Positions 1 through 64,000 of a stretch of 64,000 nucleotides of DNA are shown here, in pieces (positions within the stretch are counted from its first letter, which is position 1; each line of letters begins with the position of its first letter). Where the stretch lies: NCBI RefSeq assembly GCF_000373565.1, contig NZ_KB891798.1:496206-560205 (forward strand), in the 5' to 3' direction. Position numbers and translations under genes: made by a program. The notes beneath the pieces are model-generated. The model did no database searches. It saw only the letters and a list, made by a program, of their open reading frames with translations, and was not told the DNA's origin. Source of the DNA: Streptomyces sp. HmicA12. GTDB taxonomy: Bacteria; Actinomycetota; Actinomycetes; Streptomycetales; Streptomycetaceae.

Positions 1-1
1 G

Positions 2-190
2 CTGACGTTCTGCGACTCGGCACTGCTGAACCACCTGTTGTGGGTGAAGCGGCAGCGCCGGGTGATGCTGACGCGCGTACCGCAGCAGACGCGACGGTTG
101 CTCGAACTCACCGGGACGTCCGATTACCTGGAGGCACACAAGGACGTCGGCGAGGCGGTCCAGGCCGTCGGGCCCCTCTCCGATCATTAG
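2..190 (+). CDS. STAS-domain anti-sigma factor antagonist (5' partial)
   Basis: C-terminal 62 residues of a gene that enters from outside the window and stops with TAG at 188-190. The segment LTFCDSALLNHLL matches the STAS-domain core of SpoIIAA/BldG-like antagonists, in which the DS pair carries the phosphorylatable serine. It is followed by the usual strand-helix end (RRVMLTRVPQQTRRLLELTG). Such proteins bind anti-sigma kinases and free stress sigma factors. Only the tail is visible, so the partner and full domain layout cannot be judged. Confidence 0.7.
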   Translation: MTFCDSALLNHLLWVKRQRRVMLTRVPQQTRRLLELTGTSDYLEAHKDVGEAVQAVGPLSDH

Positions 191-272
191 CAAGGCCCCG
201 TCGGACCGCGACACGACGGGCTCCCGGCGCGATCGGTGCATCGCCGGTGCTCCAGCGGGCACTCGGTGAAGC

Positions 273-545
273 ATGAGTCCTCACGAGGAGCACGGCACCG
301 CGCAGGGCATGGGCGACATGGAACGCGGCACCACGCAGCGGGTGGCGGCACGTCAACGCACCTGGGCGCAGGCCTGGAGCGCACTGTGCGTGCTGCTCGC
401 CCTGTGGTCGGTGGCCTGGGGTGTCGGATGGGCCACCGGCAGCACGGACGCATGGGCCTACGGGCTGGTGGGACTGATCCTGCTGGGGTGCGCGCTCTGG
501 GCACGGCGGTCCGCCGTCCGGAACGCGCCACCGCGCCATCTGTGA
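273..545 (+). CDS. small membrane protein, function unknown
   Basis: Encodes 90 residues. A polar N-terminus of about 30 residues is followed by two hydrophobic stretches (about 34-54 and 60-77) and a basic tail, so two membrane helices are likely. The ATG at 273 follows a GGTGAAGC stretch that could serve as a weak ribosome-binding site; a second ATG at 309 is possible. It lies between the STAS gene and the convergent beta-lactamase-regulator-like gene. No family was recognised. Confidence 0.5.
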   Translation: MSPHEEHGTAQGMGDMERGTTQRVAARQRTWAQAWSALCVLLALWSVAWGVGWATGSTDAWAYGLVGLILLGCALWARRSAVRNAPPRHL

Positions 546-581
546 GGCCGGCCCGGGAGGGCCTGCGGGAAGGCGCCCCGC

Positions 582-1511
582 TCACTTCACTCGCTGATGA
601 GCCGGGCGAGTTCGACGCCGCAGGTGGTCGCGCAAGGTACGCGCCGCGTGGCCCATCAGTGCCTCCGCGCCCGGTTGACTGCTGGCGGGCACCAGGGACT
701 CCGTGAGCGCGACGACGGCGAAGCACTGGCCGTCGGTGTGCTCCACGACCCCCACTTCATGACGGAGATTCAGCAGGGTGCCGGTCTTGGACGACCAGAC
801 GGTCGCGTCCGAGCTGAAGTCGGGCGCCAGGCGGTGGCGCAGCAGGTTGTGCCGCATCAACTCACGTACCCGCTCGGCCGTCGCGGTCGGTACGGCCGAG
901 GGCAGCCACAACGCCTGGAGCAGGTCCGCCCAGGCCCGTGCGGTGCCGGTGTTGGCACGGCTGGTGTCGAGCTGGGGCAGCCGGTGTCCGCGTCCCGCGG
1001 TGCTCGCCCCGATGGCCAGGGCGTGCGCCAAGTGGGCCTGACCGGGGCCCAGTTGCTCCTGCGGCGTCTCGCTGAGCTCCTCGGTGCGGTGCCGGATGGT
1101 GATGCCCGTCAGACCCCATCGCCGCAGTTGTTCCGTCACCCGATCCGGCGGCGTGAGGTCGAACAGGGCGTCGGCCGCCGTGCCGTCGCTCATGCACGTG
1201 CTCAGGTAGAGGAGATCGTCCAGGGCCACGCGCGCCGGGTGGCGAAAGCGGCTCAGGCCGGTCGGGCCGGAGGTGGTGATCCGTCCGGGCGCCACCTCGA
1301 CGGCGTGGGCGCCGTCCAGTTCACCGCGCCGGATACGGTCCACCGTGGCGAGGGCGAGCGGCAGCTTCACGAGCGATGCGGACGGCAACGGTACGTCCGG
1401 ATCGAGGCCGACCTCGTCGCCCGTTGCCAGGTCGCGTACCAGCAGGCTGGCGCGCAGCCCGCCGTCGTCCAATTCGTCGCGCAGCGTGCGCAGCAGCGTC
1501 TCGGTGCTCAT
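582..1511 (-). CDS. blaB: BlaB-like cytoplasmic serine penicillin-recognising protein
   Basis: A 309-residue protein of the class A beta-lactamase fold with no signal peptide or lipobox. It keeps S46-L-V-K49 (SxxK), S108-D-G (in place of SDN) and K242-T-G. Its start overlaps the end of the upstream LysR gene by 4 nt, so the two are probably co-translated. This order, LysR then leaderless SxxK/SDG/KTG protein, diverging from a secreted beta-lactamase, matches blaA-blaB-blaL of Streptomyces cacaoi. There BlaB is a regulatory protein needed for induction and is not itself a beta-lactamase. I infer the same role. A plain cytosolic serine hydrolase is the alternative. Confidence 0.75.
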   Translation of the reverse strand: MSTETLLRTLRDELDDGGLRASLLVRDLATGDEVGLDPDVPLPSASLVKLPLALATVDRIRRGELDGAHAVEVAPGRITTSGPTGLSRFRHPARVALDDLLYLSTCMSDGTAADALFDLTPPDRVTEQLRRWGLTGITIRHRTEELSETPQEQLGPGQAHLAHALAIGASTAGRGHRLPQLDTSRANTGTARAWADLLQALWLPSAVPTATAERVRELMRHNLLRHRLAPDFSSDATVWSSKTGTLLNLRHEVGVVEHTDGQCFAVVALTESLVPASSQPGAEALMGHAARTLRDHLRRRTRPAHQRVK

Positions 1512-2443
1512 ACGCCCGCTGCCTCGACCGCCGCGTCCAGGACAGACGGGTCCGTCGCCGGCTCGCCGTCAGCCCCCGTGGCGCCGAGACATCGACCGAT
1601 CTGTACGCCGAGCCTGGTGAGCGCCGGTGGCGGTGTGCCATGGGCCGCCGTGCGCAGCACGTACCCGCGGGTGGGGGTGAACTCGCCCAACGGCCGCCAG
1701 AGCAGGCCGAGCGAGCGGGCCTGGGCGACGGAGCACAGCAGCAGGTCGGGCGCGGCGTGCACTTCGGCCGCCGCCGTCGTGAGGTCCTTCGCGGTCGCCA
1801 GCTGGGTGGGCCGGAGCCCGACCGCGTCGCACAGCCGGGACAGCGGGTCCCGCAGGTGCGGGACGTCGTCCTCCGGCTGCAGCCAGAGGCGGCGGGCCGG
1901 GCCGCGCGCGGTGCGGCCCACCCGCAGGGTCTCGACGTGGATGAACCCGTCACCGGGATCGTCGGCGGTGGCCAGCCCCAGGGGGATCGGCCAGGCCGCC
2001 TCCGAGGCGGGGACCGCGAGCAGCGCGGCCTGAACCCGCCCCGCCAGGAGCAGTTCGGCGCGGCGGGCCGGGGGCGCCGCCTGCGGCTCCAGCGGAATGC
2101 CCAGGCCGCGGGCCTCGGCGATGAGCAGGGCGAGACCGCTGGTCGGGCAGGTCTCGGGCACGGCGAGCCGCCATGGCCTGCGGTGCGCGGCGGCGGCCTC
2201 GTGCAGCAGCCCGTCCGCGTCCTCGACGAGCCGGCGGGCGTGCGGCAGCATCTCGCGGCCGAACGGGGTGAGTACGGCGCGTCGCACCGTCCGCTCGAAC
2301 AGTCGCGCCCCGAGGTGCGCTTCGAGGGCGGCGACGCGGCGGCTCACGACCGGCTGGGAGACGCCGGCGGCCGCCGCACCGTCGGTGAAGCCGTTGTGAT
2401 CGCTGACGTTGACGAAAGCGCGACATGCTCCGAGCAGATCCAC
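1508..2443 (-). CDS. blaA: LysR-type regulator of the beta-lactamase locus (BlaA-like)
   Basis: 311 residues with a GTG start. An N-terminal winged helix-turn-helix covers about residues 1-60 (AAAAGVSQPVVSRRVAALEAHLG); the rest is the effector-binding domain. It diverges from the lipoprotein beta-lactamase gene at 2613 and is followed, with a 4-nt overlap, by the BlaB-like gene. A T-N11-A dyad lies 11 bp upstream of its start, as expected for autoregulation and control of the divergent gene. In S. cacaoi the equivalent BlaA activates blaL on exposure to beta-lactams. LysR membership is certain; the specific role is inferred from synteny. Confidence 0.8.
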   Translation of the reverse strand: MDLLGACRAFVNVSDHNGFTDGAAAAGVSQPVVSRRVAALEAHLGARLFERTVRRAVLTPFGREMLPHARRLVEDADGLLHEAAAAHRRPWRLAVPETCPTSGLALLIAEARGLGIPLEPQAAPPARRAELLLAGRVQAALLAVPASEAAWPIPLGLATADDPGDGFIHVETLRVGRTARGPARRLWLQPEDDVPHLRDPLSRLCDAVGLRPTQLATAKDLTTAAAEVHAAPDLLLCSVAQARSLGLLWRPLGEFTPTRGYVLRTAAHGTPPPALTRLGVQIGRCLGATGADGEPATDPSVLDAAVEAAGV

Positions 2444-2454
2444 CCCGCCACTCT

Positions 2455-2469
2455 ATGCGGATCGTGCAT
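2455..2469. promoter_or_regulatory. T-N11-A LysR-type operator (bla locus)
   Basis: ATGCGGATCGTGCAT: the ATGC/GCAT arms form a dyad whose T2456 and A2468 are separated by exactly 11 nt, the classic LysR box. It lies between the divergent LysR gene (start 2443) and the beta-lactamase gene (start 2613). Confidence 0.6.
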
Positions 2470-2612
2470 GAAATCCGGGGTGAACGTATTGGTAGCCGAA
2501 CCGAGTGATCGGCGAGGGTGTGCGACAGGGCGTCACTGATGCCCCGGCCGGACCCCTGCGCGGGTCGGCCGTCCGCGCCCCGAGGCCGGGGCCCACCGGA
2601 GGGAACCGCTTG

Positions 2613-3590
2613 ATGAGGCGTCACCGACCGAACCACCGCCGCGCCGCGCGGATGGGCCGCGCGAGCATCACCCTCACCGCCGTCCTCACCCTCCTGTCCG
2701 CCGCGGGCTGCGGACAGGACACCAGCGCGAGCGGCGGCGGGCAGTCCGCCACGGCGTCCGTCCGACCGGCCGATCCGGCCGAGCGTTCCGGCCGACAGGA
2801 CGAGGCGTTCGCCCGCCTGGAGCGCGAGTACGGCGCACACCTCGGCCTCTACGCGGTCGACACCGGCAGTGGCCGCGAGGTGACCTGGAACGACACCCGG
2901 CGCTTCTCGTACAACTCGACCATCAAAGCCTCACTGGCCGCGGCGGTCCTGCACAAGAACGGCATCGACGGCATGGACCGCGTACTGCACTACGACCGGT
3001 CCGACCTCGTCGCCAACTCTCCCGTCAGCGAGAAGCACGTGGACTCGGGCATGAGTCTTCGCGCGCTGTGCGACGCGGCCGTCCGGTACAGCGACAACAC
3101 CGCCGCCAACGTCCTGTTCGAGGACATCGGCGGCCCGGGCCGGCTGGGCGAGTTCCTCAAGAGCGAGCTGCACGACAAGACCACGCGGACCGACCGCCAC
3201 GAGACCGGCCTGAGCGAGTGGAGCCCGGGGGAGAAGCACGACACGTCCACACCCCGTCAGATGGCGTCCAACCTGCGCGGCCTCGTCCTCGGAGACACGC
3301 TGCCCACGGCCGAGCGGCGCCAACTGACCACCTGGCTGCGGACGAACACCACGGGCGCGACGACCATCCGGGCCGGGCTGCCGAAGGGCTGGATCGTCGG
3401 GGACAAGACCGGTACCGGCGTCTACTACGCGGCACGCGACGACATCGCGGTCATCTGGCCGCCCGGCCGCAAGCCGTTGGTGATGGCGATCCTCACCTAC
3501 CGCGACGGCGAGAAGAACGCCGAGGCGAACGACAAGCTCCTGGCCGACGCGGCACGCGCCGCCGTCACCGCACTCGACGCCGACCACTGA
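2613..3590 (+). CDS. blaL: class A beta-lactamase, lipoprotein
   Basis: 325 residues. The ATG at 2613 is preceded 9 nt upstream by GGAGGG (2598-2603). An arginine-rich N-region, a hydrophobic core and a lipobox ending in C33 predict a membrane-anchored extracytoplasmic enzyme. All class A motifs are present: S102-T-I-K105, S160-D-N162, the omega-loop glutamate E197 in RHETGLSEW, and K265-T-G267. It hydrolyses the beta-lactam amide bond. The gene diverges from the BlaA/BlaB-like pair, so inducible expression is expected. A role in self-protection or resistance is likely; substrate range cannot be read from sequence. Confidence 0.92.
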   Translation: MRRHRPNHRRAARMGRASITLTAVLTLLSAAGCGQDTSASGGGQSATASVRPADPAERSGRQDEAFARLEREYGAHLGLYAVDTGSGREVTWNDTRRFSYNSTIKASLAAAVLHKNGIDGMDRVLHYDRSDLVANSPVSEKHVDSGMSLRALCDAAVRYSDNTAANVLFEDIGGPGRLGEFLKSELHDKTTRTDRHETGLSEWSPGEKHDTSTPRQMASNLRGLVLGDTLPTAERRQLTTWLRTNTTGATTIRAGLPKGWIVGDKTGTGVYYAARDDIAVIWPPGRKPLVMAILTYRDGEKNAEANDKLLADAARAAVTALDADH

Positions 3591-3717
3591 GCGGCCGGAG
3601 GCGAGCGCAAGGGGCCGTCCCCGGTGTGAGCGTGCTCGTCTCGATGCCGTCCGGTGGTGAAGTGCTCGCGCGTACGCTGAGACCCGGACCGTGCGCACGC
3701 GTCGCTGTGGGGGAGAC

Positions 3718-4212
3718 ATGGTTGATGACCGCCGTGATCTGGCCGAGGCCGGGCGGATCCTTGCCCGGGTCCGCGACCTGCTGGGCCAGGAGGAGAAGCT
3801 CCTGCGCGACGAGTTCGGCGACGTGCGGCGCTCCGGCGACCACTCCGCCGGCAGCCCCGCGCAGACCCTGCAGGGCATCAACCAGATGCACAACTGCGCG
3901 CAGGATGCCCTGCAGGGCATCGCCGTGGCCCTCGGATACATCGAGCTGGGCATGGAGGACGAGGCCCGGCGGTGGACCGCTCGGGCGCGTCGCACACCGG
4001 TCGGCATTCCTTCCGGCGCGGAGAGGATGCGGCGCCCGCTCGGCGCGTCCACGATCGAGGCCCTGGAGCTCGCCCGTACCCACCTCGGTGGCTTCTTCCG
4101 GACCGAGGCCTGGGCGATGAGCGTGGACATCGTGCTGCTGTCACCGCAGGCGACCTACCCGCCCGACGACTGGCGCGAGTACGACCGGCGGCACCTGCAC
4201 AAGCCTGAGTGA
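3718..4212 (+). CDS. conserved hypothetical protein, helical
   Basis: 164 residues, starting at an ATG right behind a G-rich stretch (GGGGGAG, short spacing). The N-terminal 60 residues look like a long helix (RRDLAEAGRILARVRDLLGQ and following), and the whole protein is charged and soluble. No signal peptide, membrane helix or catalytic motif was recognised. It is convergent with the DoxX gene and follows the beta-lactamase gene after a 127-nt gap, so it is probably a separate unit. Confidence 0.6.
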   Translation: MVDDRRDLAEAGRILARVRDLLGQEEKLLRDEFGDVRRSGDHSAGSPAQTLQGINQMHNCAQDALQGIAVALGYIELGMEDEARRWTARARRTPVGIPSGAERMRRPLGASTIEALELARTHLGGFFRTEAWAMSVDIVLLSPQATYPPDDWREYDRRHLHKPE

Positions 4213-4239
4213 CCGGTCGCGCCTGACGGGGCCGATGGG

Positions 4240-4602
4240 TCACAGCCAGACGGTCGCCAGCCACACGGTCACGGCCGCGGTGACGAAGAGCGCGACGTTG
4301 AGGCCGATCCGCCGGTCCCCGAGACGCAGGTGGACCGCGGTCGCGCCGATCTGCAGGACGGCGAAGCCGATGGCGGCGACGAGGGCCAGCCAGGCCGCGA
4401 TGCCGCTCAGCGGGGGCAGGACCAGCCCGAACGCGCCGAGCACCTCGACCAGCCCGATGGCCCTGACGCCCGCCATCGGCATGCTGTCCACCCAGACCAT
4501 CATCGGCCGGAGCCGGTCACGGCTGCGGACCAGCTTCACTCCGCCCCCGTAGAGGTAGAAGAGGGCGAGCAGACCGGCGACGATCCAGTAAGCGACGTTC
4601 AC
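4240..4602 (-). CDS. DoxX-family membrane protein
   Basis: 120 residues with four hydrophobic segments (about 4-20, 45-62, 66-86 and 97-117), matching the four-helix DoxX-like family. A GTG start at 4602 (VNVAYWIVAGLLALFY) was chosen because the upstream in-frame sequence is not coding-like. DoxX-type proteins are linked to redox or quinone functions in membranes. The gene diverges from a LysR regulator (start 4763), with a perfect dyad beside the regulator start, so it is the likely target of that LysR. Confidence 0.75.
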   Translation of the reverse strand: MNVAYWIVAGLLALFYLYGGGVKLVRSRDRLRPMMVWVDSMPMAGVRAIGLVEVLGAFGLVLPPLSGIAAWLALVAAIGFAVLQIGATAVHLRLGDRRIGLNVALFVTAAVTVWLATVWL

Positions 4603-4736
4603 TGATTTCCACCCTGCGTTGAACGGTCCGGTTCGGGCGGCCGGGGCGCCGTGAGGACAATGAGGCCTCCGGGTTTCGGCCATGCCTCGATTCCACGGCC
4701 AGAACGTCACCGTGTCCAAGACTCATTGTGAGACGC

Positions 4737-4755
4737 CGATACCGTGCGGGTATCG
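4737..4755. promoter_or_regulatory. perfect LysR-type dyad between doxX and lysR
   Basis: CGATACC (4737-4743) and GGTATCG (4749-4755) form a perfect 7-bp inverted repeat around GTGCG. T4740 and A4752 fit T-N11-A. It ends 7 nt before the LysR start codon at 4763, a position suited to autorepression. Confidence 0.7.
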
Positions 4756-4762
4756 TCGCAGC

Positions 4763-5647
4763 ATGGAGCTGCGGACCCTGCGCTATTTCGTCGCGGTCGC
4801 CGAGGAGCTGCACTTCGGCCGGGCCGCCGCCCGACTGCACATGAGCCAGCCGCCTCTGAGCCGGGCGATCAGACGGCTGGAGACCGAGGTCGGCGCCGAG
4901 CTGTTCGACCGGTCGCCCGCCGGCGTCTCGCTCACCGCGGTGGGGACCGTGCTGCTCCAAGAGGCGCGCGACCTGCTCGGCCAGGCCGAGCGGATGCGCG
5001 TACGCGTCGCCGCGGCGGCCGGCACCGCGTCCCTCACCGTCGGCCTCCTCGGCGACAGCGCCGATCCCGACGTCCGCCGACTGGCCGCGGACTACCGGCT
5101 GCGGCACCCGCACGTCGAAGTGCGCATCCGCGAGACCGGGCTCGCCGACCCCACCTGCGGACTGCACGCCGGGCTGGTCGACATCGCCCTGACCCGCGCG
5201 CCGTTCGACCAGACCGGCCTGGAGGTGCGCGAGTTGCGTGCCGACCGGGTCGGAGCGCTGCTGCGCGCCGACGACCGGCTGGCCGACCGCGACGCGGTGC
5301 GCCTGGCGGACCTGGCCGACCGTCGCTGGTTCGTCTTCCCGGAGGGCACCGACCCCGTCTGGCAGTCGTACTGGAACGGGGGCGAGCCGCGCGAAGGGCC
5401 CGTCGTGCGCGCGGTCCAGGAGTGCCGGCAAGCAGTTCTGTGGAACGGCACGGTCGGCATGACGCTGCTGACCCACGAGGCGGGGGAAGGGCTCGCGGTC
5501 GTGCCGCTCATCGACATGGAGCCGAGCCGTGCGGTGGTGGCCTGGAACGCCGGTGACCCGAATCCCCTGGTCCGCTCGTTCGCCGAGACCGCCGTCGCCG
5601 CCTATCGCGTACGCGGGCCGCACCGGCACACCCGCACGGTCGACTGA
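4763..5647 (+). CDS. LysR-family transcriptional regulator
   Basis: 294 residues. It opens directly with the LysR helix-turn-helix (MELRTLRYFVAVAEELHFGR, then AAARLHMSQPPLSRAIRRLE), followed by a periplasmic-binding-protein-like effector domain. The ATG at 4763 is set by the family's normal N-terminus. It diverges from the DoxX gene, and the dyad at 4737-4755 probably serves both promoters. The effector is unknown. Confidence 0.9.
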   Translation: MELRTLRYFVAVAEELHFGRAAARLHMSQPPLSRAIRRLETEVGAELFDRSPAGVSLTAVGTVLLQEARDLLGQAERMRVRVAAAAGTASLTVGLLGDSADPDVRRLAADYRLRHPHVEVRIRETGLADPTCGLHAGLVDIALTRAPFDQTGLEVRELRADRVGALLRADDRLADRDAVRLADLADRRWFVFPEGTDPVWQSYWNGGEPREGPVVRAVQECRQAVLWNGTVGMTLLTHEAGEGLAVVPLIDMEPSRAVVAWNAGDPNPLVRSFAETAVAAYRVRGPHRHTRTVD

Positions 5648-5689
5648 GCCGCCGAGCCCCTTGTCAGTGCCGTGTCCTACGTTTCCACC

Positions 5690-6118
5690 ATGGCTTCCTT
5701 CACCGACCTCAACTTCAAGCTCGTCGTCGTCGAGCGGCTCATGTACACCGACGGAACACTGGCGCCCCCGTTCCGCCTCGCCGACGTACTGAAGGAACGG
5801 GAACTCGGTGACGACCCGTGGGAGTACGCGTACGCGCACGACCTCGCGTACAAGGTGGTGCCCGAGGCCCGCGCGTACTTCGAGACGCTGGAGATGGGCG
5901 ACGAACTCCTGGCCTCGGTCGAGGAACTGGTGATGGACGGCGGGCTCGAGGTCTATCAGGAGTGCGCGCCCGTCTGGGACGGGGAGGACGACCTGTTCGA
6001 CATCGCCACCCTTGACGACCTCGCCCTGCTGCCGAATCTCCGGCGCGTCATCGGCTCCGAGTTCCTCGGCCCCGAGTTGCGGGCCGCACTCACGGCCCGC
6101 GGTGTCGTCGCCGACTGA
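5690..6118 (+). CDS. conserved hypothetical protein (possibly DUF6892-type)
   Basis: 142 residues, acidic and soluble. The start at 5690 (MASFTDLNFKLVVVERLMYT) is preferred over an upstream ATG-like codon at 5672 because the conserved-looking part begins there. The body holds a paired-helix pattern (GDELLASVEELVMDGGLEVYQE) and an acidic run (WDGEDDLFDI). It resembles small streptomycete proteins of unknown function, perhaps DUF6892, but that assignment is from memory. A hairpin at 6127-6150 follows the stop. Confidence 0.6.
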   Translation: MASFTDLNFKLVVVERLMYTDGTLAPPFRLADVLKERELGDDPWEYAYAHDLAYKVVPEARAYFETLEMGDELLASVEELVMDGGLEVYQECAPVWDGEDDLFDIATLDDLALLPNLRRVIGSEFLGPELRAALTARGVVAD

Positions 6119-6126
6119 AGGCGTAC

Positions 6127-6150
6127 GGAGAACCGGCATGATGGTTCTCC
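6127..6150. terminator. bidirectional hairpin between convergent genes
   Basis: GGAGAACC (6127-6134) pairs perfectly with GGTTCTCC (6143-6150) across an 8-nt loop. It lies between the convergent genes ending at 6118 and 6159 and has no U-tract, as is usual in streptomycetes. Confidence 0.6.
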
Positions 6151-6158
6151 ACGGCTCG

Positions 6159-6773
6159 TCAGCCCAGCTGGTCACGCACCGTTTCCCGCCGCAGGAAAGC
6201 GAGTTGAGCCTTCTTCTCCGGCAGGTACACCTCCGGCAGGTCGACCTCGGGCAGGACCACCTCGGGGCCGGCCGTGAAGCCTTGGCGCAGGAAGCGCTGG
6301 ACGGCCTTCTCATTGCGCACGTCGGGATCGACGACGATGCGGGCGCGGTCGGGCCTGAGGAGGATGTACCGGATGAGGGTCTGCGTCAGGGCCGCCGTCC
6401 AGCCGCTGCGGGTGCCCTCCGGGCCTGCCGGCGCGAGCAGCAAGTGGACGCCGATGTCGCCCGGTTCGACGGAGTAGCACTCGCTCACCCGGTCGGCCTC
6501 GGGCTCGTAGGTCTGGAGCAGGGCGACGGGGGCACCGTCCTTGAGTGCCAGGTAGGCGTGGTGCGTGTCCAGGGCGTCCATGTGGGCGTACACGTCGGCG
6601 ACCTGGTCGCGCGTCAGACCGGTCATGCCCCAGAAGACGGCGCGCTCCTCGCTCACCCAGCCGTGGACCACCTCCGCGTCGCGGGCGGCGTCGAGGGCGA
6701 GGACGCGCACGGTGCCGAAGCCGTCGAGGAGGTGCTCGTACACGGCGGTGCGGGAGGCATACGGATCAGACAT
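6159..6773 (-). CDS. GNAT acyltransferase, siderophore-associated (DesH-like)
   Basis: 204 residues of the GNAT fold related to hydroxamate-siderophore acyltransferases: an N-terminal strand-helix pair, then SECYSVEPGDIGVHLLLAPAG and the acyl-CoA-binding segment IVVDPDVRNEKAVQRFLRQGF. It overlaps the upstream penicillin-acylase gene by 8 nt, so they are translationally coupled and share the iron box at 8868-8886. In Streptomyces desferrioxamine clusters a GNAT (DesH) accompanies a penicillin amidase (DesG). I infer a role in acylating a hydroxamate amine. The natural acyl donor is not predictable. Confidence 0.75.
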   Translation of the reverse strand: MSDPYASRTAVYEHLLDGFGTVRVLALDAARDAEVVHGWVSEERAVFWGMTGLTRDQVADVYAHMDALDTHHAYLALKDGAPVALLQTYEPEADRVSECYSVEPGDIGVHLLLAPAGPEGTRSGWTAALTQTLIRYILLRPDRARIVVDPDVRNEKAVQRFLRQGFTAGPEVVLPEVDLPEVYLPEKKAQLAFLRRETVRDQLG

Positions 6774-8868
6774 CGGACTCCTTGGTCAGCAGAGTGAAAT
6801 CGGTGAGGACGGGGACGAGCGAGCCGGCGAGCCACAGCGTCTGCTGGTCGCGGCGGTGGGGCGAGTCGGCGGCGCCGCCGGCGCCGTGCGGCACCACCCA
6901 GCCGCTGCGCTGCCGGTCGGCCAGGTCCCAGACGTAGCGGGCGGCCGGGCCGCGCGCCGCACGGTCGGTGAGTCCGGGAACGGCGGAGGTGCACAGCACG
7001 CAGTCGTGGTCGCCGGCCAGGCCGGGTTCCGCGGCGTCGGGGGAGTCCGGGTCGGGCAGCGCCCGCCAAGGGGCGAGGCGGTGGGTGTCGCCCCAGGTGG
7101 CCGATGCTCCGGAGACGGCGGTCTCCTCGAGTGCCGCACGGACCAGCGCGGCCCGGTCGATGCCGTACAAGTCGCCGGCGCGCAGCAGGTGTTCGAGGGC
7201 GTAACCGATCCGGACCGCAAGAGAGAGCCACGGCTGGAACACCTCGGGGTAGGCAGGAGGTACGGCCGCCGCGGCGAAGGCCGGGTGCGCGGCCAGGCGC
7301 CGAACGACCGCGCCGCGCACAGCGGAGTAGGCGGCGGCTTCCGCGCTGTCCGCGTCCATGCGGCGGTTCCAGGCGAGGAGGCGGTCGCGCAGGGCGGCGG
7401 CCGAGGGGACCAGATCGGTCAGGGAGGCCGCCAGGTCCAGGAGGGGCCCGGCGGAGCCCAGGTGGGTGTCCATGTGGATCGACGGCATGTCCGCCGCCGA
7501 CCAGAGGTCCTTCTCGGCGAGCAGCTCGGCGATGCGGTCGGCGCGGTGCGGCGGGGCGAACTCGACACCCAGTGGAGCGGCCGGTCCGCGTTGGTTGGCC
7601 ATCACGGCGACGCCGTCGGTCAGCCCGGCGCGGGCCGGTGTGTGCCAGCCCCGCCACGCGTACTCCTGCTCCCAGGCCGGCACCGGACGCTGCCCGTTGG
7701 CCGCCGCCCGCACCGGCACCCGGCCCGCCACCCGGTGCAGCAGCCCGCCCTCGGTGTCAGCGGCCTGCACGACGTTGACCGGCTCGGCCCATGCGTCCAG
7801 AGCCCGGTCCACGTCGCGCACCCGGCGGGCCCGCAGGAGCGGCAGCAGGGCGCCGAATCCGAGGTCGCCGGTGACGCGCGGCGGGTGGCGCAGGCTGAGC
7901 GCGGCCGGGGTGCCGTCCTGCGGGCCCTCGGGCCCGCCGGCCACGACGGGGCCCCGGTCGGTCTCGATGACCTCGACCTCGACGGTGCCCGCACCCAAGA
8001 CGTCGATCAGTTCGGTGTGCCGGGTGGCCCGGTGCCAGGCGCCGTCCGGGCCGAGCGCCTCGACGCCGGTGCCGGTGCGGCGCAACCGTTCCTCGTACAG
8101 GTCCTGGTAGTCGGCCATGGCGTTGGTGATGGCCCAGGCGACGGTGCCGGTGTGGCCGAAGTGGGCGATGCCGGGCACTCCGGGCACGGCGAGGCCCACG
8201 ACGTCGAACTCCGGGCAGGACAGATGGATCTGCTGGTAGACGCCGGGATCCTCGATCCAGCGATGCGGATCGCCGGCGATCACCGCGTGGCCGGTGGTGG
8301 TCCGCTCGCCGCTGACCAGCCAGCCATTGCTGCCCGTGGTGCCCGGTCCGTCGGCGGCGAACAGGCCGACGGCGTCGGGGCCGAGGTGGGAAGCGATGTG
8401 GCCGCGCCAGAGCTTGGCCGGGAAGCCGGCGAAGAGGATATGGGTGGCGAGCCAGACGCCGAGCGGTGTCCAAGGCTCCCAGCGGCCGGGAGCGAGGGCG
8501 GCACGGGTGAACTCGACGGCCTGTGCGCCCTGTTCGGCCAGTCCCTCGTTCACGCCGTCGACGTAGGCGCGCACCCACGCGGCGCTCTGCGGATCGGTCT
8601 CCTCCAGGGCGGCGAAACAGCGGCGAGCGGTGTCCGCCAGGCGGGCGCGACGGGCGAGCCGGTCCCAGGACAGGGCCTCGGAGCCGAGGAAGGACGCGGA
8701 GGTGCCCTGGGCCCGGTGCCGCTCGACCTCCAGCTGCCAGGCGCGGTCGCGGGCGGTCACCCGACCCTGGGCGCGAGCGAGTTCGCCCACGTCGTCGGCG
8801 CGTAGATGGGGGATCCCCCAGGCGTCGCGGTATATCTCGGCGCTCACTCCCGCGTCCCTACTTTCCAT
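6766..8868 (-). CDS. penicillin acylase family protein, siderophore-associated (DesG-like)
   Basis: 700 residues from ATG 8868, or 693 from GTG 8847 (VSAEIYRDAWGIPHLRA), which is also plausible. It is an Ntn-hydrolase of the penicillin acylase family: N-terminal alpha-chain part, then GTTGS180-NGW, where S180 is the expected autocleavage nucleophile of the beta chain. No signal peptide is seen, so it is probably cytoplasmic, unlike secreted penicillin acylases. The iron box 8868-8886 abuts the ATG start. Context (GNAT downstream, siderophore-interacting protein divergent) matches desG, reported in connection with aryl-acylated desferrioxamines. Confidence 0.8.
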   Translation of the reverse strand: MESRDAGVSAEIYRDAWGIPHLRADDVGELARAQGRVTARDRAWQLEVERHRAQGTSASFLGSEALSWDRLARRARLADTARRCFAALEETDPQSAAWVRAYVDGVNEGLAEQGAQAVEFTRAALAPGRWEPWTPLGVWLATHILFAGFPAKLWRGHIASHLGPDAVGLFAADGPGTTGSNGWLVSGERTTTGHAVIAGDPHRWIEDPGVYQQIHLSCPEFDVVGLAVPGVPGIAHFGHTGTVAWAITNAMADYQDLYEERLRRTGTGVEALGPDGAWHRATRHTELIDVLGAGTVEVEVIETDRGPVVAGGPEGPQDGTPAALSLRHPPRVTGDLGFGALLPLLRARRVRDVDRALDAWAEPVNVVQAADTEGGLLHRVAGRVPVRAAANGQRPVPAWEQEYAWRGWHTPARAGLTDGVAVMANQRGPAAPLGVEFAPPHRADRIAELLAEKDLWSAADMPSIHMDTHLGSAGPLLDLAASLTDLVPSAAALRDRLLAWNRRMDADSAEAAAYSAVRGAVVRRLAAHPAFAAAAVPPAYPEVFQPWLSLAVRIGYALEHLLRAGDLYGIDRAALVRAALEETAVSGASATWGDTHRLAPWRALPDPDSPDAAEPGLAGDHDCVLCTSAVPGLTDRAARGPAARYVWDLADRQRSGWVVPHGAGGAADSPHRRDQQTLWLAGSLVPVLTDFTLLTKESDV

Positions 8869-8886
8869 TAGGTTAGGCTCACCTAA
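8868..8886. promoter_or_regulatory. iron box (DmdR/IdeR operator)
   Basis: TTAGGTTAGGCTCACCTAA is an almost perfect copy of the 19-bp actinobacterial iron-regulator box (a single deviation from TTAGGTTAGGCTAACCTAA). It sits in the divergent region between the penicillin-acylase-like gene and the siderophore-interacting-protein gene, so both should be derepressed under iron limitation. Confidence 0.92.
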
Positions 8887-8928
8887 GTATCTGTCGTGGC
8901 GAGATCGTACGTGAAAGGTGAAGGGCTG

Positions 8929-9652
8929 ATGGTGCAGGGGCGGGGTTGGGAGGGTGCGGTTCTCAAATTGATGCGCGCCAAGGACTTCGCATTCACGGTG
9001 GCGGAGGTCGAGGACCGTCACCCCGCACTTCCGGCGGCTCCGGCTGACCGACGGCGGCATGCTCGCCGAGACCGGAGTGCATCCCGCGATGTGGGTGCGG
9101 CTCTGGTTCCCGAATGCGGGCCGGCCCCACCAGCGGGCCTACACCCTGGTCGACCCGGACCCGACGACCGGCACCTTCGGCATGGAGTTCGCCCTGCGCG
9201 AGGGGCGCGCGAGTGACTGGGCGCGCAGCGCGCGGCCCGGCGACACCGTCGAGGCGACGGTCCAGGGGGCAGGATTCAAGGGGCCCGAGCCCGCACCCAC
9301 CCGGCTCTTCGCCGTCGCCGACCCGGCCTCGCTGCCGGCGCTCAACTCCCTGCTGGACGCGCTGGACACCACGCCTGCGACCATCTGGTTCGAGGGCGAC
9401 CTCGAAGGCCTGCCCTTGCGCAGAGACCCTGAACGTCACGAGGTCCACGCCGTCCCGCGGCGCGATGCCGGCCGATATCTGGCCGAGCAGGTGAGGGCCG
9501 CCTTGCCCGAGCTGTTGCGCGACACCCCCGACCCGTACCTGTGGATCGCCTGCGACACCGCGACGACCCGCGCGCCGGCCTCGATGGCGCGCAAGGAACT
9601 GGGTCTTCCCAGGCCGCGGGTGCACGCGCTGGGCTACTGGCGCGCGACCTGA
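8929..9652 (+). pseudogene. siderophore-interacting protein (ferric-siderophore reductase, DesF-like), frameshifted
   Basis: The reading frame starts at ATG 8929 behind GAAGGG (MVQGRGWEGAVLKLMRAKDFAFTVAEVED). It leaves frame at 9015/9016, where one C appears extra in GAGGACCGTCACC. In the next frame the protein continues VTPHFRRLRLTDGG and on to the stop at 9652. Removing one C restores about 240 residues, the normal SIP length, with the flavin-binding RAYTLVDPD motif and the C-terminal NAD(P)H-like domain. These enzymes reduce Fe(III)-siderophores to release iron. The lesion may be a true mutation or a sequencing error; surrounding conservation is good, so it is recent in either case. Confidence 0.8.
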
Positions 9653-9774
9653 GCGTGTGCCTCGGTCTTGAGGCTCCGTTGCCCGTGGTCATCGGCTGAG
9701 GGGTGATCAGTTCCCTTGGTGGGGAGGCGACACGGCAGTCGTGTCGGTCGGCGACGGCGTCCGTCTCCTAGGTT

Positions 9775-9788
9775 TTGAACATGTTCAA
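9775..9788. promoter_or_regulatory. perfect 14-bp palindrome, probable repressor operator
   Basis: TTGAACATGTTCAA is perfectly self-complementary and ends 20 nt before the ATG at 9809. The core TGAACATGTTCA resembles TetR/MarR-type operators. No such regulator gene is adjacent. Confidence 0.6.
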
Positions 9789-9808
9789 CAAAGGCGTACG
9801 CTCCTGCC

Positions 9809-10345
9809 ATGAACGACAGAGCCGCCCTGCTCAAGGGCATCCGTGTGTGGTTGGTTCTCTTCGTCGTGTGTCTGGTCCTCAGCGGGGCGACCGCCTTCCC
9901 GCTCGTCCATGAACTGCGCTGGACGGAGAGCCTGTTGAACTGGCTGTCCGTGGGCGATCACTTCCCCGCGCTGACGGAGTGGACAGCACGCGTCCGCGCC
10001 GGACTCGACGAGGCCGACGCGGACTACCCGTTCCTGCTCTACGGCACCGACTGGCTGGCCTTCGCCCACCTGGTCATCGCGGTGGCGTTCTACGGGCCGT
10101 ACCGCGACCCGGTGCGCAACATCTGGGTGATCGAGTTCGGCATGATCGCCTGCGCCGGGATCATCCCGCTGGCCCTGATCTGCGGGCCGATCAGGGGGAT
10201 TCCCGTCTGGTGGTCGGTGCTCGACATGTCCTTCGGCGTGCTGGGGGTGATTCCCCTGTACGTGGTGCGGCGGAGGATCCGACGGCTCGAAGCGTTGACC
10301 TCGACCTCGACCTCGACCTCGGACGGGGCCGCTGTGCCGGCCTGA
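9809..10345 (+). CDS. four-helix membrane protein, unknown function
   Basis: 178 residues with about four hydrophobic segments (near 12-30, 86-100, 111-131 and 137-155). An extracytoplasmic-looking loop of about 50 residues follows the first segment (RWTESLLNWLSVGDHFPALTEW). The C-terminus is arginine-rich, then a Thr-Ser repeat encoded by a tandem 6-bp repeat. The start at 9809 is a clean ATG. The palindrome at 9775-9788 suggests repressor control. The family is not recognised by name. Confidence 0.7.
   Translation: MNDRAALLKGIRVWLVLFVVCLVLSGATAFPLVHELRWTESLLNWLSVGDHFPALTEWTARVRAGLDEADADYPFLLYGTDWLAFAHLVIAVAFYGPYRDPVRNIWVIEFGMIACAGIIPLALICGPIRGIPVWWSVLDMSFGVLGVIPLYVVRRRIRRLEALTSTSTSTSDGAAVPA
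10298..10321 (+). repeat. ACCTCG tandem repeat, four copies
   Basis: Four uninterrupted copies of the hexamer ACCTCG, inside the 3' end of the membrane-protein gene, encode alternating Thr-Ser. The number of copies could vary without breaking the frame. Confidence 0.85.
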
Positions 10346-10427
10346 GGGGCCTACGGTGCGGAACAAGTCGGCGTTCTCGCACCAGCCGCCGATGTTGCCC
10401 CGTCGTGGCGCGCCGCCCACGGGCGGT

Positions 10428-10868
10428 TCAGCCCGCGGGCTGCCCGTAGACGCGCTCCACGTGAAGGGTGACGAGGACCCGCTTGTCGCGGACCATGGCG
10501 TGACGGAAGTCGTCCCAGTCGTCGTGCTCGCCGTTGCGGTCGCGGTAGAGGGTGACCAGGCCCTCGACGGTCTCGTCGTACGGATCAGCGGCGACAGGGG
10601 TCAGCTCGGCGCTGCCCTCGGCGACGGTCCAGGCCCAGCGGTCCGGGCTGGTCACGTGGTAGCTGGCCCGGGGATCGCGGCGGAGGTTCTTCGTCTTGGC
10701 GCGGTCTTCGGTGACGGAGACGCGGATGGTCCTGGCGGCCGGATCGTAGACGTGCCACACGTTGGACAACTGCGGGCGGCCGTCGCGTTTCAGAGTGACC
10801 AGGACGCCTTCCTTGATGTCGGCAGCGAGCTTGAGCAGTACGTCGTCGTGCGCCTGAAGGTCAGCCAT
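10428..10868 (-). CDS. PPOX-class F420/flavin-dependent protein
   Basis: 146 residues of the split-barrel flavin-binding fold. GVLVTLKRDGRPQLSNVWHVYDPAARTIRVSVTEDRAKTKNLRRDPRASYHV is the usual beta-barrel signature of F420-dependent (PPOX-class) oxidoreductases in actinobacteria. The start ATG at 10868 is immediately followed by the family N-terminus. It lies downstream of the MFS gene on the same strand, but a strong hairpin (10915-10950) separates them, so it is probably expressed independently. Confidence 0.85.
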   Translation of the reverse strand: MADLQAHDDVLLKLAADIKEGVLVTLKRDGRPQLSNVWHVYDPAARTIRVSVTEDRAKTKNLRRDPRASYHVTSPDRWAWTVAEGSAELTPVAADPYDETVEGLVTLYRDRNGEHDDWDDFRHAMVRDKRVLVTLHVERVYGQPAG

Positions 10869-10914
10869 GTCCAGCCCAACGCCTCGACGGCATCGAGGAT
10901 TCCCCGCGTCCCGG

Positions 10915-10950
10915 AGCGGGACGCGCCGAAGACGCTCGGCGCGTCCCGCT
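10915..10950 (-). terminator. terminator of the MFS gene
   Basis: Perfect 15-bp stem (10915-10929 with 10936-10950, arm core GGGACGCGCC) and a 6-nt loop, starting immediately after the MFS stop codon at 10952. Confidence 0.8.
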
Positions 10951-10951
10951 G

Positions 10952-12421
10952 TCACGCGACTTCGTCGGCGGCAGGTTCCTCGACGGTGTGGGAGTCGGTG
11001 AGGCTCAGCGCACCGCCGGCCGCGATCAGTCCGACGACGACGGCGAGAAGGGCGTAAGTGATCCGTTCGCCGTGGAAGAACGACGCGACGAGGTCGCTGC
11101 TCCAGGTACCGGCGGGGAGCTGAGTGGTGACCAGCGCGGCGATCAAGGTGCCGACCACGGCGGTACCGACGCTGGAACCGACCTCCTGGGCCGTGTCGTT
11201 GAGGGCGGCACCGATCGAGGTGCGGTTGCTCGGCATCGCGTCCACGAGCGCGACCGCGCAGATCGTCATGACGGTGCGCAGCCCCACGGTCATGAGCACC
11301 ATGCAGACCGCGATGACGGCATACCCGTGCTCGACGCCCCAGGAGAGACCCGCCAGGGACCCGGCCAGGCAGGCCGCACCGACCAGGCAGGCGATGCGGT
11401 GCCCGAACCGGCGCGCCAGCCACTCGGACAGGGGAGTCGCGGCGAGCATCGTCACGATGATCGGCAGATTGGCCAGGCCGGCCCGCACCGGGCTCCACCC
11501 GTAGGCGTACTGGAAGTGGAGGATCAGCCCGAACATCACGCTGGCCATCGCGATCGACGTCCCGATCTGCGCGAGGGCGGCGCCGCGGACGGTGCCGTTG
11601 GAGAAGAGACCCAGATCCAGCATGGGGGCCGCGCTGCGGCGCTCGTGCCGGACGAACGCGATGGCGGCCGCGATCGCGCCCACGACCGACGTGAGGGTGA
11701 TCGCGGAGAGCCAGCCGTGCTCGACGCCGCTGGTCAGCGAGTAGCAGGCGAGCCCGATGGCGGCGACGCTCAGGACGGCGCCCGGGAGGTCGAGCGCGTC
11801 CTTGGTCAGGTCCTCCGGCCGGTCGGCCGGAACGCCGAGTCGGACGCCTATGCAAGCGATCAGGGCGATCGGGGCGTTGACGACCAGCAGCCACTCCCAG
11901 CGCACATGGGCCAGCGCGGTGCCGCCGAGCAGTGGCCCGAGGACGAAGCCGGACATGCCGACGACGATCATCACCGTCATCGCGCGCATCCGCAGGGCCT
12001 TGTCGTCGAACAGGCGGAAGACCAGTGAGTTCGTGATCGGCGCCATCGCCGCGGCGGCTACGCCTAGCGCGGCCCGCAGCCCGATGAGCTGGCCTGTCGT
12101 GGTGACGAAGACGACGCAGAGACTCAGCGCGCCGAACACGGCGAGTCCTATCAGCAGCACACGGCGGCGGCCCAGCCGGTCGGCCATCGACCCCGCGGTG
12201 AGCAGCAGGCCGCCGAAGGTCAGCGAGTACGCACCGGTGACCCACTGCAGCGCGGTCGTCCCGCCTCCGAGGTCACGGCCGATCGTGGGCAGCGCGATCG
12301 ACAGCAGCGTGTTGTCGACCATCTCGACGAAGAAGGCCAGACAGAGGGCGGCCAGAGGGATCCACGCCGCACGTAGGGACGGGTACGTGCGGGACGGAGT
12401 TTCAAGCGTGGCGGTGGGCAT
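10952..12421 (-). CDS. MFS drug exporter, DHA2 (14-TM) family
   Basis: 489 residues. The first helix holds the DHA2 signature around FFVEMVDNTLLSIALPTIGRDLG, followed by the A motif GSMADRLGRRRVLLIG and the motif C-like GFVLGPLLGG. The length and the many hydrophobic segments fit the 14-helix proton-antiporter type. ATG 12421 was chosen because homology begins just after it; longer in-frame extensions run into the divergent TetR promoter. It is probably repressed by the adjacent TetR (12522), with the operator repeats in between. Substrate is unknown. Confidence 0.88.
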   Translation of the reverse strand: MPTATLETPSRTYPSLRAAWIPLAALCLAFFVEMVDNTLLSIALPTIGRDLGGGTTALQWVTGAYSLTFGGLLLTAGSMADRLGRRRVLLIGLAVFGALSLCVVFVTTTGQLIGLRAALGVAAAAMAPITNSLVFRLFDDKALRMRAMTVMIVVGMSGFVLGPLLGGTALAHVRWEWLLVVNAPIALIACIGVRLGVPADRPEDLTKDALDLPGAVLSVAAIGLACYSLTSGVEHGWLSAITLTSVVGAIAAAIAFVRHERRSAAPMLDLGLFSNGTVRGAALAQIGTSIAMASVMFGLILHFQYAYGWSPVRAGLANLPIIVTMLAATPLSEWLARRFGHRIACLVGAACLAGSLAGLSWGVEHGYAVIAVCMVLMTVGLRTVMTICAVALVDAMPSNRTSIGAALNDTAQEVGSSVGTAVVGTLIAALVTTQLPAGTWSSDLVASFFHGERITYALLAVVVGLIAAGGALSLTDSHTVEEPAADEVA

Positions 12422-12436
12422 GGCAGTCCTTCCGAT

Positions 12437-12492
12437 CGAACGCCGTTCGGGTATCGAACAACGTACGATGCGATACGATAGAACAACGTTCG
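12437..12492. promoter_or_regulatory. operator region between MFS exporter and TetR
   Basis: Contains a perfect dyad CGAACG-C-CGTTCG (12437-12449) and two direct copies of GAACAACGTWCG (12456-12467 and 12481-12492, 25 nt apart), all in an AT-richer 100-bp divergent promoter. These are likely TetR binding sites controlling both genes. Confidence 0.6.
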
Positions 12493-12521
12493 GTTCGATG
12501 TAAAACTGATGGGATGAAGCC

Positions 12522-13223
12522 ATGGCAGGCCCGCAGAACCGCCCCGCGAGGGGACGCCGACGCGCTTCGCACTCGATGGAGTCCGTACTCGCCGAGGCGG
12601 TGGCCCTGCTGGACGAGGCCGGGGCGCCGGCGCTGACGTTCCGGGCGCTCGCGCAGCGTCTCGGCGGCGGCGTCGCCAGCATCTACTGGTACGTCGCCAG
12701 CAAGGAGGAACTGCTCGACCGCGCCACCGACCACGTGATGGGCGCGGTCTTGGCCGACGTCGACAAGCTCCCGCGCAACGACGACCCGATCGACGATCTG
12801 CGGGCGATCGCCCTGACGCTGTTCGACGCGATCGTGGAACGGCCCTGGCTGGGCGCCTACTTCATGCGCAACACCGACGTCCAGGGCAACGCCTTGCATC
12901 TGTACGAGAGGCTCGGCCAGCAGACCCTTCGCCTGAATCTCAGCGCGCGCCAGCGATTTCACGCGGTGTCCGCGATCGTGGGGGTCGTCGTCGGCTCCGC
13001 CGTCGACCTGGGACAGGAGCCGCCCCAGGAGATCCTCGACGGCGCCGTGGGCCGTGAGGAGTTCCTCGGCCGTTTCGCCAAGGCCTGGCGGGAGCTCGAC
13101 CCCGAGGACTTCCCGTTCGTACGCGAGATCGTCGACGAGTTCGACGGCCACGACGACGTCGACCAGTTCCGCTCCGCACTGGACCTGACTCTGGCGGGTC
13201 TCCGTCTGCAAGCGGGAGCTTGA
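12522..13223 (+). CDS. TetR-family repressor (TetR_C-type)
   Basis: 233 residues. N-terminal helix-turn-helix: LTFRALAQRLGGGVASIYWYVASKEELLDRATD, where YWYVASKEELL is the mark of the classical TetR subgroup that controls efflux pumps. The C-terminal part is the helical ligand domain. It diverges from the MFS exporter. By family precedent it represses the pump until a pump substrate binds. Confidence 0.9.
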   Translation: MAGPQNRPARGRRRASHSMESVLAEAVALLDEAGAPALTFRALAQRLGGGVASIYWYVASKEELLDRATDHVMGAVLADVDKLPRNDDPIDDLRAIALTLFDAIVERPWLGAYFMRNTDVQGNALHLYERLGQQTLRLNLSARQRFHAVSAIVGVVVGSAVDLGQEPPQEILDGAVGREEFLGRFAKAWRELDPEDFPFVREIVDEFDGHDDVDQFRSALDLTLAGLRLQAGA

Positions 13224-13267
13224 GCCGACTTCCTGTAGCGGCTTGTACGCGGCGCTACTATGGGGGC

Positions 13268-13522
13268 ATGGCGAAGAGGCAGATCAATGTCCGGGTCGAC
13301 GAAGCGGTCTACGTGGGGATCGAGGAACGCGCGGCCGCCGCCGGCATGGAAGTCAACGAGTACGCCCGTCAGCTGCTTGCCGACGAGGCCAACGACCTGC
13401 GTCACCGTTTCCTCGTCGCCGCCGACCACTTCGCGGGTGAATGGGCCGGCCACTTCGACGACCGCTTCGGCAACGATGGTCACGGCGCCGTCCCTGCCCG
13501 CAAGGACGACCGCGCCGCGTGA
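13268..13522 (+). CDS. antitoxin-like ribbon-helix-helix protein
   Basis: 84 residues: AKRQINVRVDEAVYVGIEERAAAAGMEVNEYARQLL is a ribbon-helix-helix DNA-binding N-terminus (strand then two helices), followed by an acidic tail that could embrace a toxin. It overlaps the next gene by 4 nt (GTGA), so the two are coupled. The start at 13268 follows GGGGGC; an upstream in-frame start at 13220 lacks RHH-like sequence. Judged the antitoxin of a two-gene module. Confidence 0.7.
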   Translation: MAKRQINVRVDEAVYVGIEERAAAAGMEVNEYARQLLADEANDLRHRFLVAADHFAGEWAGHFDDRFGNDGHGAVPARKDDRAA

Positions 13523-13893
13523 TCATCCACATCGACCGGGCGTGGCTCCTCGACCTGGCGCACCGCACCCTGCCGAACGACCCGGAAGTGACCGACTTCG
13601 GCAGCCTCCAGGCCGCCGTCGCCCGGCACACCGACAAGGTGATGGACGTCTACGTCTACCCCGAACCGCACCACCGCGCGGCAGCCCTCATGCACCAACT
13701 GGTGCGGGTGCCCGCCCTGGAGGCGCGCAACAAGCTGTTCGCCGCGGTCGTCGCCGCTGCCTATCTGAGCGCGTCGGGCCTGTTCGTCACCGTCGGCGCC
13801 AAGACGGCCGCCGACCTCGCCGAACGCATCGACCGCGACGCCCTCGACGTGCGCGGCGCCGCCGCGGAGATCCGCGGCTGGATGCGGACCTGA
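13519..13893 (+). CDS. Fic/Doc-like toxin component
   Basis: 124 residues from a GTG at 13519 that overlaps the antitoxin stop. Resembles the short streptomycete proteins annotated as Fic-family toxin components: VYPEPHHRAAALMHQLVRVPALEARNKLFAAVVAAAYLSASGL. The NK pair lies where Doc has its ANKR core, but the full HxFxx(A/G)NKR motif is absent, with His and Asn spaced too far apart. Activity may therefore be altered or lost. It is convergent with the broken serine-hydrolase gene (5 nt gap). Confidence 0.6.
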   Translation: MIIHIDRAWLLDLAHRTLPNDPEVTDFGSLQAAVARHTDKVMDVYVYPEPHHRAAALMHQLVRVPALEARNKLFAAVVAAAYLSASGLFVTVGAKTAADLAERIDRDALDVRGAAAEIRGWMRT

Positions 13894-13897
13894 GGAC

Positions 13898-14996
13898 TCA
13901 AGTCCGAGGGCCGATCTCGGTCGCGGTCAGGTCCGCGAGTCGTCGTGCGGTGTCGAAGTGCGGGGTGAGGCGGTTCTTGGACATGGCGAAGGAGGTGCCG
14001 GTGGGGATGTCGGCGTAGACGTGGCTGCCGCCACCACCGACCCAGCCGAATGTCGTGGGCGTCTCGTGCGGCCGAGTACCGATGCGGCCGAGCGGATATC
14101 CCACGGCCAGCCGTGTGGTTACCGAGTACTTGGTCGGTGCCTTCGAAGGCAACCGCCGTCAACTCCTCGAGCTGGTGGGAGTCGACGAACCGACCGTCGC
14201 GTACCGCGGCTTTCATGGCAGCGATCGCCCGCGCGGAGAAGGTGCCGACCGACGGGATGTCCGCTTGCAGGACCTCGTGGTTGTTGCCCATGGCCGCGAT
14301 CGGCTGCATCTCCCAGGGCGCGAGAACGGCATCGCCGTCAGGTGGGGCCACCGGGCGCGGTGACGCGTCTTCGAGTCGTGCCGGGCCGCTGCGGGGCACA
14401 CCGAAGTACAGGTCACCGTCGATGTCCATGGGCACGGCGACCCACTCGTGCAGGAGCTGCCACATCGATGTGCCCGTGGTCCGGCGCGCGATCTCGCCGA
14501 CGAGGAAGCCGAAGGTGAACGAGTGGTGCCCCGTCGCGGTCCCTGGGCGCCATCGAGGTTCGGCGTCGGCCATCGCGGTGCAGACCCGCGACCGGTCGGT
14601 CAGGTCGGCCGGACCGATGCCACGAGGCATCGCCGGGACGCCGGCCGAATGCGTCAGCACGTGCCGAGGTGTCGCCGTCTCCTTGCCGCGGGTGCCGAAC
14701 TCCGGCCACGGGTCAGCCACTTGCGTGTCGTATCCGACAGCGCCCGTCCTGACGAGCAGGTGAGCGATCAACGACGTCATGACCTTGCCCGCGGAAAAGC
14801 TGAAGAACGGGATCTGCGGAGTCACCCTGCGCCCGCTCCGACTGTCGGCGACACCGGCGACGGCGTCGACCACCAGCGCGCCGTCATGGAAAACGGCGAC
14901 CTGCAAGCCGGTCTCTGCTTCGCTGTCGACGAGTTCGTCGAGGACGCTCCGCACCTTCTGCTGCAATGAAGGCATCAATGTCACCGGCTCGGCCAC
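13898..14996 (-). pseudogene. beta-lactamase-family serine hydrolase/esterase, frameshifted
   Basis: N-terminal about 290 codons (start GTG 14996 or ATG 14975) encode a class C beta-lactamase/EstB-type hydrolase with the SxxK motif in FFSFSAGKVMTSL and a normal middle region (HHSFTFGFLVGEIARR). Between about 14110 and 14140 the frame changes. The conserved C-terminus (GYPLGRIGTRPHETPTTFGWVGGGGSHVYADIPTG and following) is read in another frame to the stop at 13898. One indel would restore a protein of about 360 residues. It overlaps the upstream PPOX gene (14981) by 16 nt from the GTG start. Confidence 0.75.
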
Positions 14997-15478
14997 GTGT
15001 AGCGGGTCTGACTGGATGCCGGAAGCCCGCCGAAAGCGAATCCGACCATCGGCGCGACCCGATACAGCCTGACGTCGCCGACGATGACGGCCTCGCCCAA
15101 CCGGTACCAGGGACCCACGGGGCCGGTCAGGTGCGTGCCGTACTTCCGCTCGAAGTCCGCGACAGCCCGTTCACGCCGGGAGCGGTCGTCCACCACGGAT
15201 ACGACCCCCTCGATGACGACGTCCACACCGGGCAACGTATTGGTGCCGATCGTCAGCACACAGCGGGGATCGTGCTCAAGGTCGCGCGCCTTGCGCTCCT
15301 GACCGCCCGTGGTGAAGCACATGCCACCCAGACTCCACGCCGCCAACAGCGGTGTCACGTGCGGTCGCCCGTCAGGACGGACCGGGGAGAGCCAGAACAC
15401 CTCCGCCCCACCGATGACCGCCAACGTCGACGCCCAGGGTGTCGCTCGCACGCCCGGAGACGAGAACGGCCCCAACAC
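14981..15478 (-). CDS. pyridoxamine 5'-phosphate oxidase-family protein
   Basis: 165 residues with the split-barrel FMN-binding pattern: GGAEVFWLSPVRPDGRPHVTPLLAAWSLGGMCFTTGG then ERKARDLEHDPRCVLTIG. The GTG start at 15478 gives an N-terminus slightly shorter than typical. It lies directly upstream of, and overlaps, the serine hydrolase gene, so the two form a transcription unit. A flavin- or F420-dependent reductase or heme-binding role is possible for the family; the substrate is unknown. Confidence 0.75.
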   Translation of the reverse strand: MLGPFSSPGVRATPWASTLAVIGGAEVFWLSPVRPDGRPHVTPLLAAWSLGGMCFTTGGQERKARDLEHDPRCVLTIGTNTLPGVDVVIEGVVSVVDDRSRRERAVADFERKYGTHLTGPVGPWYRLGEAVIVGDVRLYRVAPMVGFAFGGLPASSQTRYTWPSR

Positions 15479-15593
15479 GGCATCCGGTCCGAGCCCGCAC
15501 GGGGCAGGTCCGGATGGCTCAACTCCGCATGCCGTTTGCGGGCCCAGGAGGGAAGCTCGCAGAAAGAATCCCGATCCTCACTGGAGGCAGACG

Positions 15594-15992
15594 GTGGACG
15601 ACTACCCGCTCCTCGGCATCTTCCTGACAACCCTGTTCCTCTTCTTGTGGGTCATGTGGTTCTTCCTGCTCTTCCGCATCATCACGGACGTCTTCCGCGA
15701 TCGTGAGCTGAGCGGCTGGGCCAAGGCAGGATGGATGATCTTCTGCATCGTCCTGCCCTTCCTCGGCGTCTTCGTCTACGTCATCGTCCGCGGCAAGGGC
15801 ATGGGGGAGCGCGACGCCGAACAGACCCGCCGAGCGCAGGAAGCCTTCCAGGACTACGTCCGCAAGGCGGCCGCGCCCGCTGCCGGCACGGCCTCCGGAA
15901 CGGACGAGCTGGCCCGTCTCGCCGAGCTGCACGCCTCGGGCGCCCTGACGGACCAGGAGTTCGAGCGCGCCAAGACCAAACTCCTCTCCTGA
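15594..15992 (+). CDS. PLDc_N/SHOCT small membrane protein
   Basis: 132 residues from a GTG at 15594 behind GGAGGCAG. Two membrane helices (about 5-28 and 42-65, GWAKAGWMIFCIVLPFLGVFVYVIVRG) form the PLDc_N (cardiolipin synthase N-terminal-like) unit. The C-terminal 30 residues are a SHOCT domain (DELARLAELHASGALTDQEFERAKTKLL). First gene of a four-gene unit (15594-17704) whose other members are DUF6325, SHOCT and DUF4239 proteins. SHOCT domains are thought to mediate oligomerisation or membrane association. Confidence 0.85.
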   Translation: MDDYPLLGIFLTTLFLFLWVMWFFLLFRIITDVFRDRELSGWAKAGWMIFCIVLPFLGVFVYVIVRGKGMGERDAEQTRRAQEAFQDYVRKAAAPAAGTASGTDELARLAELHASGALTDQEFERAKTKLLS

Positions 15993-15999
15993 CCGCACG

Positions 16000-16030
16000 G
16001 CGGTGCTCTGTCGCGCGAGCCGAGCACCGC
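16000..16030. terminator. hairpin after first gene of SHOCT operon
   Basis: GCGGTGCTC (16000-16008) pairs with GAGCACCGC (16022-16030), giving a perfect 9-bp stem with a 13-nt loop. It lies between co-directional genes 15594-15992 and 16092-16526, so it may attenuate or stabilise the transcript rather than end it. Confidence 0.45.
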
Positions 16031-16091
16031 AGCACACCCGCACGCGTGGCGTGCGCCCGTTCGGCCAACCAAACCCTGAAGGGTGACGCTC

Positions 16092-16526
16092 GTGACGCAT
16101 GGACTTGACGCCATCGGTCCGGTGGACGTAGCCGTGATCGGCTTCGAAGGCAGCCACTTCAACGGCGAGATCGTCCCGGCACTGAAGGAGATCCAGGAGA
16201 ACGGCACGGTGCGCGTCCTGGACATCACTTTCGTACGAAAGGACCCGGACGGGGCCGCGGAGGTGGTCGAGCTCACCGACCCTGAGGTCGCCAAGGCGTT
16301 CGGCCAGATGACCGACGCCCAGTTCGACCTGCTCAGCGACGAGGACCTGCGGAGCATCGCCGACGGACTGGCGGCCGACTCCTCGGCCGCGGTCGTGGTG
16401 TGGGAGAACTGCTGGGCGGCCCGTCTCGGCGCCGCCGTCCGCGCCTCCAACGGCGAGGTCCTGATGCTGGAACGCGTCCCCAGGGACACCGTCGAGGCGG
16501 CCGTCAGCGCACTCGACGCGGGCTGA
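16092..16526 (+). CDS. DUF6325-family protein
   Basis: 144 residues. GPVDVAVIGFEGSHFNGEIVPALKEI, VRVLDITFVRKDPDG and SSAAVVVWENCWAARLGAAVRASNGEVL match the DUF6325 (formerly DUF1269-like) family. GTG 16092 is preceded by GAAGGG; GTG 16083 is an alternative. Cytoplasmic, ferredoxin-like fold expected. It is almost always encoded next to SHOCT proteins, as here. The function is unknown; a stress or membrane-associated role is inferred. Confidence 0.8.
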   Translation: MTHGLDAIGPVDVAVIGFEGSHFNGEIVPALKEIQENGTVRVLDITFVRKDPDGAAEVVELTDPEVAKAFGQMTDAQFDLLSDEDLRSIADGLAADSSAAVVVWENCWAARLGAAVRASNGEVLMLERVPRDTVEAAVSALDAG

Positions 16527-16570
16527 GCCCGCAACCACCGCAGACTCATCACCACGAGGGGACGACGCTC

Positions 16571-16879
16571 ATGCCTCAACGATTCGGACGGCCCGGCCTG
16601 CTGGGCACCATGGCCCGCACCGCGGTGATCTCCGGCACGGCCAGCGCGGTCTCGGGCCGCGTGAACCGCCGTCTCGCCGACCGGGACGCACAGCGGCAGG
16701 CGCAGGCGTACGAGGCGCCGCCGTACCAGACCCTCGCGCCCGCCGCCCCGGCCCCCGCGCCCGCCGCGGGCGGTCAGGACCGGGTCGGCCAGCTCACCGC
16801 CCTGGCGGATCTGCGCGCTCAAGGGCTGCTCACCGAAGAAGAGTTCGCCCGGGAGAAGGCTCGGATCCTCGCCTCCTGA
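16571..16879 (+). CDS. SHOCT-domain protein
   Basis: 102 residues: a basic N-terminus with a small-residue segment (ISGTASAVSGRVNRRL), an Ala/Pro-rich linker (about 47-68) and a C-terminal SHOCT domain (RVGQLTALADLRAQGLLTEEEFAREKARIL). Third gene of the unit after the DUF6325 gene. No catalytic residues are seen. Confidence 0.85.
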   Translation: MPQRFGRPGLLGTMARTAVISGTASAVSGRVNRRLADRDAQRQAQAYEAPPYQTLAPAAPAPAPAAGGQDRVGQLTALADLRAQGLLTEEEFAREKARILAS

Positions 16880-16933
16880 GCCGTCACCCCGACACCACGT
16901 GCCGCGTGCCCGTACACGCGGGGACGGAGCGGC

Positions 16934-17704
16934 ATGTATCTGCTGTGGGCCCTGGTCGCCCTCGCGGCGTTCGTGTGCGGCGCGGGGCTGACCCTTCTGT
17001 GGCACCGGTACGTGGGCCCACGCGCCGGCACCGACGGCATGCCCGTGATGGCGGCGGCCTGCGGCACCGTCGCCTCGCTGTACGTGCTGACCATCGCCTT
17101 CCTGATCGTCAGCGCCAGTTCGAGCCTGGGTGACGCGCGGGCGGAGGCGGAGGCCGAGGCGGGGGCCTTGAGGGACGCCTATCTCGCGGCGGACCACTTC
17201 ACTTCGGACGAACGCGGTCGTCTCCAGCGCCAGGTGCGCGGCTATGCGCGCACCGTGATCGACGTGGAGTGGCCGACCCTGGCCCGCGATCCGGCCGCCC
17301 CCGCCGCCTGGAGCCGCCTCGACGGGCTGCGGGACCTGGCCCTGGACAGCAGGGGCGCGTCGGCCGAGGTGCGCGCCGATCTGCACCGTGCGGTGGGGGA
17401 CCTGTACACCCAGCGGCGGCTGCGGGTGGCGGCCGCCACGGAGAGCGTGCCCCCACTCCTGCTCGGCTTCCTGATCACCACAGCCGTCGTGGTGCCCGTC
17501 TTCTTCCTGCTGATGGGCTGGCCGTCCGGGCCGCGGGCCGCGGTGGGGCTGGGAGTGGTCGCGGCCCTGTTCGCGTCCGGCATCTTCATCGTGCTGCAGC
17601 TCGACCATCCCTACGCGCACGGCATGCGCATCTCCCCGGACAGCTTCCGTGAGGCGCTCGTGCGCATGGACCAGATCGACGGCCGGCACTTCGCCGGTTC
17701 CTGA
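16934..17704 (+). CDS. DUF4239 (bestrophin-like) membrane protein
   Basis: 256 residues with helices near 3-25, 38-58, 175-197 and 201-222 and a long soluble middle part (DARAEAEAEAGALRDAYLAADHF and following), matching the DUF4239/bestrophin-like layout. Last gene of the four-gene unit. The stop is 1 nt from the stop of the convergent oxidase gene (17706). A channel or sensor role is speculative. Confidence 0.8.
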   Translation: MYLLWALVALAAFVCGAGLTLLWHRYVGPRAGTDGMPVMAAACGTVASLYVLTIAFLIVSASSSLGDARAEAEAEAGALRDAYLAADHFTSDERGRLQRQVRGYARTVIDVEWPTLARDPAAPAAWSRLDGLRDLALDSRGASAEVRADLHRAVGDLYTQRRLRVAAATESVPPLLLGFLITTAVVVPVFFLLMGWPSGPRAAVGLGVVAALFASGIFIVLQLDHPYAHGMRISPDSFREALVRMDQIDGRHFAGS

Positions 17705-17705
17705 G

Positions 17706-18857
17706 TCAGACGGACGGCGCCGCACGCGTCGTGAGGAACAGCCGGCGCAGGTACGGCGTGAGGAACACGCCTTCCGGGTCCAGGGCCGCACGGACCCGCT
17801 GGAAGTCGTCCCAGCGCGGATGCCGGGCCCGCAGCGCGTCCGCGTCGAGGCTGTGCAGCTTGGCCCAGTGCGGGCGTCCGTCCGCCGCGAGCAGCGCACG
17901 TTCGGCCGCACGCAGCCACCTCTGGCGTCCGGGCGCGGGCGGCGCGGCGAGGTTGATCCATGCCGTGGCGCGGCCGTGCGCGGGGCTGAGCCAGGTCGCC
18001 TCGGCGGGGCCCGGCCGGATCTCCAGTGGCAGCGGGGCGGCGGAGCCGGTGGCGGCCAGGGCGGTGCGCAGTGCGGTGAGGGCGTGCGGAAGGCGTTCCA
18101 GAGGGACGGCATACTCCAACGCGGCAAACGGGCGCGGCGGCGTGGGCAGCAGGACGCTTCGGTGCGCAGGCGCCGTGGCGGCGCACCGGCCGCCCCGGGA
18201 GCGGTGCAGGTCCTGCCAGGGGAACCAGAACGCCGACACGTGCTCGCCGCAGGCGGCCCAGCCCAGCGGATCGGCACGCAGGTCCGCGAGCGGCAGGTAG
18301 CGCTCGTCGCGGCGCAGGAGGTGGTCCTGGACACAGGCCAGAGTGAGGTGGGTGACGACGCCCAGAGTGCCCAGGGACAGGCGCACGGCGGCGAGCCGGG
18401 GATCGTCCGCGTCCACGTCGACGATCTCCCCGTCGGCGGTGACCAGACGGGCGCCCGTCACCTGTGCGGACAGAGACGGGTGTCGGCCGCCGCCGTGGGT
18501 GCCGGTGGCTACGGCGCCGCCCACCGTCGGCGCGGGTGTGGTCGCCAGGCCCGTGACGGTGCGGCCCGTGCCGTGCAGGGCCGCACCGAGGTTACCCAGG
18601 GACGTGCCCGCGCCGACGGTGACCTGCCCGTCGCTCCGGTCGGCGGTCACGCCGCGCAGGGCACTGGTGTCGATCAGCAGACCCGACGTGCCCGTCACCG
18701 GGGCGAAGGAGTGCCCGGCGCCGGCGGCCCGCACCGGCCATCCGCGCTCCCGGGCCGTGCGCACGAGCGCGGCCACGTGCTCCGCGTCGCGCGCCACGAC
18801 GTGGCGGGCGGGAACGCATCCGGCGGTCCGGCCCCAGTTGCTCCAGGTGCGGGTCAT
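17706..18857 (-). CDS. FAD-linked sugar/sugar-lactone oxidase (alditol or aldonolactone oxidase type)
   Basis: 383 residues. N-terminal PP-loop FAD domain: GWPVRAAGAGHSFAPVTGTSGLLIDTS and PTVGGAVATGTHGGGRHPSLSAQV (VAO-family signature). The C-terminus HPRWDDFQRVRAALDPEGVFLTPYL is the ALO/alditol oxidase type. In the family, oxygen oxidises alditols or 1,4-lactones with release of H2O2. The ATG at 18857 overlaps the stop of a 60-residue upstream ORF (18854-19036) by 4 nt. The precise substrate (xylitol-like alditol or galactono/arabinono-lactone) is not resolvable here. Confidence 0.85.
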   Translation of the reverse strand: MTRTWSNWGRTAGCVPARHVVARDAEHVAALVRTARERGWPVRAAGAGHSFAPVTGTSGLLIDTSALRGVTADRSDGQVTVGAGTSLGNLGAALHGTGRTVTGLATTPAPTVGGAVATGTHGGGRHPSLSAQVTGARLVTADGEIVDVDADDPRLAAVRLSLGTLGVVTHLTLACVQDHLLRRDERYLPLADLRADPLGWAACGEHVSAFWFPWQDLHRSRGGRCAATAPAHRSVLLPTPPRPFAALEYAVPLERLPHALTALRTALAATGSAAPLPLEIRPGPAEATWLSPAHGRATAWINLAAPPAPGRQRWLRAAERALLAADGRPHWAKLHSLDADALRARHPRWDDFQRVRAALDPEGVFLTPYLRRLFLTTRAAPSV

Positions 18858-19036
18858 GCCGGGCGGGCCACGGCGTCGGCGGGACTCGCCGGGCCCCGCT
18901 CGGCGACCTGGCGGGCGATCCACGCGTACATGGGGCGCAGGCCCTCGGACAGGGGGACACACGGTTGCCAGGAGTCATGCACGACAACGATGGCCTCGGC
19001 CGCATCCGGATCGGCGCCACCGGTTCCTGGATTCAC
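18854..19036 (-). pseudogene. 60-residue ORF resembling the C-terminus of a sugar-nucleotide epimerase
   Basis: The ORF ends in WQPCVPLSEGLRPMYAWIARQV, which looks like the end of NAD-dependent sugar-nucleotide epimerases (pattern GW.P...L.EGL..TY.WI..QV). The Rossmann part is missing, and a divergent TetR gene begins 101 nt away. It overlaps the oxidase start by 4 nt (ATGA). Most likely the relic of an epimerase gene that once preceded the oxidase; a genuine small protein is the alternative. Confidence 0.35.
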
Positions 19037-19139
19037 CCCGCCACGCTACGAGCGATGGTGACCTGCGGCGACTTGAGATCGTGGGTCCGGCTCGCTGCCG
19101 GGCCGGGAGGCCGCACCGGCGTACTACCCTTCCGAGGTG

Positions 19140-19811
19140 ATGACCCCCACCGAGCCCCACGACCCGCGGCCGGACGACGCCCGCGGCTCGGCCGCAGCTC
19201 AGGGGAGCCGCGCGACCACCTCTGCCGCCGACTCCGACGGCCGGGCCGAGGGAACCCGTCCGCCGGCCAATCAGGGCCGCCGGGTCGCGGCCCGAAACCG
19301 GGCCGCCCTGATCGCCGCCGCCCGCGAAGTCTTCGCGGAACAGGGGCTGAACGCCCCGCTGTCGGCTGTCGCACGCCGCGCCGGGGTGGGCCAGGGCAGT
19401 CTCTACCGGCACTTCGCCGACCGGACCGCGCTGGTCTTCGCGGTGCTGGACGAGAACGTCCGGCAGATCGAGCTCGCCGCCGCCGAACCCGGTGTGCGCC
19501 TGGAGAGCGTGCTGGGCGTGGTCACCTGGCATCTGACCAGGTCGACGGCGTTCGTCGACCTGTTGCGCGTGCGCGGCGACGACGAGCAGGCCCGGGCTCT
19601 GTCGGGGCGCGTCCGTACCGTCCTCGACCGGCGTCTACGGGCCGGCCATCGCCTGTCCGCCGACGAACTCATGCTCGCGATCGCGATGGTGTCCGGAGCC
19701 GTCGCCGGCCCCACTCCGGCGGAGCGGGAGCGCCTCGCCCTGGAGGCCTGGCGCCTGCTCGATGTCGAAGTGGGGCCGTTGCGGCCGTTCGAGACGGCCG
19801 TCGAGGGGTGA
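19140..19811 (+). CDS. TetR-family transcriptional regulator
   Basis: 223 residues from ATG 19140 (a GTG lies one codon earlier). A disordered N-terminal extension of about 45 residues precedes the helix-turn-helix LIAAAREVFAEQGLNAPLSAVARRAGVGQGSLYRHFADRTALV. The last 90 residues match the TetR C-terminal domains of the SACE_7040-like group. It is convergent with the SMP-30 lipoprotein gene (3 nt gap) and is the nearest regulator to the 22-bp palindrome at 22120, for which it is the best candidate ligand. Confidence 0.85.
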   Translation: MTPTEPHDPRPDDARGSAAAQGSRATTSAADSDGRAEGTRPPANQGRRVAARNRAALIAAAREVFAEQGLNAPLSAVARRAGVGQGSLYRHFADRTALVFAVLDENVRQIELAAAEPGVRLESVLGVVTWHLTRSTAFVDLLRVRGDDEQARALSGRVRTVLDRRLRAGHRLSADELMLAIAMVSGAVAGPTPAERERLALEAWRLLDVEVGPLRPFETAVEG

Positions 19812-19814
19812 GCG

Positions 19815-20855
19815 TCAGCCGCCGTTGGACTGGCGGATGCCCTCGGCAAGCGCGGTGAACTGGTAGATGTAGCCGCCGTCGGGGCCGCTGACGGTCATGT
19901 ACGCCGTCGTGCCGCCGGGGGTGATCGCGACATTGGTGGCCGATTCCAGGCCGTCGGCGTCCTTGGCGGGGATCTCGACCGTGGCGAGTCGTGCCCCGTA
20001 CTTGTTGTAGACGGCCATGGCGGGGCGGCCGTGCAGTCCCTGGTAGAGGTTGCCGTCGGCGTCCACGGCGATGGAGTCGGTCTGGGCCAGGCCGCCGTTG
20101 ACGTGGATGGCCTCGTGCTGGTTGGTCACCTTGGTCTTCTCGGCGTCGAGCAGCAGATAGGACACGGTGTCCTTGGTGAGCTCGCTGGTCCACAGGCCGC
20201 GCCGCTCGGGGTCGAACATGATGCCGTTCGGCTGGGCGAGCCCGTCGGCCAGGACGGTGGCCTTGGTGCCGTCGCGGTCGATGCGCACGATCCGGCCGTC
20301 GGTCTCGTCCGGTTCGGTGCCGTGCGCGTCGCTCACGTACAGGTTGCCCGCATCGTCGAAAGCGGCGTCGTCCGGTGTCATCCTGGAGCCGTCGACGGTG
20401 CCGGAGAAGAACGTCCGGGGCTCGGTGCCGTCCGGTTCCACGCTGACGACGGCGCCGGTCGCGAAGTCGGTCAGGTACACGCGGCCGTCGTACGGGCTGA
20501 TCTGCGCGGAGGTGTAGGCGCCCGTCCTGTCGGTGTAGACGCTGCGGTGCTTGCCGCTCTTCACGTCGAGGGAGATGAGCTTGGGCTCGCCCGGGGGAGC
20601 GGTGACATCCACGACGTACAGGTCGCGGTTTCCTACCAGGAGCGGACCCTCCAACAGGGTCCTTCCGGTGGCCTCGTGAGGGTTCGTCAGGTGCGCGGCC
20701 TTGACGGCCCGGATGCTGCTGCCCTCGCCGGACGGTGCGGGATGCCCGGCCGCGGTGGTGCCTGCCTGGGTGCCGCAACCGGTCAGTGCCAGGAGCCCGG
20801 CGGCGGCCAAGCCGGCCAGGGTTCGGGGGGTGTGGTGGGTGCGGTGAGTGGTCAT
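19815..20855 (-). CDS. SMP-30/gluconolactonase-like beta-propeller lipoprotein
   Basis: 346 residues: signal peptide with lipobox ending LALTGC, then a six-bladed propeller of the SMP-30/gluconolactonase/strictosidine-synthase-like type (GRVYLTDFATGAVVSVEPDG, AFDDAGNLYVSDAHG, GLAQPNGIMFDPERRGLW, SIAVDADGNLYQGLHGRPAMAVY). Such proteins are often metal-dependent lactonases. It lies downstream of the SDR gene on the same strand and near a Baeyer-Villiger monooxygenase, so hydrolysis of a lactone product is a reasonable inference, although its extracytoplasmic location would separate it from the monooxygenase. Confidence 0.8.
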   Translation of the reverse strand: MTTHRTHHTPRTLAGLAAAGLLALTGCGTQAGTTAAGHPAPSGEGSSIRAVKAAHLTNPHEATGRTLLEGPLLVGNRDLYVVDVTAPPGEPKLISLDVKSGKHRSVYTDRTGAYTSAQISPYDGRVYLTDFATGAVVSVEPDGTEPRTFFSGTVDGSRMTPDDAAFDDAGNLYVSDAHGTEPDETDGRIVRIDRDGTKATVLADGLAQPNGIMFDPERRGLWTSELTKDTVSYLLLDAEKTKVTNQHEAIHVNGGLAQTDSIAVDADGNLYQGLHGRPAMAVYNKYGARLATVEIPAKDADGLESATNVAITPGGTTAYMTVSGPDGGYIYQFTALAEGIRQSNGG

Positions 20856-20877
20856 GCGGTGCTGTGCTCCTTCCTGT

Positions 20878-20896
20878 CGTCCGGGCGGCCCGGACG
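20878..20896. promoter_or_regulatory. 19-bp inverted repeat upstream of the SMP-30 gene
   Basis: CGTCCGGGC (20878-20886) and GCCCGGACG (20888-20896) form a perfect 9-bp dyad around one G, 22 nt upstream of the SMP-30 start. It could be an operator sharing the TCCGG/CCGGA core with the palindrome at 22120, or the SDR terminator. Confidence 0.45.
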
Positions 20897-20998
20897 TGGT
20901 GACGTGCAGGAGGTGTGCGCCCGGCGCCGAGGGCGCCGGGCCGACGAACCGGCCTCTCGGCCGGGGTGGACGGCGGAGCGGCCGGATCCGAACGGCCG

Positions 20999-22060
20999 TC
21001 AGGCGACGGACCAGCCGCCGTCGGAGGGCAGGATCACGCCGTTGAGGTTCACCGCGTCCTTGCTGAGCAGGAAGGCGATCGAGGCGGCGAGCTCCTCGGC
21101 CATGGCCAGGCCCGGTATCGCCACACGCATCCTCGCGGTGCGGGACGATCCGAACGGCGCGGCGGCGGGCACCTGGATGCCGGTGGCCACCGCGCCCGGG
21201 GCGACGGCGTTGACCTGCACGCCCGTGCCCGCGTACTGGTACGCCGACGACTTCGTCAGGCCCACCAGAGCGTGCTTGGAAGTCGTGTAGGCGGCGCCGG
21301 CCGCCGAGCCGCGCAGAGCCGCCTCGGAGACGATGTTGACGATCCGTCCGCCGCCCGCGGCGAGCATTCCGGGCACGACGGCGCGCATCAACCGCATGGG
21401 GCCGTCGACGTTGATCCGCATGACGCGATCCCAGATCTTGTCGTCGACCTCGTGCACGGCGGCGTCGTCGTCCATGACGCCCGCGACGTTCGCCAGCGCG
21501 TCCACCCGGCCGCCCGCGGCGGCGAGTACGGCGTCGGCGGAGGCGGGCGCGGTGATGTCCGCGGTGACGGGCACGACGGCCGCACCCAAGTCGGCTGCCA
21601 GGGCGGCGAGTCCGTCGCCCGAGACGTCCACGGCGATCACACGGCCGCCCTCGCGCACGATCCGGGAGGCGACCGCCCTGCCGATGCCGGAGGCGGCGCC
21701 GGTCACGACGACGGTCTGCCCGTCGAAGCGGCCGGGCGTGATCTGCTCGGACCACGGCTCGGCGGCGCCGATCTCGACGCCGAGGTCGGGCTCCGCCGTC
21801 GCGGTGTCGGCGGGCGGGGGAGCGGTGGGCAGGCCCTCCGGGACCCGGCCGGTCTCGGCCGCGGTGACCAGGGCGTCGACGAGTTCCGGCGGGAACTTCC
21901 CGCCGGACATCTTCACGAGCTGCTCCAACGGCAGGCCGAGAGCGGGGGCGAGAGCCTGCTCGCTCTGGCCGCCCTGGGCCAGCATGCCGCGCAGCACCTG
22001 TCCGGCGGCGGGGTCCGCCAGCCAGTCGCGCAGCGGGGAAGCGGGGGTGAGGTTCGACAT
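20999..22060 (-). CDS. SDR oxidoreductase with N-terminal helical domain
   Basis: 353 residues. Residues about 6-70 (SPLRDWLADPAAGQVLRGML, LGLPLEQLVKMSGGKFPPEL) form a small helical domain like the tail found on some glycosidases and SDRs. Residues 110-353 are a classical SDR: VVVTGAASGIGRAV (NAD(P) binding), NVAG, catalytic S in IVNIVSEAALRGS, and a Y..TSK motif (AAYTTSKHALVG). It probably interconverts an alcohol and a ketone. It diverges from the Baeyer-Villiger monooxygenase with a 22-bp palindrome between, so shared regulation is likely. Confidence 0.88.
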   Translation of the reverse strand: MSNLTPASPLRDWLADPAAGQVLRGMLAQGGQSEQALAPALGLPLEQLVKMSGGKFPPELVDALVTAAETGRVPEGLPTAPPPADTATAEPDLGVEIGAAEPWSEQITPGRFDGQTVVVTGAASGIGRAVASRIVREGGRVIAVDVSGDGLAALAADLGAAVVPVTADITAPASADAVLAAAGGRVDALANVAGVMDDDAAVHEVDDKIWDRVMRINVDGPMRLMRAVVPGMLAAGGGRIVNIVSEAALRGSAAGAAYTTSKHALVGLTKSSAYQYAGTGVQVNAVAPGAVATGIQVPAAAPFGSSRTARMRVAIPGLAMAEELAASIAFLLSKDAVNLNGVILPSDGGWSVA

Positions 22061-22119
22061 CGCGGGCCTTTCACATCGTGGGGGGCTCGGGCGGGCCGCC
22101 GAACGCGAGGCCGCACCCC

Positions 22120-22141
22120 AACCGGACAAGGTTGTCCGGTT
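22120..22141. promoter_or_regulatory. perfect 22-bp palindrome, probable TetR operator
   Basis: AACCGGACAA (22120-22129) and TTGTCCGGTT (22132-22141) are perfect inverted arms around GG. It lies in the 182-bp divergent region between SDR (start 22060) and monooxygenase (start 22243). The size and symmetry fit a TetR dimer pair. Confidence 0.75.
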
Positions 22142-22242
22142 CTTGGGTTACGGTACCCGTGACCGCGCGGCAGGCTGCGCGAGGGCGCTGCCCCACCCAC
22201 GCGGAGACACCCGAACCTCCCCCCACGAGAGGAATCCGCCCC

Positions 22243-24057
22243 ATGACGCTGCCGCACTGCGACACGCCCCCCACCCCGCAGGAGGCCGCCGACCTGCGCG
22301 AGCGCTACCGCGTCGAGCGCGAGCGTCGCATACGCCCCGAGGGCCCGGGGCAATACCGTTCCACCACCGCGGAGTTCGGCTATTTCGCCGCCGATCCGTA
22401 CGTCCCCGACACGGCGGAGCGCGAGCCGGTGCACGACGTGGTCGACGTCGCGATCGTCGGCGGCGGGTTCGGCGGGATCCTGGCGGGCGCGCGGCTGCGC
22501 ACGCAGGGCGTGGCCTCGGTGCGTGTCATTGACCAAGGCGGCGACTTCGGCGGCACCTGGTACTGGAACCGCTACCCGGGCATCCACTGCGACATCGAGT
22601 CGCACGTCTACCTGCCGCTCCTCGACGAGACCGGCTACGTACCCGAGTGGAAGTACGCCCCCGGTGAGGAGATCCGTCGCCACGCGGTGCGTATCGCCGA
22701 GCAGTTCGACCTGTACGAGAGTGCCTTGTTCTCCACCACCGTGACCGGCTTGACCTGGGACGAGCCGGCCCGGCAGTGGAGGGTCACCACAGATCGCGGC
22801 GACGTCTTCCGCGCCACCTACGTCATCACCGCCACCGGCACGCTCACCGAGCCCAAACTGCCCGGCATCCCCGGGATCGAGGACTACAAGGGCCACACCT
22901 TTCACACCTCCCGCTGGGACTACGGCTACACCGGCGGCCACTCCGGGGGCGGGATGACGGGCCTGGCCGACAAGCGGGTCGGCGTCGTCGGCACCGGCGC
23001 GACCGGCGTACAGGTCATCCCGAAACTGGCCGAGGACGCGGGTCACCTCTACGTCTTCCAGCGCACCCCCTCCGCCGTGGACGTACGCGGCCAGCGACGC
23101 ATGTCGCCGCAGGAGGTCGGCGCGGACCGTCCGGGCTGGGCGGCCGAACGGCGCGAGAACTTCCTGCGGATCGTCTCGGGGGAGAGCGCCGGACGGGACC
23201 TGGTGGCCGATCGCTGGACGGAGTCCGCCGCTCTCCTCGAAAAGCTCCTGCCGAGCTTCCGCCGCGACGGCGAACCGGACTTCGAGTCCGCCTACGAGGC
23301 CGCCGACCACGCCACGATGAACCAGATCCGCGAGCGTGTGGCCAAGGAGGTCGCCGACGCCACGACCGCCGACGCCCTCCAGCCCTGGTACCGGTACGCC
23401 TGCAAACGCCCCACGTTCTCCGACACGTACCTGCCCACGTTCAACCGGGACGACGTCACTCTGGTGGACACCGCCGACTCCCACGGCATCGAGCGGATGA
23501 CCGAACGGGGCGTCGTCGTCGGCGGGGTGGAGTACGAGGTCGACTGCCTGATCTTCGCCACCGGGTTCTCGGTGGGCGTCTCCGGCATCACGTCGGGGAA
23601 GCTGCCGGTGACCGGCCGCGACGGCGTCGAGCTCCTGCACACGTGGGCCGATCGGGGCCCGCGCACCCTGCACGGCTTCACCAGCATCGGGTTCCCGAAC
23701 CTGATCCGGATGGGCTCGCTGCAGAACGCCAGCAGCGTCAACTTCACGAACATCCTGGACGAACAGGCCCTGCACGCCGCCGCCCTGGTCGCCGCCGCGC
23801 AGCAGAAGGACGCCCTCGTGGAACCCACCCCCGAGGCCGAGGACGCGTGGATGGAGACCTGCGCGCAGGGCGCCCCCGACCACGAGTGGTTCCACGCCGA
23901 GTGCACCCCCGGCTACTACAACCGAGAGGGCCGCGGCCGCCCCAACGGCCCCACCGCCTACCCGCACGGCGCCGTCGCCTTCCACGACCTGCTGCGCCGA
24001 TGGCGCGAGGAGAACATCGACGAAGCCCTCAGGCCGAAGAGCGGCACGCCCGCCTGA
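22243..24057 (+). CDS. type I Baeyer-Villiger monooxygenase
   Basis: 604 residues, the usual size for phenylacetone- or cyclododecanone-type enzymes with an N-terminal extension. FAD Rossmann motif G73-GGFGG; Baeyer-Villiger fingerprint YKGHTFHTSRWD at 215-226 (FxGxxxHxxxWD with Y in first position); NADPH Rossmann VGVVGTGATG around 246-255; conserved DFGGTWYWNRYPG. It inserts one O atom into a ketone to give an ester or lactone using NADPH and O2. With the divergent SDR (alcohol to ketone) and the SMP-30 lactonase it forms a logical alcohol-ketone-lactone-hydroxyacid route. Confidence 0.92.
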   Translation: MTLPHCDTPPTPQEAADLRERYRVERERRIRPEGPGQYRSTTAEFGYFAADPYVPDTAEREPVHDVVDVAIVGGGFGGILAGARLRTQGVASVRVIDQGGDFGGTWYWNRYPGIHCDIESHVYLPLLDETGYVPEWKYAPGEEIRRHAVRIAEQFDLYESALFSTTVTGLTWDEPARQWRVTTDRGDVFRATYVITATGTLTEPKLPGIPGIEDYKGHTFHTSRWDYGYTGGHSGGGMTGLADKRVGVVGTGATGVQVIPKLAEDAGHLYVFQRTPSAVDVRGQRRMSPQEVGADRPGWAAERRENFLRIVSGESAGRDLVADRWTESAALLEKLLPSFRRDGEPDFESAYEAADHATMNQIRERVAKEVADATTADALQPWYRYACKRPTFSDTYLPTFNRDDVTLVDTADSHGIERMTERGVVVGGVEYEVDCLIFATGFSVGVSGITSGKLPVTGRDGVELLHTWADRGPRTLHGFTSIGFPNLIRMGSLQNASSVNFTNILDEQALHAAALVAAAQQKDALVEPTPEAEDAWMETCAQGAPDHEWFHAECTPGYYNREGRGRPNGPTAYPHGAVAFHDLLRRWREENIDEALRPKSGTPA

Positions 24058-24088
24058 CGCCAGCGCCTGCGGATGCACGGGAACGCGC

Positions 24089-24120
24089 GCCGGGCCCGAG
24101 CGGGAAAGCTCGGGTCCGGC
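24089..24120. terminator. terminator between convergent genes
   Basis: 13-bp stem (24089-24101 with 24108-24120) with one G/T wobble and a GGGAAA loop. It lies just after the monooxygenase stop and before the end of the convergent lipoprotein gene. Confidence 0.75.
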
Positions 24121-24171
24121 AGGGGCAGCAAGCGATGCCGACGGCAGCGCCTCCTGCGCCGGGGCGCCCGC

Positions 24172-24852
24172 TCACGGTTGAGAGGGAAAGCAGACCTTCC
24201 GGTCCGCACTGCAGATCTCGGCCTTCGAATCGATGGGGCCGTAGGGCCGGTCGAACGTCAGGAAGGTGACCTTCCGGCCCGACGGGAACCTCGACACCAC
24301 CTGCTGCACAGGCCCCGCGCCCGACGCACGCCTGACATGGTCGAAGTGCCGGGAACCACCCTCGGCGATCACGAAGCTCACCATGCGGACCTGGTCCTCC
24401 TTGCCCTCCTCCAGAATCTGGTCCGGGGTGCCGCTGTCCACGAAGAGCAGCCCGGGTGCGGGCGCCTTGTCGGGAGGGGAGCCACAGGCCGATGTGGTCT
24501 TCGAGCGCCGCACCATGAGCCAGCAGAAGGTGCGTCCGTCGGGCATCCAGGCCAGCTCGCCGGTCGTGTCGTCCTTGCGGTGAATCACCGCCACCGTGTC
24601 GTCCGCCGGAAGGTCGTACCCGACCGGGAGCCGGAGATGCCCCAGCGCCTTCCGCAGGAACACACCGTCGCGAGCGGTGGCGACGGCCGTGCCCGTGGGC
24701 CGAGCGGGCATCCTGTCGTACGTCCGGTGCGTGGCCGAAGGCGCGGCGGTCGTGGTCGCCTTCGGCGTGGGTGTCCCTTGTGCCGACGTACATCCCGTCA
24801 GTGCCACCAGCACCACGACACTTGTGCTCGCGAAAACCCGTCGCTTCGACAC
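24172..24852 (-). CDS. secreted lipoprotein, unknown function
   Basis: 226 residues from GTG 24852 (GTG 24858 also possible; both follow a G-run). Signal peptide with lipobox LVALTGC, then a Thr/Ala/Pro-rich linker and a soluble domain with RLPVGYDLPADDTVAVIHRKDD and paired Cys residues (FCWLM, SACGS, ICSADRKVCF). No catalytic motif was recognised. Probably anchored to the outer face of the membrane. Confidence 0.7.
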   Translation of the reverse strand: MSKRRVFASTSVVVLVALTGCTSAQGTPTPKATTTAAPSATHRTYDRMPARPTGTAVATARDGVFLRKALGHLRLPVGYDLPADDTVAVIHRKDDTTGELAWMPDGRTFCWLMVRRSKTTSACGSPPDKAPAPGLLFVDSGTPDQILEEGKEDQVRMVSFVIAEGGSRHFDHVRRASGAGPVQQVVSRFPSGRKVTFLTFDRPYGPIDSKAEICSADRKVCFPSQP

Positions 24853-24935
24853 AACCACCCCCCGTTGCGCGGATCTTAGTTCGAAGAACGGCGGCCCGGA
24901 GCGAAATGCGTGGTCGGGCCGTCCGCGCGAGCCCG

Positions 24936-25090
24936 TCACCGACTCCGCGCGGGCCCGGTGGAGTCCCGTACGACGAGGCGTGGCACGAGCGACTGCTGAC
25001 GGTGTGGCGCGTCCGGGTCGGCCAGGCGTGCGCGCAGGACGTCCACCGCGAGGCGTCCGATCTCGGCCACTTCGTGACCCTGTGGAGGGT
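24936..25090 (-). pseudogene. LacI-family regulator, C-terminal remnant
   Basis: The frame ending at TGA 24936-24938 encodes HEVAEIGRLAVDVLRARLADP, then QQSLVPRLVVRDSTG, the normal end of LacI-family regulators. The DNA-binding domain and most of the sugar-binding domain are absent, and upstream sequence in the frame is unrelated. It adjoins other gene fragments (25152-25940). Confidence 0.65.
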
Positions 25091-25151
25091 TGCATGAGCT
25101 GAATCCGTAGGCCTCAACGGGATTGCGAGAAGGGGAAGTTGTCGGCCGTGA

Positions 25152-25529
25152 CATCCCGGACGCTGGCAGGGCGACCACCACGACGGTGTGCCGATCCTCG
25201 TCCTCACGCACCATGTGGATGACGGGGACGTGCCACCCGGCCACGCGCGATGCGTCACCGACGTCGACGACTGCGCCCGTCAGGCTCGCGAGGCCGCAGG
25301 GGACCGGCCCGTCATGGTCCACGGGGCCGCCGCGACCCAAGCACTCCTCCGGGCCGGACACATCGACGAGATGGAGATCCACCTGATTTCCGTCCTCCTC
25401 GGAGACGGCCGACGCCATTTCGACCACCTCGGTGGTGATCACATCGAACTCGACCTCGTCCGAAGGCTCGAGGACCGGGACGTCACCCACCTCGGTTATC
25501 GGGTGCATCGACCCGAGGAGGCCGCGTGA
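25152..25529 (+). pseudogene. RibD/DHFR-family reductase, 5'-truncated
   Basis: From about 25152, after an in-frame TGA at 25149-25151, the frame reads a GDHHDG-type stretch then VPILVLTHHV, GDRPVMVHGAAATQALLRAGH and IDEMEIHLISVLLGDGRRHF. This is the C-terminal half of dihydrofolate reductase-like RibD-C proteins. The N-terminal half with the substrate pocket is gone. GTG 25188 could start a 113-residue product, but half a fold is unlikely to work. The end overlaps the next fragment by 4 nt. Confidence 0.65.
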
Positions 25530-25940
25530 AGCCGCTGTTCGTCTCGTACCGCGTCACCGACCTGGACCGCTCGCTCGGATTCTGCACCGCCTCGTGTTAT
25601 GTCGATCTGGGCAGGGTCGACGCCGGGGACGGGAGCCACCTCGTGATCCTCAAGTTCTCCGGCGAACCTGCGGCCTCGCTCGAACTCGTCGACCGCGAGG
25701 TCGACGAACCGGTCGACGTCGGCAGTGGATTCGACCACCTCGCGATCTCCAGGTGGACGCACTGGCCGCCCCCTGGAACAGCTGACCGACGCCGGCCTGG
25801 AGCCTGGATCCGTGGAGTGCTCAGGCGGGCCGCACGGCCCCAAGACGTCGTGGCTCACCGACCCCGACGGCTACCGGATCGAGCTGGTGGAGTGGCCGCC
25901 CGGACACTCCGACAGCCTCACCGAGGCGGACTTCTCCTGA
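25526..25940 (+). pseudogene. glyoxalase/VOC-fold gene, broken by frameshifts
   Basis: Starts as a normal lactoylglutathione-lyase-like protein (MKPLFVSYRVTDLDRSLGF, DGSHLVILKFSGEPAASLELV, GFDHLAI). At about 25747 the expected QVDALAA continues in a second frame. At about 25770 the expected LEQLTDAGLEPG and PHGPKTSWLTDPDGYRIELVEWPPGH continue in a third, ending at 25940. Two indels are therefore needed. Read in order the pieces give a full-length VOC protein, so decay is recent. Confidence 0.7.
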
Positions 25941-26021
25941 GCGGTCCGGTAGCCCCCGGCGCCGAGTACGCTGCACGCCACTCCGACGCATTCGTGAATC
26001 GGCGGAACACCCAGAGGTCGG

Positions 26022-27722
26022 TCAGCCCAGCCGGGTGGCGGCTTCGGGCCGGTGGATGCCGCGGGGCCTGTAACCCAGCGCCTCCGCCACACCGGCGAGG
26101 TCAGCCAGGTACCAGATGATGGCGAGCCACATCTCGGTGCCTTGCAAGCCGGGCTGGGTGCTGGGCAGACCCGCCGTGGTGGGGTGCGGTGCGCGGAAGG
26201 AGAAGCCACGGCCGTCCTGCCAGTGGCCGAGGGCATCGGTGAGCAGACGGCGGGCGAGTGCGGTCACCTCGTCGGCGCGGTGCCCGCCGGCGCGGGTCAG
26301 CCACAGCGGGTGGGCGATGTCCAGGATGTTGCAGGCCGTCTGTGCGGCGGGGGCGGTGTAGCGGGGCTCGGCCGCGTGCCTCAGTACGGTGTCGACGACG
26401 CGTTCGGGGTGCGGGACCGTGACTCCGTACTGGGCGTAGGTGCCGCGGCTGGCGCGATAGAAGCCGTTGACGACGAGCAGGTGTCCGTCGATGGGGCTGG
26501 GCTGTCCCCACATGCCGGTGGAGGAGTCCTGGTGGGTGGCCAGCCAGCCGAAGAGGGTTTCCAGCACTCCGTCGGGCGTGGCGGGGTGGTGCAGGCGGTT
26601 CCACAGCAGGGCGGTTCCCAGGGTGTCGACCCAGTCGCCCGCGTGCCAGGGGTCGCTCCGCCAGGGCAGGGCGTCGAGCGCGGTGATCACGCCTGCGGGA
26701 GTGGCGTTGGCAACCGTGTGGACGGGATGCGGCAGGCGGCTGCCGAGCAGGTCCAGGGCATAGCCCACGCACAGTAGGTGGTAGGCGGTGTCCCGGTCGA
26801 ACAAGCCGTCCACTGCGTCCAGTTGACGGCCCTCGGCGGTGAGCGCGCCGATGAGCCCGGCCTCCTGGTCCTGCCAGGAGCGCAGCCGTTCGATCTGATC
26901 CTCGCCGGTGAGCGGGGCGGGGGCGCGTCCGAGGAGCAGATCGGCTATCTCGATCGCGTCGCACTGGGCCCGCACGGTCGGGGGCCGCCCAGGCGCGTCG
27001 ACGAACAGGCCGCCCTGCACGTGCGAGTCGAAGCTGCGGGCGATGACGTCCTCGGCCTGCGCCCGGGTGGTGTCCGCGAACGCGGCCAGGCGCGCGGCCA
27101 GATCCGTGGCGGCCGAAGCGGCCGGGGCCGGGCCGCGCCGGCGCAGGACCCTTGCCGGATTGCCGCCGACCACGGCCCCTGCGGGCACGTCCTTGGTCAC
27201 GACGCTGCCGGCGCCGACAACGGCACCGTCGCCGACGGTGATGCCGTCCAGGATCACGACGTGCGAGCCGATCCACACGTCGTGGCCGATACGGATGCCG
27301 TTGGAGGTGACCGGCTGCTTGAACACCTCGGTGTCCGGGTCCTCGAAGCCGTGGTTGAAGGCCAGTAGCGAGGTGTGCGCACCGATCCGTACGGCGTCGC
27401 CGAGGACGATGTCGCCCCGCACGACGGTATAGGGGTTGATGGTGCAGTCTCGGCCGGCCCGCAAGGTGCCGGTCACGTAGGCACCGGCCGCGATGTAGCT
27501 GCGGGCACCCAGTGCCAGGACATCGTTCTGCACGGCGGCCAGCGGGGACAGGAAGCAGTCCTCGCCGAAGCGGTAGGACGGGCTGTCCTTGCACAGAGCG
27601 CTCTGGTGCTCGTTCTGCCGGGTGCGGTCGTCGTCCGTGGCCTGGGTCCAGTAGTGCCAGGGCGAGTAGTCGAACAGGTCGGGTCCCGCGGGCTGCGTGT
27701 CCGCGGCATCGTGGTGGGGCAT
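26022..27722 (-). CDS. hexapeptide-repeat acyltransferase fused to an alpha/alpha-toroid-like domain
   Basis: 566 residues. Residues about 50-195 are a left-handed beta-helix acyltransferase of the maltose/galactoside acetyltransferase type: ISxxx-type repeats (INPYTVVRGDIVLGDAVRIGAHT), the catalytic-type His in LLAFNHGFED, then HDVWIGSHVVILDGITVGDGAVVGAGSVVTKDVPAGAVVGGNPARVLR. Residues about 290-560 are helical with toroid-like repeats (GWLATHQDSSTGMWGQPSPIDGHLLVVNGFYRASRG), reminiscent of terpenoid-cyclase or glycosyl-hydrolase barrels. No signal peptide. An O-acetylation of a sugar or aglycone is likely; the second domain has no assigned role. Confidence 0.75.
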   Translation of the reverse strand: MPHHDAADTQPAGPDLFDYSPWHYWTQATDDDRTRQNEHQSALCKDSPSYRFGEDCFLSPLAAVQNDVLALGARSYIAAGAYVTGTLRAGRDCTINPYTVVRGDIVLGDAVRIGAHTSLLAFNHGFEDPDTEVFKQPVTSNGIRIGHDVWIGSHVVILDGITVGDGAVVGAGSVVTKDVPAGAVVGGNPARVLRRRGPAPAASAATDLAARLAAFADTTRAQAEDVIARSFDSHVQGGLFVDAPGRPPTVRAQCDAIEIADLLLGRAPAPLTGEDQIERLRSWQDQEAGLIGALTAEGRQLDAVDGLFDRDTAYHLLCVGYALDLLGSRLPHPVHTVANATPAGVITALDALPWRSDPWHAGDWVDTLGTALLWNRLHHPATPDGVLETLFGWLATHQDSSTGMWGQPSPIDGHLLVVNGFYRASRGTYAQYGVTVPHPERVVDTVLRHAAEPRYTAPAAQTACNILDIAHPLWLTRAGGHRADEVTALARRLLTDALGHWQDGRGFSFRAPHPTTAGLPSTQPGLQGTEMWLAIIWYLADLAGVAEALGYRPRGIHRPEAATRLG

Positions 27723-28009
27723 GTCGTCCGTTTCCGCAGAGAACTGCTGTGATCAGCCGTCTACTTGAGGCCGGCGGTGGCGATTCATTTGATCAGGTGC
27801 TTCTGCCCGTGGTGAAGAAGCCCACGGCGGGTGCGAGGGGGGACGACCGACACGACGCCCCTGCGGCCGGATCGCCCCCACTGAAGCTCTGCGGTCTTGG
27901 TCGTGGGCGGCAATCTGTGTTGCCGATCGTCGGCGGGATGATCTCGCCGATGAGTTCACCGTCCTCGAACGGTCTACCCGGCGACACGACCGTTCTCGAC
28001 AGGAGTGCC
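27723..28009. other. 287-bp intergenic region, no gene recognised
   Basis: Short open frames here lack homology that I recognise. It holds the promoter regions of the divergent acyltransferase fusion (start 27722) and VOC gene (start 28010). A short imperfect hairpin lies around CCCGTGG/CCACGGCGGG near 27808-27834. Confidence 0.4.
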
Positions 28010-28378
28010 ATGTCCACCATCCAGCCCGTCATCCTGACTGCCGACCAGGACGTTCTGCTCAGCTTCTATACGAAATTGTTCGGCGCCGAGGAGACCTTCC
28101 GGGTACCGGCGAAAGGCCCGGCCTTCTACCTCGGCCTGCTCATCGGCGACACCGACCTCGGGCTGGTGGTCAAGGAGAACCCGGGGACCGGGGCGACGCC
28201 GCGGATCCTGCTCAGCATCGGTGTCGACGACGTCGACGAGACGCTCGCCCGAGTGGAGGCGCTCGGCGGCTCGGTCGGTGGAGGGCCCAACGACATGCCG
28301 TGGGGACAGCGCGTCGCCCACATCAAGGACCCCGACGGCAACCCGGTGAACCTCACTCAGCCGATCCCGGCCCGGTGA
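28010..28378 (+). CDS. VOC-family (glyoxalase/dioxygenase fold) protein
   Basis: 122 residues, ATG 28010 behind AGGAG (28001-28005). Single VOC domain: ADQDVLLSFYTKLFGAEETFRV, PAFYLGLLIGDTDLGLVV, RILLSIGVDDVDETLARVEALGGSV, HIKDPDGNPVNLTQP. It resembles the glyoxalase/bleomycin-resistance set. Metal ligands are incomplete, so a binding or detoxification role is as likely as catalysis. Confidence 0.85.
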   Translation: MSTIQPVILTADQDVLLSFYTKLFGAEETFRVPAKGPAFYLGLLIGDTDLGLVVKENPGTGATPRILLSIGVDDVDETLARVEALGGSVGGGPNDMPWGQRVAHIKDPDGNPVNLTQPIPAR

Positions 28379-28428
28379 CGCGCTTCCGGGGCGTCCGCTG
28401 ATCGCGGGCCATCTGATCGTGGGCGGGG

Positions 28429-29178
28429 TCAGTCCGGAGCTTGGTGAGGATCCGCCGGCGCGGCCCTTGTGATGAGGCGGCAGGGGAGGGGGCGTTCCAC
28501 GGCCGTGCCGGTTGTGTCTCGCTCGACTCGGTAGACCTGCGCTTGTGGTGCGCGTGTCACGGCGTCGGTGAGGTGGCCGTCGATGAAGAAGGCGCCGGTT
28601 CCGTCGTCGAGGGCCCAACCGGAGTCGAGTGCCCCGGTGGCAACGGCTGAGAGGTAAGAAGGGCGGCGACCCGCTTCGCTGTCGTAGTGCGGGCAGACCG
28701 AGCCGGGCAGCAGCCCGAGCCCGTCGGCCAGGAAGGTCAGCGGGCCGAAGGAATCGGTATGGGAGCCCCGCGCCCAGCAGTTGGCGCCGGCACTGATACC
28801 GCACAGCAGTGTTCCGCGGTCGCAGGCCTCGTGCAGCAGCCGGTCCACACCGTGCGTGCGCCAGACGGCGAGCATGTTCGCTGTGTTGCCGCCGCCGACG
28901 TACACGACGTTCTGTGCGAGCAGAAACGCGCGCAGCGCCTCGTCGTCGAGTTCCCTGCGGAACAGTGACAGGACCGAGGACTCGGCCTCGCGCGGTCCGA
29001 ACACCTCCCAGAAACGCTCGATGTACCCGGCCGCGTCGCCGCTTGCCGTCGGGACGAAGCAGACTTTGGGGCGTGGGGTGCGTGCGTGGGTGAGCAGCCA
29101 GTCGTCGAGGAGCCCGTCGTCGTCGGTGGAGAAGCCTCCTCCGAGCAGAGCCAGTCGCTGCTGATGCCGAACGGCCAC
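28429..29178 (-). CDS. peptidase E (S51 aspartyl dipeptidase family)
   Basis: 249 residues from GTG 29178, which follows GGAGGA on the minus strand. The S51 fold is clear: LALLGGGFS, the segment VVYVGGGNTANMLAVWR and the nucleophile S129 in GISAGANCW, with a late DGH motif. The family hydrolyses Asp-X dipeptides or related cyanophycin-type substrates. Cytoplasmic. It is next to a decayed transporter, so its own neighbours give no functional hint. Confidence 0.85.
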   Translation of the reverse strand: MAVRHQQRLALLGGGFSTDDDGLLDDWLLTHARTPRPKVCFVPTASGDAAGYIERFWEVFGPREAESSVLSLFRRELDDEALRAFLLAQNVVYVGGGNTANMLAVWRTHGVDRLLHEACDRGTLLCGISAGANCWARGSHTDSFGPLTFLADGLGLLPGSVCPHYDSEAGRRPSYLSAVATGALDSGWALDDGTGAFFIDGHLTDAVTRAPQAQVYRVERDTTGTAVERPLPCRLITRAAPADPHQAPD

Positions 29179-29273
29179 CAGGTCCTCCTCACGCCGTGCT
29201 TCGACCAGTGAGGAACACTGCCGGGCGGCCCGCAGGTTGGCAACCGAACAGGGCGTTCGCGGACGCCTCATGC

Positions 29274-30109
29274 TCAGCGGGGAGTTGCCCGCTGAACACC
29301 GGACCCCGGTCCGGTGGTCGCTACCGCGCTGCTCTGCCGCCGGCAGCGCATCGCCCCCACGACCGTCAGGGCCATAAAGGCGCTCAGCGCCACCGCCATG
29401 GGGGCGGCGCTGCGCGTACCGAACACGCCGATCAACGGCGAGGCGGCGGCGCCGAAGGCGCACCGGGAAGCCCCCAGCAGCGCGGACGTCGCACCCGGAG
29501 CGCTGCGCCCGCGGCTTTGCCCCACCGTCGTCAGGGCGGGAAAGAGGAGTCCGAACGACGTCACCGTCACCAGCAAGCACGCTCAGGTCGCCCACAGTCC
29601 CGCACCCGCCGTCGCGACGAGCGCCAGCAGCGCGAGCTGGCCGGAGACGCCGGCGACCGCGCCGAGGACCAGCAGTGGCTCGGGGCGGTGGCGGCGGGCC
29701 AGTCGCCCGTACAGCAGCGATGCTCCAAGATTGCCGAGCGCGTTCACGCCGTAGACGACGCTGTCATCGTCGGCGACAGCTGCAACAGGTCGTGCAGGAC
29801 GAAGGTGGCCCCCGCCACGAAGGCGAAGACCGCCGGGCCCCTGCATCCTATGGTCAGTACGGGCACCAGGACCCGGGGCTGCGCCGGCGGGTTTGCCGTC
29901 GCACGCATCGCTCCGTCGGCCCCGCCGGTGATCCGGCGTCCCGCGGGCAGCGACTCGGGCACGCCGCGTGCCAGCCCCACCGCCAGCCGGGCGCCGACGA
30001 GGGCGAGCGTCACGAACACGCCCCGCCACGGAGTCACCGCCAGCACGATCCCGCCCGGCACCGGTGCGAGTACCGGGCCCAGCGCGCGATGGGCGCACCA
30101 CCGCCGCAC
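29274..30109 (-). pseudogene. Bcr/CflA-type MFS drug transporter, degenerate
   Basis: The C-terminal two thirds of a Bcr/CflA transporter can be read in pieces: GPVLAPVPGGIVLAVTPWRGVF (frame to about 29770), then VVYGVNALGNLGASLLYGRLARR in another frame to an in-frame TGA at 29583-29585, then VTSFGLLFPALTTVGQSRG and PGATSALLGASRCAFGAAASPLIG. The N-terminal helices are missing. At least one frameshift, one stop and a 5' truncation make it non-functional. Confidence 0.75.
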
Positions 30110-30214
30110 CCCAAATTCGTCGCGTACACCGGTGATTTAGCCGATGGCGCCCGGGCCCGACACCCCCACCCTGGGTCGGGCCAGGTACCCGCACACCCCC
30201 GTCAGGAGGGCTCC

Positions 30215-30973
30215 ATGGGCTCCACACCTCGTCGTTCGCCACGCCGTCTGCTCGGCGTACTCGCGGCCGGCGCCGTCGCGTTCACTCTCTTCTCCTCGGC
30301 CACGACGACGGCAGGCGCCGCCGACACCGCTGCCACCACCGCGCGGGCCACCACCACGCAATCCGCCGCCGCGCAGCCGTTGTCCACGAGTACGCCGGTC
30401 GTCTTCGTCCACGGCTACACCGGCAACGCCTCCAACTGGACCACCGCCATGACCGTCTTCCGCGCCAACGGCTGGTCCAGCTCGAACCTCTTCGCCTACG
30501 AGTACAACTCGTACGGCAACAACATCACCAACGCTCAGGGCCTCGCCACCTACGTCAACACCGTGAAGGCACGGACCGGCGCGAGCAAGGTCGCCATCGT
30601 CAACCACTCGATGGGCGGGCTGGTCAGCCAGTACTACCTGAAGGTGCTCGGCGGCAACACCAGCGTCAGCCACCTCGCCTCGATCGCGGGCGCCAACCAC
30701 GGCACCACCTACGCCAGTGCCTGCCTGATCTACACGACCTGTCAGCAGATGTACCCGGGCTCCTCGTTCATCTCCCAGATCTCGTCCGGCGACGAGACGC
30801 CCGGCTCCACCAAGTACGCCACCTGGTACTCGGCGTGCGACGGCATCATCATCCCCTACACGAGCACCCGCCTCGACGGCGCGACCAACAACAACGTGGC
30901 CTGCCAGACCCACATCGGCTATCTGACGGACACGGTCGTGCTCGGGCAGATCGCCCGGTTCGTCGCTTCCTGA
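30215..30973 (+). CDS. secreted triacylglycerol lipase
   Basis: 252 residues, ATG 30215 behind AGGAGGG (30204-30210). A long twin-Arg-like/Sec signal peptide (RRSPRRLLGVLAAGAVAFTLFSS, cleavage near AGAA) precedes an alpha/beta-hydrolase of the Streptomyces/Bacillus LipA type: oxyanion-hole HGYTG (66-70), nucleophile S132 in NHSMGG, D209 in SACDGIIIP and H233 in QTHIGY as the triad. Secreted; hydrolyses triglycerides or esters. A strong terminator (31012-31053) follows. Confidence 0.9.
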   Translation: MGSTPRRSPRRLLGVLAAGAVAFTLFSSATTTAGAADTAATTARATTTQSAAAQPLSTSTPVVFVHGYTGNASNWTTAMTVFRANGWSSSNLFAYEYNSYGNNITNAQGLATYVNTVKARTGASKVAIVNHSMGGLVSQYYLKVLGGNTSVSHLASIAGANHGTTYASACLIYTTCQQMYPGSSFISQISSGDETPGSTKYATWYSACDGIIIPYTSTRLDGATNNNVACQTHIGYLTDTVVLGQIARFVAS

Positions 30974-31011
30974 CCGTCCTCTCCTGAACAACCCGGCTCG
31001 TCATGAGACCG

Positions 31012-31053
31012 GCCCCGTCTCCGGCAGGGCGACGCGACTGCCGGAGACGGGGC
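31012..31053 (+). terminator. strong terminator after the lipase gene
   Basis: Perfect 16-bp stem (31012-31027 with 31038-31053, arm core GTCTCCGGCAG) and a 10-nt loop, lying 38 nt after the lipase stop and before the convergent gene ending at 31105. Confidence 0.85.
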
Positions 31054-31104
31054 GTCAGCGACGTCACTGTCCGACCCGTCCGACGGGTTGGCTCCCGGTG
31101 CTGT

Positions 31105-31476
31105 TCAGGCGGGGACGAAGATGTGCTGTGGTGACGCGTCCAGGATGAACCCGTTGTCGAAGTGGACCCGTACCGTCACCTGGGAGCCCTGTTCGTGGAA
31201 TGCGGTCCAGGCCGGTTCCAGCTCGGCGATCTTCTGCTCGAGCTGTTTCTTGCTTTCCGGGGGCATGGTGTCGCCGTAAGAGTCGAGCAGCGATGTGAGG
31301 CGTCCGTACTCGGCGACGTCGGGGGTCTCGTGTACGTGCTCGATGACCCGTTCCACGGTTCCTTCGGTGCCGGCGGCGAGGGAGAGGATCCCGATGACCG
31401 TTCCGGCTGCCTCGATCGGGTCGCTCAGGCGGAGGTCGTCGGCCAGCTTGACCCGCTGGCCTTCCTGCAGACTCAT
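31105..31476 (-). CDS. small soluble protein, unknown function
   Basis: 123 residues: an SH3-like opening (MSLQEGQRVKLADDLRL and GTVIGILSLAAGTEGTVERVIEH), a helical middle (RLTSLLDSYGDTMPPESKKQLEQKIAELEPAWTAFH) and a final beta pair (VTVRVHFDNGFILDASPQHIFVP). Convergent with the lipase. No name found for the family. Confidence 0.65.
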   Translation of the reverse strand: MSLQEGQRVKLADDLRLSDPIEAAGTVIGILSLAAGTEGTVERVIEHVHETPDVAEYGRLTSLLDSYGDTMPPESKKQLEQKIAELEPAWTAFHEQGSQVTVRVHFDNGFILDASPQHIFVPA

Positions 31477-31679
31477 CGTCTCTCCCTGTCTGTCCTGCGG
31501 TGAGGTTCTTCCCCGTCCCATGATCGCGCTCGTCACCCAACACCGTGACACCGCCCGGCGACTGAACGGCAGGACCCGCGTCTGCTGGTGAGCCCTGATC
31601 GCCCGTTTGGACAGGGGCGGATGTTGTCTGGCAGCGTCGGTTGTCCGATCCCCGTTGACACCGGAAGGCGGTGCGGAAG

Positions 31680-31895
31680 ATGACCGAGGTGAGCACGCGC
31701 AGTGTTCGGGACGCTGCTGTTGCCACACGGCTGCGCAGGACGACGGCTCTCGATGTGCCGGAGGAGTTCGAGACGTGGTCGGTCTCCGACCTGGCGGACT
31801 GGCTCCACGACACGGAGGACGACCCGCAGGTGTCCGACGAGGACTTCTACCAGGCACGCAAGGCCGTGCAGATGCTGGGAGTCGAGGACGTCTGA
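31680..31895 (+). CDS. small acidic protein, unknown function
   Basis: 71 residues from ATG 31680 (GTG 31671 also possible). Helix-rich and acidic: VPEEFETWSVSDLADWLHDTEDDPQVSDEDFYQARKAVQML. It looks like a genuine small protein by codon use, but no family was recognised. Confidence 0.5.
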   Translation: MTEVSTRSVRDAAVATRLRRTTALDVPEEFETWSVSDLADWLHDTEDDPQVSDEDFYQARKAVQMLGVEDV

Positions 31896-32109
31896 CCGGT
31901 CGGCGGCGTCCGCGCGAGGCCGCCGCACTGCCGCATCGGCGACGAAGGCGTAGAACCGGCAGGCACAGGTAATGGCGTCGACGTCGCCGATGGTGTCGGA
32001 CATGCCGACGGCGTACGGCATGGTGCCGACCGGCGTCCCGTCCCGGTCTGCGCCGTGGAGTGAGACGAGCTGCGCAGGTCCAGCAGCGGTGCGCGGTCAG
32101 CTCTCGCCG

Positions 32110-32748
32110 TTACGGTCCAGCGCGGGGCAGGAGAGGAGTGGCCCAGTCGGGGGCCCACCGCCACGCGGCCCATCCGGCGGCCTCCGCGAGGATGCCGGAG
32201 CGTGCCTCGATCATCGCCACGACCTCGTCGCGGGCGGCCTTCACCGCCAGGTGCTCCGCGTCGGTGATGACACCGAGCCGTCGCGCGTGGGCGTACTCGT
32301 CCTCGTCCTTCCACGAGAACGCGGTCAGGTCCGGCTCGACAACCAGGTCCACCGCCAGGTCGAAGGTGTCGAACCCGTCCGGCCGACGACGCGCGGGCCG
32401 TTCGAAGTTGATGTACCAGTTGCGCAGTCCGTCCGCGGTGTAGAAGGCGTTGACGCTGTACCAGGCGCCGGCCGGCTTCCACAGCAGCAGTTCGGTCTCC
32501 TGCCGGCGCGCGTCCGACAGTTCCCAACTCCCGGCCGCCAGCGCGTCGAAGGCCGCCAGACGCGCCGACCGGTCGGTGCCCGCGGCTGCGTAGGGGGACG
32601 GCAGGCGAGCCTGGGCTCCGGGCGCGCACGCTGTCACCAGGACCTCGCCGGTGTCGGACAGCACGCGCAGGGCGTGCTCGCTCCAGACCTGCCCGTCCCG
32701 ATACACATCACGGCGCACCACGGTGGCCGCCTCGTCGAACCTCTGCAT
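32110..32748 (-). CDS. DUF402 (FomD-like) protein
   Basis: 212 residues, ATG 32748 behind GGGAGG. Matches the DUF402 barrel: VVRRDVYRDGQVWSEHALRVLSDTGEVLVTACAPG, then WYSVNAFYTADGLRNWYINFERPARRRPDGFDTFDLAVDLVVEPDLTAFSWKDEDEYAHA with the conserved D/E metal-binding cluster. Members are metal-dependent phosphoesterases acting on nucleoside diphosphates or cytidylyl-phosphonates (FomD). It follows the small ORF 32773-33072 by 24 nt on the same strand. Confidence 0.85.
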   Translation of the reverse strand: MQRFDEAATVVRRDVYRDGQVWSEHALRVLSDTGEVLVTACAPGAQARLPSPYAAAGTDRSARLAAFDALAAGSWELSDARRQETELLLWKPAGAWYSVNAFYTADGLRNWYINFERPARRRPDGFDTFDLAVDLVVEPDLTAFSWKDEDEYAHARRLGVITDAEHLAVKAARDEVVAMIEARSGILAEAAGWAAWRWAPDWATPLLPRAGP

Positions 32749-32772
32749 CGTGCCTCCCGCCTTTCCCGGAAC

Positions 32773-33072
32773 CTACCCAGGCCGGCATCCGGTACCGGCG
32801 GTGAACGTCACCCACTCGCTCCGGCCGGGGTGCCGACCAGCGCGGAGCTTGTTGGCCCCGCCCTTGACTGCATGGAGAAGGCGGGCGCGGTACCCCTCTG
32901 TACCCGACCGGGGTACCGCGCCTTCGTCGCGTGCGGCCAGGAGGCGCCGTGCGATCGGGACGCGTCCCGGCTGGACGGCCCGCACATGCCGGTTCAGGGC
33001 CGCCGCATGGATACCGGTGGACGCCTCGCTGATCGCGGCCTGCGCCTCGAAGGGATCCGCGCAGGATGACAT
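32773..33072 (-). CDS. small hypothetical protein upstream of DUF402 gene
   Basis: 99 residues from ATG 33072. Third codon positions are almost all G/C and the sequence is protein-like (ADPFEAQAAISEASTGIHAAALNRHVRAV, then a basic C-terminal half), so it is probably real. It ends 24 nt before the DUF402 start, suggesting an operon. A perfect 13-bp inverted repeat (32884-32922) lies inside it. No clear Shine-Dalgarno and no family recognised. Confidence 0.4.
   Translation of the reverse strand: MSSCADPFEAQAAISEASTGIHAAALNRHVRAVQPGRVPIARRLLAARDEGAVPRSGTEGYRARLLHAVKGGANKLRAGRHPGRSEWVTFTAGTGCRPG
32884..32922. repeat. perfect 13-bp inverted repeat
   Basis: GGCGCGGTACCCC (32884-32896) and GGGGTACCGCGCC (32910-32922) are perfect complements around a 13-nt loop. 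The hairpin is as strong as the window's terminators, yet it lies inside an ORF and in no intergenic gap. Confidence 0.8.
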
Positions 33073-33192
33073 CGATGGGCGTGGCCGGAGTCGAGTTGGC
33101 GACGGCGCTCTACACTCGGCACGACGAGGCGGGACCAGTCGTGCCCAGGACACCTAGGCCGGTGTCCCTTTCGTGAGCGTCCAGGGAGCAGT

Positions 33193-34143
33193 GTGCCGCC
33201 GTCCTTCGTCCACCAGATCACCAAGTACGACCCCGCCGATCGTGACGAGCGCGGCCGCTACGCCGGCTCCGAGGACACGGTGAGCGATCACGGGCCGGTC
33301 GAAGCGGCGTACTTGGAGGCGATCGCCGCGTTCGCGCGGGCCTCGGGCATCGACCGGTTGGAGATCCGCGAGCCCGAGGTCACGGGATTCGCCGCCTTCG
33401 GCCTGGAGCCGCCGGTCGAAGGGCACGGCCTGGCCGGGCTCTTCCCGCCCGACCTCACCGGCTATCACGACGGCGCCGAAGTCTCCCTGCCCATCGCCCT
33501 GGAGCTGGTGAGGGCCATGCTCCGCGACGCCGGCGCCTGGTGCCGACTGGAGGTGGGCGACCGGTTCACGGTGCACGTGGGATGGGACCAGTACGTGTAC
33601 GTGGGCAGTGACCGGCCCTGCGGCGACGCGGTGGCCCGCACCCACGAACTCGGCCTCTTCGCCCAGCCGTTGACCGCCTCTCCCTACGCGGCGGAGTCCG
33701 ACGAAGCGGACGACAAGCCGGCCGCCGACGAGCACTTCTGGGCGCGCGTGCGCACGGAACTGGGCAGCCGGGAGACCCTCCTGTTGCAGGAGTCGTATCT
33801 CCGCAACGCCGCGCGCTGGCACCGCCTCGCGAAGGGCAACCTCGACACGGTACGCACCGGCCTCGGCCCGCGCGCCCTGCTGACGGTCTGGCCCGACCTG
33901 AGTCCCGACGTCGACGCGGTCCTCGCCGCGCTGCGCGAGGACACGTCCGCGGAGTTCGTCTGGCAGACGCCCGACGGGACGATCCGGCACATCGTCATCG
34001 ACGACGACGAGTACGAGCAGCTCGCCGCGCTGGTGGCCGACGCCACGGCGGCCCGCGTCCTTCCCCTCGCGGCCGACGATCGCCATCCGCTGCTCCGTGC
34101 CGTCCTGCCCGACAGCGACGGGGTGCTGCGCGCCCGCTGGTGA
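33193..34143 (+). CDS. conserved hypothetical protein
   Basis: 316 residues from GTG 33193 (MPPSFVHQITKYDPADRDERG). Soluble, acidic, two-part: an N-terminal part with WDQYVYVGSDRPC and a C-terminal part with LLLQESYLRNAARWHRLAKGNLDTVR and HIVIDDDEYEQLAALV. Seems to be a conserved streptomycete protein, sometimes annotated as RNA-binding, but I see no recognisable RNA-binding motif. It is convergent with the LysR gene (4 nt gap). Confidence 0.65.
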   Translation: MPPSFVHQITKYDPADRDERGRYAGSEDTVSDHGPVEAAYLEAIAAFARASGIDRLEIREPEVTGFAAFGLEPPVEGHGLAGLFPPDLTGYHDGAEVSLPIALELVRAMLRDAGAWCRLEVGDRFTVHVGWDQYVYVGSDRPCGDAVARTHELGLFAQPLTASPYAAESDEADDKPAADEHFWARVRTELGSRETLLLQESYLRNAARWHRLAKGNLDTVRTGLGPRALLTVWPDLSPDVDAVLAALREDTSAEFVWQTPDGTIRHIVIDDDEYEQLAALVADATAARVLPLAADDRHPLLRAVLPDSDGVLRARW

Positions 34144-34147
34144 CGCC

Positions 34148-35071
34148 TCAAAGGGCCGGCTCCGGCAGTTCGGCCGCGACGGCGCGGACGGAGTCCCGGA
34201 GCCAGCGTTGTCCCAGGTCGCCGTCGAGGCGGGGGTGCCAGGCCATCTCGTAGTGCAGCGGGCGGATCTCCTCGGGGGCGGGCACGATCCTGATCCCGGG
34301 ATCAGGACGCTCCTCCGTCAGCAGCCGTGACGGCATCGTGAGGATGAGCCGGGTGCCGAGGACGGAGCGTGCGGCCAGGGAGTGGTAGGGCACGGTCAGT
34401 CCGGCCCGGCGGCGCGTGCCGAGGTCGTCCAGGCGCCGCTCGATCGCGGTCTGGCGCTCTCCGATGGTGCCGACGATCACGTGGGTGGCGTCCAGGTACT
34501 CGTCCAGGGCGATGCCGGGGCGCTCGGCCAGCGGATGATCCGCGGAGAGCACGCACACGAACCGGTCGTCGAAGAGGTGCTCGGTGCGCAGCGCGGTGAC
34601 CTGCTCGGACCTGGCGTAGAACATCAGGTCCACGATTCCCCGGTCGAGGTCGTCATGGATGGCGTCGTGCCAGGTGCGGAAGTGGAGGGTGGAGCGCGGC
34701 GACTCCCGGAAGACGCGCTGGAACACCGCGGGGGCGAGCACCCGGGAGTAGTCGGTCCCGGCCACCCGGAAGGACTCGGCGGCCGTGGCCGGGTCGAACT
34801 CCTCCGGCGCGAACAGGCTCTCGAGGCGTGGCACGACCGCCCGCAGCTGGCGCTGGACGCGTTCGGCCCGCGGGGTGAGCCGGTAACCACTCGGCGTGCG
34901 CACGAGGAGTTCGTCACCGAGGGTGTCCCGCAGGCGCTGCAGCGCCCGGCTCATCGCGGGCTGGCTCATCCCGGCGACCTCGGCGGCGCGTGAGACGTGC
35001 CGCTCCTCCAGCAGAGCGGCCAGCGGGGCCAGCAGATTGAGGTCGACCCGTTCGATATGCGCCATACGCAT
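34148..35071 (-). CDS. LysR-family transcriptional regulator
   Basis: 307 residues (305 if ATG 35065 is used). N-terminal HTH: LNLLAPLAALLEERHVSRAAEVAGMSQPAMSRALQRLRDTLGDELLVRT, of the NodD/PcpR-like subgroup. It diverges from the SDR-esterase-oxidoreductase operon starting at 35230. The AT-rich dyad at 35068-35091 lies at its start. It probably controls that operon; the inducer is unknown. Confidence 0.9.
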   Translation of the reverse strand: MRMAHIERVDLNLLAPLAALLEERHVSRAAEVAGMSQPAMSRALQRLRDTLGDELLVRTPSGYRLTPRAERVQRQLRAVVPRLESLFAPEEFDPATAAESFRVAGTDYSRVLAPAVFQRVFRESPRSTLHFRTWHDAIHDDLDRGIVDLMFYARSEQVTALRTEHLFDDRFVCVLSADHPLAERPGIALDEYLDATHVIVGTIGERQTAIERRLDDLGTRRRAGLTVPYHSLAARSVLGTRLILTMPSRLLTEERPDPGIRIVPAPEEIRPLHYEMAWHPRLDGDLGQRWLRDSVRAVAAELPEPAL

Positions 35072-35091
35072 AAGCTACATAAAAGCTATGC
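35068..35091. promoter_or_regulatory. AT-rich dyad/direct repeat at LysR start
   Basis: GCATA (35068-35072) and TATGC (35087-35091) form inverted arms. On the minus strand TAGCTT occurs twice, 11 nt apart, between them. This is the only markedly AT-rich segment between the LysR gene and the SDR operon. Confidence 0.5.
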
Positions 35092-35229
35092 ATTGGACAA
35101 ATAGTTGGGTGCGGCGGAAGGTTGAGTCCATCGGCGGGCGGACGGCCCGCGAAAGTCCCCGACTCCCTCAGCGCGGACCTTCATCTATGCAGGCGTTCAC
35201 CCGGAACGGGCGCCGGAACAGGAGCGGTC

Positions 35230-35991
35230 ATGAACGGTGTGGTGGATCAGAACGCATCGGATCGGCCCAGGGCGGCCGTGGTCACCGGTGGCTCGGGCGG
35301 TATCGGCGGCGCGGTCGCGCACCGGCTGGCCGCCGAGGGCATGGCCGTTGTCGTCCACTACGCGGGCGGGGCGGCCAAGGCCGAGGCGGTGGTCGAGTCG
35401 GTGACCGCGGCCGGCGGCACGGCAGTGGCCCTGCCCGGTGACGTCGCCGAACCGGCCGAGATGACCCGCCTCTTCGACGCCGCGGAGGAACGCTTCGGCG
35501 GTATCGATGTGGTCGCCAACACCGCCGGGATCATGCTCCTCGCCCCGCTCGCCGAGATGGACCTCGACACCTTCGACCGGATGCACCGGGTCAACGTCCG
35601 CGGCACCTTCGTCGTCTCTCAGCTCGCCGCCCGCAGGCTCCGCCCCGGCGGAGCGCTGATCAACTTCTCCACCTCGGTCACCCGCCTCCAGCAGCCGAAC
35701 TACGGCGGATACGCGGCGACCAAGGGCGCCGTCGAGGCCATGACCCTCATCCTCGCCCGCGAACTGCGCGGCAAGGACGTCACCGTGAACGCCGTGGCAC
35801 CCGGCCCGACCGCGACGCCGCTGTTCCTCGAGGGCAAGAGCGAGGAACTGGTCGCCCGCATCGCGTCCGCCGCACCTCTTGAGCGGCTCGGCACCCCCGA
35901 GGACATCGCCGAGGCCGTCGCCTTCCTCGCCGGACCCGGCGGCCGCTGGATCAACGGGCAGGTGCTCTTCGCCAACGGCGGCATCGCCTGA
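35230..35991 (+). CDS. SDR-family oxidoreductase
   Basis: 253 residues, ATG 35230 with GGAG 9 nt upstream. Classical SDR: AAVVTGGSGGIGGAVAHRLA (NADP-type loop), NTAG, catalytic S in INFSTSVTR, the Y..TK motif in YGGYAATKGAVEAM, and GPTATPLF. First gene of an operon with an HSL-type esterase and a quinone oxidoreductase, controlled by the divergent LysR. Confidence 0.9.
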   Translation: MNGVVDQNASDRPRAAVVTGGSGGIGGAVAHRLAAEGMAVVVHYAGGAAKAEAVVESVTAAGGTAVALPGDVAEPAEMTRLFDAAEERFGGIDVVANTAGIMLLAPLAEMDLDTFDRMHRVNVRGTFVVSQLAARRLRPGGALINFSTSVTRLQQPNYGGYAATKGAVEAMTLILARELRGKDVTVNAVAPGPTATPLFLEGKSEELVARIASAAPLERLGTPEDIAEAVAFLAGPGGRWINGQVLFANGGIA

Positions 35992-36039
35992 TCTCCCCGC
36001 ACCCGGGCAGAGCACGACCTCCCCGGTCGGAGAACCACC

Positions 36040-36100
36040 TTGTCCACCGTGCTCGTCATCGGCGCCGGCACCCGCATCGGCAACCGCACGCTCAAGGTCC
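36040..36100 (+). pseudogene. N-terminal fragment of a Rossmann-fold (SDR-like) gene
   Basis: From TTG 36040 the frame reads LSTVLVIGAGTRIGNRT, the typical opening of an SDR or other Rossmann protein, then collapses into unrelated sequence. Likely a relic left by a deletion between the SDR (ends 35991) and the esterase (starts 36202). Confidence 0.4.
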
Positions 36101-36201
36101 GGACTTCGTGCGGGGCATCGGCTTCGGGGATCTCCCGCAAGGCGCCCGGACCAAGGCCGCTCCGCACGTTCCGTCAAGTCCTCCCGTAAGGAAGCGATGT
36201 C

Positions 36202-37110
36202 ATGACCCGCCGTCAGCTGGACTCCGTATCCGACCTACTGCGCAACGCACCCCTGGACCTGGGCGGCGACGTCGAGAAGATGCGCCGCGTCTTCGACGAG
36301 ATGCTCGGCTCCGCGCCACTGCCCGACGACGTCCGCACCCGGGCCACCGAACTGGGCGGGGTTCCCGCCGTCGAGGTACTCGCAGGCCCCACCCGGCCGG
36401 GCGCCTCCACCGTGCTCTACTTCCACGGCGGCGCCTACGCGATGGGCTCCGCAGCCGCCAGCGTCGGTCTGGTCTCCGAGATCGCCCGGCGCACCGCGGC
36501 CACCACCCACTCCGCCGACTACCGGCTCGCCCCCGAGCACCCCTTCCCGGCCGCCGTGGACGATGCCCTCGCCGCCTACCGGGCACTGCTCGAACAGGGC
36601 ATACCGGCCGCCTCGATCGCGGTCGTCGGCGAGTCGGCCGGTGGCGGCCTCGCCCTCGCCCTGCTCCTCGCGATCAGGGACGCGGAACTGCCGCAGCCGT
36701 CGTGCGCGGCCGTTCTGTCGCCGTGGGCGGATCTCACCCAGTCCGGCTCCACCATGAGGACGCGCGCCGACGAGGATCCGGCGCTCACCCGCGAGGCACT
36801 GGAGACCCGGGCCGCCGACTACCTTGCCGACGCGGACCCGCGCACCCCGCTGGCCAGCCCTCTCCATGCAGATCTGCGCGGACTGCCGCCGCTGCTGATC
36901 CAGGTCGGTGGCCGGGAGATCCTGCTCGACGACGCCGTGCGCCTCGCCGCGCGGGCCGCCCACGCGGACGTCCCCGTCACGCTGCGGACCTTCCCCGGGG
37001 CACCGCACGTCTTCCAGGGCTTCGCCCCGGTCGTCGACGAGGCCGCGCGCGCCCTGGACCAGGTGGCCGCCTTCATCAACAGCCACGTAGATGCGGAGGG
37101 TTGGGCGTGA
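36202..37110 (+). CDS. HSL-family alpha/beta hydrolase (carboxylesterase)
   Basis: 302 residues. Hormone-sensitive-lipase type: oxyanion motif HGGAY (75-79), nucleophile S145 in GESAGG, acid near D243/D244 in GREILLDDA and H269 in GAPHVF. No signal peptide, so cytoplasmic. The stop overlaps the next gene's GTG by 4 nt. Hydrolyses short acyl esters; with the SDR and reductase it may process a ketone/ester metabolite. Confidence 0.92.
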   Translation: MTRRQLDSVSDLLRNAPLDLGGDVEKMRRVFDEMLGSAPLPDDVRTRATELGGVPAVEVLAGPTRPGASTVLYFHGGAYAMGSAAASVGLVSEIARRTAATTHSADYRLAPEHPFPAAVDDALAAYRALLEQGIPAASIAVVGESAGGGLALALLLAIRDAELPQPSCAAVLSPWADLTQSGSTMRTRADEDPALTREALETRAADYLADADPRTPLASPLHADLRGLPPLLIQVGGREILLDDAVRLAARAAHADVPVTLRTFPGAPHVFQGFAPVVDEAARALDQVAAFINSHVDAEGWA

Positions 37111-38033
37111 AGGCCGTACGTTTCCACCGCTACGGAGACATCGACGTGCTCGGTGTCGAGGAGGTCGAACCGCGCCCGCTGGGCCCGCGGGACGTCCTGG
37201 TCCGGGTACGCGCCGCCGGGATCAACCCGGGCGAGGCCAAGATTCGCACCGGGGCCCTGCACGAGCGCTTTCCAGCGGTTTTCCCGTCCGGGCAGGGCAG
37301 CGACCTCGCCGGTACGGTCACCGCGACCGGGGACGCGGTGACCGACTGGGCGCCTGGTGACGCGGTGCTCGGCTGGTCCTGGGAGCGGTCCAGCCACGCC
37401 GAGTACGTCGTCGTTCCCGAGGAGCAGCTCGTCCGAAAACCCGACGGGCTCCCGTGGCCCGTCGCCGGGGCCCTCTACGTAGCGGGCAGCACCGCATGGG
37501 CCGCCGTCGCCGCGGTCGCACCCCGGGCCGGCGAGACGGTCGTGGTCAGCGGCGCCACCGGCGGGGTCGGCAGCCTCGCCGTCCAACTCCTGCGCCTGCG
37601 CCGAGCCAACGTGGTAGCGGTCGCCTCGGCGCGGCACCGAAACTGGCTGGAGTCTCAGGGCGCGACCCTCGTCGCCTACGGGAACGGAGTCACCGAACGG
37701 CTCCGCCGGGCCATCGAGGGCGACGGCGCCGGCACGGCGGACGCCTTCCTCGACTTCCACGGCGGCGACTACCCCCGCACCGCGCTCTCCCTGGGAGTGC
37801 TGCCGCACCGCGTCAACACGCTTGACCACGATGCCGCCGACGCGCTCGGCACCCGCTCACACGGCAGCGCCGAAGGAACCGACCGGGCGGTGCTGGGCGA
37901 ATTGGCCGGGCTGGCGGCGGGCGGCCGGATCGAGGTGCCGGTCAGCCGGACCCATCCGCTGACCCAGGTCCGCGCGGCGTTCACCCACCTCGAACACGAT
38001 CACCCGCTGGGCAAGGTCGTCCTTCTCCCGTAG
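37107..38033 (+). CDS. zinc-less quinone oxidoreductase (MDR superfamily)
   Basis: 308 residues from GTG 37107. VKAVRFHRYGDIDVLGVEEVEPRPLGPRDVLVRVRAAGINPGEAKIR and GQGSDLAGTV are typical of the QOR branch. The NADPH motif is VVVSGATGGVGSLAVQLLR (about 140-158). No zinc-ligand cysteines, so an NADPH:quinone or enone reductase. Last gene of the LysR-controlled operon. Confidence 0.9.
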   Translation: MKAVRFHRYGDIDVLGVEEVEPRPLGPRDVLVRVRAAGINPGEAKIRTGALHERFPAVFPSGQGSDLAGTVTATGDAVTDWAPGDAVLGWSWERSSHAEYVVVPEEQLVRKPDGLPWPVAGALYVAGSTAWAAVAAVAPRAGETVVVSGATGGVGSLAVQLLRLRRANVVAVASARHRNWLESQGATLVAYGNGVTERLRRAIEGDGAGTADAFLDFHGGDYPRTALSLGVLPHRVNTLDHDAADALGTRSHGSAEGTDRAVLGELAGLAAGGRIEVPVSRTHPLTQVRAAFTHLEHDHPLGKVVLLP

Positions 38034-38332
38034 CAGGCAACCCTTCCGGCACCCGGTCTGCTCGTGCGGGGCGACCCATAAGGGGTCCACGTCGAGTTGC
38101 TGAGGGGACCGCTGGAAGGTGTGCTGAAGCTGACGCGGCGGATGCCGGAGTGGTGGTGGCGACCTGGGTGACGCCGCCATCGAACCGGCTGTGCATGAGG
38201 GTTCCTCGCATGGTGAAGCCGGTGGGCCTGCCGGGCAGGTGCGGGGCTGCGCCCGGTCCGCTCAGGAGGTGACCGCGTCGGTCACGGTGAGCTTGACGTG
38301 CAGCCCGTCCCATGGGCTCCTCGGTGGATCTC
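38034..38332. other. 299-bp intergenic region, no gene recognised
   Basis: Between the quinone oxidoreductase stop and the end of the minus-strand HicB-like gene. Several short frames occur but none looks coding, and no strong hairpin is seen. Confidence 0.4.
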
Positions 38333-38647
38333 CTAGCGGTATTCACCGCGCCGGTGCCGGGCCCGTACGACTCCCACGTCCAGGAGCGGCTCGCTGCCGG
38401 CGATGATCGCCGCCTGATGCTCGTCGAGCGCGGCGCGAGCCGCCTGGTCACCGCCGCGCAGGTGCACGATCACCTCGGTACGGGGCTCGTCGAGGACGAG
38501 GGCCAAGTGGTCGGCGGCGCAGCGACGGGCCTCCTCCACCGTGCGTCCGGCGACGTGCCCGAGCGCGTCCGGGAGCCCCTCTATCTCGACCTGCCACAAG
38601 TCACGGGCGTGGCGGGAGCGGGTGAGGACGGCGTCATGTCTCGGCAT
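38333..38647 (-). CDS. HicB-like small protein
   Basis: 104 residues from ATG 38647. ARDLWQVEIEGLPDALGHVAGRTVEEARRCAADHLALVLDEPRTEVIVHL has the beta-beta-alpha pattern of HicB-type antitoxin domains. The last 45 residues are helical and basic. No HicA-like partner (short dsRBD-type toxin) is seen next to it. It could be an orphan antitoxin or regulator. Confidence 0.5.
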   Translation of the reverse strand: MPRHDAVLTRSRHARDLWQVEIEGLPDALGHVAGRTVEEARRCAADHLALVLDEPRTEVIVHLRGGDQAARAALDEHQAAIIAGSEPLLDVGVVRARHRRGEYR

Positions 38648-39099
38648 GGTGGGGGCTCCTTCACGGAATCGGTACCCAGAGCCGAAAGAGTGCCCCGGAT
38701 GTGGAGGATCAGACGCCGCTTCGTGAACATGTCCACGCCCCGCGCGTGCGCCGTGGCTGAATTCGGCTGCTTCGCTGCCCGGGGGTGAGGTCCAGGGTGC
38801 AGTAGGCGCACGATCCGCAGCCGCCGCTGGGCCCTGGGCCGAGCGGCCCTTCGCTGTGGTGTCCCGGCGGGCGCCGCCGCCGCGCGGCCGACCCTCGGCG
38901 GTGGCTCTACGGGTTGGCGGAGTTGATGCGCTCGACCTTCGGCGCAGTTCACCTTTCGGAGCAGAGGGAGCAGAGAACGAGCGTGCGCCCCGAACGGCGC
39001 GGTGTGTGCCGGGATGCGGCGCTGTCCGCACTGCGCGGTGCCCGCCGGCGGGTCGGGCACCGCAGAAGCGACGCGCGACCCAGGCGGGCGGACCCGGTA
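38648..39099. other. 452-bp region without a recognised gene
   Basis: High-GC sequence with several overlapping short frames on both strands and no homology that I recognise. A minus-strand frame near 38650-38740 (MFTKRRLILHIRGTLSALGTD) precedes the HicB-like gene but is too short to support. Nothing else seen. Confidence 0.4.
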
Positions 39100-40485
39100 T
39101 CAGTGACGGCCGCGGCTGGAGGCCAGGGGCGCGCCGTAGCCCTGTGGGGTCACCTCCAGGTCACATCGGTCGTGCTCGCTCTGCGGGCAGGAGAGTGTCA
39201 CCTCACGGTCCTCTCCCGGCAGCAGCCACAGATAGTTGTCGGAGTAGCGGGCGGGCAGGACGCGGTCGCCCGTGCGGTGGTCGCGCAGCGAGAGACGCAC
39301 CATGGGCGCGACGGCGCGCCCCTTGTTGCGGACCGTGACGGTCACGCTGATGCGCCCTTCGCGCTGTGACGTCCGGCCGCCGGAGATTTCCAGCTTGGCG
39401 CCGGAGAGGCTGTTCAGGGCCTGCATGTCCTTCGGCTGTTCGTAGCGCCAGTACGTGTTGCGCGACAGTGTCCGCCCGTCGGTGCAGGTGAGCGTGAGCC
39501 GCACCGGATGCAGGGGGTGGTCACCGTCGGGCCTGTCCACGGCGAACGCCGATGCCGTCGAGGAGGCGTCGACGTCCAGCTTCAGGTGCCGCGGGTCCGC
39601 GAGGCGGCGTCCGGACAGGTCGAAGACCTCCGCGCGGACCTCGGCACCGCGCAGCGCCTGCCCCGTGTGATTGATCGCGAGGACCTTCCAGTCCGTCGGG
39701 TCGGCCTGCACGTGGTAGGGCTCGCAGCCCGAACGGGCCCCGTAGTAGGTCCCGTTGACGTCGAGGTCGTAGTCGTAGGTCTGCCACACCGTGCTGTGCC
39801 ACGCCGGGTTGGGCATCCACAGCAGCAGACCGCTGGCGTCGCTCCAGAGGTGGGCGTTCCACGCCTCGAAGATGGCGCGCATCGACTCGAAGTCGACGAA
39901 CTGGTCCTTGGCGCAGAACTCCTCCAACGACGAGGATCCGCCGAGGCGTTCGTCGATGGCGGCCTGGTAGCCCTGCGGGTTCTGCCCGCCACGGGTCAGC
40001 CAGTCGTGGTGGTTCCACACCAGCCCGATCGGCCATTCCTTCTCGCCGTCGACGAGGTTGCGCATGTTCTCGGCGACCGAGACCGTGGGGATGCCGATCT
40101 CGGTGTGGAAGCCGAAGGTGCCCTGGGCGTACAGATCGGGGGAGTAGTACCGCTTCGGGTCGACCCAGGCGTACGGTCCGCTGCCGCTGACCACACCGGA
40201 CGCCGAGTTGCTGACATAGCTGACGCCGGGGTGCTCCTCGGCGACGGCCTTCCGCGCGCCCTCGTCGATCTCGCCGGACGGTGTGCCCTCGTTGGCGCCG
40301 CACCAGACCACCACACACGGGTGCGAGCGATAGCGGCGGATCCTGTCGCGCACGTGGTCGAGGTAGAGGGCGTGGTTCGGCGGGTCGAGGAACCACGCGT
40401 TCCAGAAGACGTTCCACCCCAGCAGCCCGTCTTTCCGCGTCGCGGTGCGGGATGCCGGCCATGCCGCTGTTCTCGGCGGCGGCAT
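39100..40485 (-). pseudogene. GH2 glycoside hydrolase, N-terminally truncated (beta-mannosidase-like)
   Basis: 461 residues of the C-terminal half of a GH2 enzyme. TIM-barrel part: LDPPNHALYLDHVRDRIRRYRSHPCVVVWCGANEG, where NE carries the acid/base Glu; FGFHTEIGIPTV, with the likely nucleophile Glu; then WNAHLWSDASGLLLWMPNPAWHS. After it come two beta domains (VLAINHTGQALRGAEV; VRLSLRDHRTGDRVLPARYSDNYLWLLPGE). The normal N-terminal sugar-binding and immunoglobulin-like domains and any signal peptide are missing. The fold breaks off 17 nt from the stop of the upstream gene (40503), pointing to a deletion. The first ~20 codons look out of frame. Confidence 0.75.
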
Positions 40486-40502
40486 GACCGGCGGGACGCG
40501 GC

Positions 40503-42500
40503 CTACATCGTGAGGCGGTCGATGTCGGGAGCCCAGTCACCGGCGTTGGAGATGGTGATGGTGTTGTCCGTGCCGGGGGCCAGGGTGAGGCTGACGGTGG
40601 TGGTGCCGGGGCTCGTCCAGCCGGCGGTGGGCGCGAAGGTGACCGTCTGCGCCTGGGTCGAGTTCGCCTTGACCGTGGCCGAGCGGGTGACGGCGCTCGC
40701 GTAGTGGAGGGTCACTGTCCTGGTGCCGCCGCTGCCGCCGTCGACGTGGCGGAACGTGAGGGTGGCGCCGTTGCCCAGATAGCCGACCTTCTTGCCGCCG
40801 GAGCAGCCCGAGCAGTCGGCGACGACCGCGGTGCCGGTGAGCGTGTTGCCGCCGTCCTCCGCCTCGTACGAACCGGGGCCGGCGGAGCCGCCGGGACCCA
40901 CCGCCATGGCGCCGAGGCCGAGCCAGCCGTCGCTGCCCTGCGTCGCGTTGGCGAAGCGCAGCTGCTTGGCCTTCGCGCTGATGTCCTCCAGCGGGTTCTT
41001 GGCCTTCATGACGAGCTGGTAGTCGCCCTGGGTGACGCCGGACAGGTCGATGTCGGAGTCGAAGTACTGCGCGTAGCCGTAGTCGAGGTAGGTGTGGTCC
41101 GAGCCGCTGCCCCAGTCGGGGAACGCGCGGATCTTCTTCGGCATGACCTTGCGCAGGTCCCAGGAGGTGTCCCAGGTCTTGACGACCTTCCCGGAGGGGT
41201 CCTTCAGGCCGAGGCTGACCTTCCAGGGGTAGTAGAACGGGGCGACGCCGTCGTTGCTCATCTGCACGCCGACCGTCGTGGTGCCTTGGGCGGTGTCGTG
41301 GAAGTAGGCCTTGTCGACGCCCAGGTCGTAGCCCATCGTCCGCACCGCGGCCGCCACGTTGGGGTTGTCGGCGGAGTAGGCGGCGCTGCCTTCGTTGATC
41401 TTCCAGGTGGTGTGCTCGAGTTCGATGCAGGCCTTCATGTCGTCGACCGCACCGGATCCGCCGGGCCAGTTGTCGAAGGCGGTGGGCTGGATCTCGGGAC
41501 GGACCTCACCTCCCATGGAGGCGGTGATCCATCGGTTCTCCACGCCGTGTTCCAGGGCTTTCTGGAGCTGCGCATAGGAGGCGCCGCCCATCGACTCGGG
41601 CAGGGTGACGCCCGCCAGGGGGCTCCCCTCGCGGTAGCAGAAGGAGTCGTCGTGGTAGCCGATTGCGGGTAGCGCGTCGGCGGCGCCGCCCGCCGCCGCG
41701 GCGTAGCGCACCTCCACCTTCGTGTGGGTGAAGGCGCTGTTGTACGCGTTGATGAGCTCGGCGCCGTGGGTGTCGGTGGGCATGTAGTCGGGGTACGAGT
41801 CGCTGGACGTGTCGGTGTCGTAGGGCCAGGTGTGCCACTCGCCCCACAGGCCGACCAGGCCCATGTGGATGAAGCCGATCCGCGGATCGCCGTCGTAGCG
41901 GGCGCCGAACGCCGCGATGAAGTTCTTGACGGCGTCCAGCAGGTAGGCGCTGTCGTAGTCGGGGCTGGTGGTGTTCCAGTAGGTGTTGGTGCGGTTGTCG
42001 ACGTGTCCGGCGAAGCATGCGGGGATCGCGTTCGCCGGGTGGCTGCCCGTGCCGCCCGGGTACTCCATGTAGAAGCGGACGGCGGCCTGGTTGCCGTAGG
42101 AGGCGATCTCGTCGAGCGCCTTGTCGAGGACGCTCCAGTCGTAGTGCCCGCAGTCCGAGGCGCTGTTCATGACCTCCGACAGACCGAAGTAGCTCCAGGT
42201 CAGCGCGTGCGGATAGCCGGTGTTCTCGTCGGCCCCGGGCTGGTAGAAGCGGGCGAATCCCTTGAGCGGGTTGTCCAGTGGTGCGTCGGCGCGGGTCAGG
42301 GAGTGGGCGGGCAGCGAGGGGTCGGGGTCCGGACCGGGGGCCGGCCGCTGGGGTGCGCCGGCGGCCGACGCGCGCTGGGGGTGGGGGGCGGCCCAGGCGG
42401 CCTGGGTCGTGGTCGGCAGGAGCGCCATGGCGACGGCGGCGGCCACGAAGGACAGCGCGGCCAGCCATCTTCTGCCGCGTCGCCGAGCGAAGGTGCGCAT
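40503..42500 (-). CDS. secreted DUF4832 glycosidase-like protein with C-terminal CBM35
   Basis: 665 residues, ATG 42500 behind a GGAGG. A Sec/Tat-like signal (RRRGRRWLAALSFVAAAVAMALLP) leads to a barrel-like DUF4874/DUF4832 region: NPLKGFARFYQPG, VRFYMEYPGGTG, IGFIHMGLVGLWGEWHTWPY (candidate acidic residues), then a beta domain. Residues about 540-665 form a CBM35-type module (YEAEDGGNTLTGTAVVADCSGCSGGKKVGYLGNG). It acts outside the cell on a polysaccharide. It diverges from the sugar ABC importer; the truncated GH2 gene follows it by 17 nt. Confidence 0.8.
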   Translation of the reverse strand: MRTFARRRGRRWLAALSFVAAAVAMALLPTTTQAAWAAPHPQRASAAGAPQRPAPGPDPDPSLPAHSLTRADAPLDNPLKGFARFYQPGADENTGYPHALTWSYFGLSEVMNSASDCGHYDWSVLDKALDEIASYGNQAAVRFYMEYPGGTGSHPANAIPACFAGHVDNRTNTYWNTTSPDYDSAYLLDAVKNFIAAFGARYDGDPRIGFIHMGLVGLWGEWHTWPYDTDTSSDSYPDYMPTDTHGAELINAYNSAFTHTKVEVRYAAAAGGAADALPAIGYHDDSFCYREGSPLAGVTLPESMGGASYAQLQKALEHGVENRWITASMGGEVRPEIQPTAFDNWPGGSGAVDDMKACIELEHTTWKINEGSAAYSADNPNVAAAVRTMGYDLGVDKAYFHDTAQGTTTVGVQMSNDGVAPFYYPWKVSLGLKDPSGKVVKTWDTSWDLRKVMPKKIRAFPDWGSGSDHTYLDYGYAQYFDSDIDLSGVTQGDYQLVMKAKNPLEDISAKAKQLRFANATQGSDGWLGLGAMAVGPGGSAGPGSYEAEDGGNTLTGTAVVADCSGCSGGKKVGYLGNGATLTFRHVDGGSGGTRTVTLHYASAVTRSATVKANSTQAQTVTFAPTAGWTSPGTTTVSLTLAPGTDNTITISNAGDWAPDIDRLTM

Positions 42501-42665
42501 GATTTTGAACCTCCGGGAATCGGTGGGGAGTAGCCGTGCAGCGGGGGCACGGCTGCGGATCCGAACGGGTCGACAGGCTTTTGACCTGCAGAGGGGTCCG
42601 GATCGCAGGGGTTTCGCCCTGCGGTCGACGCTGCCTCTCGGCGTGGGGGAACTTCGCTTTCTTAC

Positions 42666-42705
42666 GAGGAAGCGTTGACAAACTTTCGCTGTTCCTCATC
42701 AATAT
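42666..42705. promoter_or_regulatory. probable promoter/operator of the sugar importer operon
   Basis: TTGACA (42675-42680) is a perfect -35 box for the plus-strand ABC operon, with a weak -10 candidate about 18-19 nt on (CAATAT, 42700-42705). GAGGAA (42666-42671) and TTCCTC (42692-42697) form inverted arms around it, a possible repressor site. Confidence 0.5.
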
Positions 42706-42762
42706 GTGTCCACGGTGCCCCACTGGCAAGAGGTGCGGCGCACATCTCTTCGGAGGGCAACC

Positions 42763-43713
42763 ATGGGCGCGTACACGGCAGTTGCGCCATCACGCGAGAG
42801 CATCGGGACGGACCGGGGGAAGGCGGACGTCCGGCGGCCACGCCGGCGCCGCGACGACCGCAGGGTCGCCTGGCTGTTTCTGGTCCCGGCCCTGTTGGGG
42901 TTCGCGCTCTTCTACGCGTATCCGACGATCCGCGGCGTCTACTACTCGCTCACGGACTACAACCTGCTCTCGCCGCCGCACTTCACCGGCGCGGACAACT
43001 ACCAACGCCTCGTCGACGACGACCAGTTCTGGAACGCGCTCAAGGTCACCGGCTTCTACGTGGTCCTCAACATCGGCTCGCAGACCGTCCTGGGGCTGGG
43101 CCTGGCCACGCTGATGCACCGCCTGACCCGCTCGGTCGCGCTGCGCGCGATGCTGCTGGTGCCCTGGCTGGTGCCCAACGTCACCGTCGGCCTGCTGTGG
43201 ATGTGGCTGCTGGACGCCGACCTCGGCTTCGTCAACCACCTGCTGAACGCCCTGGGCCTCGGCACCACCGGCTTCTTCACCTCACCGCACTGGGCCATGC
43301 CGTCCGTAGCCGCGGTCAACACCTGGGCCTACGCCGGGTACACGGCTCTGCTGCTGTACGCCGGGATGCTGCAGATACCCCAACACCTGTATGAGAGCGC
43401 CTCGTTGGACGGCGCCGGCGAGTGGCGCATGTTCACCCGGATCACGCTGCCCCTGCTGCGGCCGGTCCTCGCGCTGGTCCTCGTGGTGTCGCTGATCGGT
43501 TCGTTCCAGATCTTCGACACGATCGCGGTGACCACCTACGGCGGCCCCGTGAGCGCCACCCGCGTCATCTACTACTACATCTACGAGCAGGCGTTCACGA
43601 ACTTCCGCATGGGCTATGCCTCCGCGATCGCCGTGGTGCTCGCGGTGATCCTCGGCGTCCTGACCGCCGTACAGATGCGACTGCTGCGTGCCTCCCGCTC
43701 GGATCTGGCCTGA
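42763..43713 (+). CDS. sugar ABC transporter permease (MalF type)
   Basis: 316 residues, ATG 42763 behind GGAGGG. Six hydrophobic segments after a basic N-terminus; carries the permease EAA-type loop ASLDGAGEWRMFTRITLPLLRPVL that docks the ATPase. First gene of an importer operon (permease, permease, binding protein, GH36). No ATP-binding gene is present, consistent with use of a shared MsiK-type ATPase as in other Streptomyces oligosaccharide importers. Confidence 0.93.
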   Translation: MGAYTAVAPSRESIGTDRGKADVRRPRRRRDDRRVAWLFLVPALLGFALFYAYPTIRGVYYSLTDYNLLSPPHFTGADNYQRLVDDDQFWNALKVTGFYVVLNIGSQTVLGLGLATLMHRLTRSVALRAMLLVPWLVPNVTVGLLWMWLLDADLGFVNHLLNALGLGTTGFFTSPHWAMPSVAAVNTWAYAGYTALLLYAGMLQIPQHLYESASLDGAGEWRMFTRITLPLLRPVLALVLVVSLIGSFQIFDTIAVTTYGGPVSATRVIYYYIYEQAFTNFRMGYASAIAVVLAVILGVLTAVQMRLLRASRSDLA

Positions 43714-43725
43714 GGAGCCCCGACC

Positions 43726-44616
43726 ATGACCCGCCTCCGTACGAAGCCCTCACCCGGCCGGATCGCCGCCTGGGCCGTCCTCGTCGTCGCGCTGATCGCG
43801 ACCGTGTTCCCGTTCTACTGGATGGTCCGCACCGCCCTGACCCCGGCCGCCGACCTGTACACCGACTCCACCGCGCTCGTCCCGCACCACCCGACAATGA
43901 TCAACTTCCTGCGGGTGCTCGGCCTGACGAGCCAGGAGGAGGCACAGGCCGCCGGCGGCTCGGGCGCACACGTGAACTTCCTGCGCTACCTGCTCAACTC
44001 CGTCGTCTACAGCGGACTGATCGCCGCCCTGCAGACGATGTGCTGCGCGATGGCCGGCTACGCCTTCGCCCGGCTCCGGTTCCCCGGCCGGAACCTGGTG
44101 TTCGGCATCCTGGTCGGCGCTCTCATGGTGCCGCCGATCTTCACGGTCCTGCCCAACTTCGTCCTGGTGAAGAACCTCGGCTGGCTGAACACGTTCGCGG
44201 GAATGGTCGCGCCCAGCGTCCTGATGACCCCGTTCGCCGTCTTCTTCCTGCGCCAGTTCTTCCTGTCCATCCCGCGGGAGGTGGAGGAGGCGGCGGTCCT
44301 CGACGGCGTCGGCCCCTGGGGCGTCTTCTGGCGCGTCGTGCTGCCGATGAGCCGCGGCCCGCTGCTGACCATCGGCCTCACCACCACGGTGTGGGCGTGG
44401 AAGGACTATCTGTGGCCGCTGCTGACCGGGCGTGAGGAACAGACCCGCGTACTGACCGTCGCCCTCGGCATCTTCCGGCAGCAGTCGCCCAACACCCAGC
44501 CCGACTGGACCGGGCTGATGGCCGGTTCGGCGCTGTCGGTGCTGCCCGTGCTCGTCCTGCTGTTCCTGCTCGGCCGGCGCCTGGTCGAGTCCCTGAACTT
44601 CACCGGGATCAAGTAG
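43726..44616 (+). CDS. sugar ABC transporter permease (MalG type)
   Basis: 296 residues, 12 nt after the first permease. Six hydrophobic segments and the EAA loop EEAAVLDGVGPWGVFWRVVLPMSRGPLL. The C-terminus ESLNFTGIK is typical of MalG-like permeases. It pairs with the upstream permease to form the channel. Confidence 0.93.
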   Translation: MTRLRTKPSPGRIAAWAVLVVALIATVFPFYWMVRTALTPAADLYTDSTALVPHHPTMINFLRVLGLTSQEEAQAAGGSGAHVNFLRYLLNSVVYSGLIAALQTMCCAMAGYAFARLRFPGRNLVFGILVGALMVPPIFTVLPNFVLVKNLGWLNTFAGMVAPSVLMTPFAVFFLRQFFLSIPREVEEAAVLDGVGPWGVFWRVVLPMSRGPLLTIGLTTTVWAWKDYLWPLLTGREEQTRVLTVALGIFRQQSPNTQPDWTGLMAGSALSVLPVLVLLFLLGRRLVESLNFTGIK

Positions 44617-44676
44617 CCCACCCCGTAACCGACTTCACACACCTCCCCCTTCTTACGAGCTGAGAGGCCCTTCGTC

Positions 44677-46026
44677 ATGAGCTCCATGCGTCTGCGTACC
44701 GGCACGGCCCTGCTGTGCCTGGCCGCCACCGCCACCCTCACCTCCTGCGCCGGATCCGACGACACGGCCGGCGGGAAGACGACCGTCGACTACTGGTTGT
44801 GGGACGACAAGCAGCTGCCCGCCTACCAGGAGTGCGCCGCCGCGTTCCAGAAGGCCAACCCCGACATCACCGTGAAGATCACCCAGACCGCGTGGGAGCA
44901 GTACTGGCAGAACCTGACCACCCAGCTGGCCTCCGGCGACGCGCCCGACGTGTGGACGGACCAGGCCTCGTACTATCCGCAGTTCGCCACGAGCAACCAG
45001 CTCCTGGACCTGCAGCCGCTCGTGGAGCGGGACAAGGTGGACCTGTCCGCCTACCAGGCGGGTCTGGCCGACACCTGGGTCAAGGACGGCAAGCGCTACG
45101 GGCTGCCCAAGGACTGGGACACCATGGCTCTCGTCTACAACACCGCCCAGCTGAAGAAGCAGGGCTTCAGCGCGGCTCAGCTCGACACCCTGACCTGGAA
45201 CCCGTCCGACGGCGGCACCCTGGAGAAGGCAGTCGCCAAGGCCACCGTCGACACCCACGGCCGCAACGGACTCGACCCCGACTTCGACAAGGACAACGTC
45301 AAGACGTACGGATTCCTGCCCGAATGGAAGGACGGGTCCCAGGGGCAGAACGGCTGGGGCGACCTCGCCGCCTCCAACGGCTTCACCTACCTCGACAAGA
45401 ACCCGTGGGGCACGGAGTTCAAGTACGACGACCCGCGGCTCGCCGAGACCATCGGCTGGTTCAAGCACCTCATCGACAAGGGCTACGCGCCCCGCTTCGA
45501 CAAGAAGTCGACGCTCGCCAACTCCGAACTGCTCACCGCGGGCAAGGGCGCCATCATGGTGGCCGGTTCCTGGACGATCTCCACCTTCACCGATCCCAAG
45601 GTCAAGGGGAAGTTCGCGTTCGCGCCGCTGCCGACCGGACCGCAGGGCCGCAAGAGCGCCATCAACGGCCTGTCGGACGCCATCTGGGCCGGCACCAAGC
45701 ACCAGGAACAGGCCTGGAAGTGGGTCAAGTTCCTCGCCTCGCCCGACTGCCAGAACCGCGTCGCCCAGCGCGGCGTCGTCTTCCCCGCGCTCAAGAGCGC
45801 CACCGCCAAGGCGCTGGCCGCGCACAAGGCGAAGGGTGACGACGTCCACGTCTTCACCGACGCCGCGAACGACAAGGACGTGACCTTCCAGCTGCCCGTC
45901 ACCGAACACGGCACGGAGATCAGCACCCTCGTCCAGGACGCCATCCAGTCGGTCGTCCTGGGACAGGCGAAGCCCGGTCCCGCCCTCAAGGGGGCGAACG
46001 ACAAGGCGAACGCGCTGTTCAAGTAG
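44677..46026 (+). CDS. sugar ABC transporter substrate-binding lipoprotein
   Basis: 449 residues. Signal peptide and lipobox LTSC at about residue 22 (SSMRLRTGTALLCLAATATLTSCAG). Family 1 extracellular binding protein: VDYWLWDDKQLPAYQECAAAFQKANPDITVKI, APDVWTDQASYYPQFA, RYGLPKDWDTMALVYNTAQLKKQGF, GKGAIMVAGSWTISTF. It captures the oligosaccharide outside the membrane and delivers it to the two permeases. Confidence 0.93.
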   Translation: MSSMRLRTGTALLCLAATATLTSCAGSDDTAGGKTTVDYWLWDDKQLPAYQECAAAFQKANPDITVKITQTAWEQYWQNLTTQLASGDAPDVWTDQASYYPQFATSNQLLDLQPLVERDKVDLSAYQAGLADTWVKDGKRYGLPKDWDTMALVYNTAQLKKQGFSAAQLDTLTWNPSDGGTLEKAVAKATVDTHGRNGLDPDFDKDNVKTYGFLPEWKDGSQGQNGWGDLAASNGFTYLDKNPWGTEFKYDDPRLAETIGWFKHLIDKGYAPRFDKKSTLANSELLTAGKGAIMVAGSWTISTFTDPKVKGKFAFAPLPTGPQGRKSAINGLSDAIWAGTKHQEQAWKWVKFLASPDCQNRVAQRGVVFPALKSATAKALAAHKAKGDDVHVFTDAANDKDVTFQLPVTEHGTEISTLVQDAIQSVVLGQAKPGPALKGANDKANALFK

Positions 46027-46070
46027 CCGGTCCCCGCACCGACGTTCCTGACCGACCTCTGAGGAGATCC

Positions 46071-47570
46071 ATGGCCCAGCTCCTGCGCCTCGGCGCGCAC
46101 ACCGTCGCCGCCGAACTCGACGACGACACCCCGCCCCGTCCCGTCGACGGCGGACTGCTGCTGCCGCCCGGCCGCGTCGCCCTCCTGCACGGCCTCGGCG
46201 ACGCACTCTTCTACCGGCACGGCCACAACTCCTGGAGCCCGTGCGGCTGGCGGCGCCTGTCCGACGCCCCGCTGCGGATCGCCGGCGCCGAGCGCCGCCT
46301 GACCGCCGACGACACCGTGTGGGACGACCCCGCCCGCCACCACTCGTCGGCCGTCGCAGCCCTCGAAGGGCCGGACGGACAGGTGCTCCTGCTGGGCGCG
46401 CTCGGCCTCGACATACCCCGCCTCACCGCCGACCGGGACTCGCTCGCCGGATGGTACGAGCGCGGGGGAGCCCCCTGGTTCCTCGCCCACGGCAGTGAGG
46501 AGGAGGTGTTCGGCGCCTACGCCCGGCAGCTCGCCGAGCGCCTCGGGCACAGCGACAAGCACGCGGGCAACGTCTGGTGCAGCTGGTACGCGTACTACGA
46601 GAACATCACCGAGGAACAGCTCACCAAGGACATCACCGCACTGCGCGGACTGCCCTTCGACGTCGTCCAGGTCGACGACGGCTGGGAACAGGCGGTGGGG
46701 GACTGGCAGCCGAACGCCAAGTTCCCCTCCGGAATGCGGGCGCTGGCCGACCGGATCACCGACGCGGGCCTGCGCCCCGGACTGTGGATCGCCCCGTTCA
46801 TCGTCCACCCCCGGTCCCGCACCGCCCGGGAACGGCCCGACATACTGCTCCGCGACGCGCAGGGTGAGCCGGTGGTCGCCGGACACAACTGGGGCACCGG
46901 CTACTGGGCCCTCGACCTGGCCCACCCCGCGGCCCAGGACCATCTGCGCGAGACGATCCACCGGGTGTGCCGGCAGTGGGGATTCACCTACCTCAAGGCC
47001 GACTTCATCGGCGCGGGCGCGGCTCCCGGGACGCGCCACGTCGACATGGGCCGGGAGGAGGCATACCGCACCGGCCTGGAGATCATCCGTGAGGAAGCGG
47101 GCCCTGACGCCTACCTGCTCGGCAGCGGCGCTCCGCTGCTGCCGTCGCTCGGACTGCTCGACGGCATCCGCAGCGGCCCCGACGTGGCACCCCTGTGGGA
47201 GCACTACGCCACCCAGGACCCCTCCGACGCCCTCGCCCGCAACGCCGTCGTCAACACGCTGCACCGGCTGTGGCAGTCGCGGCTGCTCGAGGTCGACCCG
47301 GACGTCGTCTACTTCCGCAGCCGCCTCAACCTGCTGACCGAGCAACAGCAGCGGTGGCTGCGCGACCTCGCCGACATCTGCGGATTCCGGGCCGTCTCCG
47401 ATCCGCCCGGATGGCTGCACCCCGACGAACTGGAGGAAATGACCGCGTACTTGGGGACCCGGCCTGAGTCCCGCAGACTCGGGCGCTACCGCTTCGCGCT
47501 CGACGGACGCGAGGTCGACTTCACGCCCGCCGTCCATCCCGACGCGCAGCAGCTGTATCCCATCGCGTGA
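46071..47570 (+). CDS. GH36-family alpha-galactosidase
   Basis: 499 residues, ATG 46071 behind GAGGAG, no signal peptide, so it acts on imported sugar. Typical GH36 core: WCSWYAYYENITEEQL, PFDVVQVDDGWEQAVGDW, LRPGLWIAPFIV, nucleophile D311 in YLKADFIG and acid/base D371 in GIRSGPDVAP. Shorter than many GH36 enzymes (about 700) and similar to the compact bacterial type. Releases alpha-galactose from oligosaccharides. Last gene of the importer operon. Confidence 0.88.
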   Translation: MAQLLRLGAHTVAAELDDDTPPRPVDGGLLLPPGRVALLHGLGDALFYRHGHNSWSPCGWRRLSDAPLRIAGAERRLTADDTVWDDPARHHSSAVAALEGPDGQVLLLGALGLDIPRLTADRDSLAGWYERGGAPWFLAHGSEEEVFGAYARQLAERLGHSDKHAGNVWCSWYAYYENITEEQLTKDITALRGLPFDVVQVDDGWEQAVGDWQPNAKFPSGMRALADRITDAGLRPGLWIAPFIVHPRSRTARERPDILLRDAQGEPVVAGHNWGTGYWALDLAHPAAQDHLRETIHRVCRQWGFTYLKADFIGAGAAPGTRHVDMGREEAYRTGLEIIREEAGPDAYLLGSGAPLLPSLGLLDGIRSGPDVAPLWEHYATQDPSDALARNAVVNTLHRLWQSRLLEVDPDVVYFRSRLNLLTEQQQRWLRDLADICGFRAVSDPPGWLHPDELEEMTAYLGTRPESRRLGRYRFALDGREVDFTPAVHPDAQQLYPIA

Positions 47571-47604
47571 TCCGCGCGGTCGTGGGTACGGCAGAGAGGA
47601 GGAA

Positions 47605-47629
47605 TTAGTAAACTGCGCAGCATTATTAA
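47605..47629. promoter_or_regulatory. ROK-type operator upstream of the ROK gene
   Basis: TTAGTAA (47605-47611) and TTATTAA (47623-47629) flank a perfectly symmetric CTGCGCAG core, giving an imperfect 25-bp dyad in an otherwise GC-rich gap. TTAGTAAACT-like sequences are known operators of ROK/XylR repressors. It ends 37 nt before the ROK start. Confidence 0.6.
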
Positions 47630-47666
47630 GGCGGCGGGCAAGGCAACCCCCACAGGGAGCACCAAG

Positions 47667-48824
47667 ATGGCGACGACCGGAACAGACCTGTCCCGGATGC
47701 GCGAGATGAACCAGTTGTCCATCGTGTGGGCGCTGCGCGGGAAACAACCCGCCACCGTCACGGAGTTGGCCGGCCGCACCGGGCTGTCCCGCCCGGCCGT
47801 CGACGTCCTGGTGCAGGCCCTGGTCACCGACGGCTGGGCGGAGGTGGAGGAGCCGGGTGCCAGCAGCGTGGTGGGGCGCCCGGCACGCCGCTTCCGCTTC
47901 CGGGCCCGCGCCGGGCATGTGCTGGGCATCGACATCGGCGTACACAAGATCCTCGTGATGCTGAGTGATCTGGAGGGCAACCTGCTGGAGTCCCGCCGCT
48001 GCCCGGTCGATCCGGACGCCGCGCCCGAAGCGCGGCTCACCGCGGTCGACGAGGTCATCGACGAAGTGCTGCACAGCGCCGGGATGGCCCCGGCCGACAT
48101 CTGGGCCGTGACGGTCGCGGTGACCGGGCCCGTCGACGCCACCGGCCGCACCACCCTGTTCACCCCGCTGCCGGGCTGGCGTACCACCGACACGGTCGCG
48201 CACCTGCGCACCCGCTTCACCTGCCCGGTCCAGGTCGAGAACGACTGCAAGCTCGCCGCCGTGGCCGAACGCTGGAAGGGCGTCGCGCAGGACGCCGACG
48301 ACATCGTCTTCCTCCTGGCCGGGCTGCGCACCGGCGCCGGACTCATCCTCGACGGCACCCTGCGCCGCGGCTACGGCGGTGCCGCGGGCGAGATCGGGGC
48401 CCTAAAAGCCGTGCGCTGGCTCAGCGCACCCGGTCACCTGGAGTCCTGCCCGGGCATCCCCGCGACGGCGGCGCCGGGCGAAGCGGCGGCCTGGGTGTTC
48501 CAGGCCGCCCGGGACGGCGACCGGGACGCGAAGACGGCGGTGCGCCGCTACACCCGTGACCTCGCGGTGGGTGTCGCGGCGCTGGTCCTCGCTCTCGACC
48601 CCCAAGTCGTCGTCTACGGCGGAGGCTTCTCCCGCTCGGCGGACGTCGTCCTCGACCCGCTGCGCAGAGAACTCACCAAGCACTGCCTGCGCCTGCCGGA
48701 GCTGCGCACCTCCACTCTCGGCGACGAGGGCGTGGCGCTGGGAGCGGTTCGCCTGGCCCTCGACGAGGTCGACCAGCGCCTGCTCACCGACGGTCTGGCG
48801 GCGCCGGCCGCGCCGGAGGGGTAG
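47667..48824 (+). CDS. ROK-family transcriptional regulator
   Basis: 385 residues: N-terminal winged helix (TVTELAGRTGLSRPAVDVLVQALVTDGWAEV), then the ROK sugar-kinase-like domain (VLGIDIGVHKILVMLSDLEGN; VTVAVTGPVDATGRTT; VENDCKLAAVAERW; LRRGYGGAAGEIG). The usual CxCGxxGC zinc motif is not clearly present after GEIG (only C443-type single Cys in LESCPG). A repressor of the importer/GH36 operon that senses a sugar is the likely role. Confidence 0.9.
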   Translation: MATTGTDLSRMREMNQLSIVWALRGKQPATVTELAGRTGLSRPAVDVLVQALVTDGWAEVEEPGASSVVGRPARRFRFRARAGHVLGIDIGVHKILVMLSDLEGNLLESRRCPVDPDAAPEARLTAVDEVIDEVLHSAGMAPADIWAVTVAVTGPVDATGRTTLFTPLPGWRTTDTVAHLRTRFTCPVQVENDCKLAAVAERWKGVAQDADDIVFLLAGLRTGAGLILDGTLRRGYGGAAGEIGALKAVRWLSAPGHLESCPGIPATAAPGEAAAWVFQAARDGDRDAKTAVRRYTRDLAVGVAALVLALDPQVVVYGGGFSRSADVVLDPLRRELTKHCLRLPELRTSTLGDEGVALGAVRLALDEVDQRLLTDGLAAPAAPEG

Positions 48825-48951
48825 CCCGCATACTCTCTTTGGCGCGGGGCGGTGGTCAGTGGCACCCGGCGCCACGCCTCACATTTCAGGGCGCTGTGCT
48901 GTCGTCTCTCTGAAAGTGTCGGAGCTCGTTCCACCCGCTGCGGAGGAAGAG

Positions 48952-49413
48952 ATGAACACGTCAGGCAAGGCCGTCCCCGGCTTCGCGTTGCACCTCGTCG
49001 TCGACGACGTCGAGCGCAGTATCGCTTGGTACGAAGCGGCGTTGGGCGCGAGGGTGACCCGCGTTCTCCGGCTGCCGGACGGGGCGATCGCCACCGTCGA
49101 CCTCGATGTGCGCGGTCTGCCCGTGGCCATGGCCGCGCCCGTACCGGGCACCCCGCTGGCCAGCCCGTCCACGAGCGGTACCTCTGCGGCCGCCTACCGG
49201 CTCGGCGTCGAGGACGCCGACGAGGCCATGAAGCAGGCCCGCGCCGCCGGTGCCACCGTGAGCGAAGAGGTTCACGACGCGTTCTGGGGGATCCGCACGG
49301 GTGAGGTGCTCGACCCGTCCGGTCACCGCTGGGCATTCGACCAACATGTGCGGGACGTAACGGTCGAGGAGATCGAAAGCCGGCTGGCCGAGCTTCTGTC
49401 GGGCCCGCACTGA
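48952..49413 (+). CDS. VOC-family protein (PhnB-like)
   Basis: 153 residues, ATG 48952 just behind GGAGGAAGAG. VDDVERSIAWYEAALGARVTRVLRLPDG, AYRLGVEDADEAMKQARAAGATVSEEVHDAFWGIRTGEVLDPSGHRWAFDQHV matches glyoxalase-fold PhnB-like proteins. Function unknown; stand-alone gene before a terminator. Confidence 0.85.
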   Translation: MNTSGKAVPGFALHLVVDDVERSIAWYEAALGARVTRVLRLPDGAIATVDLDVRGLPVAMAAPVPGTPLASPSTSGTSAAAYRLGVEDADEAMKQARAAGATVSEEVHDAFWGIRTGEVLDPSGHRWAFDQHVRDVTVEEIESRLAELLSGPH

Positions 49414-49424
49414 CCGGCAGCCCG

Positions 49425-49467
49425 CGGCCACCGGGGCCAGGTCGGGTATCTCTGGCCCCGGTGGCCG
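49425..49467. terminator. bidirectional terminator
   Basis: Perfect 16-bp stem (49425-49440 with 49452-49467, arm core CACCGGGGCCAG) and an 11-nt loop, between the VOC gene and the convergent MFS gene. Confidence 0.85.
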
Positions 49468-49510
49468 GGGGAGCGCGGCCAGTGGCCCCTCCCGCCCAAG
49501 AAGTAGGAAC

Positions 49511-50995
49511 TCAGTGGCCCACCAGCACCGTGGGATCGGCGGCCTTGACCTTCTTGCGCGGCAGCAGGGCGGCGGGGATCAGGCAGACAGCGATGAGGAT
49601 GGTCGCCACGAGGAACACCGCGGCGTAGGCGTCGCCCATCTGATCCTTGATCGCGCCGGGATCGGTCGGATCGATGTTGTTCTTGAGGCCGTTGGTGAGG
49701 AGCACCGAGAACAGGGCGGTGCCGATGGAGGCCGCCACCTGCTGGACGATGTTCATCAGCGTCGACCCTCGGGCGACGTTCTGGTCGTTCAGCGTGGCCA
49801 ATGCCGAGGCCATGATGGGCATCATCGAGGCACCCATGCCGAGGCCCATCACGAAGAGCGCCGCGATGATGTAGGTGTACGAGGTGTCGGCGGTGAGCTG
49901 GGTGAACATGCCCATGCCTACGGTGATCACCGCGATGCCGGTCATCACGATCTTGCCGGGGCCGATCTTGTCGGCAAGCATTCCGGCGATCGGCATGGTG
50001 ATCATCGCGCCGATGCCCTGCGGGGCGAGGAGGAGCCCGGAGTCGAGCGCGGACTCGCCGCGGACCTGCTGGAAGTAGAGCGGGAAGAGCAGGCTGGCGC
50101 CGAAGAAGGCGACGGCGAACAGCGACATGGCGATCACCGAGATGCTCATGTCCCGGTTGAGGAACAGGCGCAGGTCGACGAGCGGGTGAATGTTCCGCCG
50201 GTTCAGCGCCCACGGAACGAACGCCGCGATCAGCACCAGCCCGATGACGGCGGGTACGAGCACTTCGGCATCCCAGACGGTGCCGGACTCAGGAATGGTC
50301 GAGACGCCGTACAGGAACGTCGCCAGTCCCGGAGAGAGCATCACCATGCCCAACCAGTCGAAGGTCTCCGACGGCTGTACGTGGTCCTTGGGCAGGACCT
50401 TCGCCGCGTAGATCAGCGCTATCGCGCCGACGGGCACGTTGATCAGGAAGATCCAGTGCCAAGAGGCGGAATCGATCAGCCAACCGCCCAGGATGGGACC
50501 GAAGATCGGCCCGAGCAGCATGGGGATCCCGAGCACCGCCATCACGCGGCCGACCCGCTCGGGGCCGGCGGCACGCGTCAGGATCGTCATGCCGAGCGGC
50601 ATCAGCATGCCGCCGCCCAGTCCCTGCAGGACGCGGAACGCGACCAGCATCTCCAGGGAGGTGGCGGCCGCGCACAGGGCGGAGCCGGCGGCGAAAAGGA
50701 CGATCGCCAATAGATAGAGCCGTTTCGTGCCGAACCTGTCGGCGGCCCAGCCGGTGAGCGGAATGACGCTCGCCAGAGCCAGCGTGTAGCCCGTCATCGT
50801 CCAGGCCACCTGCGCCGAGGTCGCGCTGAACTCCTTCTGGAACGTCTGCAGCCCGACCGACACCACCGTGATGTCGAGGATCGACATGATGCCGCCGAGC
50901 ACGATCACGCCCGCTACGAGGAGGACTCCGCGGTCCAGCCCGGCGCCGGATTTGTCCTCGGGAGGACTGCTCTCGGTCCGTTGTGATGTGGTCAC
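49511..50995 (-). CDS. MFS exporter, DHA2 (EmrB/QacA) family
   Basis: 494 residues from GTG 50995 behind GAAAGG. DHA2 marks: SILDITVVSVGLQTFQKEFSATSAQVAWTMTGYTLALASVIPLTGWAADRFGTKRLY, LQGLGGGMLMPLGMTIL, GPIFGPILGGWLI. About 14 helices. It lies 385 bp downstream of the CoA-transferase genes on the same strand, so it may be exposed to read-through from the aromatic operon, but it has its own likely promoter. No regulator adjacent. Confidence 0.9.
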   Translation of the reverse strand: MTTSQRTESSPPEDKSGAGLDRGVLLVAGVIVLGGIMSILDITVVSVGLQTFQKEFSATSAQVAWTMTGYTLALASVIPLTGWAADRFGTKRLYLLAIVLFAAGSALCAAATSLEMLVAFRVLQGLGGGMLMPLGMTILTRAAGPERVGRVMAVLGIPMLLGPIFGPILGGWLIDSASWHWIFLINVPVGAIALIYAAKVLPKDHVQPSETFDWLGMVMLSPGLATFLYGVSTIPESGTVWDAEVLVPAVIGLVLIAAFVPWALNRRNIHPLVDLRLFLNRDMSISVIAMSLFAVAFFGASLLFPLYFQQVRGESALDSGLLLAPQGIGAMITMPIAGMLADKIGPGKIVMTGIAVITVGMGMFTQLTADTSYTYIIAALFVMGLGMGASMMPIMASALATLNDQNVARGSTLMNIVQQVAASIGTALFSVLLTNGLKNNIDPTDPGAIKDQMGDAYAAVFLVATILIAVCLIPAALLPRKKVKAADPTVLVGH

Positions 50996-50999
50996 TTCG

Positions 51000-51380
51000 C
51001 AACCTTTCAGGGAAGGACGGCACCGCCTGATTCGCCCGCGCCCGTCCACCGTCTCGTAACCGCTGAAGAGGGGTGACCGCCGTGGCGAAGCGCCCTGAAC
51101 TCGACCGACGTGCCCCCGCACTCACAACGGACAACTGTGGTCCTACATACAGATGGACCCATTATCGAGCAGGACCGTATCACTGCGGTGGATCATTCTC
51201 TTGGGGGGCTACGGCGTGGGTTCGCCGAGGACACGACGCCGCGCCGGCGCGGGCGTTGAGGTGCGACCGTCGTGTTCAACGGCGCGGTCCGTGCCGGTGG
51301 GGAAGCACGCAGGGCGTGCGGCCCGTTGCCGGCGGCCGCCTCTCTCAAGGGCACCCGCAGGGATCGGAAATGTTCCTCTG
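51000..51380. other. about 380-bp region without a gene
   Basis: Between the MFS start and the end of the CoA-transferase subunit B gene. It includes an AT-richer segment at 51120-51200 (GTCCTACATACAGATGGACCCATTATC) that probably holds the MFS promoter. No convincing ORF and no strong hairpin seen. Confidence 0.5.
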
Positions 51381-52028
51381 TCAGATGGCTGCGAGCCCGT
51401 CCAGGCGGAGCGGTGCTGCCGTGCGGCGGCTGACGTCGTCGACGGTGGTGCCGGGAGCGACCTCGACGAGGGCGAGACCGGCAGGAGTGATGTCGAGGAC
51501 GCCGAGGTCGGTGATGACGCGGTGCACGCACGCCTCGCCGGTGAGGGGCAGGGTGCAGCCCTCGACGATCTTGGGGGTGCCGTCCTTGGCGGTGTGGTCC
51601 ATGAGGACGATGACGCGGCGGGCGCCGTGGACGAGGTCCATGGCGCCGCCCATGCCCTTGACCATCTTGCCGGGGATCATCCAGTTGGCGAGATCGCCGC
51701 GGGCGGAGACCTGCAGCGCGCCGAGTACGGCGGTGTCGATGTGTCCGCCGCGGATCATGCCGAACGAGAGCGCGGAGTCGAAGAAGGCGGCGCCGGCCAG
51801 GACCGTGACGGTCTCCTTGCCGGCGTTGATCAGGTCCGGGTCGACCTCGTCCTCGGTCGGGTACGGGCCGGTGCCGAGGATGCCGTTCTCGGAGTGCAGG
51901 ACGACGTGCACTCCGGGCGGGAGGTGGCCGGGGATGCGGGTGGGCAGGCCGATGCCGAGATTGACGTAGGAACCGTCGGTGAGTTCGGCGGCGGCGCGGG
52001 CGGCCATCTGGTCGCGGGTCCAGGGCAT
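51381..52028 (-). CDS. pcaJ: 3-oxoacid CoA-transferase subunit B (PcaJ-like)
   Basis: 215 residues. [11 protein letters not shown], the catalytic Glu E47 in [72 protein letters not shown] are typical of subunit B. Start overlaps the subunit A stop by 1 nt. Transfers CoA from succinyl-CoA to a 3-oxo acid such as 3-oxoadipate. Last gene of the nine-gene aromatic operon. Confidence 0.9.
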
Positions 52029-52810
52029 CAGGAGCTCACCGTTTCTCGTGTCGAGGACGCGGAAGTCACCAGGTGTTCGATCCGCTTGGCGGCGGCTTGT
52101 TCGGGCGTGAGGCGCACCATCCGCTGGACGAAGATCCCGGGGACGTGGACGGCGTCGGGGGCCAGCTCGCCCGGATCGACGAGTTCCTCGACCTCGGCGA
52201 CGGTGATGCGGCCGGCCATGGCCGCCAGCGGGTTGAAGTTGGCGGCGGCGCGGCGGAAGACGAGGTTGCCGTGGCGGTCTCCGCGCCAGGCGCGAACGAG
52301 GGCGTAGTCGGTCGTGATGCCGTGCTCCAGGACATGGGGCCGACCGTGGAAGTCGCGGGTCTCCTTGGGCGGGGAGGCCACGGCGACGGTGCCGTCCGGG
52401 GCGTACCGCCAGGGCAGTCCGCCGGCGGCGACCTGGGTGCCGACGCCGGCCGGGGTGTAGAAGGCGGGGATGCCCGCGCCGCCTGCGCGCAGGCGCTCGG
52501 CGAGGGTGCCCTGCGGGGTGAGTTCGACCTCCAGTTCCCCCGAGAGGTACTGGCGGGCGAACTCCTTGTTCTCGCCGACGTAGGAGCCGGTGACACGGGC
52601 GATGCGACCCGCGGAGAGGAGGACACCCAGGCCGTGGCCGTCGACTCCGCAGTTGTTCGAGACGACCCTCAACGCGCCTGCGCCTTGGGTGTGGAGGGCG
52701 TCGATGAGGGTGGCGGGGATACCGGAGAGGCCGAAGCCGCCGACGGCGAGGGTGGCGCCGTCGGGAATGTCGGCGACCGCTTCCGCGGCGCTGCCGATGA
52801 CTTTGTCCAC
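52028..52810 (-). CDS. pcaI: 3-oxoacid CoA-transferase subunit A (PcaI-like)
   Basis: 260 residues. [104 protein letters not shown] are standard subunit A segments. It forms an A2B2 or fused-like complex with the next gene. The 110-nt gap to the upstream SDR gene holds only a small dyad (52850-52862). Confidence 0.92.
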
Positions 52811-52920
52811 GGTGGTTCTGGATCCTTTCGGTGGTTCGGGTGGGACGGGCCGTGCGGCACGGTCGGCCGCTGTCGATGCCGACCCGGGTTCGGCGCGGAG
52901 CGTGACGCCGAATCAGCCGC

Positions 52921-53667
52921 TCATGTCCCCGTTTCCGCACGCAGGGCGTCGGAGATCGACTTGGCGCCGCCGTGTGCGGTGTAGCCGCCGTCCACGGGGA
53001 TCTCGGCGCCCGTGATGAACGAGGCGTCGTCCGACAGCAGGAACGTGACGAGCGGGGTGATCTCGTCGACCGTTCCGGTGCGGCCCAGCGGGGTCTCGCG
53101 CAGGTTGCTCTCGCGGAAGGCGGGCGCGGCCGACGCGGTCATCTCGGTCTCGATGAAGCCCGGATGGACGGTGTTGACGCGGATGCCGCGCGGCCCGAGT
53201 TCGAGTGCGGCGGTCTTCGACAGGCCGCGCAAGGCCCATTTGCCGGCCGTGTACGCGACCGGGTAGTGCGCGGTGAGGGCGGCGGAGGAGCCGACGTTGA
53301 CGATCGACGCGCCGGGCGGCATCAGCGGGGTGAGGTGCTGGATGCCGAGGAGCGGGCCGGTGACGTTGACGGCGTGGACGCGGGCGAAGTCGTCGGCGCG
53401 TATCTCGTCGAGGCGGGCCCGCCAGGTGATGCCCGCGTTGTTGACCAGGCCATGGACGTGCCCGTACGACTCCCTTAGTTCCGCGGCCAGTTGGGCCCAC
53501 TGTGCCTCGTCGGTGACATCGAGCGGGCGGATGCCCGGGGCCTCGGTGACGTCGGTGGCGATGACGCGGGCGCCCTCGCGGGTGAGCGCCTCGGTCGCGG
53601 CGGCGCCCTGGCCGCGCGCCGCGCCGGTGACGACGATCACCTTGCCCAGCAGGCGCTTCGGATTCAC
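52921..53667 (-). CDS. SDR-family dehydrogenase in aromatic operon
   Basis: 248 residues from a GTG at 53667 that overlaps the upstream FAH stop by 4 nt. [25 protein letters not shown], catalytic S in [25 protein letters not shown] (variant of the YxxxK motif), PGFIETEMT. Likely oxidises or reduces a ring-cleavage intermediate. Confidence 0.9.
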
Positions 53668-54635
53668 GGACGCTCCCGGGTGCGTCGCCGTCCCGCCGGG
53701 AGCGGGACCGGGGCCGAACCGCCGGTGACGGTGTTGGAGAGGGAGCCGAGGCCTTCGACGGTGAGCGTGACCGTGTCACCGGGCTTGAGGGGTGGCGGGG
53801 TCTGTTCGCCGCGCAGTCCCCACAGCTCGGCGAGGCAGCCGCCGTTGCCGCAGGTGCCCGAGCCGAGGACGTCGCCAGGGACGACGCGGGTGCCCCGTGA
53901 GGCGTAGGCGACCAGTTCCTCGAAGGTCCAGCTCATGTTGGAGAGCAGGTCCTTGCCGATCACCTGGCCGTTGACCTCGGCCGTCAGGGCGAGGCGCAGG
54001 AAGCCGTCACGGTCGCGGAACGGGTCGAGTTCGTCGGCGGTGACCAGATACGGGCCGAGAGTCGTGGCGGTGTCCTTGCCCTTGCAGGGGCCGAGACCCA
54101 CCTTCATCTCCGCGGACTGGAGGTCTCGGGCCGACCAGTCGTTGAAGATCGTGTAGCCGATGATGTGGTCGCGGGCCTGCTCGGGGGTGAGGTCGCGGCC
54201 CTCCCGGCCGATGACGGCGGCGACTTCGAGCTCGTAGTCGAGGACGGCCGAGCCGGGCGGCATCGGGACGGCGTCGTCGGGCCCGTAGACGGCGTGCGGG
54301 TTGGTGAAGTAGAAGGTGGGCGCGGCGTACCACTGGTCGGGGACGCCGCTGGCACCGTCCACCGAACGCCGTACGCCCTCGACGTGCTCCTCGAAGGCGA
54401 CGAAGTCCCGTACGGAGGACGGCTGGAGCGGGGGCAGCAGCCGCACCTGGGAGACGTGCTGACCGGGCGGCACGTCGAGGGCGGCGGATCCGGCGTCGAG
54501 AAGGCCGGACAGGCCGCTGCCGGAACGCAGCAACTCGGTGAGCGACGCGGCGCCGGGCAGCGGGAAGAGGGTGCCGTCCTCCTCGACGACGGCGACGCGG
54601 GTGCGGTGCTGGTGTGCGTACATGGCGAATCGCAT
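53664..54635 (-). CDS. fumarylacetoacetate hydrolase-family protein
   Basis: 323 residues, ATG 54635. N-terminal domain (MRFAMYAHQHRTRVAVVEEDGTLFPL), then the FAH fold with metal ligands in LDYELEVAAVIGREGRDL (ExE) and TIFNDWSARDLQ (D), and GDVLGSGTCGNG. The family includes fumarylacetoacetate and acylpyruvate hydrolases and hydratases/decarboxylases of meta-cleavage products. It follows the dioxygenase gene after a gap of 87 nt with two alternative hairpins. Confidence 0.9.
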   Translation of the reverse strand: MRFAMYAHQHRTRVAVVEEDGTLFPLPGAASLTELLRSGSGLSGLLDAGSAALDVPPGQHVSQVRLLPPLQPSSVRDFVAFEEHVEGVRRSVDGASGVPDQWYAAPTFYFTNPHAVYGPDDAVPMPPGSAVLDYELEVAAVIGREGRDLTPEQARDHIIGYTIFNDWSARDLQSAEMKVGLGPCKGKDTATTLGPYLVTADELDPFRDRDGFLRLALTAEVNGQVIGKDLLSNMSWTFEELVAYASRGTRVVPGDVLGSGTCGNGGCLAELWGLRGEQTPPPLKPGDTVTLTVEGLGSLSNTVTGGSAPVPLPAGRRRTRERP

Positions 54636-54658
54636 GGGGGACTCCTGGTGCGACGGCA

Positions 54659-54717
54659 CCGGGGGCGCGGGGTGAGTCAGGGCATGGACAGGGCCGCCGC
54701 GCCCCCGGAACCGGGGG
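54659..54717 (-). other. two mutually exclusive intercistronic hairpins
   Basis: Stem 1: 54659-54670 with 54697-54708 (12 bp, core GGGGGCGCGG). Stem 2: 54702-54708 with 54711-54717 (CCCCCGG/CCGGGGG, AA loop). They share 54702-54708, so the mRNA between the dioxygenase and FAH genes can fold only one way at a time. Confidence 0.6.
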
Positions 54718-54722
54718 TGGGA

Positions 54723-55661
54723 TCAGACCGGCGGGGCGATGAACACGCCGCGGTCGGGGTCGTTGAAGGACTCCTTGGCCACGAGCTCGTTCATCGCGTT
54801 GGCGGTGCCCCACTGGTCGGTGACCTCGGGCTGTGAGAAGTCGTAGACGTGCGGGTGCCAGGTGTCCTCGTCCAGCACCTCCAACTCCGTTGTGTACTCG
54901 ACGGTGTTGCCGTGCGGGTCGAGGAAGTACGTGAACGTGTTGTCGCCCGCCATGTGCCGGCCCGGGCCCCAGATCTTCCGGAATCCGGCGCGCATCACCC
55001 GGCCTGAGCCGCGCATGTACTCGTCGAGGCCGCGCATCTCGAAGGAGACGTGGTGCAGGGCGGTGTGCGGGCCCTGTGCGATGGCCATGGAGTGGTGCTG
55101 GTTGCTGATCCGCATGAAGTGCATGACCTCGCCCATGTGCGGTGAGGACAGCGTGTCGGACAGGGCGAAGCCGAGATGACGCTCGTACCACTCCCGGGTC
55201 CGGTTCAGATCGGGGGAGTTGAGGACGACGTGGGAGAGCTTGACCGGGATGGCCTCTTTCTCCTCGATCCTGCGGTGTCGGCGCACCTCGACGTCGGCGG
55301 AGACCTCGATGGTGCGCCCGTCGACGTCGAAGAAACGGAAGCCGTAGCCGCCGCCGGGGGTGTCGACCGTGCCCGGCCGCGATATCAACTGCACGCCCCC
55401 GGCGAGGAGTTGCTCAGCCAGGGTGTCGACGTCTGCAGGGGATGCGGCCCCGTAGGAGACGAGGTCGAGGCGCTTCTCCTCGGCCTTGCGCAGCCGCACG
55501 ACGTACTGCTCGGGGCTGCCCTCGGCGGCGAGGAAGGAGATGCCGGAGTCCTCGGCGACCTTGGTCAGGCCCCAGACGCCCGCGTAGAAGTCGAGCTGCT
55601 TGTCGTAGTCCGGCACGGCGAGGTCGACGTGCCGCAGGTGGGTGAGCAGACGTCCGCTCAT
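54723..55661 (-). CDS. extradiol (type I, VOC-fold) ring-cleavage dioxygenase
   Basis: 312 residues, two VOC modules. The C-terminal module holds the 2-His-1-Glu iron site: H144 in KLSHVVLNSPD, H204 in LHHVSFEMRGLDEY, E255 in GNTVEYTTEL. The N-terminal module begins THLRHVDLAVPDYDKQLDFY. The size is that of catechol 2,3-dioxygenase/dihydroxybiphenyl dioxygenase relatives. It should open a dihydroxylated ring between a hydroxylated and an adjacent carbon using Fe(II) and O2. It follows the amidohydrolase by 5 nt in the operon. Confidence 0.9.
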   Translation of the reverse strand: MSGRLLTHLRHVDLAVPDYDKQLDFYAGVWGLTKVAEDSGISFLAAEGSPEQYVVRLRKAEEKRLDLVSYGAASPADVDTLAEQLLAGGVQLISRPGTVDTPGGGYGFRFFDVDGRTIEVSADVEVRRHRRIEEKEAIPVKLSHVVLNSPDLNRTREWYERHLGFALSDTLSSPHMGEVMHFMRISNQHHSMAIAQGPHTALHHVSFEMRGLDEYMRGSGRVMRAGFRKIWGPGRHMAGDNTFTYFLDPHGNTVEYTTELEVLDEDTWHPHVYDFSQPEVTDQWGTANAMNELVAKESFNDPDRGVFIAPPV

Positions 55662-55666
55662 GGGGA

Positions 55667-56671
55667 TCAGTCCTTCCGGAGGAGGGCGGTCGCGTTGCCG
55701 CCGCGGACGGCGTGGAATGCGGCGTCGGGCAGACGTGCGGCGCGCAGCGCGCCGAGCGGGTCGTCGGTGCCCATGTCGAAGGGGAAGTCGGAGCCGAGGA
55801 GGACGCGGTCCGCACCCGCGGCGCGCACCAACTCCCGCAGGACGTGCGGGTCGTGGACGAGTGAGTCGAACCAGATCCGCCTGAGGTAGCTGCTGGGCAG
55901 GTGGGCGCAGCCGGCGCCGGCGTCCGAGCGGGTCTCCCAGGCGTGGTCGGAGCGGCCGATGTGGGTGGGAAGGTAGCCGCCGCCGTGCGCCGCGACGAGG
56001 GTGAGGGCCGGGTGGCGGTCCAGGACGCCGGAGAAGATCAGGTGGGAGAGGGCGACGGCGTTCTCGGTGGGCTGGCCGACCGTGTTGGACAGGTACCACT
56101 GGTCGAGGCGTTCGTCGAGGGTGCAGCCGAAGGGATGCAGGAAGACGATCGCGCCGGTCTCCTCCGCTCTGGCCCAGAAGGGTTCGTAGGCCGGGTCGGA
56201 CAGTTCGCGCCCGGGGGCGTGGCTGGAGATCTCGACGCCGGACAGGCCCTGTGCCAGGGCGTGGTCGAGCGCGCGCACCGCATGTCCGGGGTGCTGCAGC
56301 GGTACGAGGCCGAGGCCGCGCAGCCGGTCCGGCGCGGCCGAACAGTGCGCCGCGGTCGCCTCGTTGGCGAGCCGGTACACCTTCTCGGCGGTCTCCTCGT
56401 CGGCCCAGTAGTGGTAGTGAGAAGGGGAAGGGCTGACCAGCTGGACGTCCACGTCCTGGGCGTCCATCGCCGCGAGGCGGACGGCCGGATCGGTGAGCCG
56501 GGCGATGCGTTCGCCGATCATCGGGCCGTTGACCTTCAGCGCGGCCGGTCCGTTGCGCCGGGCGTCCAGGGCCTTCGCCTCGGCGAGACCGGGCAGGCCG
56601 TCCACCAGCGCCTCGATCTCGGGCAGCAGGACGTGGGCGTGCACGTCGACCGTGGGCGGTGTCGTCGTCAC
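55667..56671 (-). CDS. amidohydrolase family 2 protein (ACMSD/LigJ-like)
   Basis: 334 residues. Metal-binding HxH at H11-A-H13 (VDVHAHVLLPE), later His in FLHPFG and VAAHGGGYLP, and the catalytic-type Asp in LLGSDFPFDMG. The length and motifs match aminocarboxymuconate-semialdehyde decarboxylase and related decarboxylases/hydratases. Its start overlaps the hydroxylase stop by 4 nt. Probably acts on the ring-opened acid produced by the neighbouring dioxygenase. Confidence 0.88.
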   Translation of the reverse strand: MTTTPPTVDVHAHVLLPEIEALVDGLPGLAEAKALDARRNGPAALKVNGPMIGERIARLTDPAVRLAAMDAQDVDVQLVSPSPSHYHYWADEETAEKVYRLANEATAAHCSAAPDRLRGLGLVPLQHPGHAVRALDHALAQGLSGVEISSHAPGRELSDPAYEPFWARAEETGAIVFLHPFGCTLDERLDQWYLSNTVGQPTENAVALSHLIFSGVLDRHPALTLVAAHGGGYLPTHIGRSDHAWETRSDAGAGCAHLPSSYLRRIWFDSLVHDPHVLRELVRAAGADRVLLGSDFPFDMGTDDPLGALRAARLPDAAFHAVRGGNATALLRKD

Positions 56672-57813
56672 GGCAGCTCCCGCAGCATGGTCATGGTGCG
56701 GCCCATCAGGCCGGGCACGTCGGCGTCACGGACCCCGTCGAGCTGCCACTGGCCCAGCTGCACGGACGCCTCCACGACGGGCCGCACGCGGGCGATCCGC
56801 CGCTCGTAGTACGCCTGGAACAGGGCGTCGTCCCAGGCGTCGCCCGCGGTCAGCAACTGCGTGAGGACCCAGGCGTCCTCCAGGGACATCGCCGCGCCCT
56901 GGGCGAGGGTGGGCGGACAGCAGTGGGCGGCGTCCCCGACGAGGACGACGCGGCCTCGGTGCCAGGCCCCCTCGACCAGCATCCGGTCGAACCAGGTGTA
57001 GTTGACCTGCGTCGGGTCGGTGATGTGCGCGGTGATCTCGGGCCAGTGGCCGCCGTAGTGCCGTGCCAGGGACCGCATCTCGTCGGCGTACGTGGCCGGC
57101 GGGATGGAGGCGCGGTCGCGGTTGGCCTCGACGACGTACGCGTACAGCGTGCTCTCGCTGGTGGGGCAGTAGCCGGCGATGTAGGCGGGGCCGCCGTAGG
57201 CGAGATCGGTGCGGGTCACCCCGGCCGGGCGGGGTCCGGCGATGCGCCAGATGGCCATGCCGGTGGGCTCGGGCTTGTCCGTGATGCCGATGGCCGCGCG
57301 GGTGGTGGAACCCATGCCGTCGGCGGCGATCACCAGGTCGTAGCGGCCCTCGGCGCCGTCGCTGAAGCGGGCGGTGACGCTGTCTGCGCCGGGGGACTGG
57401 TCCAGGGACGTGGCGCGGACACCGAGGCGGACGGTGGCGCCGCTGGCGCGCACCGCGTCGATGAGGATCCGCTGCAGTTGCGGGCGCTGCATGCCGACGG
57501 TGGCGGGCAGGTCGTCGCCGCCTGTGCGGAGGTCTTCGGCGACGTGCAGGACGGTGCCGTCGGGAGCGGCTATGCCGACCGCGTCGAAGCCGTAGCCGGA
57601 CTGCTCCACCTGCTCCCACACGCCGAGTTCGCGCAGGACGCGCAGGGCGTTGCCCTGGAGGGTGATGCCGGAGCCTGCGGTGGCGTTCCAGTCGTCCTTC
57701 GCCTCGATCAGGTCGACCGTGATTCCGGCGCGGCGCAGCAGAATCGCGGCGGCGTTGCCGGCCGCGCCGCCGCCGATGACGAGGACCGTGCGGGGTGTGC
57801 GGGGTGTGCTCAT
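56668..57813 (-). CDS. FAD-dependent aromatic hydroxylase
   Basis: 381 residues of the class A flavoprotein monooxygenases: VLVIGGGAAGNAAAILLRRAG (FAD), SGITLQGNALRVL, DLVIAADGMGSTTRAAIG (DG motif), GRVVLVGDAAHCCPPTLAQGAAMSLEDAW (GD motif). Relatives include 6-hydroxynicotinate 3-monooxygenase, salicylate hydroxylase and urate hydroxylase. It should prepare the ring by ortho-hydroxylation with NAD(P)H and O2. Third gene of the operon. Confidence 0.9.
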   Translation of the reverse strand: MSTPRTPRTVLVIGGGAAGNAAAILLRRAGITVDLIEAKDDWNATAGSGITLQGNALRVLRELGVWEQVEQSGYGFDAVGIAAPDGTVLHVAEDLRTGGDDLPATVGMQRPQLQRILIDAVRASGATVRLGVRATSLDQSPGADSVTARFSDGAEGRYDLVIAADGMGSTTRAAIGITDKPEPTGMAIWRIAGPRPAGVTRTDLAYGGPAYIAGYCPTSESTLYAYVVEANRDRASIPPATYADEMRSLARHYGGHWPEITAHITDPTQVNYTWFDRMLVEGAWHRGRVVLVGDAAHCCPPTLAQGAAMSLEDAWVLTQLLTAGDAWDDALFQAYYERRIARVRPVVEASVQLGQWQLDGVRDADVPGLMGRTMTMLRELP

Positions 57814-57849
57814 GCGGGAACTCCTTTGTTCCTCAAGGAGGGTGAGGCG

Positions 57850-58812
57850 CTACTTGACGGCGACGGGGCTGACGGGGGAACCGACGGCGCCGGTGATGGG
57901 CAGGGGAGCGGCGGTGAGCCAGAAGTCGTACACGCCGTCGTCCGCACAGTCGGCGGCGAGTGCGTCCAGGTCCCACATCTCACCGATGAGCAGGCCCATG
58001 TTGGGGATGGCGACCTGGTGCAGGGGCTGGAAGGCGTCCTCGAACTCGTTCGGGCGGACCTCGAAGCCCCAGGTGTCGGTGGCGATCGCGGCGATCTCGC
58101 CACGGTGCAGCCAGCCGGCCGTGGTGAAGGACAGGCCGGGTGCCGGGCCGCCGGCGTACTCGCCCCAGCCCTCGCGCCGGGCTCGGGCGAGGCGTCCGGT
58201 GCGCACGAGCACGAGGTCGCCGCGGCCGACGGTCACGCCGTGCGCCTCGGCGGTCGCCGTCAGATGCTCCTCGGTGATCGCGAAGCCGTCGGGGAGTTCG
58301 CCGTCCTCGCCCACGACGTGGCCCACGTCGAGGAGGACGCCGCGTCCGGCGACGTGGGGGGCCATGTGCTCGATGCCGGTGACGAGGTCGCCCTCGGAGG
58401 TGACGACCTTCTCGGCGGGACGGCCGTTCCATGCCTTGCCGTGGTCGAAGATGTGGCCGAGCCCGTCCCACTGGGTGGAGCACTGCAGGGGCATGGCGAT
58501 CACGTCGTCGGCGCCGCCGAGCCCGTGCGGGAAGCCCTGGTTGCCGAGGGCGGCGTCGGTCCCGGTGTCGAGCATGGTGTGCACCGGATTGGTGCGGCGC
58601 CGCCAGCCCTTCTGGGGCCCGTCCATGTCGAACCGCTGCGCCAGCGAGAAGCTCACGCCGCGACGCACGAGCGCGGCCCCTTCGCGGCGCTTGGCCGCGT
58701 CGAGGAAGTTGAGGGTGCCCAGCCGGTCGTCCTCGCCCCAACGCCCCCAGTTCGAGTACGACGTGGCGGCCTCGGCGATCGCGCCCTCGGGGTCGTTGCG
58801 GTCCAGGATCAC
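57850..58812 (-). CDS. cyclase-family (kynurenine-formamidase-like) hydrolase
   Basis: 320 residues from GTG 58812 overlapping the upstream FAH stop (GTGA). The cyclase-family motif HxGTHxDxPxH appears here as CSTQWDGLGHIFDH, with Gln in place of the first Thr-His ligand, as in the long subgroup. Another conserved part: GRGVLLDVGHVVG and DLVLVRTGRLARAR. It could hydrolyse an amide or enol-lactone formed in the pathway. Confidence 0.85.
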   Translation of the reverse strand: MILDRNDPEGAIAEAATSYSNWGRWGEDDRLGTLNFLDAAKRREGAALVRRGVSFSLAQRFDMDGPQKGWRRRTNPVHTMLDTGTDAALGNQGFPHGLGGADDVIAMPLQCSTQWDGLGHIFDHGKAWNGRPAEKVVTSEGDLVTGIEHMAPHVAGRGVLLDVGHVVGEDGELPDGFAITEEHLTATAEAHGVTVGRGDLVLVRTGRLARARREGWGEYAGGPAPGLSFTTAGWLHRGEIAAIATDTWGFEVRPNEFEDAFQPLHQVAIPNMGLLIGEMWDLDALAADCADDGVYDFWLTAAPLPITGAVGSPVSPVAVK

Positions 58813-59810
58813 GACGCCACCTCCGCCACACACCGGGTGCGCTGCGCGCCGAGGCCGGTGATCGAGCCGTCCATCACGTCGCCGTCGCGCAGCAGTCGCC
58901 CCCAGTGCATGCCGTTTCCGGCGGGCGATCCGGTCAACACCAGGTCGCCGGGCAGGAGTTGAGCGGTCTGTGAGGCGTAGGACACCATGCGGGCCACATC
59001 GAAGATCATGTCCTTGGTGGACTCGTCCTGCATGGTCTCGCCGTTCAGTTTCAGGACCAGCCGCAGGTCGCCGGGGTCGGCGATCGACTCGGCGGGCACG
59101 ATCCAGGGCCCGAGCGGGGTGAATCCCGGCGCGTTCTTGCTGCGCAGCCAGTCGGTGCCGATCTGCGGCATGTCCCGGCGGAAGACGGTCGCACGGTCGG
59201 TGAGGTCGTTGGCGATCGTGTACCCGGCGACGTGCTCCAGAGCCTCCTCGACCGACACCCGGTGGGCGGGCTTGCCGATGACGGCCGCCAACTCCAGCTC
59301 CCAGTCCGGCTTCTCGGCCCAGCCGGGCAGTACGACGTCGTCGCACGGTCCGGTGATCGCGCTCGGCAGGCCGATGAAGACGTAGGGCAGGTCCTCTGTC
59401 GCCCGCCGGTCCATGATCTCCGCGGCCTCCGCGCGCCGCTCCTCGTCGGGACGGTCGTCACCGGGCGCACGGTGCGCGACGTGCAGGTCGATGACGTGCT
59501 GGCGGTAGTTGGCGCCGGACTGGAAGACCTGCCGCGGTGCGACCGGAGCGTGTACCCGGAACTCCGCGAGCGGCCTGCGGGCCACGGCGTCGTCACCGGC
59601 CAGCGCGCGCAACCGTGGCAGAACGGCTGCCCAGTCCTCCAGGAGCTGTCGGATCGTCAACCGGTCGTCGCCCAGGGCGGTACGCAGGTCGAGGACGAAC
59701 TCGTCGGGCGTGACCAGCGCGGGAAACGCCGGGCTGTCAGCGGCCGAGAGCGTCGCGAGGGCGAAGGGGCCGGCGAAGAGCGGGGATGCGGGAGCAGGTT
59801 TCACGGACAT
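58809..59810 (-). CDS. fumarylacetoacetate hydrolase-family protein (first gene of operon)
   Basis: 333 residues, ATG 59810 behind AGGAGG. FAH fold: QVFQSGANYRQHVIDLHV, metal ligands in KPDWELELAAVIGKPA, AGYTIANDLTDRATVFR, and LLPGDLVLTGSPAGNGMHWGR. Distinct from the second FAH gene (53664-54635), so the pathway has two FAH-fold steps, for example a hydratase or decarboxylase and a C-C hydrolase. It is first behind the divergent LysR promoter. Confidence 0.9.
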   Translation of the reverse strand: MSVKPAPASPLFAGPFALATLSAADSPAFPALVTPDEFVLDLRTALGDDRLTIRQLLEDWAAVLPRLRALAGDDAVARRPLAEFRVHAPVAPRQVFQSGANYRQHVIDLHVAHRAPGDDRPDEERRAEAAEIMDRRATEDLPYVFIGLPSAITGPCDDVVLPGWAEKPDWELELAAVIGKPAHRVSVEEALEHVAGYTIANDLTDRATVFRRDMPQIGTDWLRSKNAPGFTPLGPWIVPAESIADPGDLRLVLKLNGETMQDESTKDMIFDVARMVSYASQTAQLLPGDLVLTGSPAGNGMHWGRLLRDGDVMDGSITGLGAQRTRCVAEVAS

Positions 59811-59856
59811 GTCCTCCTGATGGCGATGGGACTAATCTGGACCCGCCGCGAGCGAT

Positions 59857-59908
59857 CAGGGAAATCGATTGTGTGGATGGTCGACATCCATCACACGGAT
59901 TTTCCCTG
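59857..59908. promoter_or_regulatory. 52-bp dyad in divergent promoter of aromatic operon
   Basis: Centred on GTCGAC (59880-59885), with matching outer arms CAGGGAAA (59857-59864) and TTTCCCTG (59901-59908) and related inner segments (GTGTGGATG/CATCCATCACAC). The symmetry centre is exact. Lies between the operon start 59810 and LysR start 59947; probable LysR tetramer site. Confidence 0.7.
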
Positions 59909-59946
59909 GTCAGCGTCGCCTGATGCCGTACAGCAAGGGAAATCCC

Positions 59947-60864
59947 GTGAATCTGGCCCGCCTGGACCTCAACCTCGTCGTCGCCCTGCGCGCCCTGCTG
60001 GAGGAGCGCAACGTGACCCGCGCCGGGCAGCGCGTCGGGCTGAGCCAGCCCGCCATGAGCGCCGCGCTCTCCCGCCTGCGCCGCCACTTCGACGACGACC
60101 TGCTCGCCCGCGTCGGCGGCCATTACGAACTCACCGCGCTCGGCCAGGTCCTCCTCGACCGCACCTCGACCGCGTACGACGTTCTGGAGCGCCTCTTCTC
60201 CAGCCAGGCCGACTTCGATCCGGGCAGGGAGATCCGCGAGTTCAAGCTGTTGGCCTCCGACTACGCCGTCTCCGTGTTCGGCGCCGAACTGGCCCGCGTC
60301 GTCCACGAGGAGGCCCCCGGCATTCGCCTGCGGTTCGCGCAGACCCCGCCCACCGTGGTCGACGACACCGCCACCCTGCTCAGCGCCGTCGACGGACTGC
60401 TCATGCCGTACGGCGTCATCAGCGACTTCCCCAGCACCGACCTCTACGACGACCGGTGGGTCTTCGTGGTGGCCGACGACCACCCGACCGTCACCGACCG
60501 GCTCACCCGGCAGGACCTCGCCGAGCTGCCGTGGGTCACCTACCAGCGGACGTACGACGCACCGGCCGTACGCCAGCTCGGGATGCTCGGGGTCGAGCCT
60601 CATGTCGAGGTCTCCGTCGACAGCTTCCAGCTGCTGCCACTGCTCGTGGCAGGCACCCGGCGTATCGCCATGATCCAGGCCCGCCTCGCCCGCCTGCTCG
60701 CGCCGATCGCCCCCGTGCGGGTCCTGGATCCTCCCTACGAGGCGGTTCCCCTGCAAGAGGCCCTGTGGTGGCATCCGGTGCACACGCACGACGCCGCTCA
60801 CATCTGGTTGCGGGAGACCGCGGCGCGCGTCGGATCGAGGCTGTCACCGCCTAGCGGCGCATGA
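59947..60864 (+). CDS. LysR-family regulator of the aromatic operon
   Basis: 305 residues from GTG 59947 behind AAGGGA. HTH: LDLNLVVALRALLEERNVTRAGQRVGLSQPAMSAALSRLRRHFDDDLLARVGGHYELTALG, NodD/PcpR/NahR-like branch, which often responds to aromatic acids. Diverges from the nine-gene catabolic operon, with the 52-bp dyad between. It is the expected activator. Confidence 0.92.
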   Translation: MNLARLDLNLVVALRALLEERNVTRAGQRVGLSQPAMSAALSRLRRHFDDDLLARVGGHYELTALGQVLLDRTSTAYDVLERLFSSQADFDPGREIREFKLLASDYAVSVFGAELARVVHEEAPGIRLRFAQTPPTVVDDTATLLSAVDGLLMPYGVISDFPSTDLYDDRWVFVVADDHPTVTDRLTRQDLAELPWVTYQRTYDAPAVRQLGMLGVEPHVEVSVDSFQLLPLLVAGTRRIAMIQARLARLLAPIAPVRVLDPPYEAVPLQEALWWHPVHTHDAAHIWLRETAARVGSRLSPPSGA

Positions 60865-61745
60865 CCCTTGGGCCGAGGCGCGGAAGGCCGGAGCTCCGTC
60901 AGGCATCCGGGAGAGGGGATGCGGGCGGCGTGTCCGGTGCGGCGCCCCGGTCAGCCCACTGACGACGGATCCGCGCAGCGCCGACGGGCGGGAATTCGCG
61001 GAGCGCGGCTCGACGCCGGCGCGCCCGGAGCCCGGCTCGTCCTGCGACGCCGTGGACGAGCTTGTCCGGGCCGTGCACGGCCTCGACCGCCGGGCAGGCC
61101 GGTGAGGGGGGCAACTCCTGTGGGGCGGGGCCGGGAGGTGGAGGCGCTGGTGAGCAGCCCGTCGGACCGCCTCGCACACGTGCGCGGGGGTTGCCTGCCA
61201 AGGGCTGCCATGACCGGGTAGGACCCAGGAGGCCTGTAGCTCGGAGAGACGGGTCGAGTGAGGCGAGCGTCTCGGCCGGGTGGTCGGTGAACGGCGCGGA
61301 TTGTGGGCCGGTGCGCCCGGTGAGGACGTGCCGGGGCCTCAGGGCGTCGCGGTCGGCGACCTCGATCACGTCGTTGACGAGTGTGGGGTGTACGCGGCCG
61401 GGCAGCGCGAAGTGGCGCGGCTGGCCGAACTGACGGTGCCGCACGGAGTGGAACGGTTCCTGCTGCAGTTCTGGCCGGCCCGAGATCCGCGGCCCCTGCA
61501 TCATCTGTCCGTCCTGGCCCTCACCTGGCCCGGCTGGTGCTCTGACCACGTAGGTCCGCCGGGTCGGTGGTCTGCGGTCGCAGTGGAGGGACGGGTGGTG
61601 GCGCCGGGGGGCGTCGCCCGGGCCGTTTCTCTGGTGCGTCTTGAAAAAGGTTGTGGGGCGCTGTCGATCCGTCCATGTCCCGTTCGACGTGATGATGTGC
61701 GGCGCCTCGCCACACGATGACGCGACAGGACTGACGAGGACACAC
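60865..61745. other. about 880-bp region without a confident gene
   Basis: No recognisable gene. A plus-strand frame at about 61280-61540 (ECGVYAAGQREVARLAELTV and VERFLLQFWPARDPRPLHHL) has protein-like composition but no start or family that I can defend, and may be a gene relic. A 14-bp palindrome GGCCGTGCACGGCC is at 61069-61082. Confidence 0.4.
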
Positions 61746-62393
61746 GTGGATCAACTGCTGAGAGTCATGAACTTCACCGTCTCGAGTGACGGAATCGGTG
61801 CCGGTGAGGACCAGAGTCTCGAGAGTCCGTTCGGCCACGCCATCGACCCGGCGAGGCTGTTCGCCTGGGCAGGCGCCACGGCGAGCTGGCCCATGCGTAC
61901 GGATTCCGGGGGGAGCAGAGGCCTCGACGACTACTTCACGCGCGACTTCCCGCGCAACATCGGCGCCGAGATCATGGGCCGCAACAAGTTCGGGCCCCAG
62001 CGCGGGCCTTGGCACGACCACGAGTGGCGTGGCTGGTGGGGAGAGGAGCCCCCGTTCCACACTCCGGTGTTCGTCATGACCCACCACACACGTCCGTCGT
62101 TCACGCTCTCCGACACCACGTTCCACTTCGTCGACGGCAGCCCGGCCGCGATCCTCGAACGGGCACGGGAAGCGGCGCAGGGCAAGGACGTGCGGCTGGG
62201 CGGCGGGGTCACCACCGTCCGGCAGTTCCTTGATGCCGGTCTCGTCGACACCCTGCATGTGGCGGTCGCGCCGGTGAAGCTCGGGTCCGGACTGCGTCTG
62301 TGGGAGTCTCCTGACGATTTGCTCGACGGGTTTCACCTGGAGGTCGTGCCCAGCCCGAGCGGCGTGACGCACCACCTGTTCTGGCGAAGGTGA
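61746..62393 (+). CDS. RibD/DHFR-family reductase
   Basis: 215 residues from GTG 61746 with GAGGA 5 nt upstream. NFTVSSDGIGAG, GAEIMGRNKFGPQRGPW, TPVFVMTHHTRPSFTLSDTTFHFVDG, KDVRLGGGVTTVRQFLDAGLVDTLHVAVAPVKLGSGLRLWE is the RibD C-terminal (pyrimidine reductase-like) fold. NADPH-dependent reductase of unknown substrate. An intact counterpart of the truncated copy at 25152-25529, though not the same subgroup. Confidence 0.88.
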   Translation: MDQLLRVMNFTVSSDGIGAGEDQSLESPFGHAIDPARLFAWAGATASWPMRTDSGGSRGLDDYFTRDFPRNIGAEIMGRNKFGPQRGPWHDHEWRGWWGEEPPFHTPVFVMTHHTRPSFTLSDTTFHFVDGSPAAILERAREAAQGKDVRLGGGVTTVRQFLDAGLVDTLHVAVAPVKLGSGLRLWESPDDLLDGFHLEVVPSPSGVTHHLFWRR

Positions 62394-62526
62394 CGAGGGG
62401 CCCCACCTGAGTTCAGGCCGCGGCTGCGAGGGGGGCGTCCGCTTCAGGACTCTGTAGCCGGCGAGCGGTGAGTGTGTGTCTTCAAGTGGCGGACCGGACC
62501 GGGCGTCCGGCGGGCAGAATGGCCTT

Positions 62527-62937
62527 ATGCCGAAGCTGCCGGTGTCGTCGGTTCGTCGTTCCTCCTCGGGTTCAGTGCTCTCCTTGTGGTCGCAGGATTC
62601 CGTGTTGTCGATCGGCTCGGTGGGTTCGGTTCTGTCCATCGGGTCCGTTGGATCGGCTCTGTCGGTCGGCTCGATCGGGAGCGCGCTCTCGGTCGGCTCG
62701 GTCGGCTCGTCCTTGTCATTGATCTCGACCGGGTCGTGGCTGAGTACGGGTTCCTTGTTCTCGGCGCAGTCGCGCTGGTCGGTGTTGTCCTGGCGCTCGT
62801 CGCGCGGTTTTCTGGCCATGGGAGCGGCAGGGGCAGCGACGGGAGGCGTCCTGGTGTTGGTGCAGGTGCTGCAGTCGGGCCGTCGACCGGCGTCAAGAGG
62901 ACGTGCCGGACTGTTCGTCGGCGCGGCTGTGCGCTGA
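62527..62937 (+). CDS. Ser/Gly/Leu-rich repeat protein with membrane segment
   Basis: 136 residues from ATG 62527. Residues about 11-65 repeat the pattern SVLSIGSVGS / SALSVGSIGS about six times (period about 9), followed by SLISTGSWLSTGSLFSAQSRWSVLSWRS. A hydrophobic segment (GFLAMGAAGAATGGVLVLVQVL, about 93-114) and a basic tail end the protein. Similar small repeat proteins occur in actinobacteria without known function. The repeat could form a short beta-solenoid. The opposite strand is also open here, but its reading (Thr/Glu/Pro repeats) fits known proteins less well. Confidence 0.55.
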   Translation: MPKLPVSSVRRSSSGSVLSLWSQDSVLSIGSVGSVLSIGSVGSALSVGSIGSALSVGSVGSSLSLISTGSWLSTGSLFSAQSRWSVLSWRSSRGFLAMGAAGAATGGVLVLVQVLQSGRRPASRGRAGLFVGAAVR

Positions 62938-63285
62938 ACTCGGCACCGACGGCCGCCCCGGCACCTCTGGTACGCGGGTGATCAGCGGTCAGCCCAGTTG
63001 CACAGCCCTTGCCCTGCCCACCGCGGATCTGTCGGCCTCGCGCCCGCGGGCACGCCCTTCGGCCGATGACGCCGGCTACGGCGCCTACGCGTACGCCTTG
63101 TCGAAGTGCAGTCGGCGAGCGGATTCGCCGATGAGGAACTTGTCTCCCGTTCGCGGCGTCATGAGCAGACCCTCGCGGCCTCGGTTGCGCCCCCAACCAC
63201 CGCTCACACCACATCCTTGACCCCCAAGGGGCCCGCGGTGCACCGACGGAGCCTCACGGCTCACGTACGACTGCCGACCTGACCG
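62938..63285. other. 348-bp region, one possible small ORF
   Basis: No gene of normal size. A 40-codon minus-strand frame (63085-63207) is listed separately. Otherwise nothing recognised. Confidence 0.4.
63085..63207 (-). CDS. possible 40-residue ORF or gene remnant
   Basis: From GTG 63207 to TAG 63085-63087: GREGLLMTPRTGDKFLIGES then ARRLHFDKAYA. The sequence looks protein-like rather than random and may be the tail of a lost gene or a true small peptide. No family recognised, no clear ribosome-binding site. Confidence 0.25.
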   Translation of the reverse strand: MSGGWGRNRGREGLLMTPRTGDKFLIGESARRLHFDKAYA

Positions 63286-63999
63286 TCAGCCCAGTAGGGC
63301 GGCGGTGAGCGTCGCGCGGTGCGCCACCAGCCATCCCTGGACGCGGTCCCAGCGTTGCCAACCATCGCGCTCGGCCAGCGCCTGGATATAGACGGGGTCA
63401 CCGTCGGCGACTCGATCCGCGACGAAGGCCCGGCAGGACGCGGTGGCCTGTTCGATGACGGCGGGCAGTTCAGCGCGCTCCTGCGGGGAAAGGCCGTAGC
63501 TGTCGGCGAGGATCCGCAGTCGCTTCGGAACGTCCAGCCCTGCGGGACAGAAGGCTGCCGCGGACGCGGGATCGAGCAGGGGAACCCAGTAGCGAGCGGT
63601 CATCGCGACGTCCCACAGCGGCCGGCCGGGTGCCGCCAGGTCGAAATCGATCAGGGCTGCGGCACGGCCGTCGCGGAAGACGACGTTCTCCGGGCACACA
63701 TCGTTGTGGCACAGCATCGTTCCACCCTCAGGGTCGGCCAGGGACCGGGGCCACTCGACGCGTGGGGCGACCGCGATGGACGCGCTGGCCTCGTGCAGGC
63801 GCCGCAGCAGGTCTCCCACTGATGTCAGCGCGGTCTCTGTCATCACCCAGTGCGGGAACGGTGGTAGGGCGACATCGCCAGGGATGAAGGTCAACTGCTC
63901 ACGGCCGTCCGCGGTGAGACGGACCGGTGTGGGTGCCCCGTCGAAGCCGTGCTCCTCGAGCGCGAGGAGGTGGGCGTGAAGGGCGCGTGCAGTGCCCGG
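63286..63999 (-). CDS. aminoglycoside phosphotransferase-family kinase (5' partial)
   Basis: The gene enters from the right edge; 237 codons are visible. The kinase C-lobe has the catalytic HxDxxxxN (MLCHNDVCPENVVF) and the metal-binding D of IDFDLAAPG, followed by DVAMTARYWVPLLD. The family transfers phosphate from ATP to small molecules such as antibiotics, choline or homoserine. The N-lobe lies outside the window, so the substrate cannot be guessed. Confidence 0.85.
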   Translation of the reverse strand, partial: PGTARALHAHLLALEEHGFDGAPTPVRLTADGREQLTFIPGDVALPPFPHWVMTETALTSVGDLLRRLHEASASIAVAPRVEWPRSLADPEGGTMLCHNDVCPENVVFRDGRAAALIDFDLAAPGRPLWDVAMTARYWVPLLDPASAAAFCPAGLDVPKRLRILADSYGLSPQERAELPAVIEQATASCRAFVADRVADGDPVYIQALAERDGWQRWDRVQGWLVAHRATLTAALLG

Positions 64000-64000
64000 C

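Follow-up and report, generated by a model that had tools for sequence, protein, structure and literature searches.

Introduction

Operons for the use of cycloalkanols and cycloalkanones (cyclohexanol, cyclopentanol, cyclododecanone) bring together an alcohol dehydrogenase, a Baeyer-Villiger monooxygenase (BVMO) and a lactone hydrolase, the lactonases employed being cytosolic alpha/beta-hydrolases. In the pentalenolactone pathway an SDR dehydrogenase makes the ketone ahead of the BVMO. Studied relatives of the BVMO described here accept bulky, bicyclic or substituted ketones, and simple ones too. The cassette analyzed here lies in a 64,000-nt stretch of Streptomyces sp. HmicA12 DNA (the window) and encodes the same type of enzyme trio as the cycloalkanol operons, but its candidate lactonase is an exported SMP-30/gluconolactonase-like (SGL) propeller. 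The kind of system is known, and the exported lactonase partner looks undescribed; a limited search of titles and abstract openings in the open-access literature found no description of a BVMO partnered by an exported SGL lactonase.

The pentalenolactone D synthases PtlE, PenE and PntE and Sle_62070 of S. leeuwenhoekii (PMC6058054) belong to the same BVMO group as the window enzyme, Sle_62070 being likened to it by description rather than by sequence. BVMO4 of Dietzia sp. D5, also likened by description, resembles the window BVMO in its CPDMO group, its size (∼600 aa) and its link to a TetR gene, the two genes being jointly missing from an otherwise similar region of a close relative; it differs in that the accessible text mentions neither a lactonase nor an SDR for the Dietzia gene (PMC4052671).

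Results

The four genes of the preliminary description (TetR, SMP-30-like SGL lipoprotein, SDR and BVMO) were all found in place (Table 1), and their grouping recurred in another family, where one locus (L233) holds TetR, BVMO, SGL and an SDR with the N-terminal module described below. In that description the SDR and BVMO genes diverged around a dyad, which is true of the window; the SDR, however, lies between SGL and the dyad at 3 of the 36 core loci and is absent there at 33, and an SDR–BVMO pair is thereby ruled out as the core. What stays constant is the divergence of SGL and BVMO, and the conserved core is TetR–SGL–dyad–BVMO, which 35 of 295 Streptomyces genomes carry at a total of 36 loci, although the counts are not independent, many of these loci and of the named records being from the same or near species. 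Homologues of the BVMO group occurred in 35 of the 295 genomes, of SGL in 39 and of TetR (E ≤1e-25) in 37; the 35 are all contained in both other sets, and all 37 TetR genomes also have SGL. G237 (660 bits) was excluded from the core, its locus (L081) being only 46% identical; G217 (692 bits) is outside the locus set, and L198 and L199 are outside the 36.

Table 1. Cassette features, numbered by position in the window.
Feature	Position	Strand	Basis or remark
TetR-family regulator	19137..19811 (GTG 19137 or ATG 19140)	+	Pfam TetR_N; convergent with SGL gene
SMP-30/gluconolactonase-like lipoprotein, Drp35-like beta-propeller, lipobox LTGC	19815..20855	-	Pfam SGL
SDR dehydrogenase with N-terminal extension	20999..22060	-	Pfam adh_short; alignment
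SDR N-terminal module (residues 1-76), coding stretch	21833..22060	-	helical in model; no Pfam match
Operator-like dyad AACCGGACAA-GG-TTGTCCGGTT	22120..22141	.	between SDR and BVMO starts
-10-like box TACGGT, putatively for BVMO	22149..22154	+	TANNGT conserved past dyad
Type I Baeyer-Villiger monooxygenase, 604 aa, PtlE/PockeMO/CPDMO group	22243..24057	+	tree; NCBIfam; PDB 5mq6

By its sequence the BVMO appears to be a type I enzyme, as first described. The two Rossmann motifs and the fingerprints [AG]GxWxxxx[FY]P[GM]xxxD and FxGxxxHxxxW[PD] were sought, and GGGFGG, GTGATG, GGTWYWNRYPGIHCD and YKGHTFHTSRWD were found, the last with Y in place of F at the first fingerprint position; among 106 homologue rows, in which some species are present twice, this residue is F in 94 and Y in 8, with no match in 4. 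Pfam matches were to Pyr_redox_2 and FMO-like. The best solved relative is PDB 5mq6 (E 1.2e-118, 400 bits, residues 9-565), a fungal enzyme that we take to be PockeMO, a name used in PMC6058054 (the PDB entry carries another).

The nearest named NCBIfam model for the BVMO is that of PtlE/pentalenolactone D synthase (NF045818), and PtlE, PenE and PntE are biosynthetic (PMC6058054). Tailoring in biosynthesis, in which the BVMO would make a secreted lactone product as PtlE does and SGL would provide self-protection or edit the product, is nevertheless unlikely. The match, over residues 18-591, scores 657.6 bits where the cut-off is 1100, which rules out membership of the PtlE family; matches above the cut-off occur in 8 of the 295 genomes, and a genuine PtlE (L117) sits on a different branch of the tree. 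The window BVMO differs from the pentalenolactone synthases also in its partners, TetR and an exported SGL. Clustering of neighboring genes, using a rough gene caller that recovered TetR at 28 and SGL at 25 of the 36 core loci, found SDRs (10/36) as the only family besides the core three at more than four loci, and therefore no shared biosynthetic partner was seen. Nor did this caller place a CoA ligase, a thioesterase or any other downstream enzyme at more than four of these loci.

The SDR matched Pfam adh_short (3.7e-48). Classical SDRs are marked by TGxxxGxG and an Asn-Ser-Tyr-Lys set, and both are present, the latter aligned as N217-S245-Y258-K262. The protein is also extended at its N-terminus by a module of about 75 residues, absent from the preliminary description, which is predicted to be helical (structure model of the SDR, pLDDT 71.9), matches no Pfam family and is also found on glycoside hydrolases. 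SDRs with this module accompany related BVMOs in other families, in two cases with SGL there too. Of 33 further loci, 9 had an SDR match above 100 bits no more than 4 kb away, and none had one beyond that distance.

SGL, previously proposed to be an extracytoplasmic lactonase, gave a Pfam SGL match of 7.2e-26, and a lipobox is present in all 64 homologue rows (some species present twice), consistent with a predicted lipoprotein. E69, D162, D163, N210, D260 and S261 are invariant in these rows, and D162/D163, N210, D260 and S261 align with D138/D139, N185, D236 and S237 of Drp35 from Staphylococcus aureus (PDB 2dg0/2dg1), which are presumed to be metal ligands. The structure model of SGL (pLDDT 86.5) had as its best predicted fold matches Drp35 (Z 37.9, rmsd 2.3, 290 aligned) and the RPA3624 lactonase. 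Drp35 is cytosolic and 20% identical, whereas SGL is a lipoprotein tied to a BVMO. If the BVMO acts in the cytosol and the lactonase is exported, the lactone must cross the membrane between them, which counts against a route through both enzymes.

A lactonase activity of SGL is predicted from fold and residues, but the SGL fold is shared by DFPase (Z 33.3), which is a phosphotriesterase, and SGL might only bind the BVMO product or hydrolyze something else, with a shared regulator and no linear pathway. The invariance of the presumed metal-site residues and the persistence of the SGL–BVMO partnership through changes of gene order argue against this reading, which we consider very unlikely. At L240 BVMO, SGL and SDR are all on the same strand, and SGL lipoproteins adjoin sister BVMOs in Promicromonospora (two), Rhodococcus, Nocardiopsis and Arthrobacter; within 6-kb flanks, some incomplete, an SGL with 49% identity or more was missing at 50 of 55 sister BVMO loci, and a TetR match at 51 of 55.

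One genome (G029) has lost the BVMO and retains SGL, TetR and an intact dyad, and SGL may therefore act without the BVMO. This retention, the lipoprotein signal in all 64 rows and the predicted Drp35-like fold would suit turnover of lactone signals or toxins, with the exported SGL opening extracellular lactones and SDR and BVMO dismantling what gets inside. No recurrent signal synthase was called beside the cassette at the 36 core loci by the rough gene caller, however, and TetR matched the autoregulator-receptor model ScbR over residues 50-125 only, with 45.9 bits where 150 is the cut-off, and such a role seems improbable.

The element in the 182-bp region between the SDR and BVMO starts, originally called a perfect 22-bp palindrome, is a genuine 22-bp dyad but not a perfect one: the arms AACCGGACAA and TTGTCCGGTT pair and the two central bases, GG, do not. 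In relatives, conserved arms (9+9) flank a variable 4-nt center. The dyad is far above chance, with one match in the window and none in 100 shuffles. The exact pattern ACCGGACA-N4-TGTCCGGT occurs in 36 of the 295 Streptomyces genomes, one copy each, and 35 of these sites are at the cassette, which rules out a common motif or terminator; the other (G300, L251) is in an unrelated, longer GC-rich hairpin just 3′ of a gene call. The reversed control pattern gave 0 among the matches listed for the 295 genomes. A looser search for the 20-mer, with at most 2 mismatches, found a match in 58 of 199 relatives, many located elsewhere.

Taken as the best-scoring stretch up to 300 nt upstream (scores 16-18 of 18), the dyad lies 5′ of the BVMO at all 36 core loci, and it is found there also in 25 of 25 named records with at least 71% identity. 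Sister dyads were taken as the stretch most resembling the core dyad, those of L144 and L147 being imperfect; L181 and L185 begin at a contig start, with their upstream DNA outside the view. All 36 core loci have a TANNGT box at a distance of 5 or 7 nt beyond the dyad, and such hexamers total 40 in 10,484 upstream positions, the 36 included; we infer that this box, TACGGT in the window, is a BVMO promoter element. No -35 box was settled for the window, the spacing from the left-arm CGGACA to the -10-like box differing among loci (18 nt in 32, 20 nt in the window's group of four).

TetR gave a Pfam TetR_N match of 1.7e-13, with a helix-turn-helix whose recognition helix is RAGVGQGSLYRHF. Its start is probably GTG 19137 rather than ATG 19140, since L042 retains the GTG and not the ATG. 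That this protein regulates the dyad, as first suggested, is supported by covariation of helix and dyad in sequence comparisons, in two states only. At 5 of 5 loci beside related N-module SDRs, TetRs with the same helix face an identical dyad, ACCGGACA-N4-TGTCCGGT, and at 5 of 5 beside sister BVMOs, TetRs with a VSRTTL[HY]R helix face changed AA[AC]CGTAC-type dyads with arms AACCGTACA. The helix was read in 57 of 59 TetR rows (some species present twice), L084 and L101 being gapped there and left out. No second dyad was found at the TetR gene in the window or by the exact-pattern search of the 295 genomes, and autoregulation through a second copy was ruled out by the single exact site per genome and single match in the window.

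Discussion

The earlier catabolic interpretation is thus partly supported. Gene identities, the dyad–TetR pairing, co-occurrence, the catalytic and metal-site residues and the lipoprotein signal are supported at the sequence level. With a probability of roughly two in three, the locus is a TetR-repressed catabolic cassette leading from alcohol to ketone, ester or lactone and hydroxy acid, in which the lactonase is exported and Drp35-like. Points against this reading are the SDR's absence between SGL and the dyad at most core loci, the sister BVMO loci at which no SGL or TetR match was seen, the membrane that the lactone would have to cross, the single dyad, the retention of SGL after loss of the BVMO in G029 and the lack of a recurrent downstream enzyme among the rough gene calls. 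TetR would occupy the 22-bp dyad, from which SDR-SGL and BVMO diverge, and, the -10-like box lying just past the dyad, would block the BVMO promoter; we infer repression rather than activation. A small-molecule inducer, probably a ketone or lactone of the pathway, would free TetR from the dyad. The pathway would run in the direction of oxidation from its presumed substrate, a secondary alcohol, which the SDR would convert to a ketone. Oxygen insertion by the BVMO, an enzyme dependent on FAD and NADPH, would then yield an ester or lactone. The lipid-anchored, presumably metal-dependent SGL lactonase would open the BVMO's own lactone product on the outer side of the cell membrane.

A broader and doubtful idea, which we hold as unlikely, is that the cassette is an actinobacterial module for clearing lactones and ketones, directed at a diffusible signal or a neighbor's antibiotic, with SGL outside, BVMO and SDR inside and one TetR sensing the same compound; such a cassette would travel, also on megaplasmids.

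The cassette offers the bulky-ketone BVMO group a testable physiological context, with a regulator that has a predicted site and with a candidate lactonase that bears a lipoprotein signal. A simple reporter could reveal the TetR ligand and, through it, give a lead to the natural substrate, and the two helix/operator pairs form a ready set for the study of changes in TetR specificity. A P450-like motif was counted within ∼6 kb, with no background control, at 2 of 37 core loci, at 3 of 14 in the further core set and at 9 of 45 in the sister set; these raw counts are suggestive of P450 partners in the sister group only.

Layout and conservation of the cassette

The cassette lies in a 9.16-Mb genome, and the nearest named relatives of its locus are from Streptomyces. 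Pfam and NCBIfam bore out the families of the four genes at the places first proposed, namely a TetR regulator, an SMP-30-like lipoprotein (SGL), an SDR and a BVMO. The 22-bp palindrome, at first called perfect, is a real dyad, its pattern matching once in the window and never in 100 shuffles, but its centre is unpaired.

Coordinates of the cassette features in the window
Feature	Position	Strand	Remark
TetR	19137 or 19140-19811	+	Pfam, NCBIfam
SGL lipoprotein	19815-20855	-	Pfam, NCBIfam
SDR	20999-22060	-	Pfam, NCBIfam
Dyad	22120-22141		10-nt arms, unpaired GG centre
BVMO	22243-24057	+	Pfam, NCBIfam

The BVMO group was picked by its score of 620-680 bits against the NCBIfam PtlE model. It is present in 35 of 295 Streptomyces genomes at 36 core loci, one genome (G273) having two; genome G237 (660 bits), just 46% identical, was left out. 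PtlE membership of the window BVMO itself was rejected, its score being below the NCBIfam cut-off. The dyad AACCGGACA-N4-TGTCCGGTT was present upstream of the BVMO gene in all core loci, each copy agreeing with it at 16-18 of the 18 arm positions. SGL is divergent from BVMO, and TetR convergent with SGL, at every core locus except L111, which begins at a contig end and has its SGL and TetR genes on a different contig of that genome; at L109, TetR lies about 3 kb farther off. Across whole genomes, 39 of the 295 have an SGL homologue (E at most 1e-40) and 37 a TetR homologue (E at most 1e-25); those beyond the BVMO set are G029 and G244 (both genes) and G023 and G337 (SGL only, 39-43% identity). 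In G029 (locus L198) the BVMO gene is gone, SGL, TetR and an intact dyad are kept, and the -10-like box is altered to CACGGT. An MFS-transporter-like gene (named by eye) lies there on the far side of the dyad and points towards it. G244 (L199) holds a decayed remnant, in which the SGL and TetR matches are each split in two, just residues 378-602 of the BVMO are left and the dyad was not found.

Among 80 named loci, all 25 with a BVMO at least 71% identical have the dyad, Nocardia carnea, N. flavorosea and Halosaccharopolyspora lacisalsi included; among the other 55, two of which end at the BVMO start, 16 of 18 arm positions were reached in L154 only, as a variant form. In a maximum-likelihood tree of 72 BVMOs, a single branch (support 100/100) separated the 45 core rows from all the others. 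Since the core, dyad in place, is also carried by 0.9-Mb plasmids of S. atratus and S. fungicidicus (L252, L253), the cassette may be mobile; the plasmid cassettes have no SDR between SGL and BVMO, and the S. atratus copy is near an IS21 element.

The dyad and its probable regulator

The exact pattern ACCGGACA-N4-TGTCCGGT occurs in 36 of the 295 genomes, once in each. Of these sites, 34 are at BVMO loci, one belongs to the G029 remnant and one is a GC-rich hairpin in G300; ATCCGG replaces AACCGG in G021 and one G273 copy. At all 36 core loci a TANNGT hexamer follows the dyad, starting 5 nt past it at 32 of them and 7 nt past it at 4, and the 10,484 upstream positions contain only 40 hexamers of this type, these 36 included. 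We infer that TANNGT is the BVMO -10 box, which would place the dyad on the promoter.

The core TetR recognition helix reads VGQ[GA][SV][LM]YR[HN][FL] (57 readable of 59 rows). Eighteen loci were fetched for the N-module, an extra N-terminal module on the window SDR, and five of these from other genera (L241, L243, L244, L247, L249) were selected because tblastn placed a window-type TetR, and no BVMO, next to the SDR. Their TetRs, 37-44% identical over about 150-175 residues, have the helix AGVGQGSLYRHF, and in all five TetR diverges from the N-module SDR with ACCGGACA-N4-TGTCCGGT in between. The more distant, sister BVMO loci at which a TetR was found (L144, L145, L147, L154, L233) have the helix VSRTTL[HY]R and dyads in which AA[AC]CGTAC is mirrored by a matching right-arm change; those of L144 and L147 are imperfect. 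At the sequence level, the recognition helix and the dyad vary together, in two states only and among related loci that are not independent. This joint change of regulator and site is comparative evidence, and the main ground for accepting the proposed link of TetR to the dyad as probable.

Enzymes of the putative route

The type I BVMO motifs, as given in PMC6058054, are present in the BVMO, whose nearest solved relative is 5mq6; its activity on ketones is predicted. In that paper, Sle_62070, of the same group, converted 17 of the 30 compounds tested, with a steroid as well as cyclic, aromatic and linear ketones among the substrates of the two enzymes profiled. Dietzia BVMO4, according to PMC4052671, accepts methylcyclohexanones, menthone and phenylacetone, and ketosteroids more slowly, and its gene is absent, jointly with a TetR gene, from a close relative. 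The studied members of the group are broad in substrate scope.

The SGL lipobox is found in 64 of 64 homologue rows, five from sister genera included, and E69, D162, D163, N210, D260 and S261 are invariant in the aligned rows. The structure model (pLDDT 86.5) matched Drp35 best (Z 37.9, 2.3 A, 290 aligned, 20% identity), followed by the lactonase RPA3624 (Z 34.8, 2.0 A, 269 aligned) and DFPase (Z 33.3). The Drp35 alignment does not cover E69; it covers the other five residues, whose Drp35 counterparts we take to be metal-binding. In the fetched flanks, just 5 of 55 sister BVMO loci have an SGL (at least 49% identity), a count that speaks against a fixed BVMO-SGL pairing.

The SDR has the classical motifs. 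Among core loci, it stands between SGL and the dyad solely in the window, L042 and L043. In the named S. alfalfae record (L118) an SDR in this position has kept its catalytic domain and lost the N-module, which may thus be dispensable. Clustering of gene calls at the core loci, made with a rough caller that misses genes (TetR at 28, SGL at 25 of 36 loci), gave one family besides BVMO, TetR and SGL at more than four loci, the SDRs (10 of 36). At the 33 other loci, SDR matches above 100 bits lay 4 kb or less from the BVMO start in nine, several of them close kin, and farther away in none. N-module SDRs also adjoin sister BVMOs in Actinoalloteichus (L156) and Pseudonocardia (L180); BVMO, SGL and N-module SDR share one strand at L240, and all three are together with TetR at L233. 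Just 7 of 295 Streptomyces genomes have the N-module, one copy being within a GH43 protein. Of the 18 N-module loci fetched, 11 have neither a BVMO nor a window-type TetR nearby; such SDRs therefore also serve elsewhere. In Streptomyces the SDR is an optional partner, but its link to the cassette does not appear accidental.

Proposed working

An alcohol to ketone to lactone logic is known from cycloalkanol degradation. The most likely reading is a TetR-repressed route in which an inducer would release the repressor, the SDR would oxidize an alcohol to a ketone, the BVMO would convert this to an ester or lactone, and SGL, on the outer face of the membrane, would open the lactone to a hydroxy acid. 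What is odd about the route is its division between cytosol and outside, and the five sister-genera rows also retain the lipobox; this division could suit a substrate able to pass freely through membranes, or shield the cell from the lactone. The route in the preliminary description is partly supported and sharpened, with a probable TetR-dyad link and an SDR that is optional in Streptomyces. As far as a limited search of open-access literature shows, the fixed unit of TetR, dyad, BVMO and exported lactonase is novel, as is the regulator-operator covariation.

Additional observations

The N-module (window 21833-22060; about 75 aa) had no Pfam match. It is also N-terminal in the GH43 protein (L044, 9396-9629) and C-terminal in GH3 proteins (L220, L229, L231, L232; Pfam Glyco_hydro_3_C in four of four tested), and was matched in 36 of 296 class-level genomes and 18 of 114 genera (E up to 0.001; some matches partial). 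At L045, L046 and L047, SDR relatives are grouped with GH1-, GH2- and rhamnosidase-like genes, an MFS transporter and a TetR (names by eye); glycoside-derived compounds may therefore be further substrates of N-module SDRs. Adjoining the window TetR gene, 17706-18962 encodes an FAD-linked sugar-lactone-oxidase-like protein, for which tblastn at 1e-3 gave no match at L042 or L043. Downstream of BVMO and convergent with it, 24172-24858 encodes a predicted protein that matched neither Pfam nor NCBIfam and is lipoprotein-like by eye. The SGL-SDR intergenic region contains a perfect 10-nt inverted repeat (20919-20941), a possible attenuator or terminator.
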